Virus record (IMG/VR): IMGVR_UViG_3300044971_000587
Span: 1 to 42,423 of that record
Source of the DNA: a virus
Length of the DNA: 42,423 nucleotides
Reading direction: 5' to 3' (one strand)
The notes under the pieces: model-generated
What the model saw: only the letters and a program-made list of their open reading frames with translations
Databases searched by the model: none
What the model was told of the DNA's origin: nothing
Part shown: one piece after another, positions 1-42,423 of the stretch
How the letters are laid out: each line of letters starts with the position of its first letter
How positions within the stretch are numbered: position 1 is the stretch's first letter
Position numbers and translations under genes: made by a program

Positions 1-187
1 CTAAACCATTCATGGTGTAACCCACGTTGGTATAAGTAGCGGCTGATGTAAGTGTTTCCTTGTAAGACTCACTTGAATCAATCACTGCTGATGACGCTAA
101 AGTTGCTGGAGTCAAAGTTGTATCATTAATGAAGAATGCTGCTGCACCCACGATAATGTTATTTGACGTACCACGGCTATATGGCAT
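1..187 (-). CDS. Probable major tail (tube) protein, N-terminal part only
   Basis: The gene starts at 187 with ATG and runs off the left edge, leaving about 62 residues beginning MPYSRGTSNNIIVGAAAFFI. A good ribosome site (AGAGGTGAAATA) precedes the start. It follows the head-tail connector genes directly, the slot in which siphovirus genomes place the tail-tube gene, and the small-residue, Thr/Ala-rich N-terminus fits such proteins. The function is inferred from position; no diagnostic motif is visible in the fragment. Confidence 0.5.
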   Translation of the reverse strand, partial: MPYSRGTSNNIIVGAAAFFINDTTLTPATLASSAVIDSSESYKETLTSAATYTNVGYTMNGL

Positions 188-248
188 ATTATTTCACCTC
201 TTTCATAAAGTATTTATTAAGTTGTTTGGCGTGTTTCCTCTAAAACCA

Positions 249-254
249 ATTATA
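249..254 (-). promoter_or_regulatory. Extended -10 promoter (GCGGTATAAT) before the tail gene
   Basis: On the minus strand the short gap between the connector gene and the tail gene contains GCGGTATAAT. It is one of more than ten TATAAT boxes placed just upstream of late genes here. No clear -35 box is visible. Confidence 0.45.
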
Positions 255-261
255 CCGCTTT

Positions 262-834
262 TTATGTATATCTAGAGTCTGAGTCAACTGCAACATGATA
301 GTCATATTCAACAATTAACTTGTTTACAAACAGGGTCCTTGCTGAGGCTAGTTCTGCTATGTCTCTGCTTTCGTCTGCCTGGTATACCCTTGTACTGTGG
401 AACATAAGATTAAACGGAGTAGAAATATCTGCATTAGCATCCAGTATAGGGTTATTAATATTATATCTGTTTACGTCTTCTGCGGATGAGTCTTCACGAT
501 CAAGAGCGTTAGATATAACACGAACGGAGTCTATTAACTTACCAACGTCTGTAGAATAAATAAAATATATTAACTGCTCTCTTTTATGTAGATAAAACGG
601 GGTAGGCCTAAATCTCATTAATCTATCATAAACAATTAAGATAGGGCTTTCTGTCTGTCTAATTTGAATACTGTCATTATATAAATCTTCAATATTGGTT
701 GGAAACTGTGCTGGAATCATTGGGCTTGGCGTTACTAAATCTGAGTCTGCTACAAGTTCATAATGAGCCAACTCAGACAAAACATATCTATTTAAAAAGG
801 TTGGTGGAAATCCAGTGTCAGTTAATATAGTCAT
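262..834 (-). CDS. Probable tail terminator / tail completion protein
   Basis: A 190-residue protein without signal peptide or membrane segment. It is the last of five tightly packed genes between capsid and tail tube, where siphoviruses encode the tail terminator, and its size fits that family. It contains an internal acidic, Asn-rich stretch around residues 110-140. It starts 4 nt after the upstream stop codon, so translation is probably coupled. The role is inferred from order, not from a motif. Confidence 0.45.
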   Translation of the reverse strand: MTILTDTGFPPTFLNRYVLSELAHYELVADSDLVTPSPMIPAQFPTNIEDLYNDSIQIRQTESPILIVYDRLMRFRPTPFYLHKREQLIYFIYSTDVGKLIDSVRVISNALDREDSSAEDVNRYNINNPILDANADISTPFNLMFHSTRVYQADESRDIAELASARTLFVNKLIVEYDYHVAVDSDSRYT

Positions 835-838
835 GGTC

Positions 839-1516
839 TTATTCTACCCCAATTGTTGCATTAGCAATCCATTTAAATCCTGTATCAATACCCTTAATTT
901 TGCCCATTCTTGATCCAGTCTTTATATTTTTTTTATATAGTTGTGGCTTTTTGATATAGTCATAAATACCAGAAGCCTTTAGAAATGATTGTTTAAAATA
1001 TTTTAATACAAACTCGTCTACCGTTTTTTCAAAACTGCCATAAACCATATCTCCACCAGGGTTATCCACAGTAATTGTCTTACTTGTAAATACTTCACCA
1101 CTTGGTCCATTAAACTTTAAGACTTTGGCCTTAGTTGGTGCAATTGTAACTGGAACACCATCTTCCATAATTTTTGCTTTATTGTAAAATGGAATTGTCA
1201 TATTTTCTGATACTGTCCTTGATTGTCTAAATGAAGAGTTAATAGATAGTCCCAGGTTGCTAACAGTATATCTTAAATCAAATAGTCTTGCATTTGGACT
1301 GCCAGTTTGATTCCATTCGTAAATATGATGTAATGCTTTTGGGTTTGATCTTGCTTCAATATCAACATATTGTGCAAGAGCACTGATTACTCCAAGTCCT
1401 AACTTATCTAAAAATATTTTTTTACCTTTATGTATACCATCTAAAAATCCAACAGAATAATCAACAATGTTTTTCATTTGCTTATCAAACAATTTTGTAT
1501 TCATTGAAATTATCAT
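839..1516 (-). CDS. Probable HK97 gp10-like neck / tail-completion protein
   Basis: A 225-residue basic protein whose start overlaps the preceding stop as TAATG, with TAGGTGATTA as ribosome site. The N-terminal third is helical (FLDGIHKGKKIFLDKLG) and the C-terminal third is Lys-rich (KKPQLYKKNIKTGSRMGKI). Gene order (capsid, small protein, adaptor, closure, this gene, tail terminator) points to the gp10-like neck protein. The sequence is divergent; a sister connector role cannot be excluded. Confidence 0.45.
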   Translation of the reverse strand: MIISMNTKLFDKQMKNIVDYSVGFLDGIHKGKKIFLDKLGLGVISALAQYVDIEARSNPKALHHIYEWNQTGSPNARLFDLRYTVSNLGLSINSSFRQSRTVSENMTIPFYNKAKIMEDGVPVTIAPTKAKVLKFNGPSGEVFTSKTITVDNPGGDMVYGSFEKTVDEFVLKYFKQSFLKASGIYDYIKKPQLYKKNIKTGSRMGKIKGIDTGFKWIANATIGVE

Positions 1517-1965
1517 TAATCACCTACAGTTTGATTTTCAGCCCTGCGCCACAACATTTTATAATATTCTGTATGTCCAAATGGCCCAGTAAATGGCTCA
1601 ACTGTTGCCACTTCGTATATTGTTCCTCTGCCTGATCTTGCTCCTGCTGTTTCTTTATAAATAATGTTGTCAGATGCATCTCTAATATTTGTTATAAGTA
1701 TATTTGTTGTTGCATTGTTTGCGTTGTTTGAAGAAAGTCTTGGGTCTTCTTTTGTTCTTGCAATAAGTTTATTTTCATACTTTAAAAAATTATCTGGTTT
1801 AACGTCTTCTGATCCTAGCCCACCTACAGATGTAGCATTACAAGTAATTGTTCTATCGTATACCCAGTTTTTTGTAGGTTGTCCATAACCACCTTGTGCA
1901 AGAATAGGGAAGTAAATATCAGCCTTCATTGGAAACATAAAGTCTGTGACTTCGCATGCATCCAT
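1516..1965 (-). CDS. Probable head-closure (head-tail connector) protein
   Basis: A 149-residue protein rich in beta-prone stretches, with a clustered Asn/Thr region (SSNNANNATTNILITNIRD) near the middle. It lies between the large adaptor-like protein and the gp10-like protein, matching the SPP1 gp16 / head-closure slot. It overlaps its upstream neighbour as TAATG. Function is inferred from order and size. Confidence 0.45.
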   Translation of the reverse strand: MDACEVTDFMFPMKADIYFPILAQGGYGQPTKNWVYDRTITCNATSVGGLGSEDVKPDNFLKYENKLIARTKEDPRLSSNNANNATTNILITNIRDASDNIIYKETAGARSGRGTIYEVATVEPFTGPFGHTEYYKMLWRRAENQTVGD

Positions 1966-2966
1966 TACAACACTCCAGGACGAACAATATTATTAACATA
2001 TTTAGACAAAATCTTGTCTACAATAATATTTCCAGTACCCTCAATCATTCTTTTGTCATATTCAATTTTAAATTGATCAGTGCTGTAGTTCTTGATATAT
2101 CTCTTGTAATAATCTAATTTTCCACACCTAATATCTTCAACCAATAACTTTGTAGCATCTTGAATATCAATAGGAACTACCTTGTATCCAGTTTCTAACA
2201 ATAATATAAGATCTATTCCTGTTGGAAATGCTACTCCAGGGGTTACGGTCATAGTGTTTCCGCTGTCCTCTGTATCAAAAAGTGAAAAAGAATCTGACGT
2301 ACCAATTGGAATTCTTGATGGTCGGCGCTCTGCTCTATTTATTGCACCCTCTGACGCAGTTGGATCTTTTGTAAGTGCAGTCTTATCTTTAGTAATTACG
2401 TATGTGTAGTCTCCTACAGTTGGGCCATCAGGGTTGTATATGTCATAAACTAGTTCTGTATTTTCGTATACTCTTAATATTTTGTGTACTTTTTTCCAAA
2501 GTGGAATATAGTCTACTTCTTGTCCAACAATCTCTAAAAATTCACGTTCATAATAAAAGCCACCAGTTATTGAATCAATAATTGTTCTTGCTAAATTTTC
2601 ATACTCTACATATTTGGCAATTTCTGTTGCAGATGTTTGATTGTTTGCTGCTGCTAAAAGTGTAGGGTCTACATATGGACGCTTTACCTCTAGGTTATCT
2701 TCAACAACTATATCTCCACGATCTGCTACAACCATGCCACTTTCTTCTAAATCTTCATAAATTGTCAAAGCATATGATTTATCATATTTAATAAAATCAT
2801 CATCTAATACATAACTAACCTGTTTGCTGGCGTCGGATGTTCTGTAAGAGGCAATTTCTGATTGCTCTGCGACATCTTCAATGACTATAACATACTTAGC
2901 GTTAGCGTCTGGAACTGTATACTTAACAGTTAAAGGATATGGTGGTAGACGAAGAATTGTTGACAT
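1965..2966 (-). CDS. Probable head-tail adaptor with an added N-terminal domain
   Basis: At 333 residues it is far longer than the usual adaptor of 100-150 residues. The C-terminal part (about 230-333) is acidic-helical and ends with an element (LLVEDIRCGKLDYYKRYIKNY) that fits an adaptor helix bundle. The N-terminal 100 residues look like a beta-sandwich (LTVKYTVPDANAKYVIVIED), suggesting a fused decoration-like domain. It sits just after the capsid-proximal small gene, and its start overlaps the upstream stop as TAATG. Assignment is inferred. Confidence 0.4.
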   Translation of the reverse strand: MSTILRLPPYPLTVKYTVPDANAKYVIVIEDVAEQSEIASYRTSDASKQVSYVLDDDFIKYDKSYALTIYEDLEESGMVVADRGDIVVEDNLEVKRPYVDPTLLAAANNQTSATEIAKYVEYENLARTIIDSITGGFYYEREFLEIVGQEVDYIPLWKKVHKILRVYENTELVYDIYNPDGPTVGDYTYVITKDKTALTKDPTASEGAINRAERRPSRIPIGTSDSFSLFDTEDSGNTMTVTPGVAFPTGIDLILLLETGYKVVPIDIQDATKLLVEDIRCGKLDYYKRYIKNYSTDQFKIEYDKRMIEGTGNIIVDKILSKYVNNIVRPGVL

Positions 2967-3322
2967 TATGCTTTAGCGTAATAAGATGCTACTTCTTCAG
3001 GTTGTGCTATACGTACTAACCTGTGAGTAAGCCACTTTTCCGATGCCTCCTTTGAGACTATGTTATACCCCACGCTTAATGCGCCCAGGCTATCCATGTG
3101 AATATTTCTACCTGAATATAGTGCTACTTTGTTTGTTAAGTTTTTATCTTTACCTGCTTTTTCTGCAGTTTCTTCTGTTTTTTCTGGCGGAATCCAACTA
3201 GCCAAAATTTCTAAAATTTCAAGTTTTGTGTTTGATTCAAATAATTCTATGTTGTTTTTCTTTGCATATGCCTTTAATGCCATTACTGTTTTATCTTTTA
3301 GTTGATCCATTGTTAAATTCAT
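2966..3322 (-). CDS. Small head-region protein with SAP-like N-terminus
   Basis: About 118 residues. The start at 3322 (MNLTMDQLKDKTVMALKAY) is chosen because GGAGAAAAT sits directly upstream; the ATG at 3340 has no ribosome site. Residues 3-40 look like a SAP-like helix-turn-helix seen in many phage head genes. The C-terminal part (LGALSVGYNIVSKEASEKWL and onward) resembles a short conserved domain found beside capsid genes in actinophages. It may be a head-assembly or head-tail protein; exact function unknown. It is separated from the capsid gene by a hairpin and a new promoter. Confidence 0.5.
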   Translation of the reverse strand: MNLTMDQLKDKTVMALKAYAKKNNIELFESNTKLEILEILASWIPPEKTEETAEKAGKDKNLTNKVALYSGRNIHMDSLGALSVGYNIVSKEASEKWLTHRLVRIAQPEEVASYYAKA

Positions 3323-3345
3323 ATTTTCTCCATTGTCCATTTGTA

Positions 3346-3356
3346 ATTATACCATT
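3346..3356 (-). promoter_or_regulatory. Extended -10 promoter AATGGTATAAT
   Basis: The minus strand reads AATGGTATAAT just after the capsid hairpin and upstream of the connector genes. The same 10-mer ATGGTATAAT recurs at 18340, 23199, 24157 and 25397. Confidence 0.55.
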
Positions 3357-3369
3357 ATAATGACAATAA

Positions 3370-3395
3370 GGAGGACGGTTATTATGCCGTCCTCC
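3370..3395 (-). terminator. Hairpin after the capsid gene
   Basis: A perfect 9-bp stem GGAGGACGG / CCGTCCTCC with an 8-nt loop lies 20 nt after the capsid stop codon. The downstream tract (TTATTGTCATT) is only moderately T-rich, so it may act as a partial terminator or an mRNA 3-prime stabiliser that sets capsid above connector expression. Confidence 0.7.
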
Positions 3396-3416
3396 CTAGT
3401 ACGTGATGATTATATT

Positions 3417-4562
3417 TTAGGAATCAGCACTATCTGAGTCAACATAAGCGACTGCATCTAGTTCTTCCCAAGCAAGACCAAATCGTACGAATACTGTGTA
3501 TTCAATTGTGTCTTTCTTTGGTTTGTATTCACGGTTTACAGTGATGTCTCTCTGGAAGCCCCATACACGGTTAGAAGGGAATGTTAAATCAACATAACCT
3601 GCTGGGTAGTAAGGAACTTCTAGTACATCTACACCTAGTACACGAGTTGTACGTGCATTACCAAATGTCTGTGCAGCACCATCCATGTAATCTTGACGGT
3701 TTTGCTGTGTGCTACCAGTGCGATCAGAGAACGCTGCTGAGATAGCATCTGCTAATGTACCGTTGTTACGAACAATACCAGCAAAAGCATCAGTACCTGC
3801 GTAGAACTTAAGATTGCTCTTAAGTGCACGGTACTTACGAGGCATTGCCAATAGCAAGCCTTGCATTACTGATGTAGTAAAGTTGTTGTCTGATACTGTT
3901 GCAGCATATTCGTGAGCAGCATTTCCTACTGTTCCACGAGTTTGCTTTACGAAACCAGGCATGATGGACAAGAAATCTCCTGTTGCTCCATCACCGTTGA
4001 TAGCAAGATCTTCAATATCGTTACCGAATGCGTTGGTCATTAATCGTACTAGACGATCTTCCAATGCTCCGCCTTCAATATTGTCTTCAAGTGCTTCAGT
4101 TGCTACTTCCCAATCAAGACGAATCTTTTTTGTTGTTAGTTCAACTTTTGTAAATCTAGCGCCAGTGTTTGTGTAGTTTGGTGAGCCTTGTGATGCTGCA
4201 CGAATTACACGCTCTCCGACGTTGACTTTTTCAATTTCCATGGTGTTTGCTCTCATGGTGACACGACGGCCATCTTTAGCAAGGACAGTTGCATCCCATA
4301 CATAATCAATAAAGCGTTGTGCTTGTTCAGGACGTAGGATACCTCCTGCGTTACCAGTTGGGTTTACTGCGTTATCTCCAGTTGTTGAACCGAAGCCTGC
4401 AGTAGCAGTGTGACCAAGTTGTGAACCTACAGATGATCCTGCAGCATCCAGACCAGTAGCACTACCAACACCACCAGATACTAAAGATCCCGCTGAGTTA
4501 ATCTCTGCGCCATCTCCTGAACCTGGATAGTTTTTTTCTATCTTTGTGTTTTGTTCCGACAT
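3417..4562 (-). CDS. Major capsid protein (HK97 fold)
   Basis: A 381-residue protein. Residues 1-73 are a flexible Gly/Ser/Thr/Ala-rich arm. From residue 74 (GGILRPEQAQRFIDYVWDAT) the sequence reads like an HK97-type capsid, with E-loop-like basic segments, a spine-helix region (GGALEDRLVRLMTNAFGNDI) and a C-terminal beta region with YKPKKDTIEYTVFVRFG. It lies directly downstream of the protease/scaffold gene and upstream of connectors, the standard head order. A strong ribosome site (AGGAGGTGAAAAATA) fits high expression. The long low-complexity N-arm could be a built-in scaffold-like delta region. Confidence 0.88.
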   Translation of the reverse strand: MSEQNTKIEKNYPGSGDGAEINSAGSLVSGGVGSATGLDAAGSSVGSQLGHTATAGFGSTTGDNAVNPTGNAGGILRPEQAQRFIDYVWDATVLAKDGRRVTMRANTMEIEKVNVGERVIRAASQGSPNYTNTGARFTKVELTTKKIRLDWEVATEALEDNIEGGALEDRLVRLMTNAFGNDIEDLAINGDGATGDFLSIMPGFVKQTRGTVGNAAHEYAATVSDNNFTTSVMQGLLLAMPRKYRALKSNLKFYAGTDAFAGIVRNNGTLADAISAAFSDRTGSTQQNRQDYMDGAAQTFGNARTTRVLGVDVLEVPYYPAGYVDLTFPSNRVWGFQRDITVNREYKPKKDTIEYTVFVRFGLAWEELDAVAYVDSDSADS

Positions 4563-4591
4563 TATTTTTCACCTCCTAGTGATTTTTTACC

Positions 4592-5167
4592 TTAGTTAAA
4601 TAGGTCGGCATTTGTGAGGAAACGACCGCCCCATAGGGTTTTATGAATCACTTGTGGTGATTCCTGTACGATCTCGCCTAGATCGCCAGACTTGCGGAAA
4701 GCGGTATCTTGTTCTACAAGATCTACTCGCTTGCCAAACTCGTTAAAGTTGTTCTTGATTCCATTAACATCAGATGTTACCGATTCAAGAGATTTTGTTA
4801 CTGCTGTTACTTTCTCATTAAGAGATTTAATAGTTTCAGCAAGATCGCCAAAGGCATTAGTAAGAGAACTATTAATTTCTGAAACTGCTTTAGCAACTTC
4901 TTCTTTAACATCTGCAACAGATTTTTCCACTGCATTCTCTACTTCAACTGCTGCTTTTGCAACAGAAGAATCTGCACTAGCATCATCTGACTTAGCAACT
5001 GCAAGTTCTTCAACTGCTGGTGCTTCTTCAGCGATTGCAGGGGTTTCTTTTGCTTCTGCAACAACTTCTGTTGCTGCTTCTAAGGTTACCTCTGCTGGCT
5101 GTGCCTCTGGAGCAACCTCTGCATTTTCAACTGCAGTTTCTATAACTGCTTCTGTTGATTCTGTCAT
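4592..5167 (-). CDS. Nested in-frame scaffold protein (internal start)
   Basis: Inside the protease gene, codon 254 is an ATG (MTESTEAVIETAVENAEV) preceded at 7 nt by AAGGAGGT, the strongest ribosome site in the neighbourhood (minus strand, 5175-5182). Initiation here yields 191 residues covering exactly the scaffold region: acidic Ala/Glu-rich low complexity, then heptad-like coiled coil (LTNAFGDLAETIKSLNEKV) and a terminal segment. The arrangement matches lambda C/Nu3, where an internal start gives excess scaffold over protease. Product not proven; sequence support is strong. Confidence 0.75.
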   Translation of the reverse strand: MTESTEAVIETAVENAEVAPEAQPAEVTLEAATEVVAEAKETPAIAEEAPAVEELAVAKSDDASADSSVAKAAVEVENAVEKSVADVKEEVAKAVSEINSSLTNAFGDLAETIKSLNEKVTAVTKSLESVTSDVNGIKNNFNEFGKRVDLVEQDTAFRKSGDLGEIVQESPQVIHKTLWGGRFLTNADLFN

Positions 5168-5926
5168 TGGATTTACCTCCTTAGTAATCTTAATTGTATT
5201 AATGCCTTTAGCACTATCAACTAAGAATTTTATCATTTCTACGTTATCTTTATCGTTTTTTTCTATAAAGCCAATATTTTGCATTTTGTTTCCAGTTACT
5301 GGACTTGTTACTGAATCAGAGTCTGAGACCATAACAATGCCGTTTTCTGAATCCCAGAATACGTTTTCAATTTCTGTTTTTGACAAATAACCTTCAACAA
5401 CGTTTTGTCCATTTACTTTTTCAATAGACACAATGTTTGCAAACTGATTTGCTGGATTGTCTACAAGAGAAAGTTCATGCAATTCATAAGTTTTAATTAC
5501 ACGAACTGTTTTGTCAATTTTTTCATCATAAGCATCGTCCCAAGTTTTAATGTTTCCGCCAATTGAAAAACCAGTATATGTTCCGTCTAAAACTTTTTCC
5601 CATGCATCTTGTGCACCCTTAGAAACATAAGCAGATACGTAAACTCCGCTGTAAAATTTTTTGTCACTAGGATCAAAATACTTATCTTCTTTAAAAGAAA
5701 CAATTTTTCCTACAGCACTTGGCTGATGCATTTCACGAAGATTGCCACGGAAATTCTTAAAAGCCTCTATACTAGATTCTGTTGTAACGATGTCACCTTG
5801 ACGGTCAACATTGTCAAGCGTAGCAAAACCAGACACCATACGGCGTTCAACGTCTATTTTTCCAATGGGCATTGAAAGGCGAACATTGTCACCTTTAGTT
5901 TCCCAATGAGCCTTATTTATTAACAT
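4592..5926 (-). CDS. Prohead serine protease fused to scaffold domain
   Basis: 444 residues. Residues 1-165 are an HK97-type (S78-like) prohead protease: conserved start (GKIDVERRMVSGFATLDNVD), candidate catalytic His67 in REMHQPS, Ser121 in GFSIGG and the ELSLVDNPAN strand at 151-160. Residues 254-444 are an Ala/Glu/Val-rich, coiled-coil scaffold-like region ending in a short basic tail. The protease would cleave the scaffold and mature the capsid. The start has no ribosome site, but TATAAT lies 9 nt upstream, suggesting a near-leaderless mRNA. A second in-frame start at 5167 can make scaffold alone. Confidence 0.85.
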   Translation of the reverse strand: MLINKAHWETKGDNVRLSMPIGKIDVERRMVSGFATLDNVDRQGDIVTTESSIEAFKNFRGNLREMHQPSAVGKIVSFKEDKYFDPSDKKFYSGVYVSAYVSKGAQDAWEKVLDGTYTGFSIGGNIKTWDDAYDEKIDKTVRVIKTYELHELSLVDNPANQFANIVSIEKVNGQNVVEGYLSKTEIENVFWDSENGIVMVSDSDSVTSPVTGNKMQNIGFIEKNDKDNVEMIKFLVDSAKGINTIKITKEVNPMTESTEAVIETAVENAEVAPEAQPAEVTLEAATEVVAEAKETPAIAEEAPAVEELAVAKSDDASADSSVAKAAVEVENAVEKSVADVKEEVAKAVSEINSSLTNAFGDLAETIKSLNEKVTAVTKSLESVTSDVNGIKNNFNEFGKRVDLVEQDTAFRKSGDLGEIVQESPQVIHKTLWGGRFLTNADLFN

Positions 5927-5935
5927 AACGTTATA

Positions 5936-5941
5936 ATTATA
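5936..5941 (-). promoter_or_regulatory. Promoter TATAAT 9 nt before protease start
   Basis: The minus strand reads TTGAGA, 19 nt, then TGCTATAAT, 9 nt and ATG. Transcription would start at or within a few bases of the start codon, explaining the missing ribosome site. Confidence 0.5.
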
Positions 5942-5966
5942 GCACTGGTTTATATACTTTTCTCAA

Positions 5967-7571
5967 TTATTGAGACGATCTACCTTCACCTTGTGCATTT
6001 CGTCCAGATATTGTAGTTGGTGAGTCAGAATTATTATTTGTTCTTTCTGAATCTCTTTCACGGTTTCCTGCCAAATTTGCTCTAGCATCAGTTGCCTGTC
6101 TTGGTGACATCACAAATGGTTCATCTCCGTCTACTCTCAATGGCAAGTCTAATTTTTCACGAGCCTCGTTTGGAGTCATAACTTGAGTTTTTACGTATCT
6201 TTCAATAATTTGAGATTGTGCAATTTCGTCAGTTAGGGTTAGTTCGTTAAATTTAAGTTCAAGGATGTCGGTTTTTTCTCGTATAATCTTGTTTACAACT
6301 TTTTCCAAATGTCTTTGTGCTGGACGAGAAACCTGTTCTTTAAATGTACGATCTTGAGAAAGTGCTGCTGCGATGCTTGCAGAGTCTGCACCACCTAGTT
6401 TTGAAATAGGAACTTGATGTGCAATTAAAATATCATCACGGTTTTGCTTGCGATACTCTTTAAATGAGCCATCTTGAATACCGTTTTCAATTGGTTCCAT
6501 CTTAAATTCAACTTTATTCCCCTCTGTGTCTCCAGGAAGCGGGATATAAAGTGTTCTATGTGACTGAGCCTTAAGCCCAGTTTGTAAAAATCTAAACATT
6601 TTATCTTCAGCATCACCTGAAAGTTTTGCACCCTTTAGGGTTACAACATATCTCGGAACAGCCTTGTTTTCAAAGTAGTCAATATTGTATTGAGAGGCAA
6701 GTTGATCTCCGATAAGAGATGGCATTGCTGCAATAATATCTGGAACACCATAAAATGTATTTAAAGGTGAGTATTGTTTTAAATGGATAATCTCATTTGG
6801 GCGTGGATCAGTACCCAAAGGGTTTGCATTTTTTGCTCCAAAATTTCTAAAGTAAACTACTTTTTGACCAATAATCTGTACAAACCCATCACGCAAGCGT
6901 CGTATGCGGACAGTTGTTGCTGGAATATGTCCAACATAGCCAATTTCTCCAGCAGTTGTTCTACCTACTTCAATAAAACCATTACCTGTTGCCTGAAGGT
7001 CTGTGTAAACCTTCTCCATTGTTTTTGTAAAACTGTCATCATCATTTAAATTTTCTAGCCAGTCACGTACTTGAATCTTGGCTCTTTCAATACGACTACG
7101 AGCACGGCTTACCGCACCTGCATCGTCATTCATTTCAAACCTTAATAAAGTTCTATCTGAAATATCAAAGCGATATCCAAGACCAACAATGTTTTCTACT
7201 TTAGCGTCAATAGCAGCATGGTTAGCAAATGATGTGTCATAGAAGTTGGCTAACTCATACATGTTATATGGAGGAGTGATTACGTCAAATAGTCCGTAAC
7301 CATTTCTATATACCGTGCCTGGATTGATTTGCTTAGATCCCGCATTTACTCCAGATGGGGTTGCATTTGCTGCGTCTAAGTATGCTTCATTAAATTCTGG
7401 TGCAGCATATTTTGTTAAATTGCGAGTTGTTCTACGACGAAAGTTTTGGTCAAGCCCAACATAATCTTTTAAAACATCCCAAGTTTTGTTAAATGGGTCA
7501 TGTGATTTAAAAATGTTGTCTTGTTTTTCTTCTGTATTAAGACTTGCACGGATATACTGTTCTTCACTCAT
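5967..7571 (-). CDS. Portal protein
   Basis: About 534 residues when started at 7571 (MSEEQYIRASLN), where AGGAG lies 6 nt upstream and the ATGAGTGA overlap couples it to the preceding gene; the ATG at 7589 lacks a site. Portal hallmarks: LQATGNGFIEVGR, NEIIHLKQYSPLNTFYGVPD, the clip/crown-type basic segment SFKEYRKQNRDDILIAHQVP, and LGGADSASIAAALSQDRTFK. It forms the dodecameric DNA gate at one capsid vertex and the docking site for terminase and connectors. The Ser/Asn-rich C-terminus is disordered. Position before the protease fits. Confidence 0.88.
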   Translation of the reverse strand: MSEEQYIRASLNTEEKQDNIFKSHDPFNKTWDVLKDYVGLDQNFRRRTTRNLTKYAAPEFNEAYLDAANATPSGVNAGSKQINPGTVYRNGYGLFDVITPPYNMYELANFYDTSFANHAAIDAKVENIVGLGYRFDISDRTLLRFEMNDDAGAVSRARSRIERAKIQVRDWLENLNDDDSFTKTMEKVYTDLQATGNGFIEVGRTTAGEIGYVGHIPATTVRIRRLRDGFVQIIGQKVVYFRNFGAKNANPLGTDPRPNEIIHLKQYSPLNTFYGVPDIIAAMPSLIGDQLASQYNIDYFENKAVPRYVVTLKGAKLSGDAEDKMFRFLQTGLKAQSHRTLYIPLPGDTEGNKVEFKMEPIENGIQDGSFKEYRKQNRDDILIAHQVPISKLGGADSASIAAALSQDRTFKEQVSRPAQRHLEKVVNKIIREKTDILELKFNELTLTDEIAQSQIIERYVKTQVMTPNEAREKLDLPLRVDGDEPFVMSPRQATDARANLAGNRERDSERTNNNSDSPTTISGRNAQGEGRSSQ

Positions 7572-7959
7572 CCATTGCTCCTCTTCCATGTTTTTCTAAT
7601 GTTTGTTGTGCTGCATGCCAAGCACCTAAGTCATTCATTGAAGGAATTAATCCTTCTTTTAATCTTGCTTTTTGTTCAGAATATTCTTCTTCACTAACCT
7701 GAGTTAGCCCTGGAACAAATACCGCTTTACCAAGTCCATCATCTCCGTGATGCATTGCAACCTTTTTTAACTCTGCAATTTTTGCAATGTCTCCACGGTC
7801 GGACGGGATATTTAGAACTGAGCCTTCTTCGTCCGTAAACCATTTACCAGCAGATGTCTTATATACGTAAAGACCCCAGTCATAATGCTTATCTATTACC
7901 TGACGACGTACATTTTTGACATAAGGCTTACCAGTTTTTGGATTAATTAAAGATTCCAT
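7564..7959 (-). CDS. Conserved phage protein upstream of portal, unknown function
   Basis: 131 residues starting at 7959 (MESLINPKTGKPYVKNVRRQ); a GTG at 7965 in frame is less likely because it touches the -10 box. A basic N-terminus, a Tyr/Trp-rich middle (KHYDWGLYVYKTSAGKW) and a His pair (AMHHGD) are visible. No family is recognised with certainty. It overlaps the portal gene by 8 nt, so the two are co-translated. A role in head assembly or packaging is possible from position only. Confidence 0.6.
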   Translation of the reverse strand: MESLINPKTGKPYVKNVRRQVIDKHYDWGLYVYKTSAGKWFTDEEGSVLNIPSDRGDIAKIAELKKVAMHHGDDGLGKAVFVPGLTQVSEEEYSEQKARLKEGLIPSMNDLGAWHAAQQTLEKHGRGAMDE

Positions 7960-7966
7960 AACCACA

Positions 7967-7972
7967 AGTATA
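7967..7972 (-). promoter_or_regulatory. Promoter -10 TATACT, 7 nt before start
   Basis: The minus strand reads GCTATACTTGTGGTTATGG, so transcription would begin at about the ATG at 7959. No ribosome site precedes the gene, consistent with a leaderless mRNA. Confidence 0.4.
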
Positions 7973-7977
7973 GCAGA

Positions 7978-10900
7978 TTATACTGGTGTGGATACGTTAG
8001 TTGACCAATCTACTTCTGCATACACATTTAATTTTTCAGGCTGATAGACTAAGCCTTCTCCATCATCAACAATTATTTTATTTGTGCCTGTATACGTTTT
8101 ATAAATATCTGATGGATTAATTCCATAGAACTCTGATGATCCTATTACTAACATACCGTCCCAGGTAAAGTTATTGAACCAGAACTGCCAGTCATTTGTC
8201 GTAATGCCGTCTGTTAATACCTTAAACCATGGCCTAAATGTTCTACTTTCAACTTCCTGTAGGCTGTTTGCTTGATAATATGCAATATTATTAAATAATA
8301 TCGGACCAGTCAAATTTATGCTTCCAAGATATGAATTATAGACAAGAGAAGTTAAAAATGATATACCTATTGAAGACCACGCTTTAAGAGATAAAACTGG
8401 TTCTTTTACTAAAATTCCATTTAAATAAAATCCAACACCATTGTATGGAACACCGTTCTGATTTAAAACAAACACCCTACCTCTATTTAAGTCTTCACTG
8501 TTTGCCTGTAAGTAAAATTTTAAAGTTCCATCTTTATGATTAATTTCAAAAATCTCTGTTGCTGTTGCTGGAAATGCGTCTTGATCATACTTTAACCACA
8601 ACTGCATAGCACTTACCTTATATTCTGTTGCTAACTCCCTGTTAATCGGCAGATTTATTCCACGATTTTCTAAAATGTTAATTTCACCACGAACCTCAAT
8701 TCCAGATGTTTTCGTTAAATGTAGGTATGGGGTGCTTTCTTTATATATACTAAAAGGATTTTTAGACTTATAATCAAAATAAATACCATTCTTTTTATAT
8801 GGAAACAGGTCTACTCCAAATCTGGTTCCTATGGGATTAAAAGAGTTATCATTAAATGCCTGAGATGCCAACTGTAACTTATTTAATAAAATCGGCTTAG
8901 TTAAAACTCCACGACTATTGAACTCAAGGCTGTAGACAATTGCAAGTTGATTAAAGTCTACCGACTTAATTGGATAAATTAATGTATTATTCAAAACTTC
9001 AAATCTAGTTGTTTCCCAATTTTCATAATTATTTAAGTCAAGCACTTTATGCTCATCTGGCGCTTCTTCATTAGCAAAAAGATTGGGGTTATTTGCACCA
9101 TCGGCAACATATTGAAATGTTACATAACTTTTTATCTGTGCACCATCTGTATTGTAATAATAAGAAGATGCCCCAGACTCTTGTTCTAAAGTAGTTGTTG
9201 TTGGATACCCTAAATTAAACTGTAAAAAATCTATTTCATAAAACTCTTGATTGTTACTATTTTTTACAAACTGAGCAAAATAAGAAAGTGGAAGGTAGTC
9301 TTGCCAGGATCCAGCAACACCTATGTCTAAGAAATATTTTTCATAAGCCTCTGATGGAAGTATAGTGTAACTAGAAGTATGGTTGATCAACTCTTGACCC
9401 TTATCTATTTCAATAAATCCGTTGATGTCAACATAATCTGTTATTTTTGTAGAATTTAATGTTGTAGATAATCCTACAGAATAAAGCCTTCCAGTAAATG
9501 TAAACTCTCCAGAATCTTCTCCACACACATACATTTTTAACGAACTTTGATTTCCAAAAAATGAATTTACGTTGCTGCCAAATTTTTCTGACATTTTTTT
9601 TATATTAAATCCAACTGAAAAAAGACTGTTGGCAGAAATGGCGCTAGAAGTAAAAAGTAACTGGGTAACTCCATTATAGGTTAAAGAATATTTAATTAAA
9701 TTTCCATCTTTAAAAATTGTAAAGTAGTTATTATTTAAAGGGTTGTATATTTTAAATAATATTTCATCTGATGCTAAGTTGTGCGAACTAAACACTCCAT
9801 AGCAACTTTCAACTTCGCTTGGCAATAAGTTAAATGTTGAAAAATTTATGTATGACTCAACAGAATTCCAAGTGTTGTTAGGTCTAAATGATAAAAACTT
9901 ATTATTAATAACAGGCCCAGACTCATTATCTTGTGCATCTTTGTTGTCGTCGTATAAATCTTGTAATGTTTTAGTGCCTAAAAATATTTCTGGCAAATTA
10001 TAATCTGGAGTTCTTAAACTTGTTTGAGTAGTTGTTAAATTGTCAAAACTGCCTTGATCCCAGCCAGCAAAATCTGGATAATTGTAATTAGCGGTATAGT
10101 CTGCAAATGAATAATCTATAAAAGCGGTGGTTCCGCCATAAGACGAATTAATTCCTTCTGCAGAAATAACCCCTTGACCATAAACCCATCTACGTTTTGC
10201 AACTGTAATTGGAACTTGGTAAGAATATATAGCAACACAATCAAGTTCAAATGGATATACGTTGCTGCTTGCATAAAAGCCTAGCCAGTCTTGACTATTT
10301 CCGCTGTTGTCAAGTTCTTCTGGAAAAATTAAACTAGCGGTATCTAAAGATAATGATAAAACTTCTTCACCATTAACTAACAAAGATGCAGAATTTTTAA
10401 TTAAACGAATATGAATAAGCATTGGTCTAAACCATTCGCCTACAAAGTGCGATGCAAATTGATCTCCAACAACTAATGTTAAAAATCCATCTTCAACATA
10501 TAACCCATCCTCTGAGGATATTGGGCCAAATACTTTAAATGGTGTAGATGTATTTGCTGCTATTCTTGCCCAAAATTCAATAGTGTAGTCGTTGTATTGT
10601 CCTTTTTTATTTAAAAATCCTTTTCCTGGAATAATCAAAGATGCATCAGTGTTTGGTTCTAATCGTGTTACTCCGCTGGCACCATAAACTAATGGAATGC
10701 CAGTATTTTTACATTTTAACCCACCCTCAGTAATATAGTATCCAGAATCTTCTGCTATTCCGTATGCTTCTGCTTTTACCGCATTGTATCCGCCATAAAT
10801 ACTTATATCTGAAGGAACTTCAATTTCTGTTATTCCGTTTAAAGAATAAGTGTTAAACTCTTCATTCCATTGCCCCAAGGTAATACCATTAACATAAAAT

Positions 10901-11442
10901 TCATTATCTTCAGAAGTTACTGATCCTTCAAAAACTTTAATCTTAAAAACAATCCTTAGTTGTGCAGAAACATTTGGTATTTCAAAAGTTTCAGAAATAA
11001 ATCCCCATTTTTGATAAAGAGTTGTTGTAAAAGTTTTTAAATTTTGAACTATCAATGACGTGTCTGGATCAGTGTACTCGTACCCTATTGACACTGTTTG
11101 TAAAAATAAACTATTTGAATAAAAATAAGATCCGACAGTAAAAGTTCCAAGATCTTCAAAAGTATTAAGGTTAAGTATGTTTGGACTAATAACTGATGCT
11201 TCAAGCGTTTCTGATAAAGGTACGTCAACCCTAATTCTTGATAAATGACTATCTACAAAAGGTTTGTTTATATCTGCAGCAGAGGCTGCAAGAGCAGCAT
11301 TTGTTGGTGTCCAGAAAGTTGCAAGATTGCGTTGGGCTTCAGATATTAAACTCTTATAATCAAGTTTGTCGTCTAAGGCCCACAAGACTACTGGATGCTC
11401 AGAATATATTTTTTCTGCATATAAATTTGATGGGGTAGACAT
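7978..11442 (-). CDS. Large tail/minor structural protein with LamG-like lectin folds
   Basis: A 1154-residue protein. Its N-terminus (NLYAEKIYSEHPVVLWALDD) resembles the anchor of large actinophage minor tail proteins. Residues about 260-410 look like a concanavalin/LamG jelly roll (YTIEFWARIAANTSTPFKVF, WLGFYASSNVYPFELDCVAI), and a second similar module occurs near 520-660; further beta-rich modules follow. Such proteins bind surface glycans. It starts with AGGAG five bases upstream and has its own TATAAT. It occupies the place before the portal where terminase is usually found. Confidence 0.65.
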   Translation of the reverse strand: MSTPSNLYAEKIYSEHPVVLWALDDKLDYKSLISEAQRNLATFWTPTNAALAASAADINKPFVDSHLSRIRVDVPLSETLEASVISPNILNLNTFEDLGTFTVGSYFYSNSLFLQTVSIGYEYTDPDTSLIVQNLKTFTTTLYQKWGFISETFEIPNVSAQLRIVFKIKVFEGSVTSEDNEFYVNGITLGQWNEEFNTYSLNGITEIEVPSDISIYGGYNAVKAEAYGIAEDSGYYITEGGLKCKNTGIPLVYGASGVTRLEPNTDASLIIPGKGFLNKKGQYNDYTIEFWARIAANTSTPFKVFGPISSEDGLYVEDGFLTLVVGDQFASHFVGEWFRPMLIHIRLIKNSASLLVNGEEVLSLSLDTASLIFPEELDNSGNSQDWLGFYASSNVYPFELDCVAIYSYQVPITVAKRRWVYGQGVISAEGINSSYGGTTAFIDYSFADYTANYNYPDFAGWDQGSFDNLTTTQTSLRTPDYNLPEIFLGTKTLQDLYDDNKDAQDNESGPVINNKFLSFRPNNTWNSVESYINFSTFNLLPSEVESCYGVFSSHNLASDEILFKIYNPLNNNYFTIFKDGNLIKYSLTYNGVTQLLFTSSAISANSLFSVGFNIKKMSEKFGSNVNSFFGNQSSLKMYVCGEDSGEFTFTGRLYSVGLSTTLNSTKITDYVDINGFIEIDKGQELINHTSSYTILPSEAYEKYFLDIGVAGSWQDYLPLSYFAQFVKNSNNQEFYEIDFLQFNLGYPTTTTLEQESGASSYYYNTDGAQIKSYVTFQYVADGANNPNLFANEEAPDEHKVLDLNNYENWETTRFEVLNNTLIYPIKSVDFNQLAIVYSLEFNSRGVLTKPILLNKLQLASQAFNDNSFNPIGTRFGVDLFPYKKNGIYFDYKSKNPFSIYKESTPYLHLTKTSGIEVRGEINILENRGINLPINRELATEYKVSAMQLWLKYDQDAFPATATEIFEINHKDGTLKFYLQANSEDLNRGRVFVLNQNGVPYNGVGFYLNGILVKEPVLSLKAWSSIGISFLTSLVYNSYLGSINLTGPILFNNIAYYQANSLQEVESRTFRPWFKVLTDGITTNDWQFWFNNFTWDGMLVIGSSEFYGINPSDIYKTYTGTNKIIVDDGEGLVYQPEKLNVYAEVDWSTNVSTPV

Positions 11443-11459
11443 ATTTCTCCTATCCCCTT

Positions 11460-11465
11460 ATTATA
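11460..11465 (-). promoter_or_regulatory. Promoter -10 TGCTATAAT
   Basis: TGCTATAAT (extended -10) lies 17 nt upstream of the large tail gene, leaving a short leader that contains the AGGAG ribosome site. Confidence 0.5.
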
Positions 11466-11477
11466 GCAGGACGAAAA

Positions 11478-13508
11478 TTAATATAGTTTAATTTCGCAAG
11501 CGTCTGTTGAACAATACCTTTCAGACTCTGCATCAAGATTATCCTTACCATCATAAATAGCAGACCAATCAATTTTACCAATTTTACCAACATAAGAGTT
11601 ATATTCTTCTCTTGTGATGTTTGTGTATGGCTGTTGTGGATAAGTCTTGTTACCCATAGGTAAAAATGAAACTGCCTTTAGTTGACCTTCATGCATGTGT
11701 AATGCTGGGGCAATGTGCTTGGTCTCAGACTCTTTGTCAAATGATAAGGTTACCGATACTCCATTATCAGACCAATACTTTTGAGCAGTAGCAGCCAAAC
11801 CAATTTTTTCAAAAAGACTTACATCTTTTTCAGATCTTGGATGTCCAGACGCTACTGGAAAATATACTACTGATGTGTTTGCAGATACTAGGTCTGCTTC
11901 AATTTTATACCCTGCTGCTTTAAATAAATGAAGCATTGGATCTGTATTTCCAAACCTAATAGCACGAAGATAGAATGCTCCTCCAGGACCCCAATGAACT
12001 CCAGGAGTTGCACCAGAAAGCAAAGATACAGAGCCAGAAGGTTTGACGGTAGTTACACGAATTGATTCACGTACACATAGCCATTCTGAGTATGAGTGAT
12101 CGTATGAACGAATCTTTTTATACCCTTCGTCCATCCATTCACGAATTATTGGCATGCCTTTTGTATCTGCAAATGACGCAATGCCAGTTAGCGATGTTCC
12201 AATACGACGGTTACGTTGCATAATTCCATTTGTGGTTTGCCAATGTGTTGGCATTAATGTAACAGTCTTTCCATACAAATATGCAAACTTTAACGTACGA
12301 AGAAAATCTTCTTTATCTTCATGACGGTTTAAGTGAACCTCTACCAGTGTACATAGTTCATAACTTTCTAAGGGTTGTTCGGCGCAAGGGTTAAATCCCA
12401 TAACACGAGAATCTTTATGGTCTGGAGCATCCGCTAATCTTCCATAATCTCTAGCAACGTCTAACCAAATAAATCCTGGCTCACCATTATCTGCAATTAA
12501 GTCAACATAGTCTTCATATTTTGTTCCAACCTCTGCAGCGATAGAATTATTAGACATCCAAGCCCATCCTGGATTTTCTGAATCAAATGAGTTTCTATCT
12601 GGAAAAGCCTCTGCATTTTTTAAATTAATAAAATCTTTATCTTCTGGTAGTCCTAAAGCCAAGGTAGCAGAACGACGAACATTTCCAGAAACAACACACG
12701 TACCAATAAGGTTTACAATGTCTACTATTGCACGAGAATCAAGTATTTCTCCTGCTCTACCGCCAATTACCCTGTCTATCTTACTATGTAGTGCAATGAG
12801 TGGTTCTGGACCGCTAGCAACCCCTCCAAAGCCTTTTATAGGGGCACCTAGTGGACGGATAAGGTCATAATTAAACTTCTGTATAGCCTGATTGGGGCGC
12901 AGGTATGAGTTTAAAAGCATTCTTACTGAGTCAACCCAACCCTCACGAGTATCTGGAATATCCCATACATTTTCTGGTTCTGTTGGAGAATAGATTGACA
13001 TTTCTTTGTCTTGACCAAGGGTATCAAACCCCACTCCAATACCCAACATTAAAGCATCCATAACCCAAGCAAATAGTGCTCCTGGATCATTACGATCAAT
13101 ATCACGAGTAGAAACCATAGCGCAATTCTGAAGAGAGGCAGAGTTACGTTTTTCCATAGTCATTGGAGTTCCAAATGCCCAAAGTCCTCTACCTGGCGGA
13201 GTCCATTTTAATTCAAACATTCTTTGAAAGGCTTCTTGAGCAGACTTTTGAGCCTTATTATCATTCCATGGAAGTCTATTGTCTTTAGCGTGGTTTTTTT
13301 GTACAGAGTACATTCCTTCAATTACTCGCTTGCAAACCTCATGCCATCTTTCTTTAGTTCCATTATCTTTCATCCTAGAGTATGTACGTATAAAGGTAAT
13401 CTCTCCTAAAGAGTTTGACCCAGCATCTGAAAAGCCAAATGGGGCTGGTGCCTCAATATATTTATTTACAAACTCATCTGACAAACGAAAAGAAAAAATA
13501 TCTGACAT
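11478..13508 (-). CDS. nrdJ: Adenosylcobalamin-dependent ribonucleoside-triphosphate reductase (class II)
   Basis: 676 residues, close to the monomeric Lactobacillus leichmannii-type RTPR (739). The key residues are present with family spacing: Cys129 (LQNCAMVS) and Cys386 (YELCTLVE) as the redox pair, the finger-loop NPCAEQPLES with thiyl Cys375 and Glu377, and the C-terminal pair Cys666/Cys671 in CSTDACEIKLY. It reduces ribonucleotides to deoxyribonucleotides using coenzyme B12, needing no oxygen and no second subunit, to feed phage DNA synthesis. Unusually, it sits among tail genes, isolated by its own promoter/dyad and an upstream terminator. Confidence 0.93.
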   Translation of the reverse strand: MSDIFSFRLSDEFVNKYIEAPAPFGFSDAGSNSLGEITFIRTYSRMKDNGTKERWHEVCKRVIEGMYSVQKNHAKDNRLPWNDNKAQKSAQEAFQRMFELKWTPPGRGLWAFGTPMTMEKRNSASLQNCAMVSTRDIDRNDPGALFAWVMDALMLGIGVGFDTLGQDKEMSIYSPTEPENVWDIPDTREGWVDSVRMLLNSYLRPNQAIQKFNYDLIRPLGAPIKGFGGVASGPEPLIALHSKIDRVIGGRAGEILDSRAIVDIVNLIGTCVVSGNVRRSATLALGLPEDKDFINLKNAEAFPDRNSFDSENPGWAWMSNNSIAAEVGTKYEDYVDLIADNGEPGFIWLDVARDYGRLADAPDHKDSRVMGFNPCAEQPLESYELCTLVEVHLNRHEDKEDFLRTLKFAYLYGKTVTLMPTHWQTTNGIMQRNRRIGTSLTGIASFADTKGMPIIREWMDEGYKKIRSYDHSYSEWLCVRESIRVTTVKPSGSVSLLSGATPGVHWGPGGAFYLRAIRFGNTDPMLHLFKAAGYKIEADLVSANTSVVYFPVASGHPRSEKDVSLFEKIGLAATAQKYWSDNGVSVTLSFDKESETKHIAPALHMHEGQLKAVSFLPMGNKTYPQQPYTNITREEYNSYVGKIGKIDWSAIYDGKDNLDAESERYCSTDACEIKLY

Positions 13509-13541
13509 TTATGTTCCAACTTTCTATTAAAATACTATAAG

Positions 13542-13574
13542 TACTTTGTAAAATTCAAAGTAGTGTTAAGTATA
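13542..13574 (-). promoter_or_regulatory. nrdJ promoter and operator-like dyad
   Basis: A perfect inverted repeat TACTTTG-7 nt-CAAAGTA (13542-13562) lies just downstream of an extended -10 (TGATATACT on the minus strand, TATACT at 13569-13574). It would fall at the start of the nrdJ leader. The dyad may be an operator or a leader hairpin. It does not match the NrdR box as I know it. Confidence 0.45.
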
Positions 13575-13582
13575 TCATAGAA

Positions 13583-13616
13583 TTAAAAAGAAAAACACGC
13601 TTGTTTAAGGCGTGTT
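13583..13616 (-). terminator. Rho-independent terminator after the fibre operon
   Basis: On the minus strand AACACGC / GCGTGTT form a 7-bp stem (13594-13616) followed by TTTCTTTTT. It separates the fibre genes from nrdJ. Confidence 0.8.
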
Positions 13617-13647
13617 AATCTTTAGTTAAGGGTTAGTGCTTTGTATT

Positions 13648-14937
13648 TTAGTAAGCACCCATAATTATGATTGCTTCGTCTACTCCTGCTGCAGGTGTTG
13701 ACCAAGATAAAATTGCAGAGCCATCTGTTGTTAAAACCTGATTAGCAGTTCCATCTGTTGAAGGAAGTGTCCATACCTTATTTGCTGCAACAGTTTCTGG
13801 AGATTTAAAACCAACATAGTGACTTGAGTCTGTATCTGCAAGTCTAAGTTCTGCTGTAGCATTAAGAGTAAATGATGTTGTTGCTACCGCACTTCCTAAT
13901 GTTTTATTAGTAAGGGTTTCTGAAACATCTTTAAGCAAAGTGCCATTCATATGATATGACTTGCCTGAAGCAAGATTAATATGTTCTGATGAAGTCCAAG
14001 CGTCTGTAGCGTCTACCCAGTTAAAGGTTTTATCAGTTGTTCCTTTTAATGTTATACCGCCACCATCTGCAGTTGCGTCTGCTGGTTCTGTAGTGTCTCC
14101 AAGAACAATGTTTTTATCTTCAACAACAAGGTTCGTTGAATTAATATTTGTTGTTGTTCCATTAACTGTTAAGTTACCAGAAAGAGTTAAATCTGTTCCA
14201 GATACCGCCCCAGTAAATGTTGCTCCTGAAAGATTTGCTTTTAGATTAAGTTCTGTTTGAGTTGCAGTTGAGACTGGTTTATTTGCATCTGTTGTATTAT
14301 CAACATTTGCAAGACCAACGTCTGTTTTTGTAATTCCAGTAGGTGTATTGATTACTGGAGAAGTTAAAGTTTTGTTTGTAAGTGTTTCTGTTTTTGAAGC
14401 AGTTGACTTATCGTCTAGTTGGGTTTGAATTGCTGAAGTAACACCATTAAGGTATCCAATTTCGGTATCAGACACATCTGTAACACGAGCCTGAATTGTT
14501 GTGGTGTCTACTGCCAAAGTTAGTGTGTTTGCGCCATCGTTATAAGTCTTTGTTATACCTGTACCCGCAGTTAGTGCAGAATCAATAGCATCTTGTGAAA
14601 GTTCTGAAATATCAGATGTTAGGGCTACTGTGCCTGTTGCATCTGGAAAAGTAATTGTACGGTCAGCAGTTGGGTCTGTTATTGCAAGAGTTGTCTCAAA
14701 ATCATTTGCGGTAGCGCCTTCAAAAGTAATGCTTGAACCAAAAGCAGGGTTAACGGTAGAGTTAACATCAGAGAAGTAGTCTAGGCTTGTCCAGTTATTT
14801 ACACCATCACCAATTTTAAATTTATTTGTGTCTGATTCCCAACCCATTTCGCCAGCATTTAATACTGGTCCTGCTCCTCCGTTTGTAGAGATCCACTGCG
14901 CTGCAGTTCCTCTACGCTGTTGCATTCTGGTTGCCAT
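13648..14937 (-). CDS. Tail fibre protein with repeat modules
   Basis: 429 residues. The N-terminus (QQRRGTAAQWISTNGGAGPV followed by LNAGEMGWESDTNKFKIGDG) is the beta-prism start found in many phage fibres, including the major tropism determinant type. Then come modules shared with the 15451-17211 gene: FEGATANDFETTL with TITFPDATGTVALT (about 71-106), TLTNKTLTSPVINTPTGITK, and a GGGITLKGTTDKTFNWVDAT block. It is probably a trimeric fibre or receptor-binding component. A GGGAGT ribosome site and TATAAT precede it; a terminator follows. Confidence 0.72.
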   Translation of the reverse strand: MATRMQQRRGTAAQWISTNGGAGPVLNAGEMGWESDTNKFKIGDGVNNWTSLDYFSDVNSTVNPAFGSSITFEGATANDFETTLAITDPTADRTITFPDATGTVALTSDISELSQDAIDSALTAGTGITKTYNDGANTLTLAVDTTTIQARVTDVSDTEIGYLNGVTSAIQTQLDDKSTASKTETLTNKTLTSPVINTPTGITKTDVGLANVDNTTDANKPVSTATQTELNLKANLSGATFTGAVSGTDLTLSGNLTVNGTTTNINSTNLVVEDKNIVLGDTTEPADATADGGGITLKGTTDKTFNWVDATDAWTSSEHINLASGKSYHMNGTLLKDVSETLTNKTLGSAVATTSFTLNATAELRLADTDSSHYVGFKSPETVAANKVWTLPSTDGTANQVLTTDGSAILSWSTPAAGVDEAIIIMGAY

Positions 14938-14959
14938 GTTACTCCCTATACTTAGTTAT

Positions 14960-14965
14960 ATTATA
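14960..14965 (-). promoter_or_regulatory. TATAAT box before fibre gene
   Basis: The minus strand reads CTGTTATAATATAAC 22 nt upstream of the fibre start, with the ribosome site GGGAGT between them. Confidence 0.4.
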
Positions 14966-14973
14966 ACAGATAA

Positions 14974-15432
14974 TTAATTAAAATTATCTGTTGCTATCCC
15001 GCCGTCATACGTTGCTTCAAATTCTGTAGTGTTATAAAGTCCAGCACTTACAAGAACTCCAGGTTCATAATAAAACCCAGCATCAATAAATCTACTTACA
15101 ACCAATCCAGTTCCATCAATTGATGTGTCATGAATATGGTCTTGTAGCGTTTCTGCATCTTCAAGTGTTGCAATAGCAATCCATTGACTACTATAATAAA
15201 CGTGAACACGCTGTGTTACTGTGTCAAACCATAAATCTCCATTATCTGGAGAAACTGGCTGTGTTTCACTAACTGGAATTGTTGGTGAACTTACTGCATT
15301 GTCTACATAAAGTTTTGTTGCTGCATGTGCGTTTTCAGTAGGAGTGGCAACTGTAACAGTTCCTCCAAAAGTACCGCCATCGGCTACTGCAATGCCGTGC
15401 TTTACTCTAAAGTCTCTATTAGTAGTTGCCAC
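14974..15432 (-). CDS. Short tail-fibre protein
   Basis: 152 residues. The N-terminus (MATTNRDFRVKHGIAVADGG) matches the start of the next upstream gene (MATVTKDFRVKAGLVVEGS), so both probably attach to the same partner. A middle segment (NGDLWFDTVTQRVHVYYSSQ) is the NGDLWFD fibre motif common in phage tail proteins. Likely a paralogous short fibre or a linker in the fibre network. Its start lies 18 nt after the preceding stop. Confidence 0.62.
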   Translation of the reverse strand: MATTNRDFRVKHGIAVADGGTFGGTVTVATPTENAHAATKLYVDNAVSSPTIPVSETQPVSPDNGDLWFDTVTQRVHVYYSSQWIAIATLEDAETLQDHIHDTSIDGTGLVVSRFIDAGFYYEPGVLVSAGLYNTTEFEATYDGGIATDNFN

Positions 15433-15450
15433 TTCCGACCTCTATTCTAG

Positions 15451-17211
15451 TTATGCTTCAATATAAATTTTGTGTACTTTAACAGCGGTATCTGCTGATG
15501 CACCAGTTACCTGAAGAAGAACGTTTCCACCACTGTAAACAGCGTTAGTTGTTCCTAGTTCAGTGTTACTGATTACATCTGCATACTCTGTTAAGTAAAC
15601 GTTGTTTGATCCATCAACTGTTACAAGAACTTCAATTACTTCAATATCTGTACCCTTTTTCATCTGCACGATATATTTAGCACTTGAGTATGTTGTTGCT
15701 GACCAAGAGTCAATTGTTGTTGCTGAGGCTGAAGCGGTAGCAAGAGCAGAACCCATAAGAGCATCTGGAAGAGCAATGCTTGTAGCAGTTGCTGCACCAA
15801 GTACTGGAGTAACAAGAGTTGGTGTATTAGCAAATACTAGAGCACCAGTTCCTGTTTCATCAGAGATAACTCCTGCAAGTTGTTCTGAAGTTGTTGCTGC
15901 GAATACACCTAAGTTGTTTGTTGTATATGCACCATTTGTTACTGTTGCAGCATTTCCTGTGTATTCTGTTGCTGATAGAACTTGAGTTCCAGCAACTTTT
16001 AATACCTTGCCAGAAGCAAGATCTAAGTGCTCAGAAGATGTCCATGAATCAGTTGCATCTACCCAGTTAAAAGTCTTGTCTGTAGCACCCTTAAGAGTAA
16101 GACCACCACCGTCTGCTCCTGCGTCTGTTGGAGATGTTACTGCACCAAGAATAAGGTTCTTATCATCAATTGTGATTTCTGTTGAGTTAATTGTAGTTGT
16201 TGTACCGTTAACTGTTAGGTCCCCTGAAAGAACCAAAGATGTACCAGTTGCAGCACCAATGTTTGGTGTTACAAGTGTTGGGGTATCAGCAAAAACAAGT
16301 GCTCCAGTACCAGTCTCATCAGAGATTACTGTACGAAGTTCTGATGAAGTTGTTGCAGCAAAAACATCTAACTTGTTATTTGTAAGAGCAACAGTACCTG
16401 TTGCATCTGGCAAAGTGATAGTCTTGTCTGAGGTTGGATCTGTAACTGTAAGCGTTGTTTCAAAATCATTTGCTGTAGCACCTTCAAACACAATTCCATT
16501 GCCGTCTACTGCTGGTGATGTAAGTGTTTTATTTGTAAGAGTCTGTGCATCGCTTGTTCCAACGATATTACCAGTTACACCGTGAGTTGATGTAAGTCCT
16601 GCGTGAGTTGAAACATATCCTGAAGCAGTTGATTCTGCTGCAGTTTGTGCTGATGCTGCTGCACCAAATGCATCAAAAGTATTTGCTGTTACAGAAATTG
16701 CTCCAGTACTGTCTGTGTATGTAAGACCAGTTCCGACCGCATTACCTACTGCGTCTTGTGCTCTTTCATCAGTGAAGTAAAGGTTTGTACCTTCCTCAAT
16801 AACTGTTGTTGAAATTGCATCTATTGCAGATGTAATATCAGCAGTAAGTGCTACAGTTCCTGTTGCATCTGGAAGTGTGATTGTGCGATCTCCAGTTGGG
16901 TCTGTTACTGAAAGAGTTGTTTCAAAATCGTTTGCTGTTGCACCTTCAAATGTAATTGAAGATTCAAAAACACCAACTGCTTGTGGTGCCTTCCAAGCAA
17001 TACCATCTGTTGCATTTGAGTCTGCTGTAAGAATATAATTATCTGTTCCAACGGCAAGACGAGTTACTGCGTCTGCACCAGATGCTACTAGTAAATCACC
17101 TTTGGCGTCTACTAATGCTTCTGTTAATATATCGTGAGAGTTAACGGTAGCAGTTGATCCCTCAACTACAAGTCCCGCTTTTACTCTAAAGTCTTTTGTT
17201 ACTGTTGCCAT
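15451..17211 (-). CDS. Long tail-fibre protein with internal repeats
   Basis: 586 residues with two near-identical blocks of the FEGATANDFETTL ... TLPDATGTVALT type (about 83-118 and 243-280), two FAATTS(S/E)(E/Q)L ... ISDETGTGALVFA blocks and one GGGLTLKGATDKTFNWVDAT block shared with the 13648 gene. Composition is Thr/Ala/Val/Gly-rich, as in trimeric beta-helical fibres. N-terminal MATVTKDFRVKAG likely anchors to the baseplate or tail tip. The repeats could drive recombination between fibre genes. Ribosome site: AAGGAGATAAAAG. Confidence 0.7.
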   Translation of the reverse strand: MATVTKDFRVKAGLVVEGSTATVNSHDILTEALVDAKGDLLVASGADAVTRLAVGTDNYILTADSNATDGIAWKAPQAVGVFESSITFEGATANDFETTLSVTDPTGDRTITLPDATGTVALTADITSAIDAISTTVIEEGTNLYFTDERAQDAVGNAVGTGLTYTDSTGAISVTANTFDAFGAAASAQTAAESTASGYVSTHAGLTSTHGVTGNIVGTSDAQTLTNKTLTSPAVDGNGIVFEGATANDFETTLTVTDPTSDKTITLPDATGTVALTNNKLDVFAATTSSELRTVISDETGTGALVFADTPTLVTPNIGAATGTSLVLSGDLTVNGTTTTINSTEITIDDKNLILGAVTSPTDAGADGGGLTLKGATDKTFNWVDATDSWTSSEHLDLASGKVLKVAGTQVLSATEYTGNAATVTNGAYTTNNLGVFAATTSEQLAGVISDETGTGALVFANTPTLVTPVLGAATATSIALPDALMGSALATASASATTIDSWSATTYSSAKYIVQMKKGTDIEVIEVLVTVDGSNNVYLTEYADVISNTELGTTNAVYSGGNVLLQVTGASADTAVKVHKIYIEA

Positions 17212-17226
17212 CTTTTATCTCCTTGG

Positions 17227-17673
17227 TTAGGCCTTTAATCCCATACGCATATAGCGTAGAGTTATAGGTGTAATTCCCCCAACTGGAACAACAGTTAATG
17301 AAACTGTATCTCCAGCCCGTGAAACAGAGATGGTGCCAATATTCCCATCATTTTCAACTATTCCATATTGACTAACGGATACATCTGTTCCGTCAACTAA
17401 TATAGATAATTCAGTAGCAGAGTATTTGTTTCCTCCACCTGCTACATATTTAAGTGAGATCATATACTTCATTGATCTAAACTCGCTTGCTAAAAAGTTA
17501 TCAAACACTGTTGAGTTTTCAATTCCATTAATTGTTGACTCGTTATTGCCATCTGAACCAAGATCTGTAGACCTAGCAGAAGTGCTGTCAATTAAATCTT
17601 CGTAGTTTGCCTGTGTTGGTCTATCTCCTGTTTCAAACAGGGCCTTAACGTTTGCTGTTGATATCTTTGCCAT
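17227..17673 (-). CDS. Fibre-associated beta-sandwich protein, unknown
   Basis: 148 residues. The N-terminal segment (STANVKALFETGDRPTQANY) reads like phage fibre N-termini that begin with a short helix, followed by beta strands ending LRYMRMGLKA. It lies immediately upstream of the long fibre gene. There is no ribosome site; the start codon lies 6 nt after a TATAAT, pointing to a leaderless mRNA. Exact role unknown. Confidence 0.5.
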   Translation of the reverse strand: MAKISTANVKALFETGDRPTQANYEDLIDSTSARSTDLGSDGNNESTINGIENSTVFDNFLASEFRSMKYMISLKYVAGGGNKYSATELSILVDGTDVSVSQYGIVENDGNIGTISVSRAGDTVSLTVVPVGGITPITLRYMRMGLKA

Positions 17674-17679
17674 AGTGTA

Positions 17680-17685
17680 ATTATA
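17680..17685 (-). promoter_or_regulatory. Leaderless-type promoter TATAAT-6 nt-ATG
   Basis: The minus strand reads GATATAATTACACTATGG: a -10 box exactly 6 nt before the start codon, so +1 would fall on or beside the ATG. Confidence 0.55.
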
Positions 17686-17695
17686 TCATTATATG

Positions 17696-17917
17696 TTAAA
17701 GTATATAGTTATTTACACCAATAACTTGAAGACCAATTCCAGGGATATTTGCATTTGCTGGAGCAATTCCTATTGTGGTAAATTTAATTCTAAAGGGTAA
17801 AATTTCATTAATTTTTACTGAATTTGCTTTGTAAATTATTTCAGATAGTGGGTAGCCAACAGAATTTATTCTTTTTAATTTTTGACTATCTGTATCAACA
17901 ATTACAGCATAGGCCAT
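17696..17917 (-). CDS. Small hypothetical protein of fibre module
   Basis: 73 residues beginning MAYAVIVDTDSQKLKRINSV, beta-rich, with no recognisable motif. It overlaps its upstream neighbour as TAATG and so is translationally coupled. By position it is a fibre or baseplate accessory protein. Confidence 0.5.
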   Translation of the reverse strand: MAYAVIVDTDSQKLKRINSVGYPLSEIIYKANSVKINEILPFRIKFTTIGIAPANANIPGIGLQVIGVNNYIL

Positions 17918-18330
17918 TATGACTCTTGACCGTTTGTAATATCCTCAATGATTGTTAGGGTGCCACGAGCAACTGTCCAAACCCTAGTTGCATCACTTAG
18001 TTCAATATCAAAAATATCACCTGTATTAAGACTTCTTGATTCTGCCGAAGTTAAAGATACTGTAAACTCTCCATCTCCATCTTCTACTGTGGCTACTGGA
18101 TATAACGTTAATACACTTGTTGGATTTGCATCATTAAGATTACCCGCTACTGTTGGTCTTTTAATTTCCATTTCAACTGTCCACTCAGAAATAACTAGTG
18201 GATCTTTGTCGTCATCTGTTACGTATACCCTAAATGCAGCGGTATCACCTTTTACAACTGTCCATTGTACGGTTGGCGGGGTAGATCCAACGGAATATGA
18301 ACTTTGTGATTGATTTCTAAATGTAGCCAT
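17917..18330 (-). CDS. Baseplate/fibre Ig-like protein (paralogue 1 of 3)
   Basis: 137 residues sharing a pattern with genes at 23791 and 24987: QWTVVKGDTAAFRVYVTDDD (a W-x-V-x-(K/R)-G-(D/N) start), a D/G-rich middle and a final strand pair. It resembles the N-terminal Ig-like domain of BppU-type baseplate proteins. Probably a structural adaptor for fibres. It starts downstream of an ATGGTATAAT promoter and is followed by a coupled small gene. Confidence 0.55.
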   Translation of the reverse strand: MATFRNQSQSSYSVGSTPPTVQWTVVKGDTAAFRVYVTDDDKDPLVISEWTVEMEIKRPTVAGNLNDANPTSVLTLYPVATVEDGDGEFTVSLTSAESRSLNTGDIFDIELSDATRVWTVARGTLTIIEDITNGQES

Positions 18331-18339
18331 AATCTTATC

Positions 18340-18350
18340 ATTATACCATT
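18340..18350 (-). promoter_or_regulatory. Extended -10 promoter AATGGTATAAT
   Basis: One of five exact ATGGTATAAT copies, 9 nt before the start of the Ig-like gene on the minus strand. Confidence 0.55.
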
Positions 18351-18393
18351 AACTAATAACAATATTATAAATATTTTTTTATTTTATGCGGGT

Positions 18394-18425
18394 ATTTGAC
18401 TCAAAAGGTCAAATAGTGGTATAAT
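18394..18425 (+). promoter_or_regulatory. Promoter and operator-like dyad of the lysin gene
   Basis: TTGACT (18396-18401), 18 nt, then TGGTATAAT (TATAAT 18420-18425): a strong sigma-70-type promoter with extended -10. A perfect inverted repeat ATTTGAC-7 nt-GTCAAAT (18394-18414) covers the -35 box, as an operator would. Confidence 0.7.
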
Positions 18426-18431
18426 TAATAC

Positions 18432-18452
18432 ATGCTACCTACTTGGTAGCAT
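18432..18452 (+). ncRNA. Hairpin at the 5-prime end of the lysin mRNA
   Basis: ATGCTACC-TACTT-GGTAGCAT forms a perfect 8-bp stem starting at the predicted transcription start, about 25 nt before the start codon. It may stabilise the mRNA or time expression. It leaves the AGGAGG ribosome site free. Confidence 0.5.
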
Positions 18453-18476
18453 TTGTTCTCTAGGAGGTAATTTACA

Positions 18477-19031
18477 ATGAGAGAATCTAATGCTTGGCTA
18501 GGGGTATTATCGTTAGTTATTTGTAGTACCGTTTTTGTGGGTACAGCAAAAGCATCAAACGAAAATAACTTATTAATTAAAGAGTCCATTAAGTCTGCCA
18601 CCCAAGAGGTGGCTTTTTTGGTTTCTAAAGATAAAAAGTTAGAAAAATATGAAAATGCTGATAAATTAACCAATGAAGAATTAGTTGATTTGTTAAAGCA
18701 TGTGGGGTTTGAAGGAAATGCTTTAAGAACTGCTTGTGCAATTGCTATGGCCGAAACCAACGCTAGACCACATGCTTTTAATGGTAATCCTAAAACTGGA
18801 GATAGTTCTTATGGAATGTTTCAAATAAACATGATAGGGGACTTGGGGCCAGATCGCAGGGAGAAGTTTGAATTAGGTTCAAACTCTGAACTGTTTAACC
18901 CAGTTAAAAACGCACAGATAGCACATCATATGACTAAAGGTGGTAAAGACTGGTCTTCCTGGACTACCCTGAATGGATCACGGTATCAGGAATGGTACAA
19001 CAAATATCCATGCAAAAAAGACAAAAAATAA
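18477..19031 (+). CDS. Secreted lysozyme/transglycosylase-like endolysin
   Basis: 184 residues, the only plus-strand gene inside the late module. Residues 1-26 are a Sec signal peptide (Arg2, hydrophobic LGVLSLVICSTVFVG, cleavage after AKA). Residues about 65-175 match the lysozyme-like/SLT superfamily: candidate catalytic Glu93 in AMAETNARP, then the family motif SYGMFQIN (111-118) and a C-terminal WNKYP-like tail. It would cut peptidoglycan glycan strands outside the membrane. A signal peptide would let it be exported without a holin channel. Own promoter, AGGAGG ribosome site and terminator. It could instead be virion-associated. Confidence 0.75.
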   Translation: MRESNAWLGVLSLVICSTVFVGTAKASNENNLLIKESIKSATQEVAFLVSKDKKLEKYENADKLTNEELVDLLKHVGFEGNALRTACAIAMAETNARPHAFNGNPKTGDSSYGMFQINMIGDLGPDRREKFELGSNSELFNPVKNAQIAHHMTKGGKDWSSWTTLNGSRYQEWYNKYPCKKDKK

Positions 19032-19045
19032 TATCAAATAAAATA

Positions 19046-19079
19046 CCCCCCTTGCTTTTGGCTTGGGGGGTTTTATTTT
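19046..19079. terminator. Bidirectional terminator
   Basis: CCCCCC and GGGGGG (19046-19070) form a strong stem, followed by TTTTATTTT on the plus strand and preceded by AAATAAAAT, which is a T-tract on the minus strand. It ends the lysin transcript and the converging glycosyltransferase transcript. Confidence 0.85.
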
Positions 19080-19128
19080 AAATGTTAACTATTTTACTAA
19101 CATAAAAGGCTAGAAATAAAGTATAAAA

Positions 19129-19818
19129 TTAAACCTTGCTAGTCCAGTATAGGTTGTAGTAGTCAACGTTTAATTGAAACCTTTTTACGTGCGTAGCAAT
19201 AGCGCCTGTGTGTGCATGTAATGGAATTCCTGCTGCTTTTAATTTTCTAAAGAAAACAACATCTTCACCAATATACTCGTCTTCAATCCCCTCTTGTTCT
19301 GCAAATAAAGACTGATTTGGATATTTTTCTCTTAATTTAGAAATAATAGATCGGTGCATAATTACTAACCCCATTCCAGCAGAATCACACCTTACAACCT
19401 CATCAACTGGAAGAGGATGTACATACTCAATAGCAAACTCAGACAGGTCATTAAATAGTGCGGGAAAAGGTACCATAAGAGAGCCATCTAATTGTTTAGA
19501 AATAAAATATGTTCCACTTACAACTGGTCTTTTTTCTTTGTCTGCCGTATCCCAAATTTTCTTTAATGTTTCTGCAGTTATATGAATGTCAGAGTCAATC
19601 CATAACAACCAATCATCTTGTGAATCATTTGCCCAACAATCAAAAAGTGCTTGCCTCTGTCTTCCTATTTGATTTCCTTCTACACGCACAAAAGAATCTA
19701 TGTTAAGACCAAGACTTTTGCCATGGGTAAAAATTGAAACTAATCCTTCTACAAATTTACCATCTGTGTTGCCATTGTCGCACCAACCAAGCGCAACAGA
19801 TTCTTTTTTAGTTATCAC
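19129..19818 (-). CDS. GT-A fold glycosyltransferase
   Basis: 229 residues. WLLWIDSDIHI (70-80) holds the DxD-like metal/nucleotide-sugar motif, preceded by GRQRQALFDCW; later GMGLVIMHRSII and IGEDVVFFRKLKAAG are typical of the acceptor half. The start is GTG at 19818 with AGGAGAATC upstream. It may glycosylate virion fibres or the cell envelope, given its place between adhesin and fibre genes. Substrate unknown. It ends at the bidirectional terminator. Confidence 0.75.
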   Translation of the reverse strand: MITKKESVALGWCDNGNTDGKFVEGLVSIFTHGKSLGLNIDSFVRVEGNQIGRQRQALFDCWANDSQDDWLLWIDSDIHITAETLKKIWDTADKEKRPVVSGTYFISKQLDGSLMVPFPALFNDLSEFAIEYVHPLPVDEVVRCDSAGMGLVIMHRSIISKLREKYPNQSLFAEQEGIEDEYIGEDVVFFRKLKAAGIPLHAHTGAIATHVKRFQLNVDYYNLYWTSKV

Positions 19819-19830
19819 GATTCTCCTATT

Positions 19831-20022
19831 TTATAAGTTTGGGATAGGTACAACTATATCAGAAGACAGTCCGCAGTTAAAGCAATGAGAACCTGGCGCA
19901 TAAAAGTATTGGCTTTTATCAGATGCAAGGATTACCTTATTTTGTTTAAATAAGGGAATCATTTCTTGAGACCAATTACCGTAAATAATTGGCGCTAAGT
20001 CTGCACCGCAGTTTGGACACAT
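19831..20022 (-). CDS. Small zinc-ribbon protein
   Basis: 63 residues with two CxxC knuckles, MCPNCGADLAP at the N-terminus and HCFNCGLSSD near residue 50, which would bind one zinc ion. It is coupled to the preceding gene by a TAATG overlap with an AAGGAG ribosome site. No enzyme motif. Function unknown. Confidence 0.6.
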   Translation of the reverse strand: MCPNCGADLAPIIYGNWSQEMIPLFKQNKVILASDKSQYFYAPGSHCFNCGLSSDIVVPIPNL

Positions 20023-20708
20023 TACCTATACTCCTTTTTATTCCAAAACATAGTTTTATATCTATCAAAAAATTTGCTGTTTAGTTTTGACCTAATACTA
20101 TGTTGTTCTTTAAGTTCTTTGTCAGATCCTAAACTCATATGCCAAGTATCACGCCTGAAGGGAATAACCTGTGCAATAGGTGTTCCTTTTGGAATTAACC
20201 CCTCAAAGTCAGGATCATTCATAATCATAGGGAAATTAATTGGCGCCGTGTAAGTGTCGGTATCCACAATTCCTGGAAGAATGGTAAAAACCGATTCTCT
20301 ATGAAACGGTTGAACAAATAAGGTTGAATATCCTTTAGGTGTTTTAATAGACCAAGGATTCTCCCACTTGGGTACAGGTACATCTTGTCTATTTCGGGCT
20401 GGATGCTCAATGGCTTGTTCTAGAGAATGCAGACTAATTAAATTAAAAGAAGCCCATTCAAAGTAATGATAACCATCTACAAGGCTAACGTAGACATCAG
20501 CGGGTGACGAGATTATATATCCTGCAGTTATAGCATCAAACACTGGCATGCAACGTTTTATCGTTCCCGTTGTACCACCGTTACCATCTGGTTTTTTATT
20601 TTTACCAATGTATGAGTCTGTGTTTGTGTACCATTCAGGTATAAACTTAGATGCGGGTTGTGGGGGATCTATTTCAAAAGGAATAGTGTTGGTAAAAGTA
20701 ATATTCAT
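20022..20708 (-). CDS. Conserved phage protein, DUF6065-like (paralogue A)
   Basis: 228 residues, clearly homologous to the plus-strand gene at 40776. Shared elements in order: K(F/W)IPEWYTNT-type start, the KRCMPVFDAITAGYIISSPAD core (KKCVPLLDSISSGYIIPLWTD in the other), W-x-I-x-TPKGYS, VDTD and GTP(I/M)(A/V)QVIPF(R/K)RD(T/D)W. The ending recalls cupin-like beta folds. It looks like the phage family I know as DUF6065, but I cannot confirm this. Function unknown; a virion or host-surface role is possible here. Confidence 0.55.
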   Translation of the reverse strand: MNITFTNTIPFEIDPPQPASKFIPEWYTNTDSYIGKNKKPDGNGGTTGTIKRCMPVFDAITAGYIISSPADVYVSLVDGYHYFEWASFNLISLHSLEQAIEHPARNRQDVPVPKWENPWSIKTPKGYSTLFVQPFHRESVFTILPGIVDTDTYTAPINFPMIMNDPDFEGLIPKGTPIAQVIPFRRDTWHMSLGSDKELKEQHSIRSKLNSKFFDRYKTMFWNKKEYR

Positions 20709-20772
20709 CTGCCCCCCCGTTTATATTATTAAACCCACTATACAGCAATTACAAGCAAGCCTTTAAAACTAG

Positions 20773-21051
20773 TTAATTATTTGTAATCCAAGAAAGATTT
20801 TCTTCATCCCAAACCATAGTTGCATCTGGACACTCTACTGGTGCATTCCAACTACCATTTGAGTAGACCCAACTTGGAAAAGGTTTAACTGGTATAAAGT
20901 TTCCGTTAATATATGAGCCACCTACTTGAGCATTATCTTCATCTGTACACTCAACACAGGCAAACTCTGTCACCGACTGTGCAATTTCTAGTGAATCAGC
21001 AATAATAATATTTACTACTTCATCCCCATCAATAAATGCAAATTTACTCAT
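20773..21051 (-). CDS. Small fibre-module protein
   Basis: 92 residues starting MSKFAFIDGDEVVNIIIADS, with repeated short W/N-rich strands near the end (WVYSNGSWNAP, MVWDEENLSWITN). Proteins of this layout commonly sit beside tail fibres in aquatic phages. It lies just downstream of the glycine-rich adhesin, the place where T-even-like phages often encode fibre assembly partners. Ribosome site GAGAGGAACTATC. Confidence 0.5.
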   Translation of the reverse strand: MSKFAFIDGDEVVNIIIADSLEIAQSVTEFACVECTDEDNAQVGGSYINGNFIPVKPFPSWVYSNGSWNAPVECPDATMVWDEENLSWITNN

Positions 21052-21063
21052 GATAGTTCCTCT

Positions 21064-21975
21064 CTAAACCTCAAGGACGTAAGCAACGCCTGCTCCACCA
21101 TCGCCACCATTGCCAGTAGGGCCATTACCACCTGCTGCGCCACCACCACCTTTAAGACCTGCACCAGCATTAGTACCCCAAGCACCGCCAGTTGATATAG
21201 TTCCACTTTTTACGAAAATAAATTCACCCGAGTTGTAAGAGGTGCCACCACCAGTACCATATCCATGGGGTCCTCCAGAACCACCATTTACGGCATTTCC
21301 AGTTCCGCCTCCGCCACCTTGTGCGCCATTGTGTAGTGAGTAATGTCCGCCACCACCGCCGTTTGCAGTTAATGTTGTAATTCCAGTACCAGAAATTGTT
21401 GATGTGCCACCACCTGAAGCATTTCCTCCGCCAAATCCTGCGCTGGGTCCTGCGCCACCTGCGCCACCGCCAATTACTATAGAAGCGTTTGATGATATTG
21501 GAGTATAGCCAGCAGAAATACCGCCAGCGCCACCAGCACCGCCTGGGTATGATCCAGCACCTGATCCGCCACCTCCGCCACCAACAATTATGCTATATGC
21601 AGCACCAGTTGTACTAAGAGTTGTAGTTGTATTATATTCAGTAGCCGCACCAGTTGCTACTGGGCTAAGGGATCTACCGCTAGGGGTAATCGTAACAATT
21701 ACGCTAGTTCCAGCATTAGTATAGATAAGTGCTTTATCTGCATCTCTAGACAAACTGAGTTGAACTGAACCACTTGATGTAGAAGTTCTTCCAATTGCGC
21801 CAGCAGAGTCTTCAAAAGTTACTGTAGCAACAACAGTTGCTGGGCAGGTGATTGTGTAGGTAGATGCGGGAAAACTTGTAGATAGTCTGTAGCCAACAGA
21901 TGCTGCTGGTACCGATACCGCTTTAGTTTCTAATACAGACGCTGCTGATGCTGGGGGAAATACACTTATTCCCAT
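21064..21975 (-). CDS. Glycine-rich tail-tip adhesin
   Basis: 303 residues. Residues 1-125 are a beta-rich attachment domain; from about 130 onward there are at least ten poly-glycine runs (VGGGGGGSGAG, IGGGAGGAGPSAGFGGGNAS, NGGGGGHYS, KGGGGAAGGNGPTGNGGDG) separated by short variable loops, and the end is GAGVAYVLEV. This is the layout of polyglycine-II sandwich adhesins such as phage S16/T2 gp38-type and of many phage glycine-rich tail proteins, where the loops bind the receptor. It overlaps the upstream gene as TAATG. Confidence 0.65.
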   Translation of the reverse strand: MGISVFPPASAASVLETKAVSVPAASVGYRLSTSFPASTYTITCPATVVATVTFEDSAGAIGRTSTSSGSVQLSLSRDADKALIYTNAGTSVIVTITPSGRSLSPVATGAATEYNTTTTLSTTGAAYSIIVGGGGGGSGAGSYPGGAGGAGGISAGYTPISSNASIVIGGGAGGAGPSAGFGGGNASGGGTSTISGTGITTLTANGGGGGHYSLHNGAQGGGGGTGNAVNGGSGGPHGYGTGGGTSYNSGEFIFVKSGTISTGGAWGTNAGAGLKGGGGAAGGNGPTGNGGDGGAGVAYVLEV

Positions 21976-22277
21976 TACGCTATCTCCACTCCGCTAATGT
22001 GAAAGTCTACTGTTGTAGCAGATGCTAAACCTTTAATTGTATCTGTAGCCTCTAAGACCTGCTTAAGGTCAATGTATGCTGTTGTATTGGCAGCGACTGT
22101 TGAGTCTTTCTGTAATTCAATATCATCTAACAAAATAGTGAATGTTGCTGCAGATGCTGCAGTATTAGCAACAGAAATATTTGTTACTACCGTTGTGGTT
22201 GACGAAGGGGTTGTGTATAGGGTTGCGCTTGAGGTTGATGCTGCTCCTCTAAAAAGCACCTTTGAAGTTGTAGCCAT
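21975..22277 (-). CDS. Small beta-sandwich tail protein
   Basis: 100 residues, Thr/Ser/Ala-rich (MATTSKVLFRGAASTSSATL), with a strand pattern ending in VDFHISGVEIA. Similar small proteins accompany fibre genes in many phages and are thought to be baseplate or fibre adaptors. Its stop overlaps the adhesin start, so the two are made together. Ribosome site GAAAGGTAG. It shares a general plan with the 26373 gene. Confidence 0.5.
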   Translation of the reverse strand: MATTSKVLFRGAASTSSATLYTTPSSTTTVVTNISVANTAASAATFTILLDDIELQKDSTVAANTTAYIDLKQVLEATDTIKGLASATTVDFHISGVEIA

Positions 22278-22306
22278 TAGTTACTACCTTTCTGTGGTAT
22301 GAGATT

Positions 22307-22312
22307 ATTATA
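22307..22312 (-). promoter_or_regulatory. TATAAT box (GTGCTATAAT)
   Basis: On the minus strand GTGCTATAAT precedes the small tail protein/adhesin pair by 29 nt, leaving a short leader with a ribosome site. Confidence 0.45.
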
Positions 22313-22320
22313 GCACCTTT

Positions 22321-22701
22321 TTATAAGGTATAAACTCCCATAATTGTTTTAATTTCTAACTCTTCAACGATAGATTGTTTTGCAATTGGTAACCAGTTAG
22401 ATCCATCATAAATTTGAAGGGTATTAATTATATTTCCAGATGAATCTTGTCTTATTACACATATTGATCCAGCGACTGGAGATGTAATTGATGCATCTCT
22501 TGCTGCTGGATTAAGATAATTATTTATACCCCTTTTTGCAACTAACGCCTCAACCATTGTTACATTAGATAAATAGGTTTGCAACCCCGCCCACTCATAA
22601 GTTCCAGATGTATCTGTTTTACCAGATAACTCATACCAGGTATCGTCTGCTACATTATAAATATATCCTGGTTTTCCGTCGTAATTAAATAATGTTGGCA
22701 T
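22321..22701 (-). CDS. Fibre-module protein, unknown
   Basis: 126 residues (MPTLFNYDGKPGYIYNVADD). The ending IYDGSNWLPIAKQ is a strand-turn element common in phage fibre domains (the GSNW type). It overlaps the upstream gene as TAATG with AGGTGG as ribosome site. Probably a structural fibre accessory protein. Confidence 0.5.
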   Translation of the reverse strand: MPTLFNYDGKPGYIYNVADDTWYELSGKTDTSGTYEWAGLQTYLSNVTMVEALVAKRGINNYLNPAARDASITSPVAGSICVIRQDSSGNIINTLQIYDGSNWLPIAKQSIVEELEIKTIMGVYTL

Positions 22702-23180
22702 TAAACCACCTGATCAAAAGTGCTAGTGTCCCCATTATAAACATACATCTCTAGTGGGCTTGATCCTTTTTTAATCCAAATAACTCCATTGGCTAATCCA
22801 GTTGATGGCTGTGTTGCAGTATAAATAGATGTTGCCGATATATACCCTACTGGGGCTGCTGCATCTTTGTCCACCCAAATATATCCATCTGGTATTGTTG
22901 CAGAAAATGTTGTGAAGTTTGCTGCAACGGGTGCAGAGTTTTGTGCTGAAGATATGTTTCTTGCTGAAACCTCTAGCGCAGCCTTTGTAGTGATTTGACT
23001 CTGTAAACTGTTAATTGTATAAGCAATTGATGGATTTAAAAGTTCTGCTGGATCTGTTTCTGCAGTATCAAAATCATACGAGCCGTAGTGGTATGCCTTT
23101 AAAGCATCTTGAATATTAGCATCATCAATTAATGCTGGAATTTTTGTTGGTACTAAATTTCCTATATTTTCTACAGCCAT
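22701..23180 (-). CDS. Fibre-module protein, unknown
   Basis: 159 residues. The N-terminal half (ALIDDANIQDALKAYHYGSY, then a helix with LQSQITTKAALEVSARN) looks like a coiled-coil oligomer anchor; the C-terminal half has two similar short strands (GYIWVDKDAAAPVGYIS, GVIWIKKGSSPLEMYVYN), a repeated GxIWxxK unit. This fits a trimeric fibre base. An AAAGAGGTGATCCG leader supplies the ribosome site. Confidence 0.5.
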   Translation of the reverse strand: MAVENIGNLVPTKIPALIDDANIQDALKAYHYGSYDFDTAETDPAELLNPSIAYTINSLQSQITTKAALEVSARNISSAQNSAPVAANFTTFSATIPDGYIWVDKDAAAPVGYISATSIYTATQPSTGLANGVIWIKKGSSPLEMYVYNGDTSTFDQVV

Positions 23181-23198
23181 CGGATCACCTCTTTAAAG

Positions 23199-23209
23199 AT
23201 TATACCATT
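23199..23209 (-). promoter_or_regulatory. Extended -10 promoter AATGGTATAAT
   Basis: Exact copy of the ATGGTATAAT element, 18 nt before the fibre-module gene starting at 23180. Confidence 0.55.
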
Positions 23210-23215
23210 TTTATA

Positions 23216-23791
23216 TTAAACTATAGATATAAAAAGGTGTACAGTTTTATTTCCAGTAAGCGCTGACCAACTACCACCGCTATATTGAACTGCGTCAAAG
23301 TTTATTACTAAGTTTGTTCCAGCCCCTGCTAAAGCAGGTATCTCCATTGATGAAGCAATTGGATTTGCTCCTTCAATTTGAAACTGAACATTGAAGTTTG
23401 AAGCGGTAAGTGGTGAACCACTAACTGTTACTATGTTTGATATTGGAATAGTTATTGATCCTGCGCCAGACGTAAAGGCAATTGTTTCTACAGAGGAGTA
23501 AATTGCTGGACTTACTTTTAAAACTTGAACCCAAGTATTTGCACCAGCCTGAGAAATATATTGATACATATATCCATAGTTTTCTCCTGGGGCGGTATTA
23601 ATATACATATCATTTAAAATTAAGGTGTTTCCAAATAAAACACCACTTGCTGTTAATGCATTAGGTTCTCCAGAACCAACAATAAACTTACTACCACGAG
23701 TTCCCTGTGGTCCAATGTCAACTAATAGATCAATTGACTCTGGCGGTCCTATAACAACAACATCATCGGTATTAAGTAGTACGTCAACCAT
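23216..23791 (-). CDS. Tail-fibre related protein
   Basis: 191 residues. An N-terminal strand region ends in a collagen-like scrap, IGPQGTRGSKFIVGSGEPN, a pattern seen at the start of many fibre proteins; the rest is beta-rich (SITIPISNIVTVSG, NLVINFDAVQYSGG). The start overlaps the upstream stop as TAATG, so it is coupled to the Ig-like gene. A fibre or baseplate role is inferred. Confidence 0.5.
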   Translation of the reverse strand: MVDVLLNTDDVVVIGPPESIDLLVDIGPQGTRGSKFIVGSGEPNALTASGVLFGNTLILNDMYINTAPGENYGYMYQYISQAGANTWVQVLKVSPAIYSSVETIAFTSGAGSITIPISNIVTVSGSPLTASNFNVQFQIEGANPIASSMEIPALAGAGTNLVINFDAVQYSGGSWSALTGNKTVHLFISIV

Positions 23792-24141
23792 TATGAATCA
23801 TCTGCTCCAGTAATATCATCTGTTACTGTTATTGATCCAGTCAAAAGTGTGTAAATTAGTGTTGCTCCAGAATCTATTTGAACATCGTAAACATATGTTC
23901 CAGCAGCAAGTTCTTCTCCAGCACCTGGTAAAATTGTGCAAGTTACTACATCTGTAGAGCCATCAACAACTGCTTGCATTTCATATTGAGTTTTATTTTC
24001 ACCTCTTTGATTTGCAATGAAAAAGCCTGCACTATATCCTGTTAAGTCAAATGCGTCGCCGTTTGCGTTTTTAGGACGGATTACAAATTCGTACCTATCA
24101 CCACGGTAGTAATTAAAATTATATGTGCCTGGAAATGCCAT
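23791..24141 (-). CDS. Baseplate/fibre Ig-like protein (paralogue 2 of 3)
   Basis: 116 residues: YNFNYYRGDRYEFVIRPKNA, DLTGYSAGFFIANQRG, and AAGTYVYDVQIDSGATLIYT form the BppU N-terminal-like Ig pattern shared with the genes at 17917 and 24987. It probably forms a structural platform for receptor-binding proteins. Ribosome site AGGAGGAATA, promoter ATGGTATAAT. Confidence 0.58.
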   Translation of the reverse strand: MAFPGTYNFNYYRGDRYEFVIRPKNANGDAFDLTGYSAGFFIANQRGENKTQYEMQAVVDGSTDVVTCTILPGAGEELAAGTYVYDVQIDSGATLIYTLLTGSITVTDDITGADDS

Positions 24142-24156
24142 TATTCCTCCTATAAC

Positions 24157-24167
24157 ATTATACCATT
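24157..24167 (-). promoter_or_regulatory. Extended -10 promoter AATGGTATAAT
   Basis: Exact copy of the element, 15 nt before the Ig-like gene. The AGGAGG ribosome site lies between it and the ATG. Confidence 0.55.
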
Positions 24168-24885
24168 ATGATACTGCTATATATATGCCTTTTAATATAA
24201 AAGATCCTTCATTGTCTGTTCTGATTTGAGGGATGCCTCCATAATTTTTTATCTTGTCGCTATTTATAAAAATGGTTTGAGAGTAAGACAGGTCATATTG
24301 ATATTGATATTTTAATAACCCAACATATCCTATAGGTGATAATTCTTCGTTTCGTAAAAAGGTTCTAATCCAAACTTCTGTATTGTTTGAATATGTTTCT
24401 AAAGAAAAATCATACCTAACCTCTACCTTTGCCCCTACTTTAAGTGTTTTTAGGTTGATAGTCTTTGCTATTTGATTTAATAAAGAAACTGATTTGTTTG
24501 GAAGATATGCTTCATTGGTTTGGGATTCATCTATATCTAAGAAAAAAGAAACCCATCCATCTTCTCCTCTTTCTGGACCGACTTTATAAGTCTTTGTATT
24601 TTTTCCAACATAGTGTGCCCACCCAGGGTACTGACCAGAGGGGCTATCGTATCCTTCTGCACCTTTACCCGTATCACCTTTTTCTCCTTTTGGTCCTTGT
24701 AGTCCTTGTGCACCCTTTTCGCCTCTATCACCTTTTATACCTTGAGGGCCTTGAGGACCAATTGGCCCCACTTCACCTTTTTCCCCTTGGATTCCAGGAA
24801 CGGCAATATACTCAATAGATTTTGTTTGTTCTACAGTCTCAGTGTATTTTTTCTTTTTGATTGGAAAATCCATGCTCTTTGTCAT
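24166..24885 (-). CDS. Collagen-like fibre protein
   Basis: 239 residues from the ATG at 24885, preceded by GGAAAAC; a TTG at 24894 is also open. Residues about 31-75 are some 14 uninterrupted Gly-x-y triplets (GEKGEVGPIGPQGPQG and onward), which would form a triple helix. The C-terminal 150 residues are a beta-rich knob (VWIRTFLRNEELSPIGYVGL). A trimeric shaft-plus-knob fibre is the likely product. It directly follows a 29-residue micro-gene. Confidence 0.65.
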   Translation of the reverse strand: MTKSMDFPIKKKKYTETVEQTKSIEYIAVPGIQGEKGEVGPIGPQGPQGIKGDRGEKGAQGLQGPKGEKGDTGKGAEGYDSPSGQYPGWAHYVGKNTKTYKVGPERGEDGWVSFFLDIDESQTNEAYLPNKSVSLLNQIAKTINLKTLKVGAKVEVRYDFSLETYSNNTEVWIRTFLRNEELSPIGYVGLLKYQYQYDLSYSQTIFINSDKIKNYGGIPQIRTDNEGSFILKGIYIAVS

Positions 24886-24897
24886 GTTTTCCAAACC

Positions 24898-24987
24898 TTA
24901 CTTTATTTTTGTCTTAAAGACCTTTTTGCCAATTTTAACAATTGGTGGAATATTTGTATTTGGAGTAGAAACCTTTACAACTGGCAT
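24898..24987 (-). CDS. 29-residue basic micro-protein
   Basis: MPVVKVSTPNTNIPPIVKIG followed by a Lys-rich end, 29 residues. The start overlaps the preceding stop (TAATG), and GGAGGAAG lies 6 nt upstream, a stronger ribosome site than that of the next gene. It ends 12 nt before the collagen-like gene. Reality is supported by the coupling; function unknown. It could serve mainly to couple translation. Confidence 0.5.
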   Translation of the reverse strand: MPVVKVSTPNTNIPPIVKIGKKVFKTKIK

Positions 24988-25388
24988 TATAAACTTCCTC
25001 CAGGGGTGACATTTCCAAGCACACAAATTGTTCCAATTACTGGAGTCCAAATTGTGTCTGCTTCTCCACTACCACCAGGAATTGTAACCTGAAGGTCAAA
25101 TTGTAATTCTGAAACCACGGACCTATACTGAGTCCCCCAGTTAGTAGCAATATCTGCAGGTATAGAAATAATTGCATACCCATCATCTTCTGTTACTGTA
25201 AGTTCATCAAGAACTTCTCCTGTAGGATCATAGGCTGTAGATAGGTATGTCCAGCCATCTGTGTCGTAAACAGTTGTTTCGTCATCTTCAAAAAATTCTA
25301 CTTTTAGGGTCGCATTGTTTCCACGGACTACGGTCCATTGAATGTTTGCTGGCGAAGCGCCATATTTTTCTATTGTAGGAGCACACAT
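24987..25388 (-). CDS. Baseplate/fibre Ig-like protein (paralogue 3 of 3)
   Basis: 133 residues with the family start IQWTVVRGNNATLKVEFFED (compare VQWTVVKGDTAAFRVYVTDD at 17917), a middle Trp/Tyr strand and a closing strand ending TPGGSL. BppU N-terminal-like. It begins 8 nt after ATGGTATAAT without a clear ribosome site, so it may be leaderless, and it is coupled to the micro-gene behind it. Confidence 0.55.
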   Translation of the reverse strand: MCAPTIEKYGASPANIQWTVVRGNNATLKVEFFEDDETTVYDTDGWTYLSTAYDPTGEVLDELTVTEDDGYAIISIPADIATNWGTQYRSVVSELQFDLQVTIPGGSGEADTIWTPVIGTICVLGNVTPGGSL

Positions 25389-25396
25389 AATAATTG

Positions 25397-25407
25397 ATTA
25401 TACCATT
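25397..25407 (-). promoter_or_regulatory. Extended -10 promoter TAATGGTATAAT
   Basis: Exact ATGGTATAAT copy directly behind a terminator and 8 nt before the Ig-like gene on the minus strand. Confidence 0.6.
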
Positions 25408-25463
25408 AAATAAAACTGGACACCTAGACGCAGTGGGGTGGGGGGGTAGTATCTAGGTGCCAG
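25408..25463 (-). terminator. Strong minus-strand terminator with G/C-skewed loop
   Basis: On the minus strand CTGG-CACCTAGA pairs with TCTAGGTG-T-CCAG, followed by TTTTATTT. The 23-nt loop contains a run of seven C with neighbouring CCCC (seven G on the plus strand). It ends transcription from the holin-like gene. Confidence 0.8.
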
Positions 25464-25680
25464 CATAAAAATTATAACATTGTATTATTCTAAAACGGAC
25501 ATATTATAACAAAACGTTATAAACCAGACATTAAAAGAATTGTTATAGAATCGTTATAATCATTTCCGCATAAAGTGTAAAAAACCAGGGTATAAAAGTG
25601 TATACTTAAAATATATAAAGAAAAAGAATAACTAGCAAGTAAGGTTTTTAAAGTATCTTATATATTATATATAAAGAAAA
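25464..25680. other. Non-coding AT-rich spacer with GTTATAA repeats
   Basis: No gene is visible. TTATAAC/GTTATAA occurs about five times between 25468 and 25565, in both orientations, and a perfect 17-nt dyad (TTATATAT-T-ATATATAA) lies at 25658-25674 just after the holin-like stop. It could be the 3-prime untranslated region or a binding array. Confidence 0.4.
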
Positions 25681-25896
25681 TTATTTTTTAGAATGATCTT
25701 TAAAGTGTTCAAGTAAAAGATCAAATAGTTTGTCAGTTTTTTCCTCTAGGCGATTAACGGAGTCTTTTAGACTGGATCCAGAATTTGGCTTAAGTTCGTT
25801 TAAATAATGCTTTACAAGCCAACGAATTCCACCAGCAACAATAGTTACAATGGTAAGAAGAGTTAAGGTTAATGCTGCCCAATCTTGAGGTGACAT
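25681..25896 (-). CDS. Holin-like small membrane protein
   Basis: 71 residues: one membrane helix (about 7-28, AALTLTLLTIVTIVAGGIRW), then NELKPNSGSSLKDSVNRLEE and a charged C-terminal helix (KLFDLLLEHFKDHSKK). The LKPN-G-SSLKD-VNR signature is common in small membrane proteins of actinophages that are often annotated as holins. It may form lesions for lysis, but the lysin gene lies 7 kb away. Start 7 nt after TATAAT with no ribosome site. Confidence 0.6.
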   Translation of the reverse strand: MSPQDWAALTLTLLTIVTIVAGGIRWLVKHYLNELKPNSGSSLKDSVNRLEEKTDKLFDLLLEHFKDHSKK

Positions 25897-25903
25897 AAGG
25901 TTT

Positions 25904-25909
25904 ATTATA
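25904..25909 (-). promoter_or_regulatory. Promoter GATATAAT, 7 nt before start
   Basis: The minus strand reads AATGATATAATAAACCTTATG: -10 box 7 nt before the holin-like start, so a leaderless transcript is expected. Confidence 0.5.
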
Positions 25910-25925
25910 TCATTATTTGAGACTG

Positions 25926-26372
25926 TTATTCACAAATGTATGAAAAAGACATATGAAATAAATCATTTGTTGTTAAACCAATTGGACTGTTGTGGTCAAA
26001 TGGTTCATCTGCTGCCGAAGATTTAATATTCCAAATTGTAAAAGTAGAACTGCCATCATCTAAATGTCCTTTAAGACTATAGTGATCCACACCTTGATTT
26101 ACAATATCATGAACGGAGCCACCATAAACATCCGTATGGTATTTTGATGGAAACGGAAGTGTTAAGAAATATTGTCCAGTTCCGAAATTACTTACATTAT
26201 CAAAGTCAACGCTAATTTGAACTTGGATAAAATTTCCTATTTTTATATATGTTCCTGTTGCAGGAGTTCCAGTAAAGACTAATCCAGTTCCAGACCATAC
26301 TGGAAAATAAGATTTTATTTCGGTTGTGAGTCCGCCGACATCTCCAAAAGCGGGATGCGTAAATCTTGCCAC
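25926..26372 (-). CDS. Fibre C-terminal-domain-like protein
   Basis: 148 residues. The pattern YIKIGNFIQVQISVDFDNVS, then LPFPSKYHTDVYGGSV and TIWNIKSS is typical of the beta-sandwich tip domain of phage fibres and side proteins. Start MARFTHPAFGDVGGLTTEIK. Stop of the upstream gene is adjacent (1 nt), so it is co-translated. Likely a short fibre or tip protein. Confidence 0.55.
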   Translation of the reverse strand: MARFTHPAFGDVGGLTTEIKSYFPVWSGTGLVFTGTPATGTYIKIGNFIQVQISVDFDNVSNFGTGQYFLTLPFPSKYHTDVYGGSVHDIVNQGVDHYSLKGHLDDGSSTFTIWNIKSSAADEPFDHNSPIGLTTNDLFHMSFSYICE

Positions 26373-26651
26373 TTAAGGCTCCAAGCCGATTTGAATCATA
26401 GCAACGTTCATAGAGTTTACGGATGAAGTTGCATATAGCGCATCATTGGATACAAGTTCAAAAGAGATTGAATGGTTTGGCATAATTCTAAACCCGTAGT
26501 TAGAAGATGATACTCCTTCGCCACCAATATAAATATATCCAGTTGCGTTAACATTTTGTAGGGTAATATCCATTCCGCCGTGTGCGCCTAATGGCGTCAA
26601 GCGAGTAGCAGAAGAATCGCTAAGTGTGACTAATGAATGCGCTGTTGCCAT
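26373..26651 (-). CDS. Small beta-sandwich tail protein
   Basis: 92 residues (MATAHSLVTLSDSSATRLTP), with GYIYIGGEGVSSSNYGFRIM in the middle. It has the plan of the small Ser/Thr/Gly-rich proteins found with fibre genes and resembles the 21975 gene in length and position. It is the first gene of the leftward late module, expressed from a TATAAT located 6 nt before its start. Confidence 0.52.
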   Translation of the reverse strand: MATAHSLVTLSDSSATRLTPLGAHGGMDITLQNVNATGYIYIGGEGVSSSNYGFRIMPNHSISFELVSNDALYATSSVNSMNVAMIQIGLEP

Positions 26652-26657
26652 ATAGCA

Positions 26658-26663
26658 ATTATA
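26658..26663 (-). promoter_or_regulatory. Leaderless-type promoter TATAAT-6 nt-ATG
   Basis: The minus strand reads GATATAATTGCTATATGG. It is the first late promoter. A CGGGATATAA element at 26678-26687 has a near-mirror copy (TTAATATCCCG, 26784-26794) in the divergent plus-strand promoter. Confidence 0.55.
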
Positions 26664-26732
26664 TCTATTTATTTAGGCGGGATATAAGTTAAGCCGAAAA
26701 TAGAGATATCAAACCATCATAAGACATAATAC

Positions 26733-26747
26733 GACTGCTACGCAGTC
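26733..26747. repeat. Short perfect inverted repeat between divergent promoters
   Basis: GACTGC-TAC-GCAGTC lies midway in the 160-bp divergent region. It could be an operator or a small hairpin; no T-tract follows. Confidence 0.35.
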
Positions 26748-26779
26748 CACAAATGTCTAATCGGATGTAGTATCTATGT

Positions 26780-26808
26780 TTGCTTAATATCCCGATATGG
26801 GTTATACT
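26780..26808 (+). promoter_or_regulatory. Promoter TTGCTT-17-TATACT
   Basis: A good -35/-10 pair with 17-nt spacing. The predicted start of transcription (about 26814) coincides with the GTG start codon of the next gene. Confidence 0.6.
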
Positions 26809-26813
26809 TAGAT

Positions 26814-27410
26814 GTGCTAGATATGATTAAGCAAATCCTTATTGAAGGTTTGACAAGCAAACTAAAAACACATCATTCAGTTTATAGGCTTCCCTGTACA
26901 AGTGAGTTTTTGGAAGAACTTATTGCTAACACCTTTACAGAACATGGCCTGATAAACGACTGGCAGCCTAATAGAAGCCATTCCGTCAGCGTAGACATGT
27001 CTTTAGAGTCAGGCGAAAGTTTCTCTGTTAAATCGGGTGTATACGCAAATAACACACTAACCTTCTCTGGATCCAGGCTAGGTAAATATCAAACCTTAGA
27101 TGCCATGATATCTAGCGTAGTGGATAATAGTGCTAAGTATTATGTGTGTCTTGCTAAGTCAGACCAGGATTGGTCTTCTGTCCCCGCCGAAAATGAGAAA
27201 AAGGTTTATTATCTTTTTGTATTTGATTCCCAAACCTTGATATATGATAGTGGGGTTTGGAACAAAGTTCAAACCAAGTCTGGAGGATATAACTACGTTA
27301 TGGAGTCTATAGGTATGTCTGCTAAAATTAATACTAGTATGTCCTCACAGTTGTGGACCAGTGTTAGTGAGAGTCTTATTGGTGCCCCGATAAAATTGGA
27401 GATATTGTAG
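26814..27410 (+). CDS. Unknown protein, possibly nuclease-like
   Basis: 198 residues from GTG at 26814 (leaderless), or 195 from ATG at 26823; no ribosome site is present. A middle segment, VDMSLESGESFSVKSGVYAN followed by TFSGSRLGKY, recalls the D...xxK beta-hairpin of PD-(D/E)xK restriction-type nucleases, but the usual acidic residue before x-K is Ser, so this is weak. A second strand pair (KKVYYLFVFDSQTLIYDSG) follows. It abuts the convergent tiny-gene operon with no gap. Function unknown; a defence, anti-defence or restriction-like role is only a guess. Confidence 0.6.
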   Translation: MLDMIKQILIEGLTSKLKTHHSVYRLPCTSEFLEELIANTFTEHGLINDWQPNRSHSVSVDMSLESGESFSVKSGVYANNTLTFSGSRLGKYQTLDAMISSVVDNSAKYYVCLAKSDQDWSSVPAENEKKVYYLFVFDSQTLIYDSGVWNKVQTKSGGYNYVMESIGMSAKINTSMSSQLWTSVSESLIGAPIKLEIL

Positions 27411-27518
27411 TTACTTTTTAAAGTACCAAAATATTATTGCTACCCCCGACAAAATTGCAAAAATTAACAAACCTCTATCCGAATGATCATATGGATCTGT
27501 GTGAACTAAATAATTCAT
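27411..27518 (-). CDS. 35-residue single-pass membrane micro-protein
   Basis: A polar, acidic N-terminus (MNYLVHTDPYDHSDRG) is followed by one hydrophobic segment (LLIFAILSGVAIIFWYF) and KK at the end. It is the last of four overlapping micro-genes; its ATG shares a base with the upstream stop (TAATG) and GAGGA lies upstream. Its stop codon touches the stop of the convergent 26814 gene. Function unknown. Confidence 0.6.
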   Translation of the reverse strand: MNYLVHTDPYDHSDRGLLIFAILSGVAIIFWYFKK

Positions 27519-27634
27519 TATTCCTCAAATGAGGTTTGGGATTGTAGTAAGTCATTTACTGTGGTTTGACAATTACAATCACAAGGTTTGTTTATAATAG
27601 GAATATCTTTTGGTTTGTCTATGTTAGATTCCAT
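27518..27634 (-). CDS. 38-residue micro-protein with CDCNC motif
   Basis: MESNIDKPKDIPIINKPCDC and 18 more residues, including the cysteine cluster CDCNC that may bind metal. GGAGGATC gives a strong ribosome site. It overlaps the upstream gene by 11 nt and the downstream gene by 1 nt. No family recognised. Confidence 0.55.
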   Translation of the reverse strand: MESNIDKPKDIPIINKPCDCNCQTTVNDLLQSQTSFEE

Positions 27635-27776
27635 GATCCTCCATGTATTTTAGACGTTCCATTAACTTATGGTGTTCTGGATCTTCAAGCATTTCTTTAA
27701 TTACATCGTTAACTGTTTTCTTTGGAATACCATAGTCATCTGGCAAAGATGCTTCAAGATTGTCTAAAATAGCCAT
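27624..27776 (-). CDS. 50-residue acidic helical micro-protein
   Basis: MAILDNLEASLPDDYGIPKK starts the protein; the remainder is predicted helical and charged (VNDVIKEMLEDPEHHKLMER). It begins inside the stop region of the 21-residue gene (13-nt overlap), so it depends on coupled translation. Function unknown. Confidence 0.55.
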   Translation of the reverse strand: MAILDNLEASLPDDYGIPKKTVNDVIKEMLEDPEHHKLMERLKYMEDHGI

Positions 27777-27829
27777 ATCAATGCTGCCAAACCAATTATT
27801 ATGATAGAGACTAGTATTCGTTGTTTCAT
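27764..27829 (-). CDS. 21-residue membrane peptide, first gene of mini-operon
   Basis: Three basic/polar residues (KQR) precede a single hydrophobic stretch (ILVSIIIIGLAALIWLF). The ATG lies exactly 6 nt after TATAAT, so the mRNA is expected to be leaderless. It overlaps the next gene by 13 nt. Such peptides may insert in the membrane; function unknown. Confidence 0.5.
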   Translation of the reverse strand: MKQRILVSIIIIGLAALIWLF

Positions 27830-27835
27830 ATAATA

Positions 27836-27841
27836 ATTATA
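27836..27841 (-). promoter_or_regulatory. Leaderless-type promoter of the micro-gene operon
   Basis: The minus strand reads GGGTATAATTATTATATG: TATAAT, 6 nt, ATG. Upstream lies a direct repeat GGGTATA GGGTATA. Confidence 0.55.
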
Positions 27842-27932
27842 CCCTATACCCTGCCAAATCTGAAAAAATTTTCATTTTGAGAAAATCTGAATATTTTTCT
27901 TAGATGTATGATATGTAATTTTAAAAATAAAA

Positions 27933-27959
27933 ATGAAAAAAAATAGTGAGCACACTACT
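27933..27959 (-). terminator. Terminator of the minus-strand early operon
   Basis: AGTAGTG-TGCT-CACTATT (7 bp with one G-T pair) followed by a run of eight T on the minus strand. Its stem overlaps the stop codon of the last gene. Confidence 0.7.
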
Positions 27960-28056
27960 CTGACTCTGTGTAGTGTGTCCTATCATAGTTAGCAAGTGTC
28001 CCACCATTTTCTAGGTGGGCTTTGCGTCTTAACTGTTCAGCAGAATACTCAGACAC
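27955..28056 (-). CDS. 33-residue protein, GTG start coupled to upstream stop
   Basis: The open frame extends to 28152, but the start is set at GTG 28056 because AAGGA lies 7 nt upstream and GTGTCTGA overlaps the preceding TGA. The product (MSEYSAEQLRRKAHLENGGT plus 13 residues) is polar and helical. Function unknown; last gene before the terminator. Confidence 0.5.
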   Translation of the reverse strand: MSEYSAEQLRRKAHLENGGTLANYDRTHYTESE

Positions 28057-28234
28057 TCTTGCGTCCTTGTATCCAACCTGAGTGAATACCAATGAGCGGT
28101 GCGTCAATGTTGACGGCTGTGCCCAATGGTAATGCGTCAGCGTATTTGTCAATAAACTCTAACACTTTTTCTTTGCTATCAAACGGCATGTCTTTGACTG
28201 CGCCATTTACTGATGTTAATTGAACTGGTATCAT
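28049..28234 (-). CDS. 61-residue protein, paralogue of the 31277 gene
   Basis: Starts at ATG 28234 with GAAGGAACAA upstream (the GTG at 28246 has no site). It aligns with the plus-strand product at 31277: V-NGAVKDMPFDSKEKVLEFI / FNGSVKKISVPSKGAVSQFI, then Y-ALP(L/V)G-V. One copy lies in each divergent early operon. A small beta-alpha fold is likely. Function unknown. Confidence 0.6.
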   Translation of the reverse strand: MIPVQLTSVNGAVKDMPFDSKEKVLEFIDKYADALPLGTAVNIDAPLIGIHSGWIQGRKSV

Positions 28235-28245
28235 TTGTTCCTTCA

Positions 28246-28344
28246 CTAGTTAAACCAACCTTGTCTATCTGCTGCTATAAAAAATAGCATGGTGGACATA
28301 AATACTACAAAAAATATCACGCTACCAATTCCTTCTGTTTCCAT
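28246..28344 (-). CDS. 32-residue single-pass membrane micro-protein
   Basis: METEGIGS followed by one hydrophobic segment (VIFFVVFMSTMLFFIAA) and the tail DRQGWFN. GAGGAG lies 11 nt upstream. It starts 2 nt after the upstream stop. Function unknown. Confidence 0.5.
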   Translation of the reverse strand: METEGIGSVIFFVVFMSTMLFFIAADRQGWFN

Positions 28345-28346
28345 AA

Positions 28347-28451
28347 TTAGTTATTCTCCTCGTCAATTCCAAACATTTCCACAAACACTTTGTTTGCTTC
28401 TTGTAAAGCCTCTATGGCTTCGTTAATCTTATCCATGTTAGCGATAGTCAT
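28347..28451 (-). CDS. 34-residue helical micro-protein
   Basis: MTIANMDKINEAIEALQEAN and 14 more residues; an amphipathic helix with heptad-like spacing and an acidic end. TAATG overlap with the upstream gene. Function unknown. Confidence 0.52.
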   Translation of the reverse strand: MTIANMDKINEAIEALQEANKVFVEMFGIDEENN

Positions 28452-28609
28452 TAGCGACCACCTGCCTTAACATATTCCATAGCAACATCAAAACCCATTT
28501 CGTCAATGAGTTGAGCAGCACGGCGAATGCTAATCTCAGGTTGAGGATGATTGATAGATAGAGCAGATGAGCCAAACTCATCAGCGATTTCGTTATATAT
28601 AGTGTTCAT
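28451..28609 (-). CDS. 52-residue protein, first gene of the leftward early operon
   Basis: Begins MNTIYNEIADEFGSSALSIN and has a helical second half (RRAAQLIDEMGFDVAMEYVK). GAAAGG lies 8 nt before the ATG, within a leader of about 100 nt. Two tandem promoters lie upstream. No family recognised. Confidence 0.58.
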   Translation of the reverse strand: MNTIYNEIADEFGSSALSINHPQPEISIRRAAQLIDEMGFDVAMEYVKAGGR

Positions 28610-28716
28610 TTAATGAACCTTTCTTTTAATGCGGTTAAACCTTTTAACCTTTTGCTGACCTAGGTTATTTGCTCTTGCGAGGCTCACTAGGATTTCTTAT
28701 TTAATTGTATGTCGTA

Positions 28717-28745
28717 AGACTATCATATAAACCTTGAAAAGTCAA
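28717..28745 (-). promoter_or_regulatory. Leftward promoter P2, TTGACT-17-TAGTCT
   Basis: Near-consensus -35 with 17-nt spacing. The -35 flank (CTTGACTTTTCA) and a preceding GCGTGTCG element are shared with P1. Confidence 0.65.
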
Positions 28746-28767
28746 GGCGACACGCTGTCTTTTTTTG

Positions 28768-28783
28768 TGTGATTTGCCTCACT
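28768..28783. promoter_or_regulatory. CRP/GlxR-like palindrome TGTGATTTGCCTCACT
   Basis: Fits TGTGA-N6-TCACA with one flank mismatch. Its centre is about 65 bp upstream of the predicted P2 start. Confidence 0.45.
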
Positions 28784-28799
28784 TACTTGCTACGCTCAT

Positions 28800-28815
28800 G
28801 CGAACACTTGTTCGC
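28800..28815. promoter_or_regulatory. LexA-like (SOS) box GCGAACACTTGTTCGC
   Basis: CGAAC-ACTT-GTTCG matches the Gram-positive/actinobacterial LexA pattern CGAAC-N4-GTTCG, with a 7-bp perfect palindrome around a CT centre. It lies downstream of P1 and upstream of P2. Confidence 0.5.
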
Positions 28816-28866
28816 CTTATTTGGTAGGCTCATTGAGACTATCTTTCTTTATTTATTTATAGTAGA

Positions 28867-28895
28867 ATACTATCACACAATACCTGAAAAGTCAA
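28867..28895 (-). promoter_or_regulatory. Leftward promoter P1, TTGACT-17-TAGTAT
   Basis: Near-consensus -35 with 17-nt spacing, with ACGGCGTGTCG directly upstream. Confidence 0.65.
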
Positions 28896-28927
28896 GACGA
28901 CACGCCGTGAATTACATGCCTGTAATT

Positions 28928-28943
28928 AGTGATATACACCACA
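28928..28943. promoter_or_regulatory. Degenerate CRP/GlxR-like palindrome AGTGATATACACCACA
   Basis: Two flank mismatches to TGTGANNTANNTCACA but the central TA is kept. Centre about 75 bp upstream of the predicted P1 start. Confidence 0.35.
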
Positions 28944-28987
28944 CGACAAATAGTACAAATCGGACATTGGACTCGGGTTTTTTAGAG

Positions 28988-29050
28988 TTATCCACAGGGG
29001 TTATCCACAGACACTTTTATACTGGTGAGTATACTGCTGAGTTATCCACA
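28988..29050 (+). promoter_or_regulatory. Three DnaA boxes (TTATCCACA)
   Basis: Exact TTATCCACA at 28988-28996, 29001-29009 and 29042-29050, all in one orientation. This is the consensus bacterial DnaA box. AT-rich sequence follows. Candidate replication origin or DnaA-controlled promoter region. Confidence 0.7.
29020..29031. repeat. TACTGGTGAGTA element
   Basis: Member of the TACTGGxxAGTA family (29020, 29089, 29925, 30776), an imperfect palindrome near early promoters. Confidence 0.4.
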
Positions 29051-29056
29051 GGCTAA

Positions 29057-29072
29057 TGTGTTGCGGATCACA
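29057..29072. promoter_or_regulatory. CRP/GlxR-like palindrome TGTGTTGCGGATCACA
   Basis: TGTG(T)-N6-TCACA; centre about 74 bp upstream of the predicted start of the first rightward transcript. Confidence 0.5.
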
Positions 29073-29088
29073 TAAAAATTGTCTCATA

Positions 29089-29132
29089 TACTGGTCAGTA
29101 ATAGCGAAAATGTCAGTGGTCTATGTTAGACT
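29089..29132 (+). promoter_or_regulatory. First rightward early promoter with TGTCAG element
   Basis: TACTGGTCAGTA (29089-29100), then TGTCAG (29111-29116), 10 nt, TAGACT (29127-29132). The -35 position (GCGAAA) is poor, so activation is probably needed. A leader hairpin GTGAGA-AAC-TCTCAC follows at 29149-29163. Confidence 0.6.
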
Positions 29133-29181
29133 TACCAGTATAAAGAAAGTGAGAAACTCTCACTAAAGAAAGGAATTCAAA

Positions 29182-29355
29182 ATGAATTCACTAAAAGAAA
29201 AAGTGTGTAAGCATACACCTAATAAAAATGCTATCTCTATCGTTCATGATGAGCGATTTACTTTCTGCGAGGATTGTGAGCAGAATATAACTTCTCACCT
29301 TCGTGAGGATAATGACTTCATGTCATACTGGACTTCATGGAAGGTTGGTAAGTAA
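29182..29355 (+). CDS. 57-residue CxxC protein, paralogue of the 30182 gene
   Basis: Starts MNSLKEKVCKHTPNKNAISI; C-x-H (CKH) and FTFCEDCEQNI give a possible zinc site. The 30182 product shares (C-x-HTPNK-AIS), FTFCE-CEQNI and a closing W-x2-WKV. AAAGG lies 8 nt before the start. First gene of the rightward early operon. Function unknown; small zinc fingers of this kind often bind nucleic acid or a host protein. Confidence 0.62.
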   Translation: MNSLKEKVCKHTPNKNAISIVHDERFTFCEDCEQNITSHLREDNDFMSYWTSWKVGK

Positions 29356-29454
29356 ATGATAACAACCTTAGCATGTCGCTTGTGCGATAATAAAATTTCT
29401 AGTGAATTCTTTGATGAGCAAGATATAATTACTTGCTCTAATTGTTGGGAGTAA
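29356..29454 (+). CDS. 32-residue zinc-ribbon micro-protein
   Basis: MITTLACRLCDNKISSEFFD and 12 more, with two CxxC pairs (CRLC, CSNC) 18 residues apart, the minimal zinc-ribbon layout. Its ATG directly follows the upstream TAA. Function unknown. Confidence 0.55.
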   Translation: MITTLACRLCDNKISSEFFDEQDIITCSNCWE

Positions 29455-29458
29455 ATAA

Positions 29459-29650
29459 ATGAAAACTGATTTTGAAATTCAGCAAGATTTAGAAAATGAA
29501 TTTAATGAAATGCTTGATGAATGTTATCCCACTGTGGAAATTGGTGGCATAACTTTTTACCCTTCTCAAATTGTAAAAGATTGCGATCCAATTGCTTATC
29601 GTGTCTGGTTATCTGATTGGGAAGCAGACGCAGAAAGTAGAGGAGAATAA
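29459..29650 (+). CDS. 63-residue acidic protein, unknown
   Basis: MKTDFEIQQDLENEFNEMLD start; acidic helix, then ITFYPSQIVKDCDPIAYRVW and an acidic end. Similar short proteins with Y-P-S-x-I-x-x-x-D-P-x-A-Y/F-R occur in many phage early regions. Ribosome site GGGAG lies 7 nt upstream. Confidence 0.6.
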   Translation: MKTDFEIQQDLENEFNEMLDECYPTVEIGGITFYPSQIVKDCDPIAYRVWLSDWEADAESRGE

Positions 29651-29652
29651 AA

Positions 29653-29778
29653 ATGTTAAAAGAAATAAAAAATAAAATAATTCGTATTCAAGAATTGCGC
29701 CGCAGTAATGCGGCTACTGCAATTCCAAATAAGAAAAAATATTCTAGAAAAATAAAACATAAAAATAAATTGCAATAA
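29653..29778 (+). CDS. 41-residue strongly basic micro-protein
   Basis: MLKEIKNKIIRIQELRRSNA, then a Lys/Arg-rich tail (NKKKYSRKIKHKNKLQ). Likely nucleic-acid or ribosome binding by charge only. GAGGAG precedes it. Last gene of the first rightward operon. Confidence 0.5.
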   Translation: MLKEIKNKIIRIQELRRSNAATAIPNKKKYSRKIKHKNKLQ

Positions 29779-29791
29779 AAAACCCGAGGAG

Positions 29792-29812
29792 TTATCCACA
29801 GGTTTATCCACA
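29792..29812 (+). promoter_or_regulatory. Pair of DnaA boxes
   Basis: TTATCCACA at 29792-29800 and 29804-29812, 12 bp apart, same orientation. The second overlaps a palindrome CATGATACGTATCACA (29811-29826) that is itself CRP-like. Confidence 0.6.
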
Positions 29813-29882
29813 TGATACGTATCACATTTACCCCCCTCTATAAAAGCCCTGCTCAGAGCCTTAATTGGCATACCTATAGAAA

Positions 29883-29898
29883 TGTGGCGTACATCACA
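29883..29898. promoter_or_regulatory. CRP/GlxR-like palindrome TGTGGCGTACATCACA
   Basis: One mismatch to TGTGANNTANNTCACA. Centre about 76 bp upstream of the predicted start of the 30011 transcript. Confidence 0.5.
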
Positions 29899-29924
29899 AA
29901 TCAAAATGTCCGTTTTGCCCTACT

Positions 29925-29960
29925 TACTGGCTAGTAGATGTCAGACCCCCCTGTTATACT
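29925..29960 (+). promoter_or_regulatory. TGTCAG promoter of the 30011 operon
   Basis: TACTGGCTAGTA (29925-29936), TGTCAG (29939-29944), 10 nt, TATACT (29955-29960). The -35 position is not consensus. Confidence 0.6.
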
Positions 29961-30010
29961 TACTAGTATAAAGAAAGTTAAATAAAGGTTATTTAACAAG
30001 AAAGGTCAAA

Positions 30011-30133
30011 ATGACAAACAGAATATTTGAAAAAGATATAACAGATACTATGGCTCAACTTATGGGCTACAATAAATGTGAAAAATGCGGTGGCGGTTGG
30101 ATAGCCCAACCAATATGCGTAATGTGTAAATAA
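30011..30133 (+). CDS. 40-residue zinc-ribbon micro-protein
   Basis: MTNRIFEKDITDTMAQLMGY then CEKCGGGW and CVMC: two CxxC pairs ten residues apart, a rubredoxin-like minimal knuckle. AAAGG lies upstream of the start. Function unknown. Confidence 0.55.
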   Translation: MTNRIFEKDITDTMAQLMGYNKCEKCGGGWIAQPICVMCK

Positions 30134-30181
30134 TAACTTAATAAAATAAAATTAACTAACAAAAAAGAAAGGTTGTCTAAA

Positions 30182-30364
30182 ATGATAACACTAGAAAAAA
30201 CAATAGTATGCAAAGAGCATACACCAAATAAATCTGCTATCTCTATGGTAGGAGATGACCAATTCACATTCTGCGAAAGTTGTGAACAAAATATTGAGCG
30301 TTGGTATAACGATACTGACCCAGAGCGTCTGCCTATGTGGACAGATTGGAAAGTGTCTAACTAA
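30182..30364 (+). CDS. 60-residue CxxC protein, paralogue of the 29182 gene
   Basis: Start at ATG 30182, with AAAGG upstream; a TTG nine bases earlier is ignored. Shares C-x-EHTPNKSAISMV, FTFCESCEQNIERW and a final WTDWKV with the 29182 product. A duplicated early protein with a C-x2-H / CxxC metal site. Function unknown. Confidence 0.62.
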   Translation: MITLEKTIVCKEHTPNKSAISMVGDDQFTFCESCEQNIERWYNDTDPERLPMWTDWKVSN

Positions 30365-30540
30365 TGAGTATTGAACTTCAAGATGTACTAAATGTCTGCC
30401 GTCAAATTCGTGGAAACGATAGAGACTCAGGCGCACACTATTTACTTGGTTATCTTTGGGCTAACACTCCAAAGAAAGAACAAATTAGAATTGCAAAACT
30501 ATTTAATAACGATTTATTAGAACAGGAAAAAAATAAATGA
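30364..30540 (+). CDS. 58-residue helical protein, unknown
   Basis: MSIELQDVLNVCRQIRGNDR start, with GAHYLLGYLWANTPKKEQIR following. The start overlaps the upstream stop (TAATG) and the end overlaps the next gene (ATGA). Coupled translation supports reality. No family recognised. Confidence 0.55.
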   Translation: MSIELQDVLNVCRQIRGNDRDSGAHYLLGYLWANTPKKEQIRIAKLFNNDLLEQEKNK

Positions 30541-30638
30541 ATAACTTTTATCAAACCTTTTTTGTAAGTGGTAACGCATTGTTTTGGTTTTCAATGATCT
30601 GTTTATCTTATGCATTTTATTTATTCGTAAAAGAATAA
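30537..30638 (+). CDS. 33-residue single-pass membrane micro-protein
   Basis: MNNFYQTFFVSGN then a hydrophobic aromatic-rich segment (ALFWFSMICLSYAFYLF) and VKE. ATGA overlap with the upstream gene. Function unknown. Confidence 0.5.
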   Translation: MNNFYQTFFVSGNALFWFSMICLSYAFYLFVKE

Positions 30639-30674
30639 TTATTCAGATCACTGCATAAAAAACCCGACTCCCCT

Positions 30675-30701
30675 GGCGTGTCGTCCACAGCCTGTGGATA
30701 A
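30675..30701. promoter_or_regulatory. GGCGTGTCG element and inverted DnaA box
   Basis: GGCGTGTCG (30675-30683) is followed by TCCACAG-C-CTGTGGA; the right arm is an exact DnaA box on the minus strand (TGTGGATAA, 30693-30701). Confidence 0.5.
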
Positions 30702-30710
30702 CTTACGAGA

Positions 30711-30749
30711 TGTGTTTAAGATCACAGAAATTTTGTGGGGCATATCACA
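30711..30749. promoter_or_regulatory. Two CRP/GlxR-like palindromes
   Basis: TGTGTTTAAGATCACA (30711-30726) and TGTGGGGCATATCACA (30734-30749), centres 23 bp apart, about 107 and 84 bp upstream of the predicted start of the 30856 transcript. Confidence 0.5.
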
Positions 30750-30775
30750 CCTCTGAGCGTCTCATTATTTGGAAT

Positions 30776-30818
30776 TACTGGCTAGTAAGTTGTAAATGTC
30801 TGCTAATTTTGATAGACT
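30776..30818 (+). promoter_or_regulatory. TGTCTG promoter of the 30856 operon
   Basis: TACTGGCTAGTA (30776-30787), TTGTAA (-35, 30790-30795), 17 nt including TGTCTG, TAGACT (30813-30818). TGTCTG is 10 nt before the -10 box. Confidence 0.65.
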
Positions 30819-30855
30819 TACATAGTAAGAAAATAACGAAAGGAAGTGGCTAACA

Positions 30856-31056
30856 ATGGCTAACTTATACACAATAGAAAACTTGCTAATTGGCAAGACT
30901 TATAACTCAAAAACTTTGCGTGGAGAAATTATCTCAGCAGAAAAACACCCTAAAGCAATTTGGTATGGAGAAAATACCGAAGCCTATTTGGTGGAAATTA
31001 ACTCTGGAACTTTCAGAAATAAATTCCGCACAATAGCGGTGAAGGTTGGTGAATAA
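30856..31056 (+). CDS. 66-residue beta-rich early protein, unknown
   Basis: MANLYTIENLLIGKTYNSKT, then LRGEIISAEKHPKAIWYGEN and a basic end (FRNKFRTIAVKVGE). The pattern suggests a small SH3/OB-like barrel. Ribosome site GAAAGGAAG. First gene of its operon. Function unknown. Confidence 0.6.
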   Translation: MANLYTIENLLIGKTYNSKTLRGEIISAEKHPKAIWYGENTEAYLVEINSGTFRNKFRTIAVKVGE

Positions 31057-31058
31057 TA

Positions 31059-31181
31059 ATGGGATACATTGAAATTTTTAGATTAGATGAAAATGGTGCT
31101 GGCTGGGTAGATTTATCTGAGGCTACCCCGCAGGAATTGCTTGACCTAGAAATAGGCTTATTTCAGGAAGGGGCTTTGTGA
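31059..31181 (+). CDS. 40-residue acidic micro-protein
   Basis: MGYIEIFRLDENGAGWVDLS, then a helix (TPQELLDLEIGLFQEG). It starts 2 nt after the upstream stop. Its own stop codon lies inside the 31177 CRP/GlxR-like palindrome. Confidence 0.5.
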   Translation: MGYIEIFRLDENGAGWVDLSEATPQELLDLEIGLFQEGAL

Positions 31182-31192
31182 GATAAATCACA
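31177..31192. promoter_or_regulatory. Perfect GlxR/Crp-type site TGTGAGATAAATCACA
   Basis: Exact match to TGTGANNTANNTCACA, the consensus described for actinobacterial GlxR. Centre about 64 bp upstream of the predicted start of the 31277 transcript. Confidence 0.65.
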
Positions 31193-31213
31193 AGGCAACA
31201 CACCCCTAGCAGG

Positions 31214-31242
31214 TTGAAAATGTCAGGGATTTTTGGTAGGAT
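31214..31242 (+). promoter_or_regulatory. TGTCAG promoter TTGAAA-17-TAGGAT
   Basis: TTGAAA (31214-31219), TGTCAG (31221-31226) and TAGGAT (31237-31242). The reading frame that opens at 31214 runs through this promoter and is not the gene start. Confidence 0.65.
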
Positions 31243-31276
31243 AGTCCTATCAAACAATAAAGAAAGGTGGTCAGAA

Positions 31277-31459
31277 ATGACTTACACTATAACACTAGAA
31301 ACCTTTAATGGTTCTGTAAAAAAAATCAGCGTTCCTTCAAAGGGTGCTGTATCTCAATTCATCAACGAATACCCAAAGGCTTTGCCTGTTGGTATCTCTG
31401 TAAAAATGTCTTGCGACGCTCTTGGCGTTCGTGGAACATTGAGGGGGTTGGCTAAATGA
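31277..31459 (+). CDS. 60-residue protein, paralogue of the 28049 gene
   Basis: Start at ATG 31277 with AAAGG upstream. MTYTITLETFNGSVKKISVP then SKGAVSQFINEYPKALPVGI align with the leftward-operon protein at 28049. Having one copy in each divergent early operon suggests an ancient duplication. Small alpha/beta fold; function unknown. Confidence 0.62.
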   Translation: MTYTITLETFNGSVKKISVPSKGAVSQFINEYPKALPVGISVKMSCDALGVRGTLRGLAK

Positions 31460-31605
31460 TAAACTCTGTAATGGCTTTTGATTGTGATGAGTGTAATGGG
31501 CAAGGTCTTATTTTTTGGGGTAATGATCTTGACTATGATGTAGAAAAGTGCGAATGTGAAAATTTTGCACTAGGCACTTTATTTACCACTAAGGAGAACG
31601 ACTAA
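31456..31605 (+). CDS. 49-residue DnaJ-type zinc-knuckle protein
   Basis: MINSVMAFDCDECNGQGLIF contains CxxCxGxG, the DnaJ zinc-finger repeat, followed by a second pair CEC near residue 32-34. It overlaps its neighbours as ATGA and TAATG. Possibly a single metal-binding finger. Function unknown. Confidence 0.58.
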   Translation: MINSVMAFDCDECNGQGLIFWGNDLDYDVEKCECENFALGTLFTTKEND

Positions 31606-31817
31606 TGATGACTAGAAAAGACTATATTAAAACCGCAAATATTCTAAAAGGATTTGTTGATGAAATTCCACAAATTACTTATGAGGATTTAGTAAATGAG
31701 TTTGCTGAGTGGTTCAAATCTGATAATGAAAACTTTGATTTCGCAAGATTTGAGAAGGCTTGTGGAATTGATGAAATTGGTTTAGTTCCTGTTGGATCTG
31801 AAATGTGGAAGGGGTAA
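31605..31817 (+). CDS. 70-residue conserved phage protein
   Basis: MMTRKDYIKTANILKGFVDE and AEWFKSDNENFDFARFEKAC match a short protein family frequent in actinophage and cyanophage early regions (a helix, then F-x-x-DN-x-x-F-x-x-x-x-F-x-x-A-C). AAGGAG ribosome site. Role not known to me. Confidence 0.68.
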   Translation: MMTRKDYIKTANILKGFVDEIPQITYEDLVNEFAEWFKSDNENFDFARFEKACGIDEIGLVPVGSEMWKG

Positions 31818-31821
31818 ATAA

Positions 31822-31968
31822 ATGTTAACTGATTTAGATTTAATTGCAATAATAATTGCGCTAACTGGTTGCTTAACTGTTATGTTTTTATTTTGGAAAC
31901 AAAATATTGCACAACAAAAAGAAATTCGTAGATTGCGTAATGAATTGCGTAAACTTCTTAAAGTATAA
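31822..31968 (+). CDS. 48-residue membrane-anchored basic micro-protein
   Basis: An N-terminal membrane helix (LIAIIIALTGCLTVMFLFW) is followed by a strongly basic cytoplasmic helix (KEIRRLRNELRKLLKV). It is the last gene before an RNA hairpin of the conserved 3-prime family. Function unknown. Confidence 0.52.
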   Translation: MLTDLDLIAIIIALTGCLTVMFLFWKQNIAQQKEIRRLRNELRKLLKV

Positions 31969-31975
31969 AATGAAA

Positions 31976-32001
31976 TCCTGGACATGATATAAAACTGTCC
32001 G
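31976..32001 (+). ncRNA. Conserved 3-prime RNA hairpin, copy 1
   Basis: CCTGGACATGATATAAAACT followed by GTCC: stem GGACA (31980-31984) with TGTCC (31996-32000), 8 nt after a stop codon. Same architecture as copies 2-4, but with compensatory changes at two stem positions. Confidence 0.6.
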
Positions 32002-32012
32002 AACGTTTGTTC
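32001..32012. promoter_or_regulatory. Possible second LexA-like half-palindrome GAAC-GTTT-GTTC
   Basis: GAAC-N4-GTTC; one outer base of the full CGAAC-N4-GTTCG is lost on the right. Weaker than the 28800 site. Confidence 0.3.
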
Positions 32013-32029
32013 TAAAAATCCCCGAGGCG

Positions 32030-32050
32030 TTTTCCACAGGTTTGTCCACA
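32030..32050 (+). promoter_or_regulatory. Two DnaA-like boxes
   Basis: TTTTCCACA (32030-32038) and TTGTCCACA (32042-32050), 12 bp apart as in the exact pair at 29792. Each departs from TTATCCACA at one base. Confidence 0.45.
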
Positions 32051-32060
32051 GGCCTTTACG

Positions 32061-32076
32061 TGTGATTAAAAACACA
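32061..32076. promoter_or_regulatory. CRP/GlxR-like palindrome TGTGATTAAAAACACA
   Basis: Fits TGTGA-N6-xCACA; centre about 76 bp upstream of the predicted start of the 32162 transcript. Confidence 0.45.
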
Positions 32077-32099
32077 CCCCAGATTCCCCAGATCTTTAC

Positions 32100-32138
32100 G
32101 GCGTGTCGTTTGAAAACGTCAGTCCAGTCTGCTAGGAT
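32100..32138 (+). promoter_or_regulatory. Promoter TTGAAA-17-TAGGAT with CGTCAG and GGCGTGTCG
   Basis: GGCGTGTCG (32100-32108) abuts TTGAAA (32110-32115); CGTCAG (32117-32122) lies 10 nt before TAGGAT (32133-32138). Confidence 0.65.
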
Positions 32139-32161
32139 AAAGATATAACGAAAGGAAAACT

Positions 32162-32284
32162 ATGAAAGATTACTTTGATGAATTCTATGATGACTACTAT
32201 TCTAACGTTGAGCGTGTTAGCGTGTCTGATTGCTATTGTAAAACTATGATGCTATGCTCGTATTGTGCGAAGGGATATAACTAA
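32162..32284 (+). CDS. 40-residue acidic CxxC micro-protein
   Basis: An acidic, tyrosine-rich N-terminus (MKDYFDEFYDDYYSNVERVS) is followed by CYC and CSYC. A metal-binding knuckle is likely. GAAAGG upstream, TAATG overlap with the next gene. Function unknown. Confidence 0.55.
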   Translation: MKDYFDEFYDDYYSNVERVSVSDCYCKTMMLCSYCAKGYN

Positions 32285-32469
32285 TGGGTAAAGTTAAAAA
32301 TGCACTAATGGATATTCTTGCTCATAGCGATTGCTATGGCGCAGGTTGGCAATTCGTAGGAAATGCTATAGACTATGATGTATGGGCGTGTGAGTGTAAT
32401 CCTTACAATATCCCTGCTGATGAAATACAGGACTACCACCAATTATTTAAAACTAAGGAGAACGCATAA
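32284..32469 (+). CDS. 61-residue early protein, unknown
   Basis: MGKVKNALMDILAHSDCYGA then WQFVGNAIDYDVWACECNPY. The last third is polar. It is coupled on both sides by TAATG overlaps. No family recognised with confidence. Confidence 0.6.
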   Translation: MGKVKNALMDILAHSDCYGAGWQFVGNAIDYDVWACECNPYNIPADEIQDYHQLFKTKENA

Positions 32470-32678
32470 TGGAATATAATTATTCACTTACTACTTCGTA
32501 TGACGGAGAGTTAGTTCATACCCTGCGAGTTAGCGACATGCTAGAGGCAGTAAACGCTTGGACTAAATGTGTAGACTTTGGCGATGCTAAAGAATACGCA
32601 ACCTATAATTTATCTGACCCAACAGGTAAAATGTATACAAAGACCTTCTACACTAACGGAAATGTGGTAATTAAATAA
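32469..32678 (+). CDS. 69-residue beta-rich early protein, unknown
   Basis: MEYNYSLTTSYDGELVHTLR, a central helix (MLEAVNAWTKCVDFG) and closing strands (YNLSDPTGKMYTKTFYTNGN). The layout is that of a small alpha-beta protein seen in actinophage early genes. AAGGAG ribosome site; coupled to the next gene by TAATG. Confidence 0.6.
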   Translation: MEYNYSLTTSYDGELVHTLRVSDMLEAVNAWTKCVDFGDAKEYATYNLSDPTGKMYTKTFYTNGNVVIK

Positions 32679-32965
32679 TGGGATCAATAACAGCACTAGG
32701 AATTAAAGATGAAGTCTTAGACTTAGAAACTCAATTACTTTATCACTTAAAGGGTAATCACTATCCACCAGTACCAGCAGAGATGGTTAAGCCTTGTATT
32801 GAAGCGATTGACGCATTCTATGATGAGGACTATCAACGCATGATTGAGATGCCTATGGTTGGCGACTTTCAAATTTTATATCGTGGAATGACACACGCAC
32901 CTGCTAGCGCAATAGTAAGCCAGCACCACCTAGAGTGGTTTATTGACCCAGTAAATGAGGACTAA
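32678..32965 (+). CDS. 95-residue conserved phage protein
   Basis: The segment LLYHLKGNHYPPVPAEMVKP, then CIEAIDAFYDEDYQRMIEMP, recurs in many actinophage early proteins (N-H-Y-P-P-V is typical). A second half (ILYRGMTHAPASAIVSQHHL) carries several His residues. Function unknown to me. Confidence 0.68.
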   Translation: MGSITALGIKDEVLDLETQLLYHLKGNHYPPVPAEMVKPCIEAIDAFYDEDYQRMIEMPMVGDFQILYRGMTHAPASAIVSQHHLEWFIDPVNED

Positions 32966-32966
32966 G

Positions 32967-33206
32967 ATGATTGATCTAGAAAATGATGATACCATTCAGA
33001 TTGTGGACTATGTAAAAGTTGATATATTAACTTCAGGTCAATTAGAGATTGAAGATTGTATTCTAATTGGCGATGAAGTTGTGTCTATTGTAGATATAGT
33101 ATCACTACCTGATGGATATACTTTAGAAATTGTAAATGATTTTGGTGAAAGAGAAATAATTGAAGTTGGCGAATACGACCAATTTGATTTAATGATGTTA
33201 CAGTAA
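32967..33206 (+). CDS. 79-residue acidic beta-rich protein, unknown
   Basis: Start set at ATG 32967 (MIDLENDDTIQIVDYVKVDI) because GAGGACTAAG precedes it; an ATG at 32955 inside the previous gene has no site. Alternating hydrophobic strands with many Asp/Glu, few basic residues. A DNA-mimic-like charge is notable but unproven. Last gene of its operon. Confidence 0.55.
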   Translation: MIDLENDDTIQIVDYVKVDILTSGQLEIEDCILIGDEVVSIVDIVSLPDGYTLEIVNDFGEREIIEVGEYDQFDLMMLQ

Positions 33207-33253
33207 AGGCCGCCCGAGTAGCGATTTGTCCGATTTGTATCAATTAAGAAGGC

Positions 33254-33282
33254 TTGATATTTTCTCCAAATTATGCTAAAAT
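33254..33282 (+). promoter_or_regulatory. Leaderless-type promoter TTGATA-17-TAAAAT
   Basis: The -10 box lies exactly 6 nt before the ATG at 33289. A TGTCCGATTTGTA element (from 33227) precedes it. Confidence 0.65.
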
Positions 33283-33288
33283 TTTTAT

Positions 33289-34017
33289 ATGAACACACCA
33301 CAGTTAAAAAGATCACATGATAGAAAGGTGACTAACCTTGTCACAAAAAATGGAAAACAGTCCGCTATTGCCAATACTTTTGGATTACCTGCTGGAAAAG
33401 AATTCTCATGTCCTGGGGCTACTAGTGTCTGCGAAAGTGTCTGCTACGCAGGAAAACTTGAAAAGTTATTCAAAGGAGTAAAAACTAATCTCCTGCACAA
33501 TTGGGAGTTATTGAAAAACGCTGATCATGAAACTATGACGGCATTGCTATATGTAATGATTGCTGATTTTAAAAAAGATTGTGATAAGAAGAATGCACAA
33601 AAACTATTCCGTATCCACTGGGACGGAGATTTCTTTAATGACACTTACACAAAAGCATGGAAAGAAGTTATAGAGTATCATAGTGACGTAAAGTTTTGGG
33701 TATACACTAGAGTACATTCTGCAGCGGTAATGCTCAAGGACATCCCTAATCTATCTTTATACTATTCAACAGATAGCGAGAATAAAGATATTGGTGTTAG
33801 TTTAAAGAAAGATCACGGAGTGCGTCTTGCATACCTTGCAAAGAATTTTGCTATTGGTCAAGCAGACATGAAAGAGTTATTCAACCGTCCTGGCGCTAAG
33901 TGTCCTGAGAATCTAAAGTCTATCCCCCTTATCTCAAATAGTGGAAGTGCTTGCGTATCATGCGGATTGTGTGTATACTCAAAGAGCGACATCGTATTCT
34001 CGTCATCTAAAAAATAG
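33289..34017 (+). CDS. Gp88-like protein (mycobacteriophage Gene product 88 family)
   Basis: 242 residues. The N-terminal stretch FSCPGATSVCESVCYAGKLE (about 39-58) with three clustered Cys is the hallmark of the Gp88 family found in many actinophages; HWDGDFFNDTYTKAWKEVIE and WVYTRVHSAA are further conserved blocks, and a C-terminal pair CVSCGLC suggests metal or Fe-S binding. The family has no established function; it is present in early regions. No ribosome site: leaderless. Confidence 0.82.
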   Translation: MNTPQLKRSHDRKVTNLVTKNGKQSAIANTFGLPAGKEFSCPGATSVCESVCYAGKLEKLFKGVKTNLLHNWELLKNADHETMTALLYVMIADFKKDCDKKNAQKLFRIHWDGDFFNDTYTKAWKEVIEYHSDVKFWVYTRVHSAAVMLKDIPNLSLYYSTDSENKDIGVSLKKDHGVRLAYLAKNFAIGQADMKELFNRPGAKCPENLKSIPLISNSGSACVSCGLCVYSKSDIVFSSSKK

Positions 34018-34026
34018 GAGTATCGC

Positions 34027-34092
34027 TTGGAAATGTTAATAATACTATCAATCATATTCTGCTGCCTATTGTTCGCAGGTATGGGTCATTAA
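34027..34092 (+). CDS. 21-residue hydrophobic peptide (TTG start)
   Basis: TTG at 34027 with AGGAG 6 nt upstream, then Glu-Met and one membrane segment (LIILSIIFCCLLFAGM). It follows the Gp88-like gene by 9 nt. Comparable to the 21-residue peptide at 27764. Existence is plausible from the ribosome site alone. Confidence 0.42.
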   Translation: MEMLIILSIIFCCLLFAGMGH

Positions 34093-34093
34093 G

Positions 34094-34109
34094 TGTGGTC
34101 TAAATCACA
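34094..34109. promoter_or_regulatory. CRP/GlxR-like palindrome TGTGGTCTAAATCACA
   Basis: One mismatch to TGTGANNTANNTCACA, central TA kept. Centre about 73 bp upstream of the predicted start of the 34204 transcript. A hairpin ATCTCA-AAATA-TGAGAT follows directly. Confidence 0.55.
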
Positions 34110-34139
34110 TCTCAAAATATGAGATTATTGTGATATAAC

Positions 34140-34168
34140 TTGTATTTTTGGGATAAAAATGTTAGACT
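34140..34168 (+). promoter_or_regulatory. Promoter TTGTAT-17-TAGACT
   Basis: Serves the SH3-like gene at 34204. It lacks the TGTCAG element but has the same TAGACTT -10 as the 29127 and 30813 promoters. Confidence 0.6.
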
Positions 34169-34203
34169 TGTATAGTAAGCAAAAACCAACAAAAAGGAGA
34201 ACC

Positions 34204-34371
34204 ATGTCCGTATCAAACGCAACTTACAAAGTAGGGGATACCTACACAAGCCAAAAGTCCAAAGCCACAGGCGTTATCAAAGAAATCGTGCCACAGGCAA
34301 ATGGTAATGTTCGTGTTAAGTTAGATGTTGCTGGCGCAACTCGCTGGACAACTTGGACAGCAAAGTCATAA
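34204..34371 (+). CDS. 55-residue SH3/KOW-like protein (paralogue A)
   Basis: Start at ATG 34204, AAGGAGAACC upstream; the longer frame from 34159 crosses the promoter. YKVGDTYTSQKSKATGVIKE, a loop, NGNVRVKLDV and RWTTWT form a small barrel of SH3/KOW type. The gene at 34995 has the same layout (YQLGDLFTTSKTGVTGRIVK). Nucleic-acid binding is possible. An RNA hairpin of the conserved family follows. Confidence 0.6.
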   Translation: MSVSNATYKVGDTYTSQKSKATGVIKEIVPQANGNVRVKLDVAGATRWTTWTAKS

Positions 34372-34392
34372 CACTTTAGCAAACGCTAAAAG

Positions 34393-34420
34393 TCCTGAGC
34401 ATGACTACTAAAACTGCTCA
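34393..34420 (+). ncRNA. Conserved 3-prime RNA hairpin, copy 2
   Basis: CCTGAGCATGACTACTAAAA then CTGCTCA: stem GAGCA (34397-34401) with TGCTC (34415-34419). The loop is two bases longer than in copies 1 and 4. It lies 22 nt after a stop codon. Confidence 0.6.
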
Positions 34421-34426
34421 CCACAA

Positions 34427-34448
34427 TGTCAGACCAACCCCCTATACT
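34427..34448 (+). promoter_or_regulatory. TGTCAG promoter, -10 TATACT
   Basis: TGTCAG (34427-34432), 10 nt, TATACT (34443-34448). The -35 position (ACCACA) is not consensus. Confidence 0.55.
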
Positions 34449-34480
34449 AGAAATATAACCCACTAAAGAAAAGGAACACC

Positions 34481-34903
34481 ATGTCAAGAGGAAAAGCAAT
34501 CTCAGTAAAAATCCCTACTGCTAGAGTAATCAAAGCACTAGAAACTAAACTAGCACAACTAGAAAAAGACTATGCTACACAAGGTGAAAACGAAGCAAAG
34601 TATCAAAAGGCTTACAAGGCTTGGCAAAAAGAACTTGCTGAGTTCGCAGTAGGTAAAATTGCTAAGGCTGAGAACATCAGAACCAATTATCGTTCTTGGA
34701 ACTCAACACTAAATGTTGATTTTGATTTAATTCTCAAAGATGGAGAATTTCCTAAAGAGCCTGAAAAGGATTTTGAGGTTATCCACTCTCATACTTACAA
34801 TGAGCAGAAAGAGGAAATGTCTAACGCTATTCGTATCCTCAAGATGACAGATGAGGAAGTAGTTAATACTTCTACATACAACGCAGTTGCTCGTTATCTC
34901 TAA
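34481..34903 (+). CDS. 140-residue conserved phage protein, coiled coil
   Basis: MSRGKAISVKIPTARVIKAL opens a basic strand; residues 15-65 are a coiled-coil-like helix (LETKLAQLEKDYATQGENEA). The C-terminal part (EMSNAIRILKMTDEEVVNTS, then YNAVARYL) is helical. Proteins with this plan are common in actinophage early regions. Ribosome site AAAAGGAACACC. Function unknown. Confidence 0.65.
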   Translation: MSRGKAISVKIPTARVIKALETKLAQLEKDYATQGENEAKYQKAYKAWQKELAEFAVGKIAKAENIRTNYRSWNSTLNVDFDLILKDGEFPKEPEKDFEVIHSHTYNEQKEEMSNAIRILKMTDEEVVNTSTYNAVARYL

Positions 34904-34915
34904 TTAGATAGAGAT

Positions 34916-34954
34916 GGGGGAGGGTATTTGACTCCCCCGTCAAAATCTAGTAAA
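34916..34954 (+). terminator. Hairpin overlapping the next promoter
   Basis: GGGGGAG (34916-34922) pairs with CTCCCCC (34932-34938). The TTGACT -35 box (34928-34933) of the next promoter lies in its loop and stem; with 17-nt spacing the -10 is TAAAAT. No strong T-tract follows. Confidence 0.55.
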
Positions 34955-34994
34955 ATTAAATAATACAAACCACCATAAACAGAAAAGGAAAATC

Positions 34995-35165
34995 ATGACA
35001 CTAGGCGGATACACATATCAACTAGGTGATCTATTCACCACAAGCAAAACTGGCGTTACAGGTAGAATTGTAAAATTCTCACCTATCAACTCTAAACTAA
35101 CTAGAGTATCGCTACAGTTAGCAAACGGCTCTCGTCGTTTAGCAATGGTATCAACAACTAAATAA
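34995..35165 (+). CDS. 56-residue SH3/KOW-like protein (paralogue B)
   Basis: MTLGGYTYQLGDLFTTSKTG then VTGRIVKFSPINSKLTRVSL share spacing and key residues with the 34204 product (Y-x-x-GD-x-x-T, K-x-x-TG-I/RIV, RV-L). AAAAGG ribosome site. A small barrel protein, possibly nucleic-acid binding. Function unknown. Confidence 0.6.
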   Translation: MTLGGYTYQLGDLFTTSKTGVTGRIVKFSPINSKLTRVSLQLANGSRRLAMVSTTK

Positions 35166-35171
35166 ATAAAC

Positions 35172-35197
35172 AGGGGGGGTAGACAACCTGCCCCCCT
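35172..35197 (+). terminator. G/C-rich hairpin
   Basis: AGGGGGG (35172-35178) pairs with CCCCCCT (35191-35197). Without a T-tract; may be an attenuator or mRNA-stabilising stem before the 35221 gene. Confidence 0.5.
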
Positions 35198-35220
35198 CTA
35201 ACTAAGAAAGTAGGCCCCTT

Positions 35221-35631
35221 ATGGAGCAAACAACAATACATGCAACTGAAGATTATCTTAGATCTCAGATTGCAGAAAAAAATGAACGCATTCTAACACT
35301 GGAGCAACACATCCAAAGAGTAACACAACGTGACTACACAGGCGCTGCTAACCTAACAGCAATGCGTGATCAAATGCATACGTGGACCACGACTGAATTA
35401 GAAAATCAAGATATCACAAAAGAGCAGGCAGAAGCAATTGCTGAAATCTGTGGATTTGAATTAACTAATGAAGTTGAGGTCATGGTAACCGTAGAATATT
35501 CAATGACCATTAATGTACCTGCAGGTGAAGATGTAGAAGATATCATTCATGATATTGATTTTGACGCAATCTCATATGACACTGACAAGATAACTTATGT
35601 TTCTAGTTCTCTTAGTGGAGTGGAGTTTTAG
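35221..35631 (+). CDS. 136-residue coiled-coil protein, unknown
   Basis: Residues 8-40 form a coiled coil (LRSQIAEKNERILTLEQHIQ). The C-terminal half, VMVTVEYSMTINVPAGEDVE then DIIHDIDFDAISYDTDKITY, is a beta-alpha domain found in many phage early proteins. The ribosome site is poor (AAGAAAGTAGG at a distance). Its stop codon sits in a TTTAGTAG-GGGG-CTACTAAA hairpin (35627-35646). Confidence 0.65.
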   Translation: MEQTTIHATEDYLRSQIAEKNERILTLEQHIQRVTQRDYTGAANLTAMRDQMHTWTTTELENQDITKEQAEAIAEICGFELTNEVEVMVTVEYSMTINVPAGEDVEDIIHDIDFDAISYDTDKITYVSSSLSGVEF

Positions 35632-35649
35632 TAGGGGGCTACTAAAGGA

Positions 35650-35675
35650 CCTGGGCACGTCTTTAAACTGCCTCA
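35650..35675 (+). ncRNA. Conserved 3-prime RNA hairpin, copy 3
   Basis: CCTGGGCACGTCTTTAAACT then GCCTCA: stem GGGCA (35653-35657) with TGCCT (35669-35673), one G-T pair. The conserved CCTG start and AAACTG loop end are kept. Confidence 0.5.
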
Positions 35676-35712
35676 CAAATCCCCAGCAAAAATCCTCGGG
35701 GAATATCCCAAA

Positions 35713-35737
35713 TGTCCGATTTATACCATTTAAGAAG
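35713..35737 (+). repeat. TGTCCGATTTATA element
   Basis: Copy of an intergenic element also found at 33227 (TGTCCGATTTGTATCAATTA) and, on the minus strand, at 28954-28967. Both plus copies continue as TTAAGAAG and lie upstream of promoters. Confidence 0.45.
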
Positions 35738-35762
35738 ATTAAACTATTTTCCCCAGTCCTGA

Positions 35763-35791
35763 TTGACATTGTCAGCCATGAGTGCTAAAAT
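35763..35791 (+). promoter_or_regulatory. Promoter TTGACA-17-TAAAAT with TGTCAG
   Basis: Perfect -35; TGTCAG (35770-35775) lies in the spacer 10 nt before TAAAAT (35786-35791). Confidence 0.7.
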
Positions 35792-35817
35792 TAATTAAAA
35801 CAACCGAAAGGATAAAA

Positions 35818-36840
35818 ATGGCTCATGATTTAGAATCACAAAATGGTGTAGCAAGTTTTGCATCATTCCGTGAACCTGCTTGGCATGGTTTAGGTACTGT
35901 GTTTACAGATGAAAAAACAACTAGCGAAATGCTAGAGACTGCTAACCTTAATAATTGGAATGTTCGTTTAGAGGAATTAGAAATTCCATCTGCGCTAACA
36001 TCTGATAAGAATTACCAATATGTAGTGCGTACAAACCCTACTGATAAATCTCAAACTGATGTTTTGGGAATTGTTGGTGAGCGTTATGTGCCATTGCAAA
36101 ATGAGGAACTATTCTCATTTGGTGATAACATTCTTGATGGCGGTGGACGTTGGGAGACTGCTGGCTCAATTCGTGGTGGTCGTGTAGTATTTGGCTCACT
36201 AGCATTAGAGCGTGAAACAATTCTTGACCCTAATGGTGTTGCAGATAAGGTAAAGACTTATTTGCTTATTAACACATCACACGATGGCTCAATCGCTATT
36301 CAAGCAAGCATAACACCTGTTCGTGTTGTGTGTGCTAATACTCTTAACCTTGCTCTTGGTGGCGTAGGTCGCAAAAAGAATAAGGGTATCAAGCAATCTT
36401 TCAAGATTCGCCACACGCAAACTGCCAATGGTAAGGTGCAAGTTGCTCGTGAGACTTTAGGTCTTGCTAATGCGTACATGGATGAATTTGATATCATGGC
36501 TAAGGCAATGATTGAAAAGACTGTTGATGCTAAAATGTTTAACGACATTATTCTTGCTGCTTATCCTAAGCCAGAAAAAGATGCTAAGGGTGCTGTTAAA
36601 AAATGGGAAAATAAAGTTGATACCATTAATGACATCTACACTGGCGAATTTAATGGCATGATTGCTGGTAGTGCGTGGGGTGCGTTCAATGCATTAACTG
36701 AGCGTCTTGATTGGTACCGTTCTGCTCGTGGTGGTAATAACGAAAGTTTATTAGCATCAGCAAGTGGTTTTGATCCATCAATCAATGCAGAAAAAAATCG
36801 TCTGCTAAAAGTTGTACAAAATGTTATGCAACTAGCATAA
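35818..36840 (+). CDS. DUF932 phage/plasmid protein (TIGR03299-like)
   Basis: 340 residues from ATG 35818 (GAAAGG upstream); the longer frame from 35782 crosses the -10 box. FREPAWHGLGTVFTDEKTTS at the start, VGERYVPLQNEELFSFGDNI, and RVVCANTLNLALGG are the characteristic blocks of the DUF932 family, widespread in phages and plasmids. The family has no settled biochemical function. A basic block (GVGRKKNKGIKQSFKIRHTQ) follows. An RNA hairpin and tRNA-Asp lie directly downstream. Confidence 0.88.
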   Translation: MAHDLESQNGVASFASFREPAWHGLGTVFTDEKTTSEMLETANLNNWNVRLEELEIPSALTSDKNYQYVVRTNPTDKSQTDVLGIVGERYVPLQNEELFSFGDNILDGGGRWETAGSIRGGRVVFGSLALERETILDPNGVADKVKTYLLINTSHDGSIAIQASITPVRVVCANTLNLALGGVGRKKNKGIKQSFKIRHTQTANGKVQVARETLGLANAYMDEFDIMAKAMIEKTVDAKMFNDIILAAYPKPEKDAKGAVKKWENKVDTINDIYTGEFNGMIAGSAWGAFNALTERLDWYRSARGGNNESLLASASGFDPSINAEKNRLLKVVQNVMQLA

Positions 36841-36847
36841 CAAAAAA

Positions 36848-36873
36848 TCCTGAGCATGATTTTAAACTGCTCA
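36848..36873 (+). ncRNA. Conserved 3-prime RNA hairpin, copy 4
   Basis: CCTGAGCATGATTTTAAACT then GCTCA: stem GAGCA (36852-36856) with TGCTC (36868-36872), 8 nt after the DUF932 stop and 8 nt before the tRNA. Confidence 0.65.
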
Positions 36874-36880
36874 CCTTCAA

Positions 36881-36954
36881 GGTCTGGTAGATCAATTGGT
36901 TAGATCGTTACCCTGTCACGGTAAAGGTTGCGGGTTCAAGTCCCGTCCAGATCG
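36881..36954 (+). tRNA. tRNA-Asp (GTC)
   Basis: A complete cloverleaf: acceptor stem GGTCTGG / CCAGATC, D-arm GATC...GATC, anticodon stem TTACC / GGTAA with loop CTGTCAC (anticodon GTC), T-arm GCGGG-TTCAAGT-CCCGT, discriminator G, CCA not encoded. It reads GAC/GAU codons and may support the Asp-rich early proteins. Confidence 0.95.
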
Positions 36955-36972
36955 CAAGCGGGGTCGGGTTTT

Positions 36973-37000
36973 ATAACAAAAATGTTATTTATTTTTTCTA
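36973..37000 (+). terminator. Terminator after the tRNA
   Basis: ATAACA-AAAA-TGTTAT followed by TTATTTTTT. Ends the DUF932/tRNA transcript. Confidence 0.7.
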
Positions 37001-37010
37001 TTAAGAATAC

Positions 37011-37039
37011 TTGTATTTTTCCCCATTTTTTGCTACAAT
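37011..37039 (+). promoter_or_regulatory. Leaderless-type promoter TTGTAT-17-TACAAT
   Basis: The TACAAT box lies exactly 6 nt before the ATG at 37046; no ribosome site is present. Confidence 0.6.
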
Positions 37040-37045
37040 TAATTT

Positions 37046-37207
37046 ATGACCACTACATACAAACCATACACAATAGATGAACTCGTAACTACTATCTATG
37101 AAGATAACCTATCGCACTTTGAATTTATGGAGGCAATGAACGCAGGGGACTGCGATTGCAACTTACATACCACATTAAATACAATTGTCAAATATTGGGG
37201 TGAGTAA
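37046..37207 (+). CDS. 53-residue acidic protein, unknown
   Basis: MTTTYKPYTIDELVTTIYED then a helix and CDCN. The layout (Y-T-I-x-E-L, then a D-C-x-C loop and HTTLNTIVKYWGE) resembles short actinophage early proteins. Leaderless start; TAATG overlap with the next gene. Confidence 0.6.
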   Translation: MTTTYKPYTIDELVTTIYEDNLSHFEFMEAMNAGDCDCNLHTTLNTIVKYWGE

Positions 37208-37362
37208 TGTCAAAACAAGTATGGCAATTTACTATCACTGATAATATGATAAAACATCTAGACATGAATGAACTTAGTTTATTTATTAACTCATTAGAGG
37301 ATAACATTCAAGAGATCTGTGGCAACTACGATGTAAAACCTTGGGAGATGTATGTGGAATAG
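37207..37362 (+). CDS. 51-residue protein, unknown
   Basis: MSKQVWQFTITDNMIKHLDM, then NELSLFINSLEDNIQEICGN. Mostly helical. It overlaps both neighbours (TAATG upstream, 11 nt downstream). Function unknown. Confidence 0.55.
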   Translation: MSKQVWQFTITDNMIKHLDMNELSLFINSLEDNIQEICGNYDVKPWEMYVE

Positions 37363-37591
37363 ATATGATTACTTATGTACTAACTGTGATGCTTTAATTG
37401 AGGTTACCGCCAAAGTTAAGCCTGCCCTGGATGCTGACTGTATCTGTGGCAATAGTGCTGTTATTAATATTGGAAATACTCCAGCCCATAAACCAGGAAG
37501 TTGGGTCAAGGCAAAGAAACTCAATAAGGTGACCAAAGTCACAAAGCCAGAAGTTGTAAAGATAGACACAAACCCTTATACTTTATATTAA
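37352..37591 (+). CDS. 79-residue zinc-ribbon protein
   Basis: CTNCD near residue 9-12 and CIC near 30-32 form a zinc-ribbon-like head (YDYLCTNCDALIEVTAKVKP), followed by a basic linker (WVKAKKLNKVTKVTKPEVVK). It may bind nucleic acid. GGGAG ribosome site within the previous gene. Function unknown. Confidence 0.62.
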   Translation: MWNRYDYLCTNCDALIEVTAKVKPALDADCICGNSAVINIGNTPAHKPGSWVKAKKLNKVTKVTKPEVVKIDTNPYTLY

Positions 37592-37614
37592 GAACCTACA
37601 GAAAGAGACCCTGA

Positions 37615-38136
37615 ATGCATACGCTACACTACTGGCTAGTAGAAGCAGAGGATAAAGAAAACGCAAGAGCCAATGTCACTGATAGATTAATTAATGATGA
37701 CGGACAAAGGTTTGTTGAATGGTCAGACTGGCATGTTGTTGGTGGTGGTCGTTGGAGCGATAGCCAATACAATGATTCATCTGACATGATTGTCTCATAT
37801 ACTGAGAAGCCTGCCTTGTTTGATAGTATAGTTGAAGATTGTAAAAAAGCAAGGATAAAAGAAATGCAAGACTGTATGTCTAAGATAGACACTGATAAAT
37901 TTATTAGTAATATGGTTGACTATATATCAAACAATGCCTCATTAGGGGAATTAAGGTTTGACATGAACTCATACTATATTAAGTCAGCAAGTAACCTAAT
38001 GGATGAACACTATACTCCTAACAGTTACTTTTACGATCTTATTGAGTATACCGCTAGCATGGAGTATATCCAAAGCGCTATTGACAATAAGAACCCTGCC
38101 ATGTTATTCTTAGTACCTATTGACTTCCACTTCTAA
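37615..38136 (+). CDS. 173-residue phage protein, unknown
   Basis: HTLHYWLVEAEDKENARANV, then FVEWSDWHVVGGGRWSDSQY, a pattern found in other actinophage early proteins. The C-terminal half is helical (DCKKARIKEMQDCMSKIDTD). The TACTGGCTAGTA string at 37630-37641 is inside this gene and coincidental. Function unknown. Ribosome site AGAAAGAGA. Confidence 0.62.
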   Translation: MHTLHYWLVEAEDKENARANVTDRLINDDGQRFVEWSDWHVVGGGRWSDSQYNDSSDMIVSYTEKPALFDSIVEDCKKARIKEMQDCMSKIDTDKFISNMVDYISNNASLGELRFDMNSYYIKSASNLMDEHYTPNSYFYDLIEYTASMEYIQSAIDNKNPAMLFLVPIDFHF

Positions 38137-38144
38137 GGAGACCC

Positions 38145-38603
38145 ATGAACGAACTTATAGAACTTACAGAGGAAGAGTGGTTTAACACCTTTAAGCCACT
38201 CCCAAACCTTATAGACCCTAATGCCTCGTTTAACGATGGGGAGCAAGGCTATATGTTTGAGACATATGGTAAAGAGTTAGACTTTGTCAAAGCCCAAGAT
38301 CCTAACAGGATATGGACTTATTGTGACGGAGACAATGGCGGCACCTATATATTTCAGGGTATGCGTATAGTTAATAGGATTGGGTACTTCGTAACTACCG
38401 TGCCCTTTAATGGTAGCAAGGACTATCAGATACAAATCAGTAGCGAAGATGTTTACGAATGCTCTAACTGTGGTGAGATCTGGGAAGATGAGATGGCCTC
38501 TCTACACTATGACAAATTTGAGGATTTGGAAAAATGCGCTGGTTGCGCTACAATAGAAGAAATCAAAGAGTTAGAAGAAATAGAAAACCACACACTCAAC
38601 TAA
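38145..38603 (+). CDS. 152-residue protein with C-terminal zinc ribbon
   Basis: MNELIELTEEEWFNTFKPLP start; central beta region (IWTYCDGDNGGTYIFQGMRI); then YECSNCGEIW and CAGC 22 residues later, a zinc ribbon. A common plan among phage early proteins of about this length. Ribosome site AAGGAGACCC. Function unknown. Confidence 0.65.
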   Translation: MNELIELTEEEWFNTFKPLPNLIDPNASFNDGEQGYMFETYGKELDFVKAQDPNRIWTYCDGDNGGTYIFQGMRIVNRIGYFVTTVPFNGSKDYQIQISSEDVYECSNCGEIWEDEMASLHYDKFEDLEKCAGCATIEEIKELEEIENHTLN

Positions 38604-38612
38604 GGAGACAGT

Positions 38613-38951
38613 ATGACCCAAATAAATAAAGATAGCCTAATATTAGCAGGTCGCTTTTCAGTAGATAGCGGTCAGGCTATGGTAGGCGACCCATGCTATC
38701 TTGATGACTGGGATACTAATAAAAATGAAGATTGGAACCTTGATGGCAAACAAAATCAATACTCTTATCATGGAGCAAGTGCAACTACTATTGCTAGCAA
38801 TTATGGCGAGTTAGGCAATGCCAATTCTGTAGTATTTAGCACAGGATATGGCGATGGTTTATATCCTGTATATGTAGTCCTTAACGGTGATGACAGGGTA
38901 TCTAAAGTAATCATTGACTTTGAAGGCGACCTAGATGAGGAGAATGACTAA
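38613..38951 (+). CDS. 112-residue conserved phage protein (DUF4241-like)
   Basis: FSVDSGQAMVGDPCYLDDWD is a strongly conserved phage sequence (D-S-G-x-x-x-x-GDP-C-Y); the C-terminal part (VVFSTGYGDGLYPVYVVLNG) has the GDG-x-Y-x-V feature of the DUF4241-like group. Function unknown. Ribosome site AAGGAGACAGT. TAATG overlap with the next gene. Confidence 0.72.
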   Translation: MTQINKDSLILAGRFSVDSGQAMVGDPCYLDDWDTNKNEDWNLDGKQNQYSYHGASATTIASNYGELGNANSVVFSTGYGDGLYPVYVVLNGDDRVSKVIIDFEGDLDEEND

Positions 38952-39106
38952 TGGCTACATGGGATGTTGAAATAATCTTTGAGCCAACAGGTGATTACAT
39001 GAATTTTGTGTATGAGACTGACAATCAAGACGAACAAGATATCTATCGTGAGATAGAAAACCAACTATCAATCGTACCAGTACTAACAGAAAAGGATCCA
39101 GAATAA
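38951..39106 (+). CDS. 51-residue acidic protein, unknown
   Basis: MATWDVEIIFEPTGDYMNFV, then a strongly acidic stretch (YETDNQDEQDIYREIENQLS). Coupled to both neighbours by TAATG overlaps. Function unknown. Confidence 0.55.
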   Translation: MATWDVEIIFEPTGDYMNFVYETDNQDEQDIYREIENQLSIVPVLTEKDPE

Positions 39107-39480
39107 TGGGAGCACGGATTAACTACGTATTCAAAGACAGCGAGTCAGGTCCTATGGTTGTCCTATACAGCCACTGGGGACAGACTGAATGGCAGCGGGA
39201 CCTAGCAATGGCCCTGCAGCATGCAAAGCCTAGATTAAGTGACGGCTCATATGGAACACGGATGATTATTAGTTATCTTATACAAGATAGCATTCTAGAA
39301 GAGACAGGGTTTGGCATCTATGCAATTACTAATGACGGATATGACCTAGGTGAGTTTACCGTCCTTGTTGACTTCACTACCAAGACTGTTACTGATAATG
39401 TATCTGTAGACTGGGATAAATTTATTCAGGCTTACATGCCTGTTGCTGCGATAGCGGGGGTAGGGGTCACCTCTCGCTGA
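39106..39480 (+). CDS. 124-residue conserved phage protein
   Basis: MGARINYVFKDSESGPMVVL followed by YSHWGQTEWQRDLAMALQHA; Y-S-H-W-G is typical of a phage protein group whose function is not known to me. Alpha/beta layout, ending in a small-residue tail (VAAIAGVGVTSR). It closes this operon at a strong terminator. Confidence 0.68.
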   Translation: MGARINYVFKDSESGPMVVLYSHWGQTEWQRDLAMALQHAKPRLSDGSYGTRMIISYLIQDSILEETGFGIYAITNDGYDLGEFTVLVDFTTKTVTDNVSVDWDKFIQAYMPVAAIAGVGVTSR

Positions 39481-39489
39481 TACAATAAG

Positions 39490-39533
39490 GAGGGCGTAAC
39501 TTTGTGGTGGGGTTGCGCCCTCTTTCTTTTTTT
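39490..39533 (+). terminator. Strong rho-independent terminator
   Basis: GAGGGCGTAAC (39490-39500) pairs over 11 positions (one G-T) with GTTGCGCCCTC (39512-39522), followed by TTTCTTTTTTT. Its right arm supplies TTGCGC, the -35 of the next promoter. Confidence 0.92.
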
Positions 39534-39541
39534 GATATAAT
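39513..39541 (+). promoter_or_regulatory. Promoter TTGCGC-17-TATAAT inside the terminator
   Basis: A full -10 box at 39536-39541 just after the terminator T-run, restarting transcription for the 39557 gene. Confidence 0.6.
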
Positions 39542-39556
39542 GACTTTGGGGGTATC

Positions 39557-39793
39557 GTGTATAAAATTAACCGCACTAAGTTAAAGACTAAAGAGGAAAA
39601 GGTAGCAGAGCGCATTACTGTTTTACTATCTGACTTTCATCTTGACTTAGAAAAAGTTGGATATTATATTGCTCGTGATACTCCTTATGTTATTTTTAGT
39701 CGTGCCATAGAAGTATTAGAAAGCGCACAGTTCCAAAAACCAATAGTAGATGAAGTTAGGGGCGGTACATATGACGACAGATTTTTCAAATAA
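39557..39793 (+). CDS. 78-residue helical protein, unknown
   Basis: GTG start with GGGGG four bases upstream. MYKINRTKLKTKEEKVAERI then a helix-rich body (LSDFHLDLEKVGYYIARDTP), ending in a basic/acidic mix. It overlaps the next gene by 23 nt. Similar short proteins occur beside replication genes in actinophages, but I do not recognise it. Confidence 0.58.
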   Translation: MYKINRTKLKTKEEKVAERITVLLSDFHLDLEKVGYYIARDTPYVIFSRAIEVLESAQFQKPIVDEVRGGTYDDRFFK

Positions 39794-40034
39794 GATAAGT
39801 ATCTTAGCAGAACTATGGATGAACTATCGTGATGATGATCATCTAGATGATTTTATAGAGTACAACGATCTAGGTTTGCCAATGGCTTATCTTTTAATGA
39901 ATGAGATTGTTTTGCCAAGCGATCAGTCAGAGATGTATATAAATGAAACCTTTGATTTATTATTGGCTGCTCTTACTGTTAAAGATACAGGGTTTGAAAG
40001 CCTTGATGAATTGCTAGGTAGCGCAGAAATGTAG
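39771..40034 (+). CDS. 87-residue acidic helical protein, unknown
   Basis: Start at ATG 39771 (MTTDFSNKISILAELWMNYR), supported by AGGGG upstream; the ATG at 39750 has none. Followed by a strongly acidic stretch (DDDHLDDFIEYNDLGLPMAY) and a helical end (TFDLLLAALTVKDTGFESLD). This is the layout of a small conserved actinophage early protein (LA-x-x-W-x-x-Y-R-D-D). Function unknown. Confidence 0.65.
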   Translation: MTTDFSNKISILAELWMNYRDDDHLDDFIEYNDLGLPMAYLLMNEIVLPSDQSEMYINETFDLLLAALTVKDTGFESLDELLGSAEM

Positions 40035-40534
40035 CGCTGGCGGGTCGGGTAATATTAGGACAAAGTGGACATCCCAAACCTTAAAATCTTATTACGATAG
40101 ATCATTTTTTTTCCCAGATCCATAGCCCGACTACCAAACCTCATTTACGAAAAAAACATTAAGAACCCAATTCAAAAAATCCCAGAAAGTTTGACAAACC
40201 TCCAAACCTTTATATCCTAAAAACCTATTACGAAGGTTTGAAATTTTTTCCAGATTCATAACAAACCTTTATATCTAACAAACCTTCCTATCAGGAATCT
40301 CTTGTCTCTTATACTAGTGATATGTTGTATATCTTTTTATCCCCGCCTTTTTGCAGCCCCGCCTTGCCGCTGAATTACAGTATTATTAAACATTATGGGG
40401 CGGGGAAATAAATTAAAGAATAATACAAACTTTTACCATAGTTATCAAACCTTTCTAGATTTTTTCCTGGTGTTTTATAACTTTTTGTTATATTTTCTGG
40501 GCATTTTTATGGGGGGTTTTTAGGCTATAAAGGT
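40035..40534. repeat. Non-coding region with CAAACC repeat array
   Basis: Half a kilobase without a credible gene. CAAACC occurs at 40075, 40135 and 40195 (exactly 60 bp apart), 40203, 40262, 40279 and 40446, and GGTTTG at 40235; two copies extend to CAAACCTTTATATC. CCCCGCC (40341, 40357) can pair with GGCGGGG (within 40397-40405). Candidate origin with iterons or a repressor-binding array. Confidence 0.55.
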
Positions 40535-40563
40535 TTGACAAACCATGGTTTTGGGTATATAAT
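40532..40563 (+). promoter_or_regulatory. Consensus promoter TTGACA-17-TATAAT under a GGTTTG/CAAACC dyad
   Basis: Both hexamers are perfect and the spacing is optimal, the strongest promoter in the window. GGTTTG-A-CAAACC (40532-40544) overlaps the -35 box, as an operator would. Three GGTTTG copies lie downstream at 40589, 40598 and 40613. No convincing gene starts here. Confidence 0.75.
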
Positions 40564-40727
40564 GCATACCAGATATGCGGGATAGAAAGGTTTGGGAGGT
40601 TTGGGATAGGGAGGTTTGGCCGCCAGGGGATTACGAAGCCCCCTATAAAAGCGCTCAATCACCCACTATGCTCCACTTTGCTCCACCAAGACCACATCTA
40701 AAAAATATCAGTAAGATTTATTTTGTA

Positions 40728-40756
40728 TTGACTAAGGAATTAACGAATGCTATACT
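40728..40756 (+). promoter_or_regulatory. Promoter TTGACT-17-TATACT
   Basis: Lies 20 nt before the DUF6065-like gene; the leader contains its AGGTGG ribosome site. Confidence 0.65.
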
Positions 40757-40775
40757 TGTATAGTTAGGTGGGTAA

Positions 40776-41498
40776 ATGTCAAAAAATATAAACTTTAGGG
40801 CTAGAAGTAAGACTGAGTTTGACGTACAACTTAAGCCATATCCTGCAGTAAAACAACTTCCTAAGTGGTTTACTAATTCTGAACCTTATGCAAATTTGCC
40901 TGGGTATCCACAAGATGGGAAACTTCATTTTAGAAACAGAACTGCCAACGCAACATACAAAAAATGTGTTCCATTATTAGATAGCATAAGTTCTGGATAC
41001 ATTATCCCTTTATGGACAGATGTTATGGTTGAACAAGGTAATGGGTATCCTGATATATATTGGAAGACTTTACAGGATGTTTTTACATTACATGGTCAGT
41101 CATCAAGGGAGATTCCAGCACCAATAGGATATGATCAGGTAGTATATAAATATCTTAATTGTTGGATACCACAAACCCCCAAAGGCTATTCATGTTTAAT
41201 AACTTCTCCATTTGGATACAACGATCTTGCATTTAAAGCAATTACAGCAGTTGTAGATACAGATAGTTCAACTCTTGAGTTGGTCTTTCCAATGTGGGTT
41301 AAAACTGGTTTTGAAGGCATCGTTGAAAAGGGCACTCCAATGGTACAAATTATTCCTTTTAAGCGAGATGATTGGGATTCTACTTTTGACTATTATGAAG
41401 ATGGTGAATACAATAATGTAATTCAAGAAAAAAACTTTAATAGCACAATGGTAGGTCATTACTTAAAAAACCATCACTCTAAGAAAAAATTTAAATAA
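40776..41498 (+). CDS. Conserved phage protein, DUF6065-like (paralogue B)
   Basis: 240 residues, homologous to the minus-strand 20022 gene through its whole length: FDVQLKPYPAVKQLPKWFTN, KKCVPLLDSISSGYIIPLWT, W-x-P-Q-TPKGYSCLITSPFG, VVDTD and KGTPMVQIIPFKRDDW. Paralogues in opposite modules suggest different partners. The conserved core looks like a beta-barrel/cupin-type fold, but no catalytic set is clear. Ribosome site AGGTGGG. Function unknown. Confidence 0.6.
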   Translation: MSKNINFRARSKTEFDVQLKPYPAVKQLPKWFTNSEPYANLPGYPQDGKLHFRNRTANATYKKCVPLLDSISSGYIIPLWTDVMVEQGNGYPDIYWKTLQDVFTLHGQSSREIPAPIGYDQVVYKYLNCWIPQTPKGYSCLITSPFGYNDLAFKAITAVVDTDSSTLELVFPMWVKTGFEGIVEKGTPMVQIIPFKRDDWDSTFDYYEDGEYNNVIQEKNFNSTMVGHYLKNHHSKKKFK

Positions 41499-41677
41499 TC
41501 GCAGGGTATCAAACCATCTCTCTGGCTCCATATTGTCCATATCAAACCAGTGTTATTGGACACATTGGTCAAACCTTTGTATCTGGGATATGGGGGATAT
41601 CTGGGATACATGGTTTGTTATTACACTAGGGGTATTACGATACTCTTTACATTCCCGCCGATTTATGGAACAATAGG
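41499..41677. repeat. Spacer with CAAACC and ATCTGGGATA repeats
   Basis: CAAACC at 41510, 41543 and 41570, GGTTTG at 41612, and a direct repeat ATCTGGGATA (41581-41590 and 41599-41608). No gene seen. Confidence 0.4.
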
Positions 41678-41680
41678 TTG

Positions 41681-42127
41681 ATGAGACATAAAACAGAGCC
41701 ATTCCATGGTACTCGTTCTGGGTATGACTGGCATAGGCGAGATATGAAAGAAGATCCCTGTCTGTCCTGCCAAGAGGCAGAAAGATCCTATTGGAAAAAC
41801 CAAAGAGTCATTCGTAAAGATAAAATAAATGCATTACGAAAAGAGTGGAGATTTCGCACACCTAATGCTCGTAGACATTTTCGTAGAAATAATACAGAAC
41901 CAGGAAATTACTCTGAAGCACAAGTAATTGCAGTATATGGTAATAATTGCCATATATGTCAAACCTCTATAGACTTATCCGCTCCAAGAAAAGTAGGTCA
42001 AATTGGATGGGAAAAAGGTTTGCACATAGACCATGTTTATCCTTTATCTAGGGGTGGTTTGGATACCTTAGAAAATGTTAGGCCTTCTCACGGTAAGTGT
42101 AATGTTATTAAGTGGGCTACTATTTAA
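41681..42127 (+). CDS. HNH endonuclease
   Basis: 148 residues from ATG 41681 (a TTG lies one codon upstream). A first Cys pair (CLSC near 27-30) and a basic helix (RKDKINALRKEWRFRTPNAR) precede the HNH core: NCHIC, then LHIDHVYPLSRGG with the DH dyad, LENVRPSHGKCN as the N and second zinc part. It would nick or cut DNA with a metal ion. It may be a homing enzyme or serve packaging or recombination. The start lies 6 nt after a weak -10 (AACAAT). Confidence 0.88.
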   Translation: MRHKTEPFHGTRSGYDWHRRDMKEDPCLSCQEAERSYWKNQRVIRKDKINALRKEWRFRTPNARRHFRRNNTEPGNYSEAQVIAVYGNNCHICQTSIDLSAPRKVGQIGWEKGLHIDHVYPLSRGGLDTLENVRPSHGKCNVIKWATI

Positions 42128-42159
42128 CTTCCCCGCAGATTTAGGATACTCACCGTTAG

Positions 42160-42174
42160 TGCCCTTTTAGGGCA
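42160..42174 (+). repeat. Small hairpin after HNH gene
   Basis: TGCCC-TTTTA-GGGCA, 33 nt after the stop codon and without a T-run. May be a weak 3-prime stem. Confidence 0.35.
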
Positions 42175-42204
42175 TAAGAAGGTTTGATAGTTCTATTTTG
42201 CGCC

Positions 42205-42233
42205 TTGCCTTTACCGCCAAACTTTGATACAAT
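42205..42233 (+). promoter_or_regulatory. Leaderless-type promoter TTGCCT-17-TACAAT
   Basis: TACAAT (42228-42233) lies exactly 6 nt before the ATG at 42240. Confidence 0.6.
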
Positions 42234-42239
42234 AAGTAT

Positions 42240-42423
42240 ATGTGGTGGTCATGGGTATTAGCGGTTATCGGTGTTGCAGGCATATATTTTGTCGGACGAA
42301 AAGATAAATGGGGATGGTTTGTTTTATTATTTAATGAATGCTTATGGATAGCCTATGCAATAATAACAAACCAATATGGTTTTATATTTTCCGCCCTTGC
42401 CTATGCAGTAGTTTACATTAGGT
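42240..42423 (+). CDS. Membrane protein, N-terminal part (runs off right edge)
   Basis: 61 residues are present (MWWSWVLAVIGVAGIYFVGR and onward): membrane segments at about 4-18, 24-42 and 47-60 with a KDKWGW turn between the first two. This W-S-W...G-R-x-x-W-G-W...Y-A pattern is common in small three-helix membrane proteins of actinophages. Function unknown. Start is leaderless. Confidence 0.65.
   Translation, partial: MWWSWVLAVIGVAGIYFVGRKDKWGWFVLLFNECLWIAYAIITNQYGFIFSALAYAVVYIR

Follow-up and report, generated by a model that had tools for sequence, protein, structure and literature searches.

What is the role of a six-base word, CAAACC (GGTTTG on the other strand), that clusters in the non-coding DNA of a freshwater phage? 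We address this question in the 42,423-base IMG/VR record IMGVR_UViG_3300044971_000587 (37% G+C), hereafter the window, which derives from a lake virus that infects bacteria and that has dozens of relatives with a comparable array. The array is real, conserved, and regulatory in appearance. We consider it somewhat probable that CAAACC is the operator half-site of a putative regulator of early promoters, embedded in an origin-like control region of lytic actinophages.

The window is a piece of a phage of approximately 112 to 119 kb that is apparently lytic. Leftward late genes occupy approximately 0.3 to 26.4 kb and include the major head protein, portal, tail fibres, and ribonucleotide reductase; from 26.8 kb on, small genes run rightward. 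Relatives were recognized through a DUF932 gene, which recurs at 85% to 91% identity in 80 IMG/VR loci (the best 80 of 336 stretches) on contigs of up to 119 kb. The closest cultured phages are the Streptomyces BE phages of the Stanwilliamsviridae (54% identity in the DUF932 gene and 46% in the portal). These two genes are held in common, and the gene order around the terminal region is identical. No DNA-level match was found among cultured phages, so the relation to Stanwilliamsviridae lies above the genus level. The group looks lytic, because neither an integrase nor an HTH_3 domain was found in eight relatives of 111 to 119 kb and the conserved core described below has no exact match in bacterial genomes, a search that yielded no host either.

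The surroundings of the array have features of their own. A strong terminator-like hairpin (39487–39525, plus strand; 18 pairs followed by CTTTTTTT) lies approximately 0.5 kb ahead of it. To the right of the core is a variable cargo spot (40760–42423 in the window; L004 to L080 among the relatives), where gene content differs from phage to phage and includes HNH endonucleases, a sulfotransferase-like protein, and small zinc-ribbon-like proteins. The window also encodes two phrog_7084 proteins in one phage, at 20022–20708 (minus strand) and 40776–41498 (plus strand), the latter directly downstream of the control region.

Table. Positions in the window of the array, its satellites, predicted promoters, and core elements.
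Feature	Position	Strand	Remarks
DUF932 gene	35782–36840		phrog_1221, Pfam DUF932; marker gene for relatives
tRNA-Asp gene	36881–36955	+	directly past DUF932 gene
Main CAAACC/GGTTTG array	40075–40618	both	13 sites
Array sites, CAAACC on plus strand	40075, 40135, 40195, 40203, 40262, 40279, 40446, 40539	+
Array sites, CAAACC on minus strand	40235, 40532, 40589, 40598, 40613	-
Dyad GGTTTG-A-CAAACC	40532–40544		13 bp, two half-sites
Satellite cluster	41510–41640		intergenic; CAAACC at 41510, 41543, 41570 (+) and 41612 (-); TTACGA at 41635 (+)
Lone CAAACC site	42181–42186	-	intergenic
Second, weaker patch	27468–27617		near gene-direction switch; sites 27468 (+) and 27533, 27563, 27585, 27612 (-)
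Strongest predicted promoter, TTGACA-17-TATAAT	40535–40563	+	12/12; -35 within dyad; counterparts in relatives
Predicted leftward promoter, GGTTTGATA-17-TATTAT	40420–40448	-	half-site overlaps -35
Weaker promoter match, TTGACA-16-TATCCT	40191–40218	+	carries sites 40195 and 40203
Promoter match, TTGACT-17-TATACT	40728–40756	+	directly before next gene, where relatives have DnaA boxes
Leftward promoter match, TAGACA-16-TATTAT	27621–27594	-	in weaker patch; -35 reads GACAAACC
TTACGA core copy 1	40092–40097	+	followed by TTTTTCCCAG
TTACGA core copy 2	40145–40150	+
TTACGA core copy 3	40228–40233	+	followed by TTTTTTCCAG
TTACGA core copy 4	40631–40636	+	opens conserved core module
Conserved core module	40598–40745	+	last TTACGA, CTCCAC repeats, ATCAGTAAGATTTAT; nhmmer E = 1.5e-34
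10-bp repeats CCCAC / CTCCAC / CTCCAC	40661–40686	+
ATCAGTAAGATTTA box	40707–40720	+	highly conserved

The word is not scattered by chance. The window holds 71 copies against 24.4 ± 4.6 in dinucleotide shuffles, and 0 of 100 shuffles reach 71. A preliminary description of this DNA, made from the letters, had counted about 12 copies between 40075 and 40618, had listed further sites up to 42182, and had pointed to a further dense patch at 26710 and 27460–27620; the main array proves to have 13 sites, the further sites are all present (the last at 42181), and the patch corresponds to a site at 26710 and to the five sites of the weaker patch. It had also allowed that the word might be equally dense throughout the genome or that close relatives might lack the array. 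The density is unequal: in complete-like relatives the word occurs approximately 0.7 to 1 times per kb, and, in the five whose sequence extends to the array, it rises to a single peak of 8 to 17 per kb at the corresponding position (G007 stops short of it). Relatives do possess the array, which is kept in place in 65 of the 80 loci, themselves picked by the DUF932 gene 3 to 4 kb away. Across these 65 array regions, defined by at least 7 copies in 600 bp, CAAACC is the top-enriched 6-mer (8-fold, 941 copies); its presence in all 65 follows by construction from that definition, and the place 3 to 4 kb after the DUF932 gene played no part in the selection. When IMG/VR was scanned with a 25-base core pattern that made no use of CAAACC, the array and the oriented element described below were again found in most of 80 loci. 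An estimate of intergenic enrichment of CAAACC by simple ORF calling was set aside as unreliable, because spurious ORFs fill the array.

The arrangement of the sites is irregular. The 60-bp spacing in the preliminary description stands for the first three sites (40075, 40135, and 40195); beyond them there is no period, with successive spacings of 8, 32, 27, 17, 167, 86, 7, 50, 9, and 15. A 60-bp tandem repeat was thus rejected, since only these three sites are so spaced and the 60-bp stretches do not align with one another; the sole unit that Tandem Repeats Finder detects is one of 17 bp in two copies. Between same-strand sites of relatives, spacings close to 8, 16, and 32 are the most frequent. 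Sites occur on both strands (522 versus 383), pointing rightward (>) in the left part of the arrays and leftward (<) in the right part. The dyad, with an A or T centre, occurs in approximately 24 of the 80 relative loci, and, among inverted pairs of this kind, a spacing of GGTTTG-N-CAAACC is the most frequent (14 of 41).

Evidence on function comes from the promoters that the array contains. The preliminary description had placed the dyad on the -35 box of the strongest promoter, and there it lies: TTGACA at 40535–40540 is followed after 17 bp by TATAAT at 40558–40563, and no other perfect promoter match was found in the scan of 25 to 42.4 kb. Near-consensus sigma-70 promoters stand in the control region both in tandem and divergently; most point rightward and some leftward. 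With near-consensus defined as at most 1 mismatch over both hexamers together, we counted 100 such promoters in 50 kb of arrays and 151 in 724 kb elsewhere, a density approximately 10 times higher in arrays. A CAAACC site falls on 87 of the 100 array promoters, whereas 43-bp pieces drawn at random from the same arrays carry one in 42% of cases; outside arrays, it falls on 11 of 151 promoters, with 5.6% for random pieces. GGTTTGA lies on the -35 box in 48 of 126 promoters, an overlap that is in part mechanical because GGTTTGA and TTGACA have TTGA in common, and most of the remaining promoters carry the site in the spacer. The sequence GGTTTGACA serves also as a -35 box, and a typical array promoter reads AAGGTTTGACA-N17-TATAAT, its spacer containing a further GGTTTG; promoters of this kind face either way. 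Many half-sites fall outside any recognizable promoter. As a separate observation, the arrays of L004, L026, L045, and L177 contain a small reading frame (MGRDHF.../MSPRHL.../MGRSHF...) with a promoter carrying GGTTTGTCAAACC; a subset of the relatives has kept the frame, which the window lacks.

The array is 1 of several parts of the control region. Running through it is an oriented element, ATTACGA-N~12-TTTTCCC (the TTACGA copies of the Table), which was found 402 times in the forward and 0 times in the reverse orientation in 84 distinct regions; selection of these regions required one forward copy near the core, which explains at most 84 of the 402. The first region set had given 292 versus 1. 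At the genome rate of 0.14 to 0.26 per kb per strand, approximately 15 copies are expected on each strand of the 84 regions, so the reverse orientation is even depleted. The conserved core follows to the right, with 10-bp CTCCAC repeats, ATCAGTAAGATTTAT, and DnaA boxes TGTGGATAA. These boxes occur at the core in 37 of 47 loci, usually as two approximately 12 bp apart, and are missing from it in 10 of 47, the window included. The nhmmer core model gives one strong match per genome reaching the core (E from 1e-20 to 1e-44), most of the matched sequences, or near relatives of them, having been in the model. Elsewhere in the window, perfect DnaA boxes TTATCCACA occur in pairs at 28988–29050 and 29792–29812; many relatives have counterparts of these, approximately 10 kb upstream of the array.

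These features make a replication origin a plausible, and the simplest, common function for the region as a whole. A turn in GC skew was not seen at the array, and no initiator was recognized among the neighboring genes in PHROGs and Pfam searches. The origin-like parts are the ATTACGA element, the CTCCAC repeats, ATCAGTAAGATT, and the DnaA boxes, rather than CAAACC. The preliminary description was right on a non-chance array and on an operator at the -35 box, and saw only one of several parts.

The Streptomyces phages share some of these parts. In BE phages (Samisti12, Karimac, Riptide, Daubenski, and Tomas), the terminal non-coding region likewise holds one-orientation TTACGA elements and DnaA boxes at the same place past the DUF932 gene; the element occurs 3 to 6 times in the first 720 bp of these five, oriented relative to that gene as here. 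Samisti12 has a direct terminal repeat of 10,666 of 133,710 bp (8.0%) with the DUF932 gene inside it, 1.2 kb from the left end. The start of the repeat separates the TTACGA copies from the DnaA boxes, and Karimac is alike: in both phages, the boxes lie 50 to 95 bp outside the repeat border and the TTACGA elements just inside. In Comrade and Blueeyedbeauty, one-orientation TTACGA elements and DnaA boxes are together in a 1.5-kb non-coding gap, and the terminal repeat, of approximately 0.7 to 0.8 kb, is approximately 6 to 7 kb from that gap; to call the region a packaging end is therefore too simple. The Streptomyces phages differ from the window in having neither the CAAACC array nor a recognizable CTCCAC/ATCAGTAAGATT core (best nhmmer E = 0.54).

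Within the freshwater group, the word itself changes from lineage to lineage. The array of L177 is built of CAAACA (18 copies) at the same promoter positions, that of L055 mostly of CAAACA, and that of L164 of CAAAT-type words, again at the same promoter positions; no comparable word is prominent in L146 and L196. The oriented element and the ATCAGTAAGATT-DnaA part persist in all five. Judged by sequence comparison, the control region appears to combine a fast-changing operator word with a slow origin-like core. A word that changes while the rest stays constant is the pattern expected of a regulator and its site changing together.

Which protein might read the word? The repressor or initiator gene to be sought near 42.4 kb was not found. 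In eight relatives, Lsr2, HTH_3, and HTH_17 domains (over the cut-off) were not found, and no phage sigma factor region 4 scored over the cut-off. All eight complete-like relatives (G001 to G008) carry one WhiB-type gene of 93 to 100 codons, 13 to 21 kb beyond the array. Its product is a candidate, since the -35 box is a place where proteins of the Wbl family can work together with region 4 of SigA (PMC6282962). As a direct reader of the word it was rejected: in 12 genomes, its C-terminal sequence does not track CAAACC versus CAAACA.

We propose that the half-sites would be bound by a DNA-binding regulator and that the array forms the operator part of the non-coding control region. As half-sites overlap -35 boxes and spacers, binding would keep RNA polymerase away from, or (less likely) bring it to, promoters that are predicted to be early and active. 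Early transcription may thereby be timed on both sides of the region. The region probably doubles as a replication origin; the switch would therefore also govern transcription through the origin.

Operators are preferred over iterons mainly because the word changes while the origin-like core stays. That the sites are iterons, at which a phage replication initiator and DnaA would open an origin in the AT-rich part of the core, is unlikely though worth weighing. DnaA boxes do adjoin the core in most loci, the core is unique in each genome, several spacings are near 16 and 32, and a repeat-rich non-coding gap is paired with DnaA boxes family-wide. However, the irregular spacing on both strands is unlike that of iterons in register; the sites prefer promoters, with satellite clusters at distances of 1 kb and 13 kb; and the word is lost or replaced with the origin-like core kept, and is absent from the Streptomyces phage region. 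Of the two readings offered in the preliminary description, iterons and stoperators, what stands is operator-like use, with an origin plausible for the whole region through parts other than the word; genome-wide stoperators find no support. Sites of the L5 type, asymmetric and genome-wide and stopping transcription in the lysogen, are highly improbable here: the site overlaps the -35 box and the motif varies by lineage as in cluster A phages (PMC6550527), but there is one local peak over a low background, in both orientations, outside arrays the site falls on only the 11 of 151 promoters given above, neither an integrase nor an HTH_3 repressor was found in eight relatives, and bacterial genomes contain no exact core match.

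Two further explanations concern DNA entry and RNA. A long direct terminal repeat could have its inner border here, with the region acting as a T5-like injection stop or as a packaging border, a reading that we regard as doubtful. Under it, DNA entry would pause at the repeats and DnaA boxes once the leading part of the genome is in, and would continue when pre-early genes have been made. The description of the T5 stop signal (repeats, inverted repeats, and DnaA boxes; PMC13250531) fits the geometry of the BE phages: in Samisti12 and Karimac the repeat begins with the TTACGA copies on its inner side and the DnaA boxes outside it and, in Samisti12, spans 8.0% of the genome. Against it, Comrade and Blueeyedbeauty have the region without the border. 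The long direct terminal repeat is shown for BE phages only; metagenome contigs, from which the freshwater phages are known, collapse such repeats, and contig ends near the array have no sequence in common. A physical genome end at the array was rejected on the last ground (ends of ten contigs compared), and a packaging terminus as a general role because the short terminal repeat of the Loccivirinae is 6 to 7 kb off. Very unlikely, finally, is action as RNA, with GGTTTG and ATTACGA as leader elements that bind a protein or modify RNA polymerase in an antitermination-like manner: half-sites of the right part do fall in the predicted leader and TTACGA is strictly oriented, but CAAACC lies on both strands and on both sides of promoters, and there is no Rfam match.

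Under the operator reading, the control region belongs with repeat-rich phage regions that carry operators; it is comparable to the dyads of cluster O and the stoperators of cluster A and matches neither. In cluster O mycobacteriophages (Corndog and relatives), the repeats are invariant 17-bp palindromes spread genome-wide, approximately one third of them in genes (PMC4351075). What they have in common with the present sites is a short, often repeated dyad in an actinophage that is not temperate and has sigma-A-like promoters (PMC4351075); the present sites, however, form one dense patch of mostly 6-bp half-sites and only sometimes dyads. Cluster A (L5) stoperators also lie over the -35 box and shift in motif between related phages (PMC6550527, PMC9283540); in contrast, the present sites are neither oriented with transcription nor genome-wide, and a search of eight relatives turned up no integrase or HTH_3 repressor. 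The T5 stop signal, as described in PMC13250531, resembles the BE relatives in combining repeats, inverted repeats, and DnaA boxes, which in those relatives sit where a terminal repeat of approximately 8% of the genome has its border; the Loccivirinae differ, since their region lies away from the terminal repeat.

Hundreds of freshwater phage contigs have this gene neighborhood in common (336 stretches encode the marker gene), and its control region now has coordinates for promoters, operator word, directional element, and core, which makes it precise and testable. A word that changes with the rest kept suggests a switch with a putative controlling protein. The exchange of operator words on a constant core is a natural experiment, in which the regulator may be findable by covariation. 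We also entertain, as a rather improbable extension, a family-wide module of lytic actinophages. In it, the strictly directional ATTACGA...TTTTCCC element and the DnaA boxes would mark where replication starts and where the terminal segment that enters first has its border; at this one place, a fast-changing operator word would thus gate the entry of the genome, the firing of the origin, and the early promoters. Since the element is shared with cultivable Streptomyces BE phages, the ideas of an origin and of two-step entry are testable in the laboratory.
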